In this document: piece by piece, positions 1-33,503 of the stretch | Numbering within the stretch: position 1 is the stretch's first letter | Layout of the letters: each line of letters starts with the position of its first letter | Source: an uncultured Acidobacteriota bacterium | Lineage (GTDB): Bacteria > Acidobacteriota > Blastocatellia > RBC074 | Direction of reading: 5' to 3' | Assembly (NCBI GenBank): GCA_903862855.1 | Contig: CAIOZW010000287.1 | Coordinates: 1 to 33,503, forward strand | Length of the DNA stretch: 33,503 bases | Notes under the pieces: generated by a model | The model's input: only the letters and a program-made list of their open reading frames with translations | The model's database searches: none | What the model was told of the DNA's origin: nothing | Position numbers and translations under genes: made by a program

Positions 1-753
1 GACGGCGTCTGTAACCAGGCTCTCGAGATCTTCTATCCAGTCATCAAATGTGCGACTCTCATCGACCTGGCGGTCAGTCTGGATATCCCAGTAGGTTGAC
101 TGAACCGTCTGATTGTTAAACAGATCAAGCTCGAGCCAGGATCCTGCCTCGAGCTTGCGTACCTTTCGATAGATCGTCTGCGGCGCAGGGATATACTGGT
201 AATGGAGATAGAGATCGAGGGCAACCTGGTCGATCTCGCGCGGCACGAGGCCACTTGCCATCAGTCCACCAAGCTCACTCGCAAAGGCAAAGTGTCGGTC
301 ATCCTGAAAATAGTAGAGAGGTTTGACCCCCAGTCGGTCGCGGGCGATGAAGATTCGACCTTGCTGCTGGTCGTAGATCGCAAAGGCAAACATGCCGTTG
401 AGCCGGTGGACCATCTCCCGTCCCCATCGACGGTACCCATGGATCAGCACTTCCGTGTCACTGCTGGTCCGAAAAACTGCACCAAACCGCTGCAGCTCGG
501 CCCGCACCTCCTGGAAATTGTAGATCTCTCCGTTAAAGACCACTACCAGTGAACCGGTCTCATCGGTCATTGGCTGATCTCCAGAAGCAAGATCGATAAT
601 CGCCAGTCGAAGATGGGCGAGACCAACCCGCGAATCGACCCAGAGCCCATTACCATCAGGTCCTCGATGGGCCATGGCTCCACTCATGGCAAGTAGTGTT
701 TCTCGACCACCTTCCCTGTTTAGATGACCTGCTATTCCGGCAAAACCACACAT
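1..753 (-). CDS. asnB: Asparagine synthase (glutamine-hydrolysing), N-terminal part, cut by window edge
   Basis: The first 251 codons are visible and the reading frame is still open at base 1, so the synthetase domain lies outside the window. The protein starts Met-Cys-Gly-Phe, which puts the N-terminal-nucleophile cysteine of class II glutamine amidotransferases at residue 2; this fixes the start at 753. Other hallmarks are HRGPDG (about residues 29-34), FNGEIYN, SDTEVL and RDRLGVKPLYY. The family transfers ammonia from glutamine to an aspartyl or other carboxylate using ATP in the cytoplasm. Copies in polysaccharide clusters often amidate sugars or belong to exosortase-type loci. The neighbours here (sugar acetyltransferase, methyltransferase, heptose genes) favour such a role over plain asparagine supply, but that is inference. 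An AAGGAG sequence lies about 15 bases upstream of the start. Confidence 0.93.
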   Translation of the reverse strand, partial: MCGFAGIAGHLNREGGRETLLAMSGAMAHRGPDGNGLWVDSRVGLAHLRLAIIDLASGDQPMTDETGSLVVVFNGEIYNFQEVRAELQRFGAVFRTSSDTEVLIHGYRRWGREMVHRLNGMFAFAIYDQQQGRIFIARDRLGVKPLYYFQDDRHFAFASELGGLMASGLVPREIDQVALDLYLHYQYIPAPQTIYRKVRKLEAGSWLELDLFNNQTVQSTYWDIQTDRQVDESRTFDDWIEDLESLVTDAV

Positions 754-847
754 CTCCCCGCAGATATCTCCTTTGCTTCACGGAGCAGATTCGTATCCTC
801 TCCGCTGCCTTTCCCTCAGGATATCAACAATCTGAGCCATTCAAGGT

Positions 848-873
848 GACATGATGAAATGGTTCATCGTGTC
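848..873 (-). terminator. Strong intergenic hairpin between methyltransferase and asnB
   Basis: GACATGATGAA and TTCATCGTGTC form an 11-bp stem around the 4-base loop ATGG. As plus-strand RNA it has one G-U pair; as minus-strand RNA that pair becomes C-A. No T-tract follows. It could terminate the upstream methyltransferase transcript, act as an operator for asnB, or be an RNA processing site. Confidence 0.35.
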
Positions 874-978
874 TGATCACGACTGACTCTCCAAATGATC
901 AATATTCGAGCGGCGTGGTCGAGCTGCCAGATAATACCGAACCAAATTGTCGGCAAGCATTGTTACAGAAAAGTCAGA

Positions 979-1884
979 TTATGCATCTGGCGCGTCCGAA
1001 GTAGCTCCTCGCCGCCCTCTGACAGTGATACCATATGGGTCTACCAGCGAATGGAGGATCTCCAGACCGGCCTCCTTGAACCACTCTTCAACCTCATCCC
1101 GTGTATGCCTTGAACAGAGCTGAGGGTGATACCAGTCATAATTGATGGCGAAGTTCTCCTCTTCGCTCAATTCCGGGTTCCAGAAACACTTGAGGAAAAA
1201 ATTGTAGATGAAACGTTGAAGATCATACTCGCCAGCCTCGATATCGAGCAGACGAACCTCAGGAATTTGCACTTTCAGTTTCAGCTCGGAGAGAACCCGC
1301 CCTAGCTCGGTAATCTGCTTCATCTCTTCAATCGCTTGCTCGTAGGCCATAGGTGAGATGGCGTCCCGGATCATATCATCAGCGAACTCGCGCAGCGGTG
1401 CCTTCTTTTTATAGACGTAAATTGCAATCTCACCACCATCCTCAAGCAGAGTGGTGAGATTGAGAAAGGCCCGCTTTGGATCGAGAGTATGATGCAGAAC
1501 TTCCTGGCAATATATGAGATCGAATCTTCCCAGACCTTGCAGGTCCCCGAGAAGATCGCCCTCATGAAACTCTGTTCTGGGATTACCTGCCAGATTCTGC
1601 CTGGCGACGTGTGCCGCAGCGAGATCGATGCCGACTATACGAGCAGTGGCAGGGGCGTATCGATCGAGAAGTGCCGTCACCCGGCCGTTACCACACCCGG
1701 CATCCAATATCCTACGTCTCCCAGAGAGCCACGCAGAAAAATTATCAACAGATGGAAAACCATTCCTGGTCAAGATCCAGTTGAAGATATCTGCCCCCTC
1801 ACGCAGTGTCTGCTCGAAGGCAAGGGTCTGATTCTGCTCCCATTTATCCTGAAAGCTTCTGAAAGTCTGGCTCTGTTCTGACAT
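979..1884 (-). CDS. Class I SAM-dependent methyltransferase
   Basis: This is a 301-residue soluble protein with a Rossmann methyltransferase core. Motif I, ILDAGCGNGRVTALL, lies near residues 60-74. It is followed by the acidic ribose-binding loop IVGIDLA, the motif FHEGDLLGDL, and FDLIYCQEVLHHTLDPKRAF, typical of the Methyltransf_11/25/UbiG-like group. The N-terminal 50 residues resemble a helical cap, and the C-terminal third (from about residue 190) is an extra segment rich in aromatic residues that probably binds substrate. The substrate cannot be read from the sequence; sugar or glycolipid methylation fits the surrounding polysaccharide genes. No convincing Shine-Dalgarno sequence precedes the ATG. 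Three 13-bp direct repeats lie immediately upstream. Confidence 0.8.
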   Translation of the reverse strand: MSEQSQTFRSFQDKWEQNQTLAFEQTLREGADIFNWILTRNGFPSVDNFSAWLSGRRRILDAGCGNGRVTALLDRYAPATARIVGIDLAAAHVARQNLAGNPRTEFHEGDLLGDLQGLGRFDLIYCQEVLHHTLDPKRAFLNLTTLLEDGGEIAIYVYKKKAPLREFADDMIRDAISPMAYEQAIEEMKQITELGRVLSELKLKVQIPEVRLLDIEAGEYDLQRFIYNFFLKCFWNPELSEEENFAINYDWYHPQLCSRHTRDEVEEWFKEAGLEILHSLVDPYGITVRGRRGATSDAPDA

Positions 1885-1892
1885 ATTTATGG

Positions 1893-1931
1893 TCCGAATT
1901 TCTAATCCGAATGTGCAGTCCGAAACATTTT
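1893..1931. repeat. Three phased 13-bp direct repeats upstream of the methyltransferase start
   Basis: TCCGAA occurs at 1893, 1906 and 1919, exactly 13 bp apart. On the minus strand the units read TTCGGAC/T followed by an AT-leaning spacer, and the last unit ends 8 bases before the methyltransferase ATG. Two TATACCG copies (1937-1943, the first inside the palindrome GGTATACC, and 1972-1978) lie just beyond. The arrangement suggests a protein-binding site, or a repeated 5'-leader element if transcription begins further upstream. Confidence 0.5.
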
Positions 1932-2006
1932 GGAGGTATACCGGATGGCTACGATAATGTGCAATTGAGGATATACCGAGTATATTTTACTTCAATATCT
2001 TTACTA

Positions 2007-2624
2007 TCAAGACACAGATAAAGCAAGATCCTCCGCCCAATCGAGACATCGAAGCATACCAGGCTCAACCTCACGGTAACGCCACCCGCTCTCCGGGCAG
2101 ATCATGACCCCTTCTGAGTCTGGGCTGGTCAGGCGGTGACCGTGCCGACTCACCCACCCGCGGCGCCGGGCTGGCACCCCAAGCATGAGAGCGTAATCTG
2201 GTACATCACCACGAACCACCGCACCAGCTCCGATGAGCGCATATCGACCGACCGTTGCTCCACAGACGATTGTCGCATTTGCTCCGATGCTTGCCCCACG
2301 TCGAACGAGGGTTCTGGTATAGAGGTGGCGGCGGTTGATCTGCGAGCGCGGATTGACAACATTGGTGAAGACACAGGAGGGCCCACAGAAGACATCATCC
2401 TCCAGTTCAACTCCCGTATAGACCGAGACATTGTTCTGGATCTTGACATTACTTCCGATCACCACGTCAGCAGCGATAAAGACATTCTGTCCAAGAATAC
2501 AACCCGCCCCAAGCCGTGCACCCGCTGAGACGTGGCAGAAGTGCCAGATCTTTGTTCCAGGTCCGATCTCTGCGGGCTCATCTACAATTGCCGTTTGGTG
2601 TGAGAACCATTGCCTCTCTGTCAT
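2007..2624 (-). CDS. wbpD: WbpD/WlbB-type sugar N-acetyltransferase (left-handed beta-helix)
   Basis: The 205-residue protein is built of hexapeptide repeats of the LbH acyltransferase fold. It reads very like WbpD/WlbB, the acetyl-CoA-dependent 3-N-acetyltransferases that make UDP-2,3-diacetamido-2,3-dideoxy-D-glucuronate for O-antigen. Recognisable stretches are [72 protein letters not shown] and [18 protein letters not shown]. About 45 C-terminal residues extend past the usual end and include a CP(x)SG-like stretch (ICPESGWRY), as in some family members. A GGAGGT about 7 bases upstream supports the start. The partner enzymes WbpA, WbpB and WbpE are not in the window, so the exact amino sugar is inferred. 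Confidence 0.88.
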
Positions 2625-2808
2625 TCAGGAAACCTCCGCAATAGACTATAAATGGTCTTGAAATCGAGTGATCAAAAGCAGATCAATCAGCAAACTGTTC
2701 ATCTGGCATCCATTAAACCAGGGCGAGTTTCCGGGGAATTGTGAAAATTATTCAACAATCGAACAATTATCAGCAGATTCAACCCGGTTTATGTTGCTGG
2801 CAAGAATA

Positions 2809-3429
2809 TCAACGCAGATGAACCCGGGGATCAGGAGGCTCAAAAAGGAGCCGCTCGACCATCCCACAGATCAGATGTTCGATGGCGAGATGAGTCTCCT
2901 GAATATGCATTGTCGAAGAATGGGGGACGCGAATAACCAGATCCGCAGTTACGCCCAGAAGTCCAGCCTGGCCGGTGAGAGCGATGGTTCGCAGTCCAAG
3001 GGGAGCGGCGGTTTCGAGCGCCCTGATGACATTGACCGACCCCCCGCTGGTCGTAATCCCCAGCAGAACGTCACCTGGTCTGCCCAGTGCCTCAACCTGC
3101 CGCGAGAAGACTCCATCAAAACCAAAATCGTTCGCATAGGCGGTGAGGATCGACGAATCGGTCGTCAGGGCGATTGCCGGCAATCCTGGCCGTGGATAAT
3201 CCTTGGTGAGCAGGCTGACCAGCTCGGCCGCGAGATGCTGGCAATCGGCGGCACTCCCGCCATTGCCACAGAGCAGCAGCTTTCCACCCTCACGAAATGA
3301 CGACGCAATCATTCTCGCTGCAGCGATAATCGTCTGACACTCCTGCTCGAAAGTCGCGAGCTTGACCGATGAACTTGTGCGAATGTGATCCTCGACAAAT
3401 CTTTCAAGAGAGACTGGCTGACCCGACAT
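2809..3429 (-). CDS. gmhA: Sedoheptulose-7-phosphate isomerase
   Basis: This 206-residue SIS-domain protein converts sedoheptulose 7-phosphate to D-glycero-D-manno-heptose 7-phosphate, the first step of ADP-heptose synthesis for LPS core. Visible family features are LLLCGNGGSAADCQHLAAEL (residues 51-70, with the catalytic-type His65 and Glu69), TTDSSILTAYANDFGFD, LLGITTSGGS (phosphate-binding Ser/Thr loop) and MHIQETHLAIEH (Gln177 and His185). The start at 3429 is chosen over an in-frame ATG 66 bases upstream because GGAGGG sits 5-6 bases before it and the length then matches the family. It overlaps the 3' end of gmhB by 26 bases, which implies translational coupling. Confidence 0.95.
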   Translation of the reverse strand: MSGQPVSLERFVEDHIRTSSSVKLATFEQECQTIIAAARMIASSFREGGKLLLCGNGGSAADCQHLAAELVSLLTKDYPRPGLPAIALTTDSSILTAYANDFGFDGVFSRQVEALGRPGDVLLGITTSGGSVNVIRALETAAPLGLRTIALTGQAGLLGVTADLVIRVPHSSTMHIQETHLAIEHLICGMVERLLFEPPDPRVHLR

Positions 3430-3997
3430 TTTGACCCTCCTCTGTGATGATTTGACCGATGATCCGGGCCGCTCCAAGCAGGTCATCAACGACATAGTCT
3501 GGACCAGGATGACATTCCTGCTCAGTGACCGTACCGTACCCGGTGCGGGTCAGAATCGTGACCGCTCCGATATTACGACCAAACTGGAGATCGGAGAGCT
3601 TGTCCCCGATCATAAAAGCGCTTTGCAGGTCAAAATCGTGCTCTCTTGCTGCCTGAGCCCCAAGTCCGGGGGCGGGCTTGCGACATTGGCAATTGTCCTC
3701 GGGGATGTGTGGACAGACATAGTATCCATCGAGGGTGACACCTGCGGCAAGAAGAAGATCATCGAGACGTGCATTGATCTTATCCAGGGTATGCGGATCA
3801 AAGTAGCCTCGTCCGATCCCTGACTGGTTGGTCACCACCAGCAGTCCCAATCCGGCGGCACTCATCATCCGCAGTCCAGCCGCCGCCCCGGGAAGAAGCT
3901 CAACCTGATGCGGATCGGCAAGATAGTGCTTTTCGACGATGATCGTTCCGTCACGATCAAGAATCGCAAAGCGGCGCGGCGTCTTCTTCTGCTTCAT
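3404..3997 (-). CDS. gmhB: D-glycero-D-manno-heptose-1,7-bisphosphate 7-phosphatase
   Basis: This 197-residue HAD-superfamily histidinol-phosphatase-like enzyme removes the 7-phosphate from heptose 1,7-bisphosphate in the ADP-heptose pathway. DRDGT at residues 14-18 supplies the nucleophile Asp14 and acid/base Asp16. TNQSGIGRGYF is the second HAD motif. Cys95, His97, Cys103 and Cys105 are the four zinc ligands characteristic of GmhB, followed by RKPAPG and MIGDKLSDL. It is first in the gmhB-gmhA unit and a plausible promoter lies 70-100 bases upstream. The kinase/adenylyltransferase HldE needed to complete the pathway is not in the window. Confidence 0.95.
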   Translation of the reverse strand: MKQKKTPRRFAILDRDGTIIVEKHYLADPHQVELLPGAAAGLRMMSAAGLGLLVVTNQSGIGRGYFDPHTLDKINARLDDLLLAAGVTLDGYYVCPHIPEDNCQCRKPAPGLGAQAAREHDFDLQSAFMIGDKLSDLQFGRNIGAVTILTRTGYGTVTEQECHPGPDYVVDDLLGAARIIGQIITEEGQNVGSASLS

Positions 3998-4636
3998 CCT
4001 GTCTCAAACCTCAACGATCAACCCTCTATTCATTGCAATTTCGACCGCCTTGTCGACGCAGCAATCTTCATTATCTGTGCCATCACCGAAGATTGTCCAG
4101 AAAAAAAGAACAACTGAGCGGATCTGCCTCGATCAGTGTGACGCCACCAGCTGAGGCGGCAGGGAAGCAGCACGACAATCAACTTGAATCGGCTCCCCGA
4201 CGCGGCGAAATTCAATCATTCTGAGCCAGCAGATGACCTGTGGAGAGATCGAATTCTGATAATTATCATCCCCGGGATGACTCACTTTTACCGATAAAAT
4301 ATGCTGTCTGTTCCAGCTGGCGACAGTTGGGTCGCTGGTTCTTTCCTGATTTGGCTCACTGACAATTCTCAATATTTGTATTGACCATCGAAAGTCTCGT
4401 ATATTACTTCTGAATTTTCGTTAATAGATGGAATTGTCAGCCAAGATTGAGCGCCCCAGTGCCGAGACTGAGGCTGGTTGACAGCCTGTGGGATAGCCCC
4501 TGAATCCTCTTGCCGATTTTCCATTTTATAGAGTCTGAATCTGTTTCCACCTCACTCCAGTGAGTGTGCCCTGCTTTTGGCCGGGTGTTCGATCAGACAG
4601 TAGAATCATCGCCGACTGACAACACGGTTTTTTGCC
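3998..4636. other. Divergent intergenic region without a convincing gene
   Basis: This stretch of 639 bases lies between divergent gmhB and the GT-C-like gene. Besides the gmhB promoter candidate it holds two touching palindromes at 4258-4279: GATAATTATC, then CATCCC and GGGATG around a single C. These could be an operator. A TTGACC (4381-4386) followed after 15 bases by TATTAC (4402-4407) is a weak plus-strand promoter candidate that would give a long leader for the gene at 4637. Short open frames here are not protein-like. Confidence 0.5.
4070..4099 (-). promoter_or_regulatory. Candidate sigma-70-type promoter for gmhB-gmhA
   Basis: On the minus strand, TGGACA (4094-4099) and GATAAT (4070-4075) each match the consensus at 5 of 6 bases and are separated by 18 bases. 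Transcription would begin near 4063, giving a leader of about 65 bases before gmhB. Confidence 0.4.
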
Positions 4637-6622
4637 ATGAAAATGCTGCAGACCATTTTCAATCTCGCCTTCCGGATCAGGAATTTGATCCCCGCCAAAG
4701 GTGCCCCAATATCTGACGCCCTTCTTCTGATCTATTCATTATTGCTTGGATCTGCTGTCTCAGCGGGAATCCTGAAGCTTCTTTTGATGACTGACCTATC
4801 ACCGGCACTGTTTGATAATTCAGCCAAGTCGCATCTCATTCTGATACTTGTTTGCGGACTGATACTTGTTTGGGGATTCCTGATTCGAGGGTTTGCAGGG
4901 CTGGCATTGACACTGTCGACAACGATCACGTTATTTCTGTTACCGTTGGTTGCGATATGGAACCATCACATCTTTGTACCTGGAATGACCTTTGGTGGGC
5001 TGCTGCCCTGGTCTGACGCCAATAGTTACTATCTTGATGCTTCGGCGCTGCTTGATGGATTTCCAATCGGATGGTCGGCACGACGCCCACTCTTCGTAGG
5101 GCTGCTGGCAAGCCTTCTCAAGCTGACCGGTTCGAACCTCTCTGCCTGCATGGTGATTCTGGTAGTTTTCAATGCGCTTGGCACTTTTTTTCTGGCGCGT
5201 GAAGTCAGTCAAACCCATTCGCCATTGTCAGGCGCCATTGTGACTGTATTGTCATTTTTATACTACGGGCACGTTGGGGGTGGTGGCAATGTGACGACTC
5301 TGACAGAGAACCTTGGGCTGGCGCTGGGTATGACGAGTATCGCCATCCTATATGCAGCGATCAGAACCCTTTCAAAACCGATGATGCTGGCGGGTATCTT
5401 TTTCCTAACACTCGCTCTTTGTGCGAGGGCCGGAACCTTTTTTGTCCTTCCTTGCATCATCCTTTCGAGTGGCCTGATCTTTAGAGATGATCAAAGATTT
5501 AATCGACGAATTTCTCTCTTGAGCACCGCCTCTTCCTTGTCTGGTTTTATCGCCAATTTCATCCTTACCAGGCTGATCAGTGAGCATCGCGATCAGGTTC
5601 CGTTTTCAAACTTTTCATATACACTTTATGGACTTGTTGTGGGGGGGAAAGGCTGGGCTCAGGTAATGACCGATTACCCGCTGGCTCGGGAGGGAGCCGA
5701 TATGTATCAACTGGCATTTGCCCACTTCAAAGAACATCCTGTCGACTTACTGGCTGGAATCTATAAAATGTGGGCTGAATTTATGCCGGGTCATCACTAC
5801 CACGCATACCAGTTTGTTGGAATAACAGGCTTTTATACCATCACTCAGTACATCCAGCCTGCCACATACATTCTGCTGCTCGGAGGGCTTGTCTGGTGCA
5901 TCGCCAATAGAAGAACTAATCATGCAAAGCTGTTATTATTCATCACATTTGGGTACTTCATTTCGATTCCCTTTGCTCCATCAATTGATGCCGGACTGAG
6001 AGTCTATGCAGCAACAATCGGCCTGCTCTTCATTCTTCCAGCCATCGGTGCGGCCTGGGTTGCAGTCTTTTTTAAACGATATCTGCATCCAATCCGGCGA
6101 CAGAAATTGCCGTTGGTCGACGAGCCAACAACCTCGGATTTTGCGCGATCACTCACGACTATCCAGCTTTTTGCCGCTTTGACAATGGTCATTCTGGCAA
6201 CGATTGCGCCGGTAATCATAAAATCAACCGGCTCCGTGCCACCACTACGGAGCATGAAATGTCAGGCAGGACAGGAACAAATCCATTTCAGATACAATCC
6301 GGGAAGTAGTATTATGATCGTGGATAATGGGGTTGCATCCAGAAAGTCACGCCTTCCATACATTGACCTGAAAGACATTCAAAATGAGGCCGCGCAGATG
6401 CAATTTAGTGGTGATCCTGGTGCATTCAGTAATAACAGGACTGTTTTAACCACTCATAATCTTACTGACCGATCTGCTCTGTGGGTAACCATGCCGACCC
6501 GTTTTGTCCCACTCAGCAACAGTCTTATCAGTGCATGTGGAAGATGGAGCGATGATAAAGTTGCCAGGTCGTGGGGGCTTTTCCATGTCGAGGAAGCAGT
6601 ATCATATGGCTCGATTCCTTAG
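4637..6622 (+). CDS. Polytopic membrane protein, probable GT-C-fold glycosyltransferase
   Basis: The protein has 661 residues, of which about the first 520 form roughly ten or more hydrophobic helices; the last 130 or so are soluble, starting after a final helix near residues 515-535. I do not recognise a precise family. The architecture is that of GT-C enzymes (ArnT/PMT/EpsG-like), which transfer sugars from polyprenyl phosphates outside the inner membrane. In support, the first large loop carries an acidic, aromatic motif LLPWSDANSYYLDASALLDG followed by ARRPLF, which resembles the catalytic Asp loop of GT-C proteins, and RAGTFF lies in a later segment. Next come a methyltransferase-GT2 fusion and a methyltransferase; a GT2 of that kind could supply the lipid-linked sugar. 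The start has no clear Shine-Dalgarno sequence. Base composition looks more AT-rich than the flanking genes. O-antigen ligase-like or unknown function remains possible. Confidence 0.6.
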   Translation: MKMLQTIFNLAFRIRNLIPAKGAPISDALLLIYSLLLGSAVSAGILKLLLMTDLSPALFDNSAKSHLILILVCGLILVWGFLIRGFAGLALTLSTTITLFLLPLVAIWNHHIFVPGMTFGGLLPWSDANSYYLDASALLDGFPIGWSARRPLFVGLLASLLKLTGSNLSACMVILVVFNALGTFFLAREVSQTHSPLSGAIVTVLSFLYYGHVGGGGNVTTLTENLGLALGMTSIAILYAAIRTLSKPMMLAGIFFLTLALCARAGTFFVLPCIILSSGLIFRDDQRFNRRISLLSTASSLSGFIANFILTRLISEHRDQVPFSNFSYTLYGLVVGGKGWAQVMTDYPLAREGADMYQLAFAHFKEHPVDLLAGIYKMWAEFMPGHHYHAYQFVGITGFYTITQYIQPATYILLLGGLVWCIANRRTNHAKLLLFITFGYFISIPFAPSIDAGLRVYAATIGLLFILPAIGAAWVAVFFKRYLHPIRRQKLPLVDEPTTSDFARSLTTIQLFAALTMVILATIAPVIIKSTGSVPPLRSMKCQAGQEQIHFRYNPGSSIMIVDNGVASRKSRLPYIDLKDIQNEAAQMQFSGDPGAFSNNRTVLTTHNLTDRSALWVTMPTRFVPLSNSLISACGRWSDDKVARSWGLFHVEEAVSYGSIP

Positions 6623-6657
6623 AGTTGAACCGATCTTCAAATGAAGCGATTGATCCA

Positions 6658-6687
6658 ATGCTTCTTGACACCCAAGGGTCAAGGCAT
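6658..6687 (+). terminator. Hairpin after the GT-C-like gene
   Basis: CTTGAC and GTCAAG form a 6-bp stem, extended by ATGC/GCAT across a 2-base bulge, about 35 bases after the stop codon. No T-tract follows, so this is a candidate only. Confidence 0.3.
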
Positions 6688-6834
6688 GATCTACGACGTA
6701 GTTGAAGTGATCATCCAGATTGTCCAAGTTTGTGGGGCGATACTGCGATGTAATTATGGCCAGACCGGGATCCATTTGACGCGCTTCAGTCAATTTTACC
6801 TGCTATCTGCATCATAGTGAGCCGTTGCGAAGAC

Positions 6835-8274
6835 ATGAGCACTGAAACAACTCCAAAAAGCATATTTCTCAAGAGCCGGAGCGAGCACTGGGAGAAGATA
6901 TCCCAACGTAGAGTTCGATCCATCGGGCGGTACTATCACGAGATGTTATCGAAAATCTACAGGTATATCATTCCCGCAGGCTCGAGTGTTCTGGAACTGG
7001 GATGTGGAAAGGGTGAACTGCTGGCAAGTCTCTCACCATCCAGAGGAGTCGGGATCGATTTCTCACCCTCCGCGATCGAGGCGGCAAACTCAGCCTATCC
7101 GCACCTCCTTTTCAAGGTGTGTAATGTGGAGACGCTCAACATCTCCACGGAAGAGCCGGAAGAATTTGATTTCATCATCCTCTCCGATCTGGTCAATGAT
7201 CTCTGGGATATCCAGTCGACGCTGGAACAATTACTGAAATACTGTCATCCACGAACACGAATCATTCTCAACTTCTACAGCCACCTCTGGCAGGCGCCAC
7301 TTCGCCTGGCGAGACGGCTGGGCCTGGCGACACCGCTGCTGCGACAGAACTGGGTAACGGTTGAGGACGTTCGGCAGCTCTTTACTCTTTCTGGTTTTGA
7401 GACTCTGAAGAGTATGCCGGAGATACTTGTTCCCGTTGGGATTCCTGGAGCAAACCTGATCAACCGCTATCTGCCGAAGATCTTCCCATTTCGGTTTTTG
7501 GCAATGACAAATTTCGTGATCGGGTTGCCAGTCGATCTGGAGACCAATCGCACCCCTAGCTGTAGTGTCATTGTGGCGGCGCGTAATGAAGAGGGTCATA
7601 TTGAAGAACTCTTTCAGCGCACACCAGAGCTGGGACCGGGTGGAAGCGAGCTGATCTTTGTCGAGGGAAACTCGAAGGATGACACTTACGGGGAGATCGA
7701 GCGGGCGATGGCCCGTCATCCTGAGAGAAACTGCCGCCTCTACAAGCAGCCGGGCAAGGGCAAGGGTGATGCAGTGCGGACCGGTTTTTCAGCGGCAACT
7801 GGTGATATTCTGATGATCCTCGATGCCGACATGACTGTGCCCCCCGAGGACCTGCAGGTCTTCTACAAGGCGATCGCCAGCGGCAAGGGAGAGTTCATCA
7901 ACGGGGTGCGCCTTGTCTATCCGATGGAGGATAAGGCGATGCGTTTCTTCAATCTGCTGGGGAACAAATTCTTTGCCTTTGCCTTCACCTGGTTGCTGGG
8001 GCAGCAGATGCGGGATACGCTCTGTGGAACGAAGGTGATCTGGCGACGCGATTACGAGCGACTGGTCACGAATCGAAGTTATTTCGGGGATTTTGACCCA
8101 TTCGGTGATTTCGATCTGCTCTTTGGAGCCGCCAAGCTAAACCTGAAGATTACCGAGCTGCCGATCCGGTACCACACCCGTCAGTACGGCGAGACCAATA
8201 TCTCCCGGTGGAGCCATGGTCTGCTGCTGCTGCGGATGGTGATCTTTGCTGCCCGGCGAATCAAATTCTTTTAG
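6835..8274 (+). CDS. Fusion of SAM-dependent methyltransferase and family 2 glycosyltransferase
   Basis: The 479-residue protein has two complete enzymatic domains. The N-terminal half is a class I methyltransferase of MetW-like type: VLELGCGKGELLASL at about 52-66, then RGVGIDFSPSAIEAA and FDFIILSDLVNDLWD. The C-terminal half (from about residue 243) is a GT2 enzyme of dolichyl-phosphate-mannose-synthase type: CSVIVAARNEEGHIEELF, FVEGNSKDDT, KGKGDAVRTGF, the metal-binding DAD at 330-332, and the basic C-terminal segment PIRYHTRQYGETNISRW. GT2 enzymes of this type move a sugar from a nucleotide to polyprenyl phosphate. ATG at 6835 is preferred to a GTG at 6817 because GCGAAG precedes it, though neither has a strong ribosome site. 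The next gene follows after 6 bases. The methyl acceptor is unknown. Confidence 0.85.
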   Translation: MSTETTPKSIFLKSRSEHWEKISQRRVRSIGRYYHEMLSKIYRYIIPAGSSVLELGCGKGELLASLSPSRGVGIDFSPSAIEAANSAYPHLLFKVCNVETLNISTEEPEEFDFIILSDLVNDLWDIQSTLEQLLKYCHPRTRIILNFYSHLWQAPLRLARRLGLATPLLRQNWVTVEDVRQLFTLSGFETLKSMPEILVPVGIPGANLINRYLPKIFPFRFLAMTNFVIGLPVDLETNRTPSCSVIVAARNEEGHIEELFQRTPELGPGGSELIFVEGNSKDDTYGEIERAMARHPERNCRLYKQPGKGKGDAVRTGFSAATGDILMILDADMTVPPEDLQVFYKAIASGKGEFINGVRLVYPMEDKAMRFFNLLGNKFFAFAFTWLLGQQMRDTLCGTKVIWRRDYERLVTNRSYFGDFDPFGDFDLLFGAAKLNLKITELPIRYHTRQYGETNISRWSHGLLLLRMVIFAARRIKFF

Positions 8275-8280
8275 AAAATC

Positions 8281-9048
8281 ATGCTAAAAACGATCAAAGA
8301 GTGGCTCGAGCATCCGTTGACCCGTGGAATGGCTCTGGACGACCCACGGACGACGGCCCGACGGTTGGAGGTCATCCGGTCAAAGCACTTTCTATCGAAT
8401 ATTTACGCTGAATGGTACCGGGCAATATCGTCATATTTTGCTCCGGAGGCAGGTGTGTTGGAGATTGGCTCGGGAGCCGGATTCCTGAAGGAATTTCTGC
8501 CAGGATTGATCACAAGTGAGATATTTGAAGTACCAGGGGTAGACCGAATGATCGATGCCCAGTCAATCGATTTTGACGATGCCAGCCTGGACGGAATCGC
8601 CATGACAGACGTCTTTCATCACCTGCCTGATTGTGGAAGATTCTTTACGGAAGCGACCCGGGTTATCAGGCCGGGTGGTCGAATCGTTATGATCGAGCCC
8701 TGGAATACCGGATGGGGAAGACTGATCTATCAGAATCTGCATCACGAACCTTTTCAGCCGCATGTCGCTGATTGGAAATTTCCGGCTGGCGGACCACTCT
8801 CGGCTGCCAATGGGGCGCTGCCCTGGATTGTCCTTGAACGAGATCGAGTTGAGTTCACCAGACGCTTTCCCGGACTGAGCATTGAGCGAATTGCCCCGCT
8901 CATGCCAATCTCCTATCTCATTTCAGGTGGGGTATCGATGCGTAGTCTGGTACCGGGATGGTCTTATCAGATTGTCAGGACCTTGGAGAGAATTTCTGGT
9001 GAGCATCGAACCGGAATGTTTGCGCTGATTGTGATCAGACGAAAGTGA
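8281..9048 (+). CDS. Class I SAM-dependent methyltransferase
   Basis: A 255-residue protein with a Methyltransf_11-like core: motif I is VLEIGSGAGFLKEF (about residues 59-72), then a shortened segment leading to LDGIAMTDVFHHLPD and VIRPGGRIVMIEPWNTGWG. The second half (PLMPISYLISGGVS and following) is probably a substrate or membrane-associated region. It begins 6 bases after the methyltransferase-GT2 fusion and is almost certainly co-transcribed with it. A role in modifying a lipid-linked sugar or its carrier is inferred from that position; no specific substrate can be named. Confidence 0.8.
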   Translation: MLKTIKEWLEHPLTRGMALDDPRTTARRLEVIRSKHFLSNIYAEWYRAISSYFAPEAGVLEIGSGAGFLKEFLPGLITSEIFEVPGVDRMIDAQSIDFDDASLDGIAMTDVFHHLPDCGRFFTEATRVIRPGGRIVMIEPWNTGWGRLIYQNLHHEPFQPHVADWKFPAGGPLSAANGALPWIVLERDRVEFTRRFPGLSIERIAPLMPISYLISGGVSMRSLVPGWSYQIVRTLERISGEHRTGMFALIVIRRK

Positions 9049-9123
9049 CCATCAGAGCTTCTCTCTCCTGAAAAAGATTTGTCCTCAGTCAGGGTGACGA
9101 CTCCACAAGCCTCTTTTCAGATT

Positions 9124-9147
9124 CAGGCCAGATGGACACCTGGCCTG
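9124..9147 (+). terminator. Perfect 8-bp hairpin downstream of the glycan methyltransferase
   Basis: CAGGCCAG and CTGGCCTG flank an 8-base loop, 75 bases after the stop. It is GC-rich and has no downstream T-tract. Together with the hairpin at 9248-9283 it separates two convergent genes. Confidence 0.4.
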
Positions 9148-9221
9148 CCGGTGATACTAATCTGGTTTGCAGGCGGCTTGGCTCCCATGTCATCCAGGTA
9201 GCCTGACCTGAAGGCATCCAT

Positions 9222-9257
9222 AAACAGATTCGGGGAGAGAAACAGATTCGGGGAGAG
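9222..9257. repeat. Exact tandem duplication of 18 bp
   Basis: AAACAGATTCGGGGAGAG occurs twice back to back (9222-9239 and 9240-9257). Both copies carry the TCGGGGAG arm that can pair with CTCCCCGA at 9276-9283, so the duplication gives the convergent terminator region two alternative 5' (plus-strand) arms. Confidence 0.85.
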
Positions 9258-9283
9258 CCACCCTGGCAGGCGGCGCTCCCCGA
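9248..9283 (-). terminator. Strong hairpin at the end of the Oar-like gene
   Basis: Read on the minus strand, TCGGGGAG pairs with CTCCCCGA (8 bp); after a 1x1 mismatch, GCCGCC pairs with GGTGGC (6 bp, one G-U), leaving a 6-base loop TGCCAG. It starts about 20 bases after the stop of the minus-strand gene. The following bases are pyrimidine-rich but not a clean T-tract. It may serve both convergent transcripts. Confidence 0.5.
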
Positions 9284-9303
9284 AATATAGGTCAGCTTGC
9301 TGA

Positions 9304-12249
9304 TCAGAAGCTGAAGCGGAGTCCCAGCTCAAACTGCCGGGGGCCACCCGCCGAGCTTGAGCGCATGAAGTATGGTGATCCCAGCACACCGCTGAAGCTA
9401 CCCATATTGACCCGATTGAGGACATTGGATATCTGGGCAGAGACAGTCAGGTTGAAACGACCATTCTCTCCGCCGAAGCCCATTGGCCCACCGCCACCCA
9501 TTCGTCCCATTCCACCCATCATTGGACCGGCACCACCGCCCTGCTGGGCCTGGGCATTTTTGCGCTCGCCAAAACTGAAGGTCTTGCTGACATTCATATT
9601 GACATTCAGCGATCCCGGGCTTTGGGCCGTCACACCGTTTGGAAAACGGGTCTGGAGGAAATCACGGAGAAGCACCTGCGAGGTGCTGCCCGGCGTACAG
9701 TTGGAGATGCAGCGATTGGCAATGTTCCCATAGAGGCTGACCGGCAGGCTTGAATTGCGGCTCAACCCGAGCGGTCGATCGTTGATCACCGTATCACCAT
9801 TCTCGTCAAAGCCGGTCGTGATGCTGAAGGGCCCTCCAGACGAAGCATTGATGAATGGTGAGAGGTTGATCGCGAGGGGAAGTCCGATCCGCCCACCGAC
9901 AAAGAAGGAGTGGCGCCGATCGGTAAAGGCACGGCCCCATTCACTGGTCAGGTCGTAATTGTTGGCTGGGAGAGAACCGGACCCATCGGCATCACTCTTT
10001 GTCCAGGAGAGAGTGTAGTTGCCGAAGAGATTGAGGTTACGCCCCATCCGCCGGTCGAGCCGGAAGAGAAGACCATTGTACTTTGAGTTGGCCGATGACT
10101 CGATCTGGTAGATGTTGCCAACGTCACCCAGTGGGCGAACGCCGCTGTTTGGAACGGTTGGATCATACGTTCCAGGCAGTGGTGCATTGACGTTGCGAGT
10201 TCGGAACTGGTGCAGACCACGCGCATAGATGTACGTAAACGATCCATTGAGTCCAACTGGCAATTGACGTTCAACCGTCAGGGAGTAGTTGATCGTGTAG
10301 GGCGCCTTCATGCCCGGCTCAAAGACCCTCTTGACAGTATTGCTGATCTGGACGTTCGGGTTACCGGCAAATGGATCGGGATAGAGCGGATTGCGAATGA
10401 GAATGCTCTGCTGAGTCACTCCATCAAAGCGCAGGATTGATTCATAAAGGTTGCTCGCAAGACGAGAGTAGAAGAGACCACCGCCAAACCGGAAGGTTGT
10501 CTTGCGGTCGCGGAACGGTGACCACGCCAGACCGACACGCGGAGCAAAGTTGAGCTTGTCGACGAGCTGTGTCTGAAATTCGTGTCGAAGCCCGAAGGAG
10601 AGGGTCATCTTCTGATTGACCCGCCAGTCATCATTGAAGAACCAGGAGTTCTGGGTGATGGCATAGTTGAGGACCGGATTGCCGCGGTTGACCGTGTACT
10701 GCTGCGGACGGGCGGTCGGGTCACCATTGATCACACGTCGATACTGCTCAAGATTTGAGAAGGTGAAGGTGCCATTGAAGTTGGTGGCACTGAAGTCGTC
10801 GATCGCCTCCCGCTGCAGCTGCCAGCCAAACTTGACGGTATGCTTCTTCAAGGTCCAGGTGAGATACTGCTGCCACTCGATCTGGTTGGTCGTCGAGTTG
10901 CTTGGGCAGCAGGTGGCTCCCCCGCCGTTGAAGGCATCGAGAACATTGATCGCGACTCCGGTCGTCCTCGCCCTGGACTGGCTATTCTGCCGCTCCAGCT
11001 GAAGTCGGGACTCCATCAGAAGAGCGGTACTGATGATAAAGGTCTCGGAGAGGCGAATATTATGATTGGAGCTGTTCGAGTCGGAGCCGCGCTCGAGCAG
11101 AGTGTAAGTACCACCTCCGGCACCTCCACCACCGAAGCCGCCACCGCCAAATCCGCCACCGCCAAAACCTCCACCACCACCGCCGCCACCGCCGCCAAAA
11201 CCTCCACCAAATCCGCCAAAACGGACGGCAAATTCACGGTTGAGACTCTCCGAATTGAAGAAACTGTAGGAGAGGTTGAGAGTATTCTTCTGATTGATCA
11301 GATAGTCGAAGCGTGAGTTGAAGTTGCGATTGCCACTGGGCGCTTCGACGTTGTAGACCTCCTGCCCCTTGAGGGTAGTGGCGACCACCGTGTTGCCACC
11401 CGTCAGGGTTCGATCCTCGTAGTTGGCAAAGAAGGACATTCGCTTGGAGATGAGTGGACCACCGATATTGAATCCATAACGCTCCTGGCGGACATCCGGC
11501 TTGATAAGGGCAAAAGCGTTACGCGCATCGAGTGCGGAGTTGCGCATGTTGAACTGAGCATTACCGCGCCAGCGATCATTGCCGGGCTTGGTAACGATCT
11601 CGATACGGCCAAAACCAGGATTGGAGAACTCGGCCGTGAAAGGGTTCTGATTGACCCTGATCTGAAAGATTGCCTCGCGTGGTGGAAGACGCCCGCCACT
11701 GAATCCGTCGACAAGAATCTGGGCTCCCCCCTGTCCGCCAGATGCACCGCCGCCGGCCGGACCAGCAAGTCCATTCAGATAGTCGCGCAGATCGTCTTCG
11801 TTATCAGGCAGGTTGTTCTTGATAAACTCTTCATCGAGCACCGTGGCGCTGAGATTCTGATCAGGTTCAACCGAGACTGTCTTTGAGTCGAGAGCGACAT
11901 CTGTAACGATTGTCACACCCGCCACTTTGAGAATCATCTGCAGAGGTCCGGTCACCGGGATCCGCAGATCGGCTCTGTTGAAAGGTTGAAATCCCTCATA
12001 TTCGGCGACGACCGTATAGGTTCCAGCTGCGAGGCCGCTCAGACTGTACTCTCCAAGGGCGTTGGAGGTGATGGTCTGCTGCTTCTTCGTCGAATTGTTG
12101 GTGACGGTAATCTTGGCGCCGGGAATCACGGCGCCCTGCTCATCGACGACCTGACCACGGAGGGTTGAACTCTGTTGCGCTTGGGCAATCGACACCATCA
12201 GGAAAATCCCGAGAGCGACAGCCAGCACTTTTGATATTTGTTTAATCAT
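9304..12249 (-). CDS. Oar-like TonB-dependent outer-membrane receptor with carboxypeptidase-regulatory domain
   Basis: A 981-residue secreted protein. Residues 1-25 are a signal peptide ending in SIAQA. Residues about 29-110 form a CarboxypepD_reg-like beta-sandwich (LRGQVVDEQGAVIPGAKI ... GEYSLSGLAAGTYTVV). A plug-like region follows (ILVDGFSGGRLPPREAI, FGRIEIVTKPGNDRWRGN), then a long beta-barrel with alternating strands and loops. The chain ends FELGLRFSF, with the terminal Phe typical of Bam substrates. Residues 343-380 are almost pure glycine, and a Gly/Met-rich loop lies near the C-terminus. Oar-type proteins are expanded in Acidobacteriota, and the ligand is usually unknown. AGGAGG lies 2 bases before the ATG, unusually close. 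The gene lies downstream of, and in the same direction as, a two-component pair. Confidence 0.88.
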   Translation of the reverse strand: MIKQISKVLAVALGIFLMVSIAQAQQSSTLRGQVVDEQGAVIPGAKITVTNNSTKKQQTITSNALGEYSLSGLAAGTYTVVAEYEGFQPFNRADLRIPVTGPLQMILKVAGVTIVTDVALDSKTVSVEPDQNLSATVLDEEFIKNNLPDNEDDLRDYLNGLAGPAGGGASGGQGGAQILVDGFSGGRLPPREAIFQIRVNQNPFTAEFSNPGFGRIEIVTKPGNDRWRGNAQFNMRNSALDARNAFALIKPDVRQERYGFNIGGPLISKRMSFFANYEDRTLTGGNTVVATTLKGQEVYNVEAPSGNRNFNSRFDYLINQKNTLNLSYSFFNSESLNREFAVRFGGFGGGFGGGGGGGGGGFGGGGFGGGGFGGGGAGGGTYTLLERGSDSNSSNHNIRLSETFIISTALLMESRLQLERQNSQSRARTTGVAINVLDAFNGGGATCCPSNSTTNQIEWQQYLTWTLKKHTVKFGWQLQREAIDDFSATNFNGTFTFSNLEQYRRVINGDPTARPQQYTVNRGNPVLNYAITQNSWFFNDDWRVNQKMTLSFGLRHEFQTQLVDKLNFAPRVGLAWSPFRDRKTTFRFGGGLFYSRLASNLYESILRFDGVTQQSILIRNPLYPDPFAGNPNVQISNTVKRVFEPGMKAPYTINYSLTVERQLPVGLNGSFTYIYARGLHQFRTRNVNAPLPGTYDPTVPNSGVRPLGDVGNIYQIESSANSKYNGLLFRLDRRMGRNLNLFGNYTLSWTKSDADGSGSLPANNYDLTSEWGRAFTDRRHSFFVGGRIGLPLAINLSPFINASSGGPFSITTGFDENGDTVINDRPLGLSRNSSLPVSLYGNIANRCISNCTPGSTSQVLLRDFLQTRFPNGVTAQSPGSLNVNMNVSKTFSFGERKNAQAQQGGGAGPMMGGMGRMGGGGPMGFGGENGRFNLTVSAQISNVLNRVNMGSFSGVLGSPYFMRSSSAGGPRQFELGLRFSF
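11110..11222. repeat. Glycine-codon triplet tract inside the Oar-like gene
   Basis: On the coding (minus) strand this is a run of GGN codons interrupted by TTT, encoding GGFGGG-type repeats at residues 343-380. It lies between barrel segments, so it probably forms a flexible surface loop. Such tracts are prone to slippage and length change between strains. Confidence 0.8.
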
Positions 12250-12393
12250 AGCCTCCTACCTCTACAACTCATATATCTCTCTTTTATCGTTAATTTATCT
12301 TTTAAATCTTACGGGAGCCATTTCTGACCCACCATCCCCCTCGATCTCGAGTCTGCATCATGCCTGAGTGGAGGAGATAGTGGTTAAAGGAGC

Positions 12394-12420
12394 GGTAAAG
12401 ATAATGTAAGGAATGTAAAT
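12394..12420. promoter_or_regulatory. TTTACA-type direct repeats upstream of the Oar-like gene
   Basis: On the plus strand AATGTAA is repeated exactly at 12403-12409 and 12412-12418 (9-bp spacing), and a third GTAAA half-site starts at 12395. On the minus strand this reads TTTACAT, CTTACAT and CTTTACC. It lies about 145-170 bases before the receptor ATG, and between the response-regulator stop and that gene. OmpR-family regulators bind tandem repeats, but the assignment is inference. Confidence 0.4.
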
Positions 12421-12436
12421 TCTTGGTGGAGTGAGA

Positions 12437-13123
12437 TCAGCCGACAAACTTGTAACCGAGGCCGTGAACAGTCAGAAAGTACCTTGGCTGGCGTGGATTT
12501 GGTTCGAGTTTCTGACGGAGAAGACCGACGTGAACATCGACCGTGCGGGTAACAGGCATTGCATCATAGCCCCAGACCTCATCGAGCAGCTTGTCGCGGG
12601 AGAGAACCTTCTCACGGTTCTCGATGAAATAGCGGAGAAGATTGTACTCGCGGGCAGCCAGCTCAACCGGTTGCCCGGCCCGGGTCACTTCGGCACGGGG
12701 AAAATCGATGCGAATGTCACCAAAGCTGAAAGTCTCGGAGATCGGCTGGTCGGTGGAGGTGGCCCGACGCAGAATCGCCTCGATTCTGGCCAGGAGCTCC
12801 CCCATATCAAAGGGTTTGGTGAGGTAGTCATCAGCACCGAGCTTGAGTCCGAGAATCTTATCGATGACCTGACCACGGGCAGTCAGCATGATTGCCGGCG
12901 TGGCGATACCCTGTTGACGAAGATCACGGAGAAGATCAAAACCGTTCTTCTTTGGAAGCATGACATCGAGAACAAGCAGATCGAAGTTCTCTTCGGCGGC
13001 CATCCTGGCCCCGGCCTCACCGTCGAGCGCGGTTTCGACCACATACCCCTCACCCGACAGACAGTCGGTGAGGGTTCTGACCAGCCCGCGTTCATCCTCA
13101 ACCAGAAGAATTCTTTGGTGCAT
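12437..13123 (-). CDS. OmpR/PhoB-family response regulator
   Basis: A 228-residue DNA-binding response regulator. The receiver domain has the acidic pocket Glu9-Asp10, the phosphoacceptor Asp53 in LLVLDVMLPKKNGFDLL, the conserved Thr of IMLTARG and the Lys of LTKPF. A short linker leads to a C-terminal winged helix (about residues 130-228) with REYNLLRYFIENREKVLSRD and TVDVHVGLLRQKLE, ending in HGLGYKFVG. The ATG lies 8 bases after the kinase stop, so the two are co-transcribed. Targets are not known; similar direct repeats occur upstream of the receptor gene and of the kinase gene. Confidence 0.95.
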   Translation of the reverse strand: MHQRILLVEDERGLVRTLTDCLSGEGYVVETALDGEAGARMAAEENFDLLVLDVMLPKKNGFDLLRDLRQQGIATPAIMLTARGQVIDKILGLKLGADDYLTKPFDMGELLARIEAILRRATSTDQPISETFSFGDIRIDFPRAEVTRAGQPVELAAREYNLLRYFIENREKVLSRDKLLDEVWGYDAMPVTRTVDVHVGLLRQKLEPNPRQPRYFLTVHGLGYKFVG

Positions 13124-13131
13124 GGTATTGG

Positions 13132-15165
13132 CTATCGCGTTGGCAACCTTGTCTCGGTCAAAAGAGGTGATGTCTCCAGGACCTCTTCTGCGACAGGAAG
13201 ACTGGCCGTTGGCAGAATGATTGTAAAAGATGTTCCCTGTCCGGGAGTGCTTTCGACATTGATCGTCCCCTGGTGAGACTCGACAATATTCCTGACGAGG
13301 CTCAGCCCAAGGCCATTCCCCTGAATCTGGGCCAGCCGGACATCGCTACTGCGGTAGAAGGGTTCAAAAATATGTGAGAGATCCTCACGTGAGATCCCAC
13401 GCCCGTGGTCACTGATGGTCAGACAGGCCATCTGGTGACGTCCACGCCGAACCGCGAAGACACGCAATCCGATCCACCGGTCATCTCCACCATACTTCAT
13501 GGCGTTACTGAGCAGATTGCGCAGTGCACGGACCATCGCCTGACGGTCGGCCAGCACAAGTATAGCGTCAGATTCACCGGGGCTCGCTTCGGACATCTGC
13601 TGTTCGATTGTGAAACCGCCCTCATCGAGAAGGGGCTGAGAAGCTCTGACGGCCTCCTCGACGATTCCGGAGAGAGGGATCGGCTGGTAGTCGAAGACCT
13701 GACGTCCCGAGCGGAATGTCGCAAAGTCAAGAACCTGTTCGACCATCTCGGCGAGTCGTCGACATTCGGCGCGAATCATCTCGCCGTATTCGCGCGTGGC
13801 CTCAGGACGTTTGACGAAGCCTCGACTAAGGTTATAACCAGCTGAATCGATCACTGCGAGGGGTGTCCGAAGTTCGTGAGAGACACCGGCAACGAAGTTC
13901 ATCTGCTCCTGAGCAAGACGGCGGGCCCGTCCCGAAGAGACCAACATGAGAAGGAAACTGGCCGTGAGCAGTGAGAGAATCGCCAGGCTGATCATCAGGT
14001 TGGTACGTCTGGCATTGGCAACGGCGACATCGAGCGAGCCGGTATAGTGGCGCAGGTGGAGATCCCAGAGCGGTTTGAGCTCTTCATTGAAGATCAGGCG
14101 TCCGTTGATGGGGGCGAGACGTAATGTTCCATTGGGGGTCGCGGATCCATCCGGAGCCGGCCTCCAGCGCCGAAGTTGCTGGCGAAGAAGATCTGCACGA
14201 AGATTGAAGATCCGCACGCTCAAATCTGACGCACGAAAATCCCATGGGGTCGACGAGATGGTGGGTCGATCGGCATCCGAGCGCCAGATGGCCGGTGAGC
14301 TATCCGGTCGATCGGCATCGACACGTGGAGAGATGGCCATGTCGAAGAGCTTGCGGTCACCGTCGACGAAGTGATGGCGGGCAAGCGCGGGAAGCATCTC
14401 CTCACGCAGATAGTTGATGTTGATCGTGACGATTCCAAAACCGAGCGGATCGGATCCTCCACGCTCCCTCTCTCCACGAGGCCCGGGGCTGCCAGGTGTT
14501 CCGGGCAGGCCGGAACGAAAATCGACCAACTGAAACAGCAGATAGGGCTGGCCATCAGTGGTCGTCGCCACCGGAAGCAGTTCATTGACATTCACTTCGC
14601 GCTTCGCCGTCAACTGGCGTCGCACTCCGGTCAAACCGGCTGGCCACTCAACCTGACCGACAACCGGCTGTGGGCGCCCCGGTTCAACCTCCAGCTTCAA
14701 CAGACCAGCCGGTCCGGCAGCCTCCGCCGGGGTGCGAACCAAATAGATGCTCTCGATCAGACGCGGATAGGCGGTTGTCTCGTGCCAACGATTGAAGGCA
14801 TTGTTGAGAAGGGCAATCGAGCGTTCGGTCACTGCATCGTTGTCTGGCCGGCCCTCCTGCCGAGAATCTGTTGTCAGACTGCTTCCACTGGAAAGAGGCG
14901 ACTTCAGCCCATTTCCAGGAATAGTCTGTGCCTGAACCGTCAGAAAAGCACTGTAGACACGGATCAGCTCCTGGTCGAAATCGATGCTGAATCGATCGGC
15001 CGAGACCTGAAGACTGGCGCGCATTCTTTCGCGCTCCGCCTCGCTCACTTTGCCCAGCAGTCGATACTGCATCATGGCCAGTAGGGGCAGAAGCAGCAGC
15101 AATCCACCGGCGACCACCACCTGGATCTTTGAGTAACTGCTGATTCTCCAACGCTCCATTTTCAT
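13132..15165 (-). CDS. Membrane sensor histidine kinase
   Basis: A 677-residue sensor kinase. A transmembrane helix at about 15-36 is followed by a long periplasmic region of about 350 residues with no family I can name. A second helix (MISLAILSLLTASFLLML) is followed almost directly by the dimerisation domain with GVSHELRTPLAVIDS, where His430 is the phosphorylation site. The ATPase domain shows NLLSNAMKY (N box), DHGRGIS and GNGLGLSLV (G boxes). No clear HAMP domain is seen between helix and HisKA. The ATG lies 6 bases after a perfect TATAAT, with no Shine-Dalgarno sequence, so the mRNA may be leaderless. The partner regulator follows after 8 bases. Confidence 0.93.
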   Translation of the reverse strand: MKMERWRISSYSKIQVVVAGGLLLLLPLLAMMQYRLLGKVSEAERERMRASLQVSADRFSIDFDQELIRVYSAFLTVQAQTIPGNGLKSPLSSGSSLTTDSRQEGRPDNDAVTERSIALLNNAFNRWHETTAYPRLIESIYLVRTPAEAAGPAGLLKLEVEPGRPQPVVGQVEWPAGLTGVRRQLTAKREVNVNELLPVATTTDGQPYLLFQLVDFRSGLPGTPGSPGPRGERERGGSDPLGFGIVTININYLREEMLPALARHHFVDGDRKLFDMAISPRVDADRPDSSPAIWRSDADRPTISSTPWDFRASDLSVRIFNLRADLLRQQLRRWRPAPDGSATPNGTLRLAPINGRLIFNEELKPLWDLHLRHYTGSLDVAVANARRTNLMISLAILSLLTASFLLMLVSSGRARRLAQEQMNFVAGVSHELRTPLAVIDSAGYNLSRGFVKRPEATREYGEMIRAECRRLAEMVEQVLDFATFRSGRQVFDYQPIPLSGIVEEAVRASQPLLDEGGFTIEQQMSEASPGESDAILVLADRQAMVRALRNLLSNAMKYGGDDRWIGLRVFAVRRGRHQMACLTISDHGRGISREDLSHIFEPFYRSSDVRLAQIQGNGLGLSLVRNIVESHQGTINVESTPGQGTSFTIILPTASLPVAEEVLETSPLLTETRLPTR

Positions 15166-15171
15166 AAACTG

Positions 15172-15177
15172 ATTATA
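15172..15177 (-). promoter_or_regulatory. Perfect -10 box just before the kinase ATG
   Basis: On the minus strand TATAAT lies 6 bases upstream of the ATG, with TG four bases before it. Transcription would start at or next to the A of the ATG. No good -35 lies at 16-18 bases; a TTGACA exists at 15209-15214 but is 31 bases away. Confidence 0.45.
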
Positions 15178-15215
15178 GCCACTGCCCGGCCGTCGTACAG
15201 TCGCATTTTGTCAAT

Positions 15216-15231
15216 TTTACAATGTTTACAA
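15216..15231. promoter_or_regulatory. TTTACAA direct repeat in the kinase/chaperone divergent region
   Basis: TTTACAA occurs at 15216-15222 and 15225-15231, the same 9-bp spacing as the repeats upstream of the Oar-like gene. The second copy doubles as a TTTACA -35-like box that is 18 bases from TACAGT (15249-15254), which would drive the chaperone genes. The site is about 50 bases upstream of the kinase ATG, so autoregulation or control of both divergent units is possible. Confidence 0.4.
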
Positions 15232-15446
15232 AGTATTTGCGTTTTCATTACAGTCGATACACCCTCCAGATTGGACACCGGATTTGGTGGGGACGACCCG
15301 GGTTCCTACCTCCGGGCACAGTCTGAGAGGCAACAATTACCATTCTTATTCCTTTGCGATTCGTGGCTGCTCGTCGTAGAATCCAGAATTCGCACAGGTT
15401 GTATATGAATCCGATCATCAAGAGACAACTTGGAGATTCCTGTAAA

Positions 15447-16421
15447 ATGGGAATATGGATCAGGGTGAGGCCCCTGGCGCTGGTTGCGGTCACGATTGCC
15501 GTCGTGTCGGTTACCGGAGCCTGTCGTTACTTTGGAGCCGACAGTGGGGCGAACGACCCGACTCCGGTAATCGTCGAACTCAACGGCAGCTCGCTCCACG
15601 CCTCGGCCTTCGATCGATTCGTGAAGGCACGCCTCTCGGATATTGCTTCAAGCCAGCTCGACATCGATCTTCAGCGAAGCAGTCTGCTCGACGAGTTCAT
15701 CCTCCGTCAGCTTGTCGTCCGTGAGGCACAGAACGAGAACATCGTACCAACCGACGAAGAGATCAGCCGTGAGCTTGAATCCCAGTACAAGCAGACAACC
15801 ACCGAGGGGTCCGACCAGAATCAGACCGTTCTGCAGAGCGCCGAGAGACGCTTCGAGATCGGTGAAGATCTCCTGACGATGACCTTCTATAACAAGAAGG
15901 TTCTGGGTAACGTCCAGGTAACGCCGGCAGAAGTCGACGCCGATTATGCTACCCGACGCACGGAATATGAGGGTCGAAACGGCTTCTACGTTCGCGAGAT
16001 AAGGGTCTTTGAGGATGCCGAGGCGCAGCAACTCTACCGTCAGGTGATTGCAAAGCCGGAAGACTTTGCCGTTCTGGCAAAGGAACATTCCGATGCTCCA
16101 ACGGCCGCGCGTGGCGGGCTGATCTACTATGAGGCAGATCAGTTGCCGCCCGCTCTGCAGCAGGCGATCACCCCACTCAAGATCGGGTCGATCAGCAGGG
16201 TGGTCAAATCCAACTTCGGGTACCATATCTTCAAACTCGAACAGCGTGCCGAGCCGCTTTCGCTGGAGAAGGTGAAACAAGAGATCGAGTCGCGTCTGCT
16301 GAGCGAGAAGAAGCAGGCCTTGATCGATGAATATAACAAACGGCTGGTCGAGGGAGCGCGTGTCCGTATTCACGCCGACCGGCTTGGATTCAGCTATCGT
16401 GGTCGCTTCCCTTCGGCCTAG
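15447..16421 (+). CDS. PpiC-type peptidyl-prolyl isomerase, probable lipoprotein
   Basis: From ATG 15447 the protein has 324 residues. It begins with a signal peptide rich in Ala/Val that ends in SVTGAC; the Cys at about residue 26 is a plausible lipidation site, although the -3 position is Thr rather than Leu. A helical SurA_N-like region follows (LLDEFILRQLVVREAQ). A parvulin domain lies at about residues 185-285: YVREIRVF, FAVLAKEHSDAPTAARGG, IGSISRVVKSNFGYHIFKLE. It would help outer-membrane or secreted proteins fold in the periplasm. Upstream in-frame starts exist at 15405 (ATG) and 15354 (TTG); 15447 is preferred because TTGGAG precedes it and the signal peptide then has normal length. 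A second family member follows. Confidence 0.85.
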   Translation: MGIWIRVRPLALVAVTIAVVSVTGACRYFGADSGANDPTPVIVELNGSSLHASAFDRFVKARLSDIASSQLDIDLQRSSLLDEFILRQLVVREAQNENIVPTDEEISRELESQYKQTTTEGSDQNQTVLQSAERRFEIGEDLLTMTFYNKKVLGNVQVTPAEVDADYATRRTEYEGRNGFYVREIRVFEDAEAQQLYRQVIAKPEDFAVLAKEHSDAPTAARGGLIYYEADQLPPALQQAITPLKIGSISRVVKSNFGYHIFKLEQRAEPLSLEKVKQEIESRLLSEKKQALIDEYNKRLVEGARVRIHADRLGFSYRGRFPSA

Positions 16422-16498
16422 ATGGCCGTCGTCAGATTTCAGGATCGACGACTGACCGGTTAAATGACAACGCTGGCTTAGACAGGATGGAAAATCGA

Positions 16499-17635
16499 AT
16501 GAAAAGACTGCTTGCAAGAGCGCTGATGTCTGGCGCAATCTTTCTGACTGGTAGCAATTTTATTCAGGCCCAGGACCCCGATGCCAACCTGGTCGATGAG
16601 GTCATTGCGCGGGTCAACGGTGGCGTGATCATGCGTTCATCGTTTGAATCCTCGCAACGCGACATACTTGAAGAGCTGAAGAAGCAGGGTCTGAAAGGCG
16701 ACGATCTGGAGAAGAAGTTCAGTGAATGGAAACCGCGCATTCTTGATGAACTGATCAGCACCCAGCTTCTGGCGCAACGGGCGAAGGATCTCTCAATAAA
16801 TGTCGACGCCCAGGTCAACCAGCAGTTGCTGCGAATGATGAAGGAGAACAACTGTGAGTCCCTCGAGTGTCTCTCGCAGAAGATGCGTGAAGCCAACTAC
16901 GACATCGAGGAGGTCAAACGGATCATGGCCGAGAACTTCTCGAAGGATGCCGTGATCGGACGTGAAGTCTATGGTCGCGTCTACCAGCAGTTGACCGAGA
17001 AGGACAAGCGGGACGCCTACGAGAAGAACAAACAGTTCTTTACCGAGCCGGGTGAACTGACCCTGAGCAGAATCTTTATTGCTTTCGGCAAGGATCAGGC
17101 GCAGGCGGCAGCCCGGACCGAAGAGGTGTTGAAGCAGGCCCGCAGCGGAGCGATCGAGTTCGGTACTCTCGCCGAGCGCTATTCTGACGACGAGCTTGGC
17201 CGCAAGAGCAAGGGGGTAATCGGCGTAATCAAGATCCCGGATCTCGCCCCGACAGTGCGCGAAGCGGTCGAGAAGGCGGCCGCAGGTACAATCACCGATC
17301 CGGTCAAACTTGAGAACGGTTTCTACATCTTCCGGATCGATCAGCGAAAAGATCCGGTCGCCCTCCCATTCGAGGACGAGAAGGTTCAGGATGCGATCGG
17401 TCGCTACCTGGTCAACCAGAAGTCAGAGAAACAGATCGATGAGTATCTTGCCAAGCTGCGGGATGAAGCCTTCATCGAGATCGATCCGCGCTTCCAGTTT
17501 GAAAATTCGAAGGTCAAGTCAGCGCAGATCAAGCGTGTTCCATACATAGAAGAGAAAGAGAGAAAGAAGCTCGAAAAGGAGCAGGCCAAAGAGCGTAAAG
17601 AGGCCGCCAAAAAGCGGGCGAAGGAGATGAACTGA
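16499..17635 (+). CDS. SurA-like periplasmic chaperone/peptidyl-prolyl isomerase
   Basis: This 378-residue protein has a signal peptide cut near FIQAQ. A SurA N-domain follows (VDEVIARVNGGVIMRSSFE, LDELISTQLLAQRAKDLSI), then one parvulin domain (LTLSRIFIAFG, FGTLAERYSDDELGRKSKGVIG, ENGFYIFRIDQR). The C-terminal 30 residues are a highly charged Lys/Glu tail, probably a helix, that is not part of canonical SurA. Two Cys in NNCESLECL could form a disulfide. ATG 16499 is preferred; an in-frame ATG 12 bases upstream is possible. The gap to the preceding PpiC gene is 77 bases, so the tandem pair is probably one operon. E. coli SurA has two parvulin domains; this has one. Confidence 0.87.
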   Translation: MKRLLARALMSGAIFLTGSNFIQAQDPDANLVDEVIARVNGGVIMRSSFESSQRDILEELKKQGLKGDDLEKKFSEWKPRILDELISTQLLAQRAKDLSINVDAQVNQQLLRMMKENNCESLECLSQKMREANYDIEEVKRIMAENFSKDAVIGREVYGRVYQQLTEKDKRDAYEKNKQFFTEPGELTLSRIFIAFGKDQAQAAARTEEVLKQARSGAIEFGTLAERYSDDELGRKSKGVIGVIKIPDLAPTVREAVEKAAAGTITDPVKLENGFYIFRIDQRKDPVALPFEDEKVQDAIGRYLVNQKSEKQIDEYLAKLRDEAFIEIDPRFQFENSKVKSAQIKRVPYIEEKERKKLEKEQAKERKEAAKKRAKEMN

Positions 17636-17700
17636 GGGTCTGACCTGGAATAGCCCGACCTTTAGATTGCTCCTTGATCTATCTTAAATTGTTCCAGGTT

Positions 17701-17737
17701 GGCAGGAGACCTCTTTCTTGAAGCGAGGTCTTCTGCC
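17701..17737 (+). terminator. 13-bp hairpin after the SurA-like gene
   Basis: GGCAGGAGACCTC pairs with GAGGTCTTCTGCC (one G-U) around an 11-base loop, 66 bases after the stop. No T-tract follows. It probably marks the end of the chaperone operon. Confidence 0.55.
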
Positions 17738-17791
17738 GCTCACTGACAGTCCGAATCGTGGATTACGTGTTCTATCCTGAGATATAGATTG

Positions 17792-17815
17792 CGAAGCCAA
17801 TTTCGAAGCTAATTA
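17792..17815. repeat. Imperfect 12-bp tandem repeat upstream of the YhaM-like gene
   Basis: CGAAGCCAATTT is followed directly by CGAAGCTAATTA (10 of 12 bases equal). It lies about 100 bases before the start codon and may be a regulatory site or a chance duplication. Confidence 0.4.
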
Positions 17816-17914
17816 AAGATAATGGCATCCTGCCACTGACCTGCTTGCGTGCCCCGTCAAATGCCGACCGCGTCGGATCAGCGCCAGACTCCTGCAATGC
17901 CGAGAAGATAATTT

Positions 17915-19024
17915 ATGGAAAAGATCTTTATTGATCAGTTGAAGGCCAATCAGACGATCAGCAGCACCTTTCTGGTCAAATCGAAAGAACTGCGGAACAA
18001 GAAGACTGGAGGACAGTTTGCCCTGATCACCCTGGCCGACAAGACTGGAGACATCGTCGGGCAGTGGTGGGACAATTTCGAGGATTCGATCGACACGTTC
18101 GACCGGGATGACATCGTCTTTGTGCGCGGTCAGGTCAACTCCTATCGGAATCATCTGCAGATCTCGATCCATCGGATGCGCCCCTGTCAGGCACAGGAGG
18201 TCGACCTGAACCACTATTTCCCAACGACCCGTTTCAAAGTCGAGGAGATGTTCCGGGATCTGATGGGATATGTTGCAGAGTTTCGGAATCCCTGGCTGAA
18301 ACAATTGCTGGAGAAGATCTTTGCCGACCCGGAGACAGTCCGAAAGTTCAAGCGGGCGCCAGCCGCAAAGACGATGCATCATCCGTATCTGGGGGGATTG
18401 CTTGAACACAGCCTCTCACTGGTCAGGCTCTGCCGGTTCATGGGCAGCCACTATGAAGGAATCGATGTCGATCTGCTGGTCACCGGAGCGATCCTTCATG
18501 ACTTCGGGAAGATCGACGAGCTCTCATATGAGCGTGCTTTTGGATACACCAATGAAGGGCAGATGATCGGGCACCTGGTGATGGAGACGATCTTCGTTGC
18601 TGGAAAAATCGGGGAGATCGAGGGATTTCCGGATGATCTGCGGCGCCATCTTCTTCACCTGCTGCTGACGCATCACGGAAAGCTGGAGTACGGTTCACCA
18701 AAACTGCCGTCGACGCCAGAGGCGCTGCTGCTGGCCATGCTGGATGACCTTGATTCGAAGGTTGAGGCGATGCAGCGGTTGATGAACGATCCGCTCTCGG
18801 CAGGTGACTGGACAAGAATCTCGCCGATGTTTGAGCGTCCCATCTACCGCCGGCGGACCCTCGAGTTGGGTTTAGAGACCGGGAGTGCCGCGAAGGAGAC
18901 CAGGCCGGAAGAGGCGCCTCCGGCAGGACAGGCCGGAAGGACCGTCAGCTTCAACACACCTTTCGCAAGCCTGGCCGGACAGGCCAGCCCCGTCGAAGGT
19001 GAAGTAATGAAGACTGATAAATAA
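17915..19024 (+). CDS. yhaM: YhaM-like 3'-5' exoribonuclease (OB fold plus HD domain)
   Basis: The 369-residue protein has the YhaM layout. An N-terminal OB-fold nucleic-acid-binding domain covers about residues 10-95 (SKELRNKKTGGQFALITLAD, IVGQWWDN, VFVRGQVNSY). The metal-dependent HD phosphohydrolase domain follows, with HHPYLGGLLEHSL (His155, His156, His165), AILHDFGKIDEL (His195-Asp196) and a later HLLLTHHGKLEYGSP. In Firmicutes the enzyme degrades RNA and single-stranded DNA from the 3' end. About 50 C-terminal residues rich in Ala, Gly, Pro and Glu extend beyond the usual ~314 and look disordered. The chosen ATG starts MEKIFIDQL, as in the family. Confidence 0.88.
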   Translation: MEKIFIDQLKANQTISSTFLVKSKELRNKKTGGQFALITLADKTGDIVGQWWDNFEDSIDTFDRDDIVFVRGQVNSYRNHLQISIHRMRPCQAQEVDLNHYFPTTRFKVEEMFRDLMGYVAEFRNPWLKQLLEKIFADPETVRKFKRAPAAKTMHHPYLGGLLEHSLSLVRLCRFMGSHYEGIDVDLLVTGAILHDFGKIDELSYERAFGYTNEGQMIGHLVMETIFVAGKIGEIEGFPDDLRRHLLHLLLTHHGKLEYGSPKLPSTPEALLLAMLDDLDSKVEAMQRLMNDPLSAGDWTRISPMFERPIYRRRTLELGLETGSAAKETRPEEAPPAGQAGRTVSFNTPFASLAGQASPVEGEVMKTDK

Positions 19025-19117
19025 GTGGTCTGGCCATCAGAATTCTTGAAAGGGCGGCACGGTTGAGGCAAGCTACCAAGGTAATCTTATGTTGAATCGG
19101 GAGGCATCAGTATCTTT

Positions 19118-19744
19118 ATGATATCCGGAATCTTATTGGCGGCCGGCGAATCTTCGCGAATGCAGGGAGCATTCAAGCCGCTTCTCAAGTGGGGCAAGCG
19201 GACGGTGATCGGCGAGTGCGTCCACCAGTTGCGCAATTCAAAACTGGACGACATCTTCGTCGTGCTTGGCCATCGTGAAGCCGAGATACGCCCTGGTCTG
19301 GCCGGGACAGGAGTACAGTTCGCGATCAATCGTGACTATCGGCGTGGAATGCTCACCTCGATCAAGACCGGACTGGCGATGCTCGGTCCGAATTCAGACG
19401 CGTTTATGCTGGCATTGGTCGACCAGCCGATGATTGGCACGGCCGTCATCAATACTCTCATCGAGGCGTTCGAGAAGGGTGAGAAGGGAATTGTCGTTCC
19501 GACGTGGGAAGGACGCTGGGGCCATCCGGTCATTGTCAGTACGGCATATATCGATGCCATTATGCAGATCGATGACGATTCACCTGAAGGAATGCGTGGA
19601 TTTCTGCAGGCGAATCGCGGTGATCTGCTTGAAGTTCCAGTCGAGACCAATACGATTGTCGAAGATATCGATCTGCCGGAAGACTATGAGCGACTGAGCG
19701 GCCAGGTCAAGCCAATCTACGAATTCCACAAGTGGCATCCCTGA
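19118..19744 (+). CDS. MocA/MobA-like nucleotidyltransferase (molybdenum-cofactor type)
   Basis: A 208-residue single-domain NTP-transferase fold. It opens with the nucleotide-binding signature GILLAAGESSRMQG then KPLLKWGKRTVI, and continues with the metal-site LALVDQPMI and GRWGHPVIV, all usual for MocA-type cytidylyltransferases that make the molybdopterin cytosine dinucleotide cofactor of xanthine-dehydrogenase-type enzymes. No such enzyme is in the window. The molybdoenzyme present, MsrP, uses plain molybdopterin, so a link between them is not expected. GGGAGG lies about 13 bases before the ATG. Related nucleotidyltransferases with other sugar or polyol substrates cannot be excluded. Confidence 0.8.
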   Translation: MISGILLAAGESSRMQGAFKPLLKWGKRTVIGECVHQLRNSKLDDIFVVLGHREAEIRPGLAGTGVQFAINRDYRRGMLTSIKTGLAMLGPNSDAFMLALVDQPMIGTAVINTLIEAFEKGEKGIVVPTWEGRWGHPVIVSTAYIDAIMQIDDDSPEGMRGFLQANRGDLLEVPVETNTIVEDIDLPEDYERLSGQVKPIYEFHKWHP

Positions 19745-19765
19745 AACCACCACACTTCCACCATC

Positions 19766-19805
19766 CCCGGTCGGCCAGGAGACTCGACCACTCTGGCCGA
19801 CCGGG
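19766..19805 (+). terminator. Perfect 13-bp GC-rich hairpin after the MocA-like gene
   Basis: CCCGGTCGGCCAG and CTGGCCGACCGGG pair perfectly around a 14-base loop, starting 21 bases after the stop. No T-tract follows. A very stable RNA end structure. Confidence 0.6.
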
Positions 19806-19815
19806 CGATCAAGAC

Positions 19816-19824
19816 TTATCCACA
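19816..19824 (+). promoter_or_regulatory. Lone consensus DnaA box
   Basis: TTATCCACA matches the bacterial DnaA box at 9 of 9 positions. There is only one copy and no origin genes nearby, so it is at most a titration or regulatory site; a 9-mer also occurs by chance in a window this long with fair probability. Confidence 0.3.
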
Positions 19825-19988
19825 GAATCGTTAGATCGGTGACATACCTCCATCTTGCCTCCCGTCCGGGTGGTTGCTACCATCAAAAACTTGTTTATTG
19901 ACTGCCGTTCAGCGACCGGAGAAGGTTCTGATCGATTGAATGGTTCGATTCGTCATCATTGCGGAAGAGATACAGGAAAAAGATCATC

Positions 19989-21443
19989 ATGGCCTATTCA
20001 GATCTGCGCGATTTTATCAAGGTTCTCGAAAAGAACAGGGAGTTGAAGAGGATCACGATGCCGGTCTCGAGTGATCAGGAGATCACTGAGATCACCGATC
20101 GGGTGAGCAAGGCGGGGGGACCGGCGCTGCTCTTTGAGAATGTCGATGGAGGACGCATCCCGGTGTTGATCAATGCACTGGGAAGCAAGCGCCGTATGGA
20201 GTTGGCGCTGGAGGTCGACAATGTCGAGGATGTTGCGGCACGCCTGACCGATTGGCTCGATTTCAAATCCCCCGAAGGACTGCTGGAAAAGGTGAAGATG
20301 CTTCCCAAACTGGCAGAGCTTGGAAAGTATTTTCCGCGTGAGGTCAAATCAGGTCCATGCCAGGAGGTGATTCTGAGAGAGGGCGAGTTCAACCTGCTCG
20401 ACCTGCCGGTTCTGAAGTGCTGGGAGGCGGATGGTGGGCGTTTCATCACCTTCCCGATGGTCTTCACGAAAAATCCGCGTACCGGCAAGCGTAACTGTGG
20501 AATGTACCGGATGCAGGTCTATGACGAGAAGACGACCGGTATGCACTGGCAGATCCACAAGCATGGCGCCGCACACCAGCGCGATCTCGAGAAGCAAGGG
20601 TCAGCCCGGATGGAGGTGGCAGTGGCCATCGGTGCCGAGCCGATCACCAACTTTGCCGCAACGCTGCCACTGCCAGATGATCTCGACGAGATGATCTTTG
20701 CCAGTTTTATTCGCGAGAAGCCGATCGAGATGGTCAAGTGTGTCTCGGCTGATCTGGAGGTACCGGCGACGGCCGAGATCATACTTGAAGGATATGTCGA
20801 CCCGGCTGAGCGGCGGATCGAGGGTCCGTTCGGAGACCATACCGGTTTCTACACACTCGAGGATTCCTATCCGGTCTTTCACGTCACAACGGTGACCCAC
20901 CGCAAGAACCCGATCTACCAGACGACGATCGTCGGTCGACCTCCGATGGAGGACTGCTACATGGGATGGGCGATCACCCGGATCACCATGCCGGTTTTGA
21001 AGAGGCAGTTCCCGGAGATTGTCGACATGAGTCTTCCATTTGAGGGGGTCTTTCACAACCTGATGCTGGTCTCGATCCGCAAGCAGTATCCCGGACACGC
21101 ACGGAAGATCATGAATGCGATCTGGGGACTTGGTCAGGCGATGTTCACCAAGTGCATCATTGTCGTCGATGACGATGTCGACGTGCAGAACCCGAGCGAG
21201 GTCGCCTGGAAGGTGCTCAACAACATCGATCCGGAACGGGACATCCAGTTCACGATGGGCCCGGTCGATGTTCTCGACCACGCCTCACGTCAACCGGGTT
21301 ATGGATCGAAGATGGGCATTGACGGTACACGTAAATGGAAGAACGAAGGCTTCGACCGGCGCTGGCCACGCGAGAACCAGACCAGCGCCGAGATCAAGGA
21401 GCTCGTCGATTCGAAGTGGAAGAAGCTTGGTCTGCCGGGCTAA
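19989..21443 (+). CDS. ubiD: UbiD-family prenylated-FMN-dependent decarboxylase
   Basis: The 484-residue enzyme has the full length of UbiD, the reversible decarboxylase that acts on 4-hydroxy-3-polyprenylbenzoate or related aromatic acids in quinone synthesis. It starts MAYSDLRDFIKVLEKN, as family members do; a TTG 30 bases upstream is less likely. Characteristic stretches are PRTGKRNCGMYRMQVYD (about residues 164-180, cofactor and metal binding), MHWQIHKHG, IGAEPITNFAATLPLP and EGPFGDHTGFYTLED, with Glu278 and Asp283 in the acidic catalytic pocket. The flavin prenyltransferase UbiX is not in the window. In a menaquinone-based organism it may act in the futalosine pathway or on other aromatic acids. 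The stop overlaps that of the convergent cupin gene. Confidence 0.92.
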   Translation: MAYSDLRDFIKVLEKNRELKRITMPVSSDQEITEITDRVSKAGGPALLFENVDGGRIPVLINALGSKRRMELALEVDNVEDVAARLTDWLDFKSPEGLLEKVKMLPKLAELGKYFPREVKSGPCQEVILREGEFNLLDLPVLKCWEADGGRFITFPMVFTKNPRTGKRNCGMYRMQVYDEKTTGMHWQIHKHGAAHQRDLEKQGSARMEVAVAIGAEPITNFAATLPLPDDLDEMIFASFIREKPIEMVKCVSADLEVPATAEIILEGYVDPAERRIEGPFGDHTGFYTLEDSYPVFHVTTVTHRKNPIYQTTIVGRPPMEDCYMGWAITRITMPVLKRQFPEIVDMSLPFEGVFHNLMLVSIRKQYPGHARKIMNAIWGLGQAMFTKCIIVVDDDVDVQNPSEVAWKVLNNIDPERDIQFTMGPVDVLDHASRQPGYGSKMGIDGTRKWKNEGFDRRWPRENQTSAEIKELVDSKWKKLGLPG

Positions 21444-21790
21444 CCCCGGCGCAGATAGTCGTCCGTGCCATCGATCCAATCGCGGCGGGGCGGGCTGAAG
21501 ATATCCAGACCGCTAAAGTCCTCCTCTGCAACAGCCGAATGTGGGACATTGGAAGGGATCTGGAGCAGCTCCCCCGCCCGGACGATCAACTCCTCGCCGC
21601 CGACATTGAACCTCAGCGATCCACTGACACAGTAACTGAACTGTTCACTCTCATGCTGATGGGTCGGAACGACCGCACCTTTCTTCATCGTGATAAAGGC
21701 CAGTGTGATCTGCTCGCCGTTGAAAAATTTGCGCCCGAAATATTCGGTAACCTGCTCCTCAGGGATCTCGTGAAGTTTGTGATGAATCAT
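21440..21790 (-). CDS. Small cupin-domain protein
   Basis: A 116-residue single cupin barrel. Motif 1 is GAVVPTHQHESEQFSYCVSG (residues 38-57) with His44, His46 and Gln50 where many cupins have Glu; motif 2 is PSNVPHSAV with His84. These would hold one metal ion. Family members of this size are isomerases, dioxygenases or sensors, and the substrate cannot be inferred. The ATG at 21790 is chosen over one 21 bases upstream because GGAGGAG lies 5-6 bases before it. The gene converges on ubiD and their stop codons overlap in the bases CTAA. Confidence 0.85.
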   Translation of the reverse strand: MIHHKLHEIPEEQVTEYFGRKFFNGEQITLAFITMKKGAVVPTHQHESEQFSYCVSGSLRFNVGGEELIVRAGELLQIPSNVPHSAVAEEDFSGLDIFSPPRRDWIDGTDDYLRRG

Positions 21791-22041
21791 ATCGTCTCCT
21801 CCGGCGGCCAATATAACGGGAGATCATGAAAGACGCAAAAGTTGATTGAGATTAATTATTCGACACAGACTGTTTTTCACACTCGTCACTCTGTCTGATC
21901 TCCGCACCGTTCCAATCGGCCGACTCCACCTGACCGCATAATCATTGTTACGAGCTGCAGACTCTTTTTTCCTTGTGGGATGGGAATTGGTGGCCGAGTC
22001 TCCCGTTATTCTCCTCTGCAGACACAATTTGTGGAGAGGGA

Positions 22042-22860
22042 ATGAGGGGAGTCAGTGGCATGAAGAAACCGAAAGATATTGAAAATGTGGTTGAACTGGA
22101 CGAATCCGGTGATCAGTCGGGTACGGACGGCCAGGAAGGTGAAAAAGAAAGAGAGACGGACAGTGAGGTGATTCATCGACCGGATGGCGTTCAGATCGTC
22201 ACCAAACGGCGTGTTGAACTCTCTATGCCGGGTGGCCTCGACAATCAAACTCAAGACAACTGTTCTATCGATGATGACGAAGATGCACAGCGTCGCCGCA
22301 TTGCCCGTTTAAGGATGGAGGCCGAAGCATTGAGTGGTGAACATTTCGCGAGCGCGGGGATCGAGCAGCTGCCGGCCGATATTGAGGAGTCTTTCTGGAG
22401 ACAGATCATTGCCTATGAGACTGCCGAGCCGACCGATCTCTTCAAACTGCTGACCGATGGCGGTGTCTCTCTTCCACCGCCAGTGATGGTTAGCGAAGAA
22501 CACATTGCCGATCGTCTCTGGGAAACGATCTATTTTCTCTCCAGCTACGGCTGCTACATCGAAAATACCGACCACCTCAGTGACCGAGAGCTCTACTCTC
22601 TGCTCTGGGAAGAGTTACTGCATACGCCGGCCATCCTCTTTCCTGACGATCCCAATTATGCCTACCATATCGATACGATCGGTAGCGGCAGTGAAGAGGA
22701 TCAGCAGATCTATCTGACCTACTATGCAGATGAGGAGGATCGTCGTCACTGGCTGATGAAATGGCCTGAAGACCGTCTGCCGGCAAGGATCCCACTCCCC
22801 TATGACCGCGATCGCCTGCTGCCCCGTCCTTACCTGCAGCGCACCGAACAGCTGATGTAA
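22042..22860 (+). CDS. Acidic protein of unknown family
   Basis: I do not recognise this 272-residue protein. The first ~80 residues are rich in Glu, Asp, Lys and Gly and look disordered (DESGDQSGTDGQEGEKERE); then comes a helical, aromatic region. Distinctive strings are ESFWRQIIAYE, ADRLWETIYFLSSYGCYIEN, LSDRELYSLLWEELL and YAYHIDTIGSGSEEDQQIYL, and it ends with a Pro/Arg-rich tail. There is no signal peptide or membrane helix from this start, so it is probably cytoplasmic. GGAGAGGG sits about 5 bases before the ATG at 22042; ATG 22060 also has GGGAG upstream. Composition and length make it a real gene. It is flanked by long non-coding stretches, so it is probably monocistronic. Confidence 0.75.
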   Translation: MRGVSGMKKPKDIENVVELDESGDQSGTDGQEGEKERETDSEVIHRPDGVQIVTKRRVELSMPGGLDNQTQDNCSIDDDEDAQRRRIARLRMEAEALSGEHFASAGIEQLPADIEESFWRQIIAYETAEPTDLFKLLTDGGVSLPPPVMVSEEHIADRLWETIYFLSSYGCYIENTDHLSDRELYSLLWEELLHTPAILFPDDPNYAYHIDTIGSGSEEDQQIYLTYYADEEDRRHWLMKWPEDRLPARIPLPYDRDRLLPRPYLQRTEQLM

Positions 22861-23250
22861 TGTCTATGGCAGATTACGATCAATACCAACTGAATCTTGC
22901 CATATAACGAGCCAAAGACGACGGAAGACAACCAACCAATACCCATCCCATATTCGAATCGACCTGTTATCGTCCCCACTTTCGGCCGACAGATCAAGAT
23001 GAGTTCTGCGGACCGATCGGATTAATTATTCTCATATCCAGAGCGAATCGATCAGATACCGGGCATTTTCGTGAATTAATTGGATGGCCAACCCCTTAGA
23101 ACTGCAAGTGCAAATAAAATGGTTGATTCTCAACCCAACCGCTGGTAAATTACGTCAGAATTGTCCCTTGCCCTGACTGCACTTATCTCACTGGCTTATT
23201 CAACTGATTAAAAACACACCCATTGATGTGCCCTGGATTGTGAGCGTCCC
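22861..23250. other. Intergenic stretch without a gene
   Basis: These 390 bases between the acidic-protein gene and the acetyltransferase hold the hairpin listed above and AT-rich patches (GATTAATTATTC at 23020-23031, GAATTAATT near 23073). AAGTGCA near 23107 and TGCACTT near 23180 form a distant inverted repeat. I see no protein-like frame or RNA gene. Confidence 0.5.
22865..22904 (+). terminator. Hairpin directly after the unknown acidic-protein gene
   Basis: TATGGCAGAT pairs with ATCT and GCCATA across one bulged T (10 bp, loop 19 bases), starting 4 bases after the stop. No T-tract follows. Confidence 0.45.
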
Positions 23251-23793
23251 TTGAAAGTTAACTACACACAATATGTAATTGAAACGAACCGTCTCCGATT
23301 GCGTCGAATGACCATCAATGACGCCCGATTCGTCCTTGCGCTGCTTAATGAGCCATCATTTCTGCAGAACATTGGCGATAAAAAGGTCAGGTCGCTTGAA
23401 GACGCACGGTCTTATCTGATCCAGGGACCGATGGCAAGCTATCGTCGGCATGGATTTGGGCTCTATGCGGTTGAGAGAAAAGATTCGAAGGCCGTCATGG
23501 GGATCTGCGGGCTGGTCAAACGAGACGGCCTGGAGGATACCGACCTTGGATTTGCCTTTCTGCCGCCATACTGGGGAAAGGGGTATGCCGTCGAGGCAGC
23601 CTCAGCTGTGATGAAAGAGGCGCGGGAAGAGATCGGTCTGCGTAAAGTAGTCGCGATCACTGTCCCCGAGAATCACCGCTCGATCCGGGTGCTTGAAAAG
23701 GTCGGGCTTCGCTTTCAGAAGATGATCAGACTCTCTGAAGAGGGGGCAGCCTTGCGACTCTATTCAAGAGCGCTCAGCAACGTAATTTCTTGA
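23251..23793 (+). CDS. GNAT-family N-acetyltransferase (RimJ/RimL-like)
   Basis: This 180-residue protein has the GNAT fold used to acetylate N-terminal amines or small molecules with acetyl-CoA. The opening IETNRLRLRRMTINDA is the usual RimJ/RimL-like beginning. FLPPYWGKGYAVEAASAVMK carries the acetyl-CoA pyrophosphate loop (motif A; Gly-Lys-Gly-Tyr), and VPENHRSIRVLEKVGLRF is motif B. The start appears to be TTG at 23251, because no ATG or GTG lies in frame upstream and the first internal ATG would delete the first strand. No clear ribosome site is seen. Its stop overlaps the TTG start of the next gene in the bases TTGA, so the two are probably translationally coupled. Confidence 0.85.
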   Translation: MKVNYTQYVIETNRLRLRRMTINDARFVLALLNEPSFLQNIGDKKVRSLEDARSYLIQGPMASYRRHGFGLYAVERKDSKAVMGICGLVKRDGLEDTDLGFAFLPPYWGKGYAVEAASAVMKEAREEIGLRKVVAITVPENHRSIRVLEKVGLRFQKMIRLSEEGAALRLYSRALSNVIS

Positions 23794-25646
23794 CCATCAG
23801 TCTGCAAAAAACTTTTTTCGGGATTCTGACGCTCATCCTGGCCTTTCCTGGCGATCAGTTGAGAGCGCAGAGTCCCGGGACGAGTTCTTGGTCCTGGCAG
23901 AATCCACTTCCCCAGGGAAATCCACTCTATTCAATCAAGTTCAGCACTGAGCGATATGGTGTAGCCATTGGCCGCGACGGAGCCATGGTGCGCACGACTG
24001 ATGGAGGCCGGAGCTGGCGCAGTGTAGGGCCGATCGTCTCGACACCGCTCTATGGTCTCTCTGTGCGAGATCGGCAGCTCTGGGCTGTCGGCGCGCGAGG
24101 GCAGGTACTCCATTCGCGAGATCGTGGTGAGCATTGGGAATCTCAGACGAGTGGAACTCGCGCCCATCTTTTCGGGATCTGGGTTGGCGCTGACGGAGAG
24201 GGATGGGCAGTTGGAGTGGAAGGGAGCCTGATCAAGGCCAGAAATGGTGGAGAAGTCTGGGAGAATGTTGAGAGTCCGACAAGAAACCATCTGCGGGGTA
24301 TCAGCTTCCTCGATCGGTTCCGTGGAGTGGCCATTGGAGATGCGGGCACGGTTCTGGTGAGCGAGGACGGTGGCCGGACCTGGAAGTTACGACCATTCGG
24401 ACGATCCATTGACCTGCTGACGATCTGGCCGTTTGATGACGGTAGATTGGTCGTTACAGGAGCTGAGGGTACGGTCTGGCTGAGTGGAGACCACGGAAAA
24501 AATTGGAGCCTGGTTGAGCTGGGTACGACAGATCGTTTAACGGCGGTTCATTTCATCGACAATCGTCATGGCTGGGTAGGCTCTGCGGGTGGAGGCTTAT
24601 GGCAAACCAATGATGGAGGCCGGACCTGGCAGCGTCTCCGCGATCTGAAGGAGCAGGGAATACTCTCCATATATTTCACTGCCACTCAGCAAGGTTGGGT
24701 ATGCGGTGAAGCTGGAATCATTCTTTCGACCCGCAATGGAGGGCAGACCTGGGAAGTGGAGACCGAGGGGGAGCGGAACCACCTTAATGACATCCACTTT
24801 GTCAGTCGGGAACTTGGCTGGAACGTCGGGGCGCGGGGAACGATACTGCAAACCTCGGATGGTGGACGAAGCTGGAGGAGACAGGAATCGGCACTGCGAG
24901 ACGAGTTTCTCGCCGTCCATTTCATCGATGCTCGTCACGGATGGATTGCTGGTGAGAACGGAGCCTTGCTGCGGACGATCGATGGCGGGCTGACCTGGGA
25001 GCCACGAGAGATGCCGCGAGGGATGGAGACTCCGGTCGACTTTTACGATCTCTGGTTTAACGATGAGAACCGGGGATGGCTGATCGGCGCTGACGGACAG
25101 ATCAGTGAGACCAGAGACGGTGCCATCACCTGGATGACAAAACCCGTTCCGGGGCACCCTTCGTTGCGGAAGGTCTTCTTTTTTGACGATCAGCATGGCT
25201 GGATGACAGGTGAGGGTGGGGCAATCCTGGCCACGATCGATGGTGGAGAGACCTGGAAAATACAGGAGAGTGGAACACGGGAGTGGCTGCACGACATCAC
25301 TTTTGTCGATCGGCGCAGAGGATGGGTTGTGGGTGACAAGGGGCTGATCCTGCATACTGCTGATGGTGGGGAGACCTGGCTGGTGCAGATCAGCGGAGTT
25401 CCAACCCGGCTGACGGGCGTCGCGGCCAGATCGGCCCGCATGATCTATGCCGTCGGGCAGAATGGCGTAGTTCTCCATAGTGACGATGGAGGGAGAGAGT
25501 GGGAGCGGGAAGTCTCTGGCACATCGACAATGCTGACATCAGTAACCTTTGCTGACGACGAGGGCTGGACAGTTGGGCGAGACGGTGTCATCCTTCGCCA
25601 TACCGGCCCTGGAGCCGGCAAACTTCGTACAATATTGAATCGGTAG
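23790..25646 (+). CDS. Exported beta-propeller protein of Ycf48/BNR-like repeats
   Basis: A 618-residue protein with a signal peptide (hydrophobic stretch FFGILTLILAF, cleavage near LRAQ). The rest is a repeat array of about 42 residues per unit, with the pattern (T/S)xDGGxxW, then (S)GTxxxL, (F)xDxxxGWxVGxxGxIL. I count 13 full DGG-type turns and a last partial one, about 14 units in all, enough for two seven-bladed propellers. Ycf48/HCF136 is a single seven-bladed propeller needed for photosystem II assembly, but bacterial relatives outside phototrophs are exported proteins of unknown role. It probably acts in the periplasm or at the surface in protein binding. The TTG start overlaps the GNAT stop by 4 bases; no ATG fits the signal peptide. 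Confidence 0.85.
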   Translation: MTISLQKTFFGILTLILAFPGDQLRAQSPGTSSWSWQNPLPQGNPLYSIKFSTERYGVAIGRDGAMVRTTDGGRSWRSVGPIVSTPLYGLSVRDRQLWAVGARGQVLHSRDRGEHWESQTSGTRAHLFGIWVGADGEGWAVGVEGSLIKARNGGEVWENVESPTRNHLRGISFLDRFRGVAIGDAGTVLVSEDGGRTWKLRPFGRSIDLLTIWPFDDGRLVVTGAEGTVWLSGDHGKNWSLVELGTTDRLTAVHFIDNRHGWVGSAGGGLWQTNDGGRTWQRLRDLKEQGILSIYFTATQQGWVCGEAGIILSTRNGGQTWEVETEGERNHLNDIHFVSRELGWNVGARGTILQTSDGGRSWRRQESALRDEFLAVHFIDARHGWIAGENGALLRTIDGGLTWEPREMPRGMETPVDFYDLWFNDENRGWLIGADGQISETRDGAITWMTKPVPGHPSLRKVFFFDDQHGWMTGEGGAILATIDGGETWKIQESGTREWLHDITFVDRRRGWVVGDKGLILHTADGGETWLVQISGVPTRLTGVAARSARMIYAVGQNGVVLHSDDGGREWEREVSGTSTMLTSVTFADDEGWTVGRDGVILRHTGPGAGKLRTILNR

Positions 25647-25733
25647 CGACCACTATTCACGGCAGACCAAGACTCCCGGCAGGCTGGCAAATCATTACTT
25701 ACACATCCGGCTGCCCCAATTCAATCTGCAACT

Positions 25734-27155
25734 ATGCAAATGAATGATAATCGGCTCTCGCGGGCACGCGAGAAGTTTATCGCCACTTTCGGTCACGGCG
25801 AGATATTCGTTCTCCGCGCCCCGGCCCGGATCAATATTCTCGGCGAGCATGTCGACTATGTTTCGTACCTGCCGACGGCATCGCTTCCCTTTGGCAGTCA
25901 CGAACACGAGATGCTGATGCTCTACCGACCGACGATCGGTAAGCGGGTTCGCGGCATCTCAAGCCACTCTGCCTATGAACCATTCGAGTTTCCATTGACC
26001 GAAGAGTTTGGAGAGGGTGAATGGGCAACCCAGGTCTTCAACCGGCCGGCTCCGGCACCGCACTGGAGCAATTACGTCCGCGGAGCAGTCGCCTTTGCGC
26101 AATGGCGCCATCCACAAAGTATCGTCACCGGGATGGATCTCATGATCGACTCGACGATTCCGCCAGGGGGTGGCTCATCATCCTCATCGGCAATCGTTGT
26201 CCTGGCCGGCGCCGCGATCCGGCACGTCAATCGGATCGAATACGAACTGTGTGATCTGGCCTGGGAGTCATCCCAGGCTGAGTGGTACCTTGGAACACGC
26301 GGCGGGGCGCTCGATCATGCGACGATCTGTCTCAGCCAGCGGGATCACGTCCTGCTGATGAACCATTTTGAGCGTAAAAGTGAGCCGATTCCATTATCAG
26401 GTCGGGACTGGCGCTGGGTAACATTCTTCTCGCACCCGGCCGATAAGGGGCGGGAGGTGATGCTTGAGTACAATGAACGCGCTGCCGTCTCGCGAATCCT
26501 CATCCCGACACTGATGGAGCGGTCTGCGGCGATCGAGGAAGAGATCGAACGGCTTCCTGATCACCTCACCCTTGCTGAATTCAAACGCAGGTTTCCGGCT
26601 CAATTCAATGACTGTCAGGCGGCCTTTCCTGCCCTGATCAGGGAGCGAATGGATCTGCCACTCCGCATCCGGAATCGTGCGCTCCACCATCTGGGTGAGT
26701 CGCAACGCGTTGCCGAGGCGGTGCGCCTGCTAATGGAGCTGCAGCAGCCGACCGACAAACCGTCTTATCAATCAGGAGATGAGCGGGATCCTCGGACTGA
26801 ACATTTGCCGCAAGACGTAACTGACAGAGCAGTAGCACAGGCCATGCACAGTCTGGGTCGACTGATCGATCGATCACACCAGAGCCTCTGCGATCTCTAT
26901 GAGGTAAACAATTCCGAGGTTGACCACCTGGTCGACTCGATCACGAGGGATCCCGGAATGATCGAAGGCCGTCGCCTCATGGGTGGAGGGTTCGGTGGCA
27001 ATGTACTTGTTCTCTGCCGCGCCGCGAATGTTCAACCCCTGATCGATCAGGTCTCGGTCGATTATTATGCTCCGCGCGGAAGAGATCCACGCGCTGAAGG
27101 CGCGATCATGATCTCTACCCCTGGCGATGGTCTGACGCTCGTGGTCGGGCAATAG
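25734..27155 (+). CDS. GHMP kinase of the galactokinase family, divergent
   Basis: The 473-residue protein has all three GHMP motifs: [14 protein letters not shown] (residues 29-42), [11 protein letters not shown] (143-153) and GGGFGGN near the C-terminus. Arg32, Glu38, His39 and Asp41 match the sugar-binding site of galactokinase, and Asp194 in GALDH matches its catalytic Asp in Gx[12 protein letters not shown] and [11 protein letters not shown] are further GalK signatures. It differs from ordinary GalK in being about 80 residues longer, including a polar insertion near residues 335-360, and in altered signature residues ([16 protein letters not shown]). It phosphorylates C1 of a hexose or, given the ExuT-like transporter 44 bases downstream, perhaps a hexuronate. 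That substrate is inferred. No galT or galE is adjacent. Confidence 0.83.
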
Positions 27156-27199
27156 ACAGTAAACGCCGCAGTTTTATCAAAAGAGTAAGGAGTAAACCC

Positions 27200-28489
27200 A
27201 TGTCGAAACCGATACGATCACTCCGCTGGTGGATTGGCGGGATGCTCTTTGCCTCGACGGTCATCAACTATATCGACCGGCAAACCCTCTCTACACTCGC
27301 CCCCTTCCTGAAGAAGGAGTACGAGTGGACAAACACGGATTATGCACTGCTCGTTGTCGCCTTCCGGATCGCCTACTCTTTTGGACAGACCATCTTTGGC
27401 CGAATGATGGACCGGATAGGAACACTGCGCGGGCTGACATATTCGGTCATTGCCTATTCGATCGCCTCGATGCTGACCTCATTTGCGCGTGGGCTGCACA
27501 GCTTTGCCTTTTTCCGGTTTCTGCTCGGGGCGGGAGAGTCAGCAAACTGGCCGGCCGCGACCAAGGCCGTCTCTGAATGGTTTCCACGGCGTGAACGGGG
27601 AGTGGCGACAGCGCTCTTTGACAGTGGTTCATCGATTGGCGGAGCAGTTGCTCCATTCCTGATCATCCCGATCTATCAGCATTATGGTTGGCGTCCAGCA
27701 TTTATCATTCCCGGACTGCTTGGTTTCATCTGGATCATGGTCTGGCGAAAAATCGGTGGCTCTCCTGACACCCATCCACGCATCACACCTGAGGAGCGCG
27801 AGATGATCCTTCGTGACAAGGAAGATTCGGCACCAGAGAGAAAGGCAGGAGTGGTCGGAATGGCACCACGCTGGTCAGAGCTGCTTCGTCTGCCACAGAC
27901 CTGGGGAGTGGTCATAGCACGGTCCTTTACCGACCCGGTCTGGTTCTTCATTACCGACTGGTTCATGATCTACCTTGTCGCGAAGGGTTTCGAAGTGGAG
28001 AACACACTGATCGCCTTCTGGATACCCTTTGTCGCGGCCGATCTTGGAAATTTTGCCGGAGGAGGTATCTCGAGCTGGCTGATCCTCCGTGGCTGGTCGG
28101 TGGAATGGGCACGCAAGTCGGTCATCATCTTCGGCGCAGCTGGAATGCTGCTACTTATTCCGACGCTCTATACATCGCAACTCTTCATGATTGCCGGACT
28201 CTTTGCCATCTCGACATTTGCATACGCGGCCTATTCGACTATGGCCATCGTGCTGGCGACCGATCTGTATGCCGACGAAGCCGTCGCCACCGTAAGCGGT
28301 ATGAGCGGAACCGGGGCTGGAATCGGAACAATTGCTTCGACACTGCTCATCGGCTGGATATCTGATCGATATTCGTTCGGGCCGATCCTCATTGCCGCGA
28401 GCCTGATACCCTTCATCGGCATGATCTTGGTAATGAGACTTGTCCGGAATCCGGAGAGTGACGTCAGTTCCCTGTTGAAACGAATCTGA
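27200..28489 (+). CDS. MFS transporter of the anion:cation symporter family (ExuT-like)
   Basis: A 429-residue carrier with about 12 membrane helices. The first helix ends [11 protein letters not shown], the usual opening of hexuronate transporters. The loop signature [12 protein letters not shown] follows helix 2, and [29 protein letters not shown] is strongly ExuT/GudP-like, as is [14 protein letters not shown]. The central cytoplasmic loop (about 195-225) is charged, as normal. The family imports hexuronates, glucarate or similar organic anions with protons. AAGGAG lies about 9 bases before the ATG, and the gap of 44 bases to the GalK-like gene indicates an operon. The stop lies 9 bases from the convergent msrQ stop. 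Confidence 0.85.
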
Positions 28490-28498
28490 TGAACCTTC

Positions 28499-29119
28499 TC
28501 AGGGCTGTCCGATACGCCGTGACCAGTCTCTTCCACGCCAGAGCAGCAGCAGAAACAAGGTGGTGGCAAAAGCAAGTGGAAGCAGTTTGTCAGCACGCAC
28601 GAGCAGATAATAATGGACTGAGGCCGCGATGGCACTCAGATAGACCAGGCGGTGGAGCAGATTCCACCGGCGCCCCCCGAGCCGCCTGACCATTCGTTTG
28701 GTCGATGTTATGGCCAGTGGAACGAGCAGGATGAAGGCAAACATGCCGAGAAAGATGAACGGACGTCGCAGCAGATCTGCCACGATAAGTCGAACATCCA
28801 GCTCTTTGTCAAACCAGGAATATGAGAGGGCGTGGAGAGCGGCATAGAAGAAGGTGAAGAGTCCGGCCATCCGTCTGACCTTCATCATCGGGAGCAGCGC
28901 AGGAGACCGGGTTATCTTCACCAACGGGCTGATGGTCAGCGTAGCTGTCATCAGGATCAGGGTCAGCATCCCGGTCGTTCTGATGAGGTATTCCTGGGGA
29001 TTTGTTCCGAGTCGACCATTGAACGAATCCCACCCAAGCAGCAGCGCCGGCAAAGCCGCGTTGACAAAGAAGAGCAAGCGGGGAAAGAGGGATGGATCTG
29101 GTCGTTGCCGGGTAAACAT
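28499..29119 (-). CDS. msrQ: MsrQ, haem-binding membrane subunit of periplasmic methionine-sulfoxide reductase
   Basis: A 206-residue inner-membrane protein of the YedZ/MsrQ family with about six helices. It passes quinone-derived electrons through b-type haem to MsrP. TGMLTLILMTATLTISPL, the RRMAGLFTFFYAALHALSY segment and the LHRLVYLSAIAASVHYYLL segment contain the conserved His residues that bind haem. The start ATG overlaps the msrP stop by one base (TGATG), which gives tight translational coupling. Confidence 0.93.
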   Translation of the reverse strand: MFTRQRPDPSLFPRLLFFVNAALPALLLGWDSFNGRLGTNPQEYLIRTTGMLTLILMTATLTISPLVKITRSPALLPMMKVRRMAGLFTFFYAALHALSYSWFDKELDVRLIVADLLRRPFIFLGMFAFILLVPLAITSTKRMVRRLGGRRWNLLHRLVYLSAIAASVHYYLLVRADKLLPLAFATTLFLLLLWRGRDWSRRIGQP

Positions 29120-30087
29120 CAGTAATATCTCCGCAGATCCATCCCCTGATAGAGACTCGCGACCTGCTCGGCATAGCCATTGAATGGAAGAGTGTCACGC
29201 ATTACCCACTCGCCGATTCGCCTTTCACGAGCCTGGCTCCAGCGGGGGTGTGCAACATCAGGATTGACGTTGGAGTAGAAACCGTACTCGTCGGGTGCAT
29301 AGTCACCCCAGGTCGTCTTTGGCTGGCGATCAGTCAATTCGATCCGCACAATTGACTTGATGCTCTTGAAACCGTATTTCCACGGGACGACCAGACGGAT
29401 TGGCGCACCGTTCTGCGGCAGCAATGGTTGGCCGTAGAGTCCGGTCGAGAGGAGAGTCAGCGGATGACGGGCCTCATCGAGTCGCAACCCCTCAACATAG
29501 GGCCAGTCGAGCACTGATGTCCGCTGGTTTGGCATACGTTGAGGGTCGAAGAGGGTCTGAAAAGCGACAAATGACGCGTTGCCGAGTGGCTCGACCTGAT
29601 CGATCAGCCTCGCCAGTGGAATCCCGAGCCATGGAATGACCATCGACCAGGCTTCGACACAACGAAAGCGGTAGAGACGCTCCTCGACACCCAGACGAAG
29701 CAGCTCCTCGAGATCGAATACCCGTGGTCGCTTGACAAGCCCCGTCACTTCAACAGTCCAGGGTCTGGTCACAAAGTTGCGGGCACGCGCTGCGACACCC
29801 TCCTTGCTGGTCGAAAATTCGTAAAAATTGTTGTAGTTCGTAATATCCTCAAAGCTGGTGGATGATTCACCCTGGTCAGTGGTCAGGTTGGATGTCGGAC
29901 CAGTCGAGGAAGAGCCCGTCACCGGTCTGGATGAACCGGCCGGGACAGCCAGCCGTCGGTAGAGAAGTGTCGTTGCTGCTGCCGTTCCCGCGAGCAGACC
30001 TCCACGGATAAAGTTGCGGCGATTGAGATAGTCCCTTTCCGGGGTGATCTCACTGCTCGCGATATCATCGGTTTTTTTGATTAGCAT
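29119..30087 (-). CDS. msrP: MsrP, periplasmic molybdopterin-dependent methionine-sulfoxide reductase
   Basis: The 322-residue precursor has a twin-arginine signal ([11 protein letters not shown], Arg23-Arg24), so it is exported folded by Tat. The mature part is the YedY/MsrP sulfite-oxidase fold. [14 protein letters not shown] holds Cys143, the molybdenum ligand. Further motifs are [33 protein letters not shown] and [17 protein letters not shown]. With MsrQ it repairs oxidised methionines in periplasmic proteins, which makes sense beside a lineage rich in exported proteins. Residues 50-80 form a Ser/Thr/Gly-rich linker longer than in E. coli. A promoter candidate lies at 30138-30166. Confidence 0.94.
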
Positions 30088-30111
30088 TCCACCATCCCCT
30101 TTCCACTTGAA

Positions 30112-30120
30112 TGGTATAAT
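30112..30120 (+). promoter_or_regulatory. Extended -10 promoter for rnhB
   Basis: TGGTATAAT is a perfect extended -10 (TGnTATAAT). No matching -35 is seen, as is common for extended -10 promoters. The start would be near 30127, giving a leader of about 80 bases before rnhB. Confidence 0.5.
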
Positions 30121-30137
30121 CGGCCCTTGCCTGGTGG

Positions 30138-30166
30138 ATATTACTTTCTTGTGGAGAAACTATCAA
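30138..30166 (-). promoter_or_regulatory. Candidate promoter for msrPQ
   Basis: On the minus strand TTGATA (30161-30166, 5 of 6) and TAATAT (30138-30143, 4 of 6) are separated by 17 bases. Transcription would start near 30131, 44 bases before the msrP ATG. It lies just inside the predicted rnhB leader, so the two divergent transcripts would overlap or interfere at their 5' ends. Confidence 0.4.
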
Positions 30167-30209
30167 AAAGCAACCAACGACGGCTGAGACTCAAGACAAC
30201 CTGACAGAG

Positions 30210-31010
30210 ATGACAAGCAGACCGGTTGGCTGGCTCATCGAGCGCTATGTGACCGAAGGGAGACCTCTACCCGATGGGCTCATTGATGTCTTGACCAATG
30301 ACCGACGCCGTGGAGCCAGACAGCTTGCCATCCGACTGCGATCGCGTGTCGATTCGATTGCCACCGAGGAGCGGCGTATCCGCGATCTCTTCCAATTTGA
30401 GAACCAGCTGCACGAGGAGGGCTACCGGCTCATTGCCGGAGTCGATGAGGCCGGAGTTGGACCGTTGGCTGGTCCGGTCGTCGCCGCGGCAGTAATTCTT
30501 CCTGACAATCATCACCTTCCCGGACTCGATGACTCGAAGAGGCTTTCGGAGGCCAGACGGGTCGACCTGGCTGAACTGATCAGATCCGAGGCCATCTCCT
30601 GGGCCATCGGCATATCGACGGAGCAGGAGATCGATCAGCTCAACATCTATCATGCGGGACTTCAGGCCATGCACCGTGCCGTTACGGCTCTCCCGATCCT
30701 TCCCGACCATCTGCTGGTCGATGCACGGACCATCCATTCCTGTCATATTCCTCAGCGGGGTATTGTCCGCGGCGACTCTCTCTCCGCCTCGATCGCGGCG
30801 GCATCAATTATCGCCAAGACAACCCGTGATGCCATGATGGTCGATCTCGACCGGCAATACCCAGGTTATGGTCTTGCCATCCACAAGGGCTATCCGACGC
30901 CGGCTCATCTTGAGATGATCAGAAGACTCGGGGTATTGCCGATTCATCGGCGCAGCTTTCGCCCGGTGCAACTTGCGCTGGGCAGTCAGCCCGATGAATC
31001 TGCCCGATGA
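30210..31010 (+). CDS. rnhB: Ribonuclease HII
   Basis: This 266-residue enzyme cleaves the RNA strand of RNA-DNA hybrids and removes ribonucleotides misinserted in DNA. The catalytic DEDD set is visible: Asp79-Glu80 in AGVDEAGVGPLAGPV, Asp171 in LLVDAR and Asp207 in TTRDAM. LDDSKRLSE, SIIAKTTRD, GYGLAIHKGYPTPAHL and HRRSF are family hallmarks. An N-terminal helical extension of about 70 residues precedes the core, as in Bacillus RnhB and longer than in E. coli. A stop codon 24 bases upstream in frame limits the start to 30210 or later. A short frame with a clamp-binding-like motif overlaps its 3' end. Confidence 0.95.
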   Translation: MTSRPVGWLIERYVTEGRPLPDGLIDVLTNDRRRGARQLAIRLRSRVDSIATEERRIRDLFQFENQLHEEGYRLIAGVDEAGVGPLAGPVVAAAVILPDNHHLPGLDDSKRLSEARRVDLAELIRSEAISWAIGISTEQEIDQLNIYHAGLQAMHRAVTALPILPDHLLVDARTIHSCHIPQRGIVRGDSLSASIAAASIIAKTTRDAMMVDLDRQYPGYGLAIHKGYPTPAHLEMIRRLGVLPIHRRSFRPVQLALGSQPDESAR

Positions 31011-31056
31011 TCTTGAAGAGTTTGACCTTTTTGGCGATAACAGAACTGGACATTAG
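30994..31056 (+). CDS. Possible 20-codon coupled ORF or frameshifted RnhB tail
   Basis: In the +1 frame relative to rnhB, an ATG overlaps the last 17 bases of rnhB and leads to the peptide MNLPDDLEEFDLFGDNRTGH, ending 3 bases before the next gene's GTG. The acidic EEFDLF resembles the hydrophobic core of bacterial beta-clamp-binding peptides (QLxLF). It may be a leader that couples translation of the exporter gene, an alternative RnhB C-terminus reached by a shift near CGA-TGA, or chance. Confidence 0.3.
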   Translation: MNLPDDLEEFDLFGDNRTGH

Positions 31057-31059
31057 AAA

Positions 31060-32289
31060 GTGACTCAGCAACCAACAACCAGTGAGAAGATCAAATTCAT
31101 CCTTAAACTGGGCCGGGCGCTCCACACGCACGGCTATCCCGCACACCGGCTCGAAGAGGTTCTCGAGAAGGCCTCTGAACGACTTGGGGTTCATGCCCAG
31201 TTCTTCTCTACCCCGACCTCGATGCTTGCCGCCTTTGGACCGGAGGATGACCAGCAGACCTTTCTGCTGCGAGTCACACCAGGTGATGTCAATCTGGCCC
31301 GACTGGCGGAGCTCGACGATGTGACAATCGGAGTGCTTCGCGGAGCGTGTGACGCGGCAACCGGGTCGTCGCTGATCGACCAGATTCTTGAACGACCAAT
31401 GGAGTATGGGCAGTTGCTGCGCACCTTCGCCTACGCGCTCGCTTCGGCGGCCGCCTCCCGGCTCCTCGGCGGCGGATGGCGTGAGATCCTCCTCTCCGCC
31501 CTCGTCGGCTGGTTGATTGGTCTGCTCGCGGCCTGGTTTGAACGGTCGAGCGAACTCAAACGAGTCTTTGAGCCTGTCGCCGCCTTCACCGCTTCCGCCA
31601 TCACCCCGCTGCTCGGTCTGCTTCTGGGCCCTTTTGCCATCTCCCATACCATGCTCGCCGGCCTGATCGTTCTCATGCCGGGTTTGACACTGACTGTCGC
31701 CATGATCGAACTGTCGACACAACATCTCTCATCAGGGACATCACGGCTCAACAGCGCCTTCATCACCTTTCTCGCCATCGGTTTTGGTGTAGCGGTCGGC
31801 AGTTCGGCCATCAACCTCCTGGCTGGAATGATCACCGGGCCGATTGCGGCAAGCCGTCCGATCCCCTTACCCGGCTGGACTTTGATTCCTGCACTTCTCG
31901 TCATGCCACTTGCCTTCACAATCCTTCTTCGTGCTCACCGTGGTGATGGACCCTGGATTGTTCTTGCCGGAGTGATCGGGGTGGGCGGCAGCCGTTTTGG
32001 CGATATGCTCCTCGGACCTCAACTCGGTGTCTTCCTCGGAGCCCTGCTCATCGGGATCTTCAGCAGTGCCTATGCCCGCTGGATGGATCGGCCGGCCGTT
32101 ATCACCCAGGTTCCCGGAATCCTCCTTCTCGTTCCTGGCAGTATCGGGTTTCGTGGACTGGCGGCCATGCTCGATGAGAAGGTGATTTCTGGTATCGACA
32201 CGACATTCAAAATGATTTTGACGGCTGTTGCCCTGGTTGCTGGTACCTTGATCGCCAGTGTCATCGCACCGGTCCGCCGTGAGATTTAG
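31060..32289 (+). CDS. ThrE-family threonine/serine exporter-like membrane protein
   Basis: A 409-residue protein with the fused ThrE arrangement. The N-terminal ThrE domain includes a soluble part (LGRALHTHGYPAHRLEEVLEKASERLGV, FFSTPTSMLAAFG, GDVNLARLAELDDV) typical of the family, followed by about five helices. A second set of helices (from about residue 270) corresponds to the ThrE_2 half. LIVLMPGLTLTVAMIELSTQHLSSGTSRL is a conserved ThrE stretch, and VPGILLLVPGSIGFRG lies in the second half. In corynebacteria the protein exports threonine and serine by proton exchange. The start is GTG with no strong ribosome site, 3 bases after the small overlapping frame, so translation may be coupled to it. 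Confidence 0.88.
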   Translation: MTQQPTTSEKIKFILKLGRALHTHGYPAHRLEEVLEKASERLGVHAQFFSTPTSMLAAFGPEDDQQTFLLRVTPGDVNLARLAELDDVTIGVLRGACDAATGSSLIDQILERPMEYGQLLRTFAYALASAAASRLLGGGWREILLSALVGWLIGLLAAWFERSSELKRVFEPVAAFTASAITPLLGLLLGPFAISHTMLAGLIVLMPGLTLTVAMIELSTQHLSSGTSRLNSAFITFLAIGFGVAVGSSAINLLAGMITGPIAASRPIPLPGWTLIPALLVMPLAFTILLRAHRGDGPWIVLAGVIGVGGSRFGDMLLGPQLGVFLGALLIGIFSSAYARWMDRPAVITQVPGILLLVPGSIGFRGLAAMLDEKVISGIDTTFKMILTAVALVAGTLIASVIAPVRREI

Positions 32290-32320
32290 GGATGAGTAAC
32301 GATGATGGACTTTTGTCGGG

Positions 32321-32351
32321 TTACCATTTATCCTTTTCCCGGTAAATTTTT
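32321..32351 (+). terminator. Weak terminator-like element after the ThrE-like gene
   Basis: ATTTATCC can pair with GGTAAAT (7 bp with a bulged T, small loop), followed by a TTTTT run. TTACC at 32321 and GGTAA offer an alternative longer pairing. It is one of the few ends here with a T-tract. Confidence 0.3.
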
Positions 32352-32394
32352 CATTCTATCTGGCAGGCAAGCTGAACAGACAGGAGGTTAGATC

Positions 32395-33399
32395 ATGTCC
32401 ACCGTCAGCAATCATCAGTGGCGACTCATCTCGCGACCGGTCGGCGACCTGAAAGAGACCGATTTCGAGTGGACATCCAGCCCGATACCCGATCCTGCTG
32501 AAGGAGAGGTCCTGGTAAGGATCCTCTACCTCTCGCTCGATCCCACCTACCGAATGTGGGCCGCTACTGACACCTACCTGCCGGCCGTTCCGCTGGGTGA
32601 GGTGATGCGTGGAATCACGATCGGAGTAGTCGAAAAGTCCCGCGATAGATCAATACCCGAAGGTGCACACGTCCAGGGCCTGCTTGGCTGGCAGGAGTAT
32701 GCGGTCTGTAAACCACAACAATTGACCATCCTTCCACCTCTCTCCGGTGTCCCACTCGATGCCCATTTCGGGCTGTTTGGCCACATTGGAATGACGGCCT
32801 ACTTTGGACTCCTCGATATCGGGCAACCCAAACCGGGCGAGACCCTGGTCGTCTCAGCGGCGGCCGGAGCCGTTGGGTCACTTGTCGGTCAGATTGGAAA
32901 GTTGAAGGGATGCCGGGTTGTCGGCATTGCCGGCAGTGACGAAAAATGTCGATGGCTGATCGATGATCTGGGGTTTGACGGGGCAATCAACTATAAAAAG
33001 AGCGATCTCCACGCGAGCCTCAAAGAGCAGTGCCCGGATGGAATCGACATCGATTTCGAGAACGTCGGGGGCCCGATTCTGGATGAGATTCTGACCCAGA
33101 TCAACCTTCGCGCCCGAATCATTCTCTGCGGACTCATCTCCGGGTATAATGCAACCACTCCGCAACGTGGCCCGGCTGCCTTTGCGAATATCCTCGTCAG
33201 ACGGGCACGAGTCGAAGGATTTATCGTCCTTGACTACCATTCTCGGGCGATGGAGGCGATGACGGCGATCGGACAATGGTACGCTGAGGGCAGGATCAAA
33301 TACCGGATCGACCAGATCGACGGTCTGGTAAATGCTCCGAAAGCTCTCACCAGGCTCTTTACCGGTGAGAACATTGGTAAACTGCTCGTTAAACTCTAG
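32395..33399 (+). CDS. NADP-dependent medium-chain reductase (CurA/YncB-like)
   Basis: A 334-residue zinc-free member of the MDR superfamily, like E. coli CurA and the plant and mammalian alkenal/prostaglandin reductases. It has LYLSLDPTYRMW near the N-terminus, GWQEYAV, the GHIGMTAYFGLLDIGQPKPGE segment, the nucleotide-binding loop SAAAGAVGSLVGQIGKLKG, and NVGGPILDEIL. It would reduce alpha,beta-unsaturated carbonyls, detoxifying reactive aldehydes. AGGAGGT about 7 bases before the ATG is one of the strongest ribosome sites in the window. The next gene starts 32 bases downstream in the same direction. Confidence 0.9.
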   Translation: MSTVSNHQWRLISRPVGDLKETDFEWTSSPIPDPAEGEVLVRILYLSLDPTYRMWAATDTYLPAVPLGEVMRGITIGVVEKSRDRSIPEGAHVQGLLGWQEYAVCKPQQLTILPPLSGVPLDAHFGLFGHIGMTAYFGLLDIGQPKPGETLVVSAAAGAVGSLVGQIGKLKGCRVVGIAGSDEKCRWLIDDLGFDGAINYKKSDLHASLKEQCPDGIDIDFENVGGPILDEILTQINLRARIILCGLISGYNATTPQRGPAAFANILVRRARVEGFIVLDYHSRAMEAMTAIGQWYAEGRIKYRIDQIDGLVNAPKALTRLFTGENIGKLLVKL

Positions 33400-33431
33400 T
33401 CCGGTTTTCCGAGTGAGGAAGAGGTAAGATT

Positions 33432-33503
33432 ATGTCAGATCTGACGGTTGATCAGTTGACGGTAATGATCCGGGAGAAGCTCGCCACGGTCAGTGCATTC
33501 AGC
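33432..33503 (+). CDS. Start of an unidentified gene, cut by window edge
   Basis: Twenty-four codons are visible from an ATG preceded by GAGGAAGAGG, beginning MSDLTVDQLTVMIREKL. The stretch looks like an amphipathic helix. It is too short to assign to a family. The short gap to the CurA-like gene suggests co-transcription. Confidence 0.5.
   Translation, partial: MSDLTVDQLTVMIREKLATVSAFS

Follow-up and report, generated by a model that had tools for sequence, protein, structure and literature searches.

Kinases that phosphorylate free sugars at C1 include human GALK2, the N-acetylgalactosamine (GalNAc) kinase, which at high concentration phosphorylates galactose as well. Plant galacturonokinase acts on a uronic acid and carries an alanine at the position of the C6-hydroxyl ligand. 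In the salvage of N-acetylmuramate (MurNAc), AmgK acts first and is followed by MurU. For bacteria, C1 phosphorylation of N-acetylhexosamines (HexNAc) is already known from NahK, the bifidobacterial N-acetylhexosamine 1-kinase, which is encoded in a sugar-use cluster and, according to the accessible part of the source, has no structural similarity to galactokinase (PMC8106489), unlike the kinase described here, which is a GHMP protein. A GHMP sugar-1-kinase and a nucleotidyltransferase are joined in one chain in the Bacteroides L-fucokinase/GDP-fucose pyrophosphorylase FKP (accessible part of PMC11982464), and a kinase and a transferase are likewise joined in the zebrafish glucuronokinase/putative pyrophosphorylase (accessible part of PMC3938481). 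Among carriers, the closest described systems are E. coli ExuT and DgoT of the major facilitator superfamily (MFS) anion symporter group.

Here, a kinase and a carrier gene are described from an uncultured Acidobacteriota bacterium of the class Blastocatellia. They lie on a stretch of 33,503 nucleotides, called the window, a contig from an assembly of 4.6 Mb and 517 contigs (G000). The reading that we favour, at a probability of about one half, is that a GALK2-like anomeric kinase works together with a carrier importing its sugar, and that this sugar would pass through a sugar-1-phosphate to a nucleotide sugar. In a search of open-licence papers, no account of this kinase family was found.

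The kinase and carrier genes of the window

The features of the locus are given below with their nucleotide positions, strand and the evidence used. The kinase and its relatives are referred to as B-type.

25734..27155, + strand: B-type GHMP-family anomeric sugar kinase, 473 aa, ATG start (ORF list, Pfam/TIGRFAM, alignment, tree)
25842..25859, + strand: GEHVDY sugar-binding motif, residues 37-42, with Glu38 at the place of human GALK1 Glu43 and Asp41 at that of Asp46 (alignment)
26160..26192, + strand: ATP loop [11 protein letters not shown], residues 143-153 (PF00288 match and alignment)
26304..26318, + strand: GALDH, residues 191-195, with Asp194 at the place of human GALK1 Asp186, the presumed catalytic base (alignment)
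26469..26471, + strand: Tyr246, at the place of human GALK1 Tyr236, a presumed sugar contact (alignment)
26739..26837, + strand: 33-residue insert, residues 336-368, largely private to the window kinase among its relatives
26973..26999, + strand: third GHMP motif RLMGGGFGG, residues 414-422 (alignment)
27187..27192, + strand: ribosome-binding-like AAGGAG ahead of the carrier (sequence)
27200..28489, + strand: MFS carrier of the anion:cation symporter (ExuT/DgoT) group, 429 aa, ATG start (ORF list, Pfam/TIGRFAM, alignments)
27275..27280, + strand: carrier Asp26-Arg27, invariant in 10 orthologues and aligned with the Asp-Arg of DgoT TM1
27515..27538, + strand: carrier Arg106 ... Glu113, invariant in 10 orthologues and aligned with the Arg and Glu of DgoT TM4

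A sequence-only reading had placed a galactokinase-group kinase 44 bases from a carrier, and both open reading frames were found at exactly these positions on the same strand. The kinase was assigned to the GHMP superfamily by its match to Pfam GHMP_kinases_N (PF00288; 36.7 bits, cut-off 22.3); it also matched GalKase_gal_bdg (PF10509; 35.3 bits, cut-off 23.1) and fell narrowly below the cut-off of GHMP_kinases_C (PF08544; 20.1 bits against 21). All three GHMP motifs, which are shared with canonical galactokinase (GalK), were present in the alignment. The threshold of the galactokinase equivalog model TIGR00131 was missed (154.7 against 226.65 bits). The surplus of about 80 residues that had been pointed out earlier was borne out, the enzyme having 473 aa as compared to the 388 aa of a separate canonical GalK encoded on another contig of the same genome; the longer extra stretches comprise residues 93-106, 263-273, 293-305 and 336-368. 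Of the signatures that had been described as altered, GEHVDY and GALDH were both present, but the exchange of valine for isoleucine is a minor one (human GALK2 has GEHIDY). Prediction of the structure from five sequences was poor (pLDDT 57, pTM 0.61).

The carrier matched Pfam MFS_1 with 188 bits. Its best curated model was TIGR00893 (226.7 bits, under the cut-off of 395) and its best solved relative E. coli DgoT (6e9n; E 3.8e-40), with identities of 29% to E. coli ExuT, 26% to DgoT and 28% to GarP. The Asp-Arg pair, the Arg and the Glu are aligned with those of ExuT and DgoT, except that ExuT has a threonine for the aspartate. In contrast to this likeness, identity to ExuT and DgoT is limited to 26-29%, and the set of carriers to which that of the window belongs is a distinct one, present in 16 of 162 genomes of the class. 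The positions of R27, R106 and E113 are, we assume, those of charged residues with roles in DgoT-type acid-sugar symport. Since Asp26, Arg27, Arg106 and Glu113 are kept at the charged places of DgoT, an anionic cargo would be favoured.

Distribution of the kinase and the carrier

Using a 9-row profile at E <= 1e-40, the kinase was detected in 18 of the 162 class genomes, nine of them in the family of the window organism (f1) and nine in a sister family (f7). An even sample of the phylum (396 genomes, threshold 1e-30) yielded five matches, namely three f1 genomes, one member of another class (G456) and one genome (G303) whose match is a 403-aa GALK2-like protein. A scan of contigs for kinase relatives returned four, all from Acidobacteria MAGs.

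Carrier orthologues were recorded at scores of at least 496 bits in 16 of the 162 class genomes, with 416 bits as the next score; scoring was based on at most ten candidate stretches per genome. Both genes were present in 15 genomes, the kinase alone in three, the carrier alone in one and neither in 143 (Fisher 2.4e-17, with kinship ignored). Carrier orthologues were therefore present in 15 of 18 genomes with the kinase, as opposed to 1 of 144 without it, the sole exception (G004) being a partial match. Of the 19 kinase loci (18 in the class and that of G456), 15 could be read, whereas those of G002, G056, G059 and G456 end too early. In 11 of these 15, from both families, the carrier lay immediately downstream of the kinase. 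The remaining four (G003, G006, G007 and G010) had no adjacent carrier; in G003, G006 and G010 it was found elsewhere in the genome, away from the kinase.

These data bear on the very improbable explanation that kinase and carrier are accidental neighbours drawn from different pathways. The four loci without an adjacent carrier speak for it, as does the association within f1 taken by itself (7 both, 2 kinase only, 1 carrier only, 1 neither), which is not significant (p 0.49). It is opposed by the adjacency in two families, by the class-wide co-occurrence, which holds even where the genes are unlinked, and by the gap in score that separates the orthologues (>=496 versus <=416 bits). The pairing beyond chance is real, and the coupling that had been proposed for the two genes is upheld by both lines of evidence; because adjacency and class-wide co-occurrence coincide, the latter also in unlinked genomes, we take a functional link between kinase and carrier as shown.

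Phylogenetic position of the kinase

The nearest solved relative of the window kinase was human GalNAc kinase (2a2c), both by sequence (phmmer, E 2.4e-27) and by profile (2.4e-44), with the galactokinase 1pie behind it (9.8e-22 and 1.4e-39, respectively); AbGHMP (PDB 9ulx) was a weak match. A maximum-likelihood tree was calculated from 38 rows, with the kinases of G056 and G122 left out (only the end of the latter is present). The B-type kinases (17 rows) formed a clade with a support of 100/100, and this clade was joined with GALK2 and the G303 protein at 99/96, apart from the canonical GalKs. Constraining the B-type kinases to group with the canonical GalKs was rejected (p-AU 0.010), as was grouping them with a third, galT-linked kinase type of the order (p-AU 0.011); the constrained groups were named after inspection of the tree. 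The GALK2 branch is long (1.86). When G456 and the third kinase type were removed, a three-way unrooted split resulted, with the canonical GalKs still forming a clade of their own (99/95). Identity provided no separation, amounting to 27% to GALK2 over 401 positions and 30% to the GalK of the same genome. A kinase other than ordinary GalK had been suspected from the sequence, with phylogeny against GalK as the check, and the position outside the canonical clade, the score below the TIGR00131 cut-off and the genome's own GalK all agree with it.

The B-type kinases share with GALK2 the galactokinase-type residues of the sugar site, except for Tyr236, which is a phenylalanine in GALK2. The base motif of GALK2 has the form GTxGGxMD, and B-type kinases have L or M there. 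They differ from this eukaryotic enzyme by the sequence APARIN and the extra stretches, and by a loop after GEHxDY that is four residues longer ([16 protein letters not shown]).

Fused relatives and operons

The window kinase stands alone in its chain of 473 aa, with no nucleotidyltransferase attached, and f1 kinases were unfused in all nine cases. In f7, by contrast, a domain of about 290 aa follows the kinase in frame in eight of nine genomes, and in the ninth (G056) the contig stops at the end of the kinase. The same layout of kinase and C-terminal domain was found in G456. The fused domain is GlmU-like, although its best GlmU models (67.9 bits in G123, 87.1 in G120) all scored below cut-off; the nearest solved GlmU was 1g95 (2.4e-10). 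The f7 proteins thus resemble FKP and the zebrafish enzyme in combining a sugar kinase and a transferase in one chain. According to the accessible parts of the respective sources, they differ in that the transferase of FKP and of the zebrafish protein is N-terminal, whereas that of f7 is C-terminal, GlmU-like and altered in its metal site; the window kinase differs from both in being unfused.

The Asp of GDxP and the Asn of GxN are presumably the metal-binding residues of GlmU. In the fused domain, the position of the former is occupied by Thr in eight of nine copies and by Val in one, and that of the latter by Lys in nine of nine, with the NTP loop kept. Control transferases from the same order (11 of GlmU type and three shorter ones) kept both Asp and Asn in 14/14 cases. 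According to the accessible part of the source, a lysine replaces the second metal of GlmU in eukaryotic UAP1 (PMC8386105). In view of this precedent, the fused domain may still work despite its altered metal site.

The fullest operon, in G123, comprises the fusion, the carrier, two mutases, a ROK kinase and a DeoR regulator, in this order. The f7 members G124 and G143 have the carrier, ROK and DeoR genes without mutases beside them. Both G123 mutases pass the GlmM-type model TIGR03990 (451.8 and 485.3 bits against 439). In G009, G120, G121, G122, G123 and G142, the carrier is followed by two such mutases; in G009, an f1 member, the order is kinase, carrier, mutase 1 and mutase 2. In G010, also of f1, the carrier and the two mutases are grouped about 28 kb from the kinase, and in G006 the two mutases come after the kinase itself. 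Mutase 1 carries TAGHNP instead of TASHNP, and thus lacks the phosphoserine, in all ten distinct copies examined; at the place of the DxDADR of sister enzymes, nine copies read DADGER and one DANGER. Mutase 2 kept the serine in 12 of 12 distinct copies. Taken together, the f7 fusion and the operon suggest a salvage route from a free sugar via sugar-1-phosphate to a nucleotide sugar.

In the genomes of the window organism and its genus mate G001, both of which have kinase and carrier, no mutase exceeded the cut-off of the GlmM-type model TIGR03990, and a search for a separately encoded, close counterpart of the fused transferase domain was negative. Among the free-standing transferases of the 11 order genomes, matches reached 27-35%, and 11 of the 14 were GlmU-sized and GlmU-like. 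A MocA-like gene of the window (19118-19744) was weighed as a candidate for the missing transferase and rejected; it matches molybdenum-cofactor-type transferases, below their cut-offs.

The sugar site and other sugar genes of the genome

Residues R37, E43, H44, D46, D186 and Y236 are taken to be the galactose contacts of human GALK1, with Glu43 as the presumed ligand of the C6 hydroxyl and the Asp and Tyr as presumed contacts of O3 and O4. All six are unchanged in the window kinase (Arg32, Glu38, His39, Asp41, Asp194 and Tyr246), as they are in canonical GalK. The accessible part of PMC8056384 names none of the GALK1 contact residues. Of the 17 clade kinases that can be read at the C6-hydroxyl position, 16 retain the Glu, among them the window kinase (15 of 16 alignment rows and G056). 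The most distant relative, G456, has GGHIDY, with Gly for Glu, and likewise lacks the Tyr. In the third kinase type of the order, the motif is GGIADY, without the Glu or the His, and the gene lies at most 1.3 kb from galT in four of five genomes. GGIADY is the motif known from plant arabinokinase. Given the retained galactose-site residues, the alignment suggests that the window enzyme acts on a sugar whose C6 hydroxyl is free.

The sequence-only reading had instead proposed a C1 kinase for uronic acids (galacturonate or glucuronate), fed by a hexuronate carrier as in plant salvage. The proposal draws on the membership of the carrier in the ExuT/DgoT group, with 29% identity to ExuT and the D-R, R and E residues kept, on the resemblance of the f7 fusion to the zebrafish glucuronokinase protein, with the order of domains reversed (accessible part of PMC3938481), and on the GGHIDY of G456, which lacks the Glu. 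Against it stands the Glu of the C6-hydroxyl position. The absence of this Glu, as in galacturonokinase, was not found in the window kinase, which has Glu38; a source for the alanine of galacturonokinase was not found in the open-licence literature. Moreover, the window genome encodes the uronate isomerase UxaC (257.4 bits, cut-off 25), which was found in 9 of the 11 order genomes. Another carrier of the ExuT/DgoT group, 43-44% identical to the window carrier over the compared part, lies 6.6 kb from the UxaC gene, and uronates are thus already supplied with the enzyme that usually acts on them first. Among the matches listed there was neither a model nor a chain of a glucuronokinase. With the six contact residues kept, UxaC in the genome and GlmU- and GlmM-like partners in related operons, a uronic-acid kinase is improbable, and this part of the earlier reading was not sustained. 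A heptose pathway was likewise rejected: GmhA- and GmhB-like genes of the window lie 22 kb off, and no heptokinase model was among the kinase matches listed.

The same residues could also be explained by a second galactokinase, that is, a paralogue of altered sequence doing the job of GalK. All six sugar-site positions match galactokinase, and the side activity of human GALK2 on galactose is in keeping with this explanation. However, galactose is already covered, since a canonical GalK above the cut-off is present in all 11 genomes of the order. Furthermore, the B-type kinases form a separate clade, and neither the carrier group nor a GlmU-like fusion belongs to galactose genes. The lack of galT reported earlier was reproduced, with no match to TIGR00209 at E 1e-10 in the window genome, while 5 of 11 order genomes had one. 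A second galactokinase is thus improbable as well.

A possible route from free sugar to nucleotide sugar

From the observations described above, we infer a substrate, a direction of transport and an onward reaction. The window kinase would catalyse the ATP-dependent C1 phosphorylation of a galacto-configured hexose or hexosamine with a C6 hydroxyl, with N-acetylgalactosamine or a close relative as a first guess, and the MFS carrier would import that sugar or its conjugate. A nucleotidyltransferase would then convert the sugar-1-phosphate to a nucleotide sugar. In f7 the C-terminal domain of the fusion would probably perform this step; the window organism would need a general GlmU-like enzyme, because neither a fused nor a close free-standing copy of that domain was detected there. 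The GlmM-type mutases of the fuller operons would link the sugar-1-phosphate and the sugar-6-phosphate.

Several observations weaken this GALK2-like explanation. The carrier group moves anions, whereas GalNAc and galactose are neutral. The GALK2 branch is long and the reduced tree splits three ways, and identity to GALK2 is no higher than to GalKs. Both the fused domain and a GlmM-type mutase scoring above cut-off are missing from the window organism, and where the fused domain does occur, it has lost the Asp of its metal site and has Lys for Asn. Finally, the carrier is non-adjacent in 4 of 15 loci, and G124 and G143 are without mutases.

The first of these points would be met by an anionic sugar other than a uronate, namely a galactose derivative or an amino sugar that bears its carboxyl, sulfate or phosphate group elsewhere on the ring and has the C6 hydroxyl free (e.g. 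N-acetylmuramate-like or sulfated GalNAc-like). Such a substrate would reconcile an anion-type carrier, a galactokinase-type sugar site and GlmU/GlmM-like partners, and the salvage of MurNAc shares the logic of a kinase followed by a transferase. The retention of the Asp and Tyr presumed to contact O3 and O4, on the other hand, indicates a galacto rather than a muramyl sugar; we regard it as unlikely, though worth keeping in mind. A more specific form of the GALK2-like reading is also rather doubtful. In this form, the system would be a bacterial counterpart of eukaryotic sugar-1-kinase salvage: a possibly anionic galacto-type sugar would be imported and phosphorylated at C1 by the GALK2-like kinase, and in one family the same polypeptide would activate it by means of its GlmU-like domain, with a lysine taking the place of the second metal as in eukaryotic UAP1; the GlmM-type pair would serve the pathway, and the mutase without the phosphoserine might regulate the other or join it as a subunit.

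Two clear biochemical questions follow from the altered metal site and from the loss of the serine in mutase 1. If the favoured reading is true, a GALK2-like clade with its own carrier and a fusion in the sister family would represent a new bacterial way of activating free sugars, and the f7 fusion would be a one-chain enzyme making nucleotide sugars.

Genes flanking the kinase and the carrier

A gene encoding a YCF48-type repeat protein (PF14870, 254 bits) is located upstream of the window kinase, and a YCF48-type gene with 42% identity to it precedes the TIM barrel and kinase genes in genome G003. Downstream of the carrier, MsrQ/MsrP were found in both the window's genome (G000) and its genus mate (G001). 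The window kinase itself includes an additional stretch (residues 336-368) that is mostly missing from its relatives.

Window 23790-25646; locus L023:4865-6700: YCF48-type repeat protein gene
Window 26739-26837: extra stretch of the kinase, residues 336-368

Two types of TIM-barrel (AP_endonuc_2) gene precede the kinase in genomes of the window's family (f1, kinase unfused): one, IolO/psicose-epimerase-like, in G002, G003 and G006, and the other in G007-G010. The operon of the second family (f7, kinase fused to a GlmU-like domain) is adjoined by a divergent gene set encoding an amidohydrolase, a DUF4832 protein and a 535-aa protein, for which neither a Pfam nor a PDB match was found.

L023:6725-7606, L020:3861-4895, L024:2900-3781; L022:7567-8454, L021, L025, L026: AP_endonuc_2 genes, f1
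L057:2134-6519; equivalent position in L052 and L058: divergent gene set next to the f7 operon

Altered residues in the GlmU-like domain and mutase 1

The C-terminal GlmU-like domain of the f7 fusions retains the NTP loop and carries Thr or Val in place of an Asp and Lys in place of an Asn, the metal-ligand positions of GlmU; both are altered in 9/9 fusions, compared with retention of Asp and Asn in 14/14 control rows. In GlmM-type mutase 1, TAGHNP replaces TASHNP, such that the phosphoserine is absent from all 10 copies, and the metal loop reads DADGER (nine copies) or DANGER (one). An intact sister mutase usually adjoins mutase 1.

L057:8647-9519: GlmU-like C-terminal domain, example
L022:11619-12965, L020:1100-2464, L109:3187-4533, L110:11215-12567, L052, L057, L058, L059, L060, L089: mutase 1

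Other GHMP kinases in Acidobacteriota

A third GHMP kinase type, whose GGIADY motif we consider reminiscent of that of plant L-arabinokinase, was detected in five genomes. It lies at most 1.3 kb from galT in four of them; in G008, the two genes sit on separate contigs. For the 403-aa kinase of G303 (Acidobacteriota), the top solved-structure match was human GALK2 (E 1.1e-60), followed by galactokinases (3.8e-53).

G003, contig C49 (L130); G004, C61 (L132); G005, C115 (L134); G009, C20 (L138); G008, C220 (L127): third kinase type
L101:1489-2700: G303 kinase

Other genes of the window

Positions 2007-3997 hold a NeuD-like acetyltransferase gene, as well as GmhA-like and GmhB-like genes (heptose pathway) whose scores fall below the GmhA and GmhB equivalog cut-offs. 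At 19118-21443, a MocA-like nucleotidyltransferase (below cut-offs) is followed by a UbiD-type menaquinone decarboxylase scoring above the TIGR03701 cut-off.
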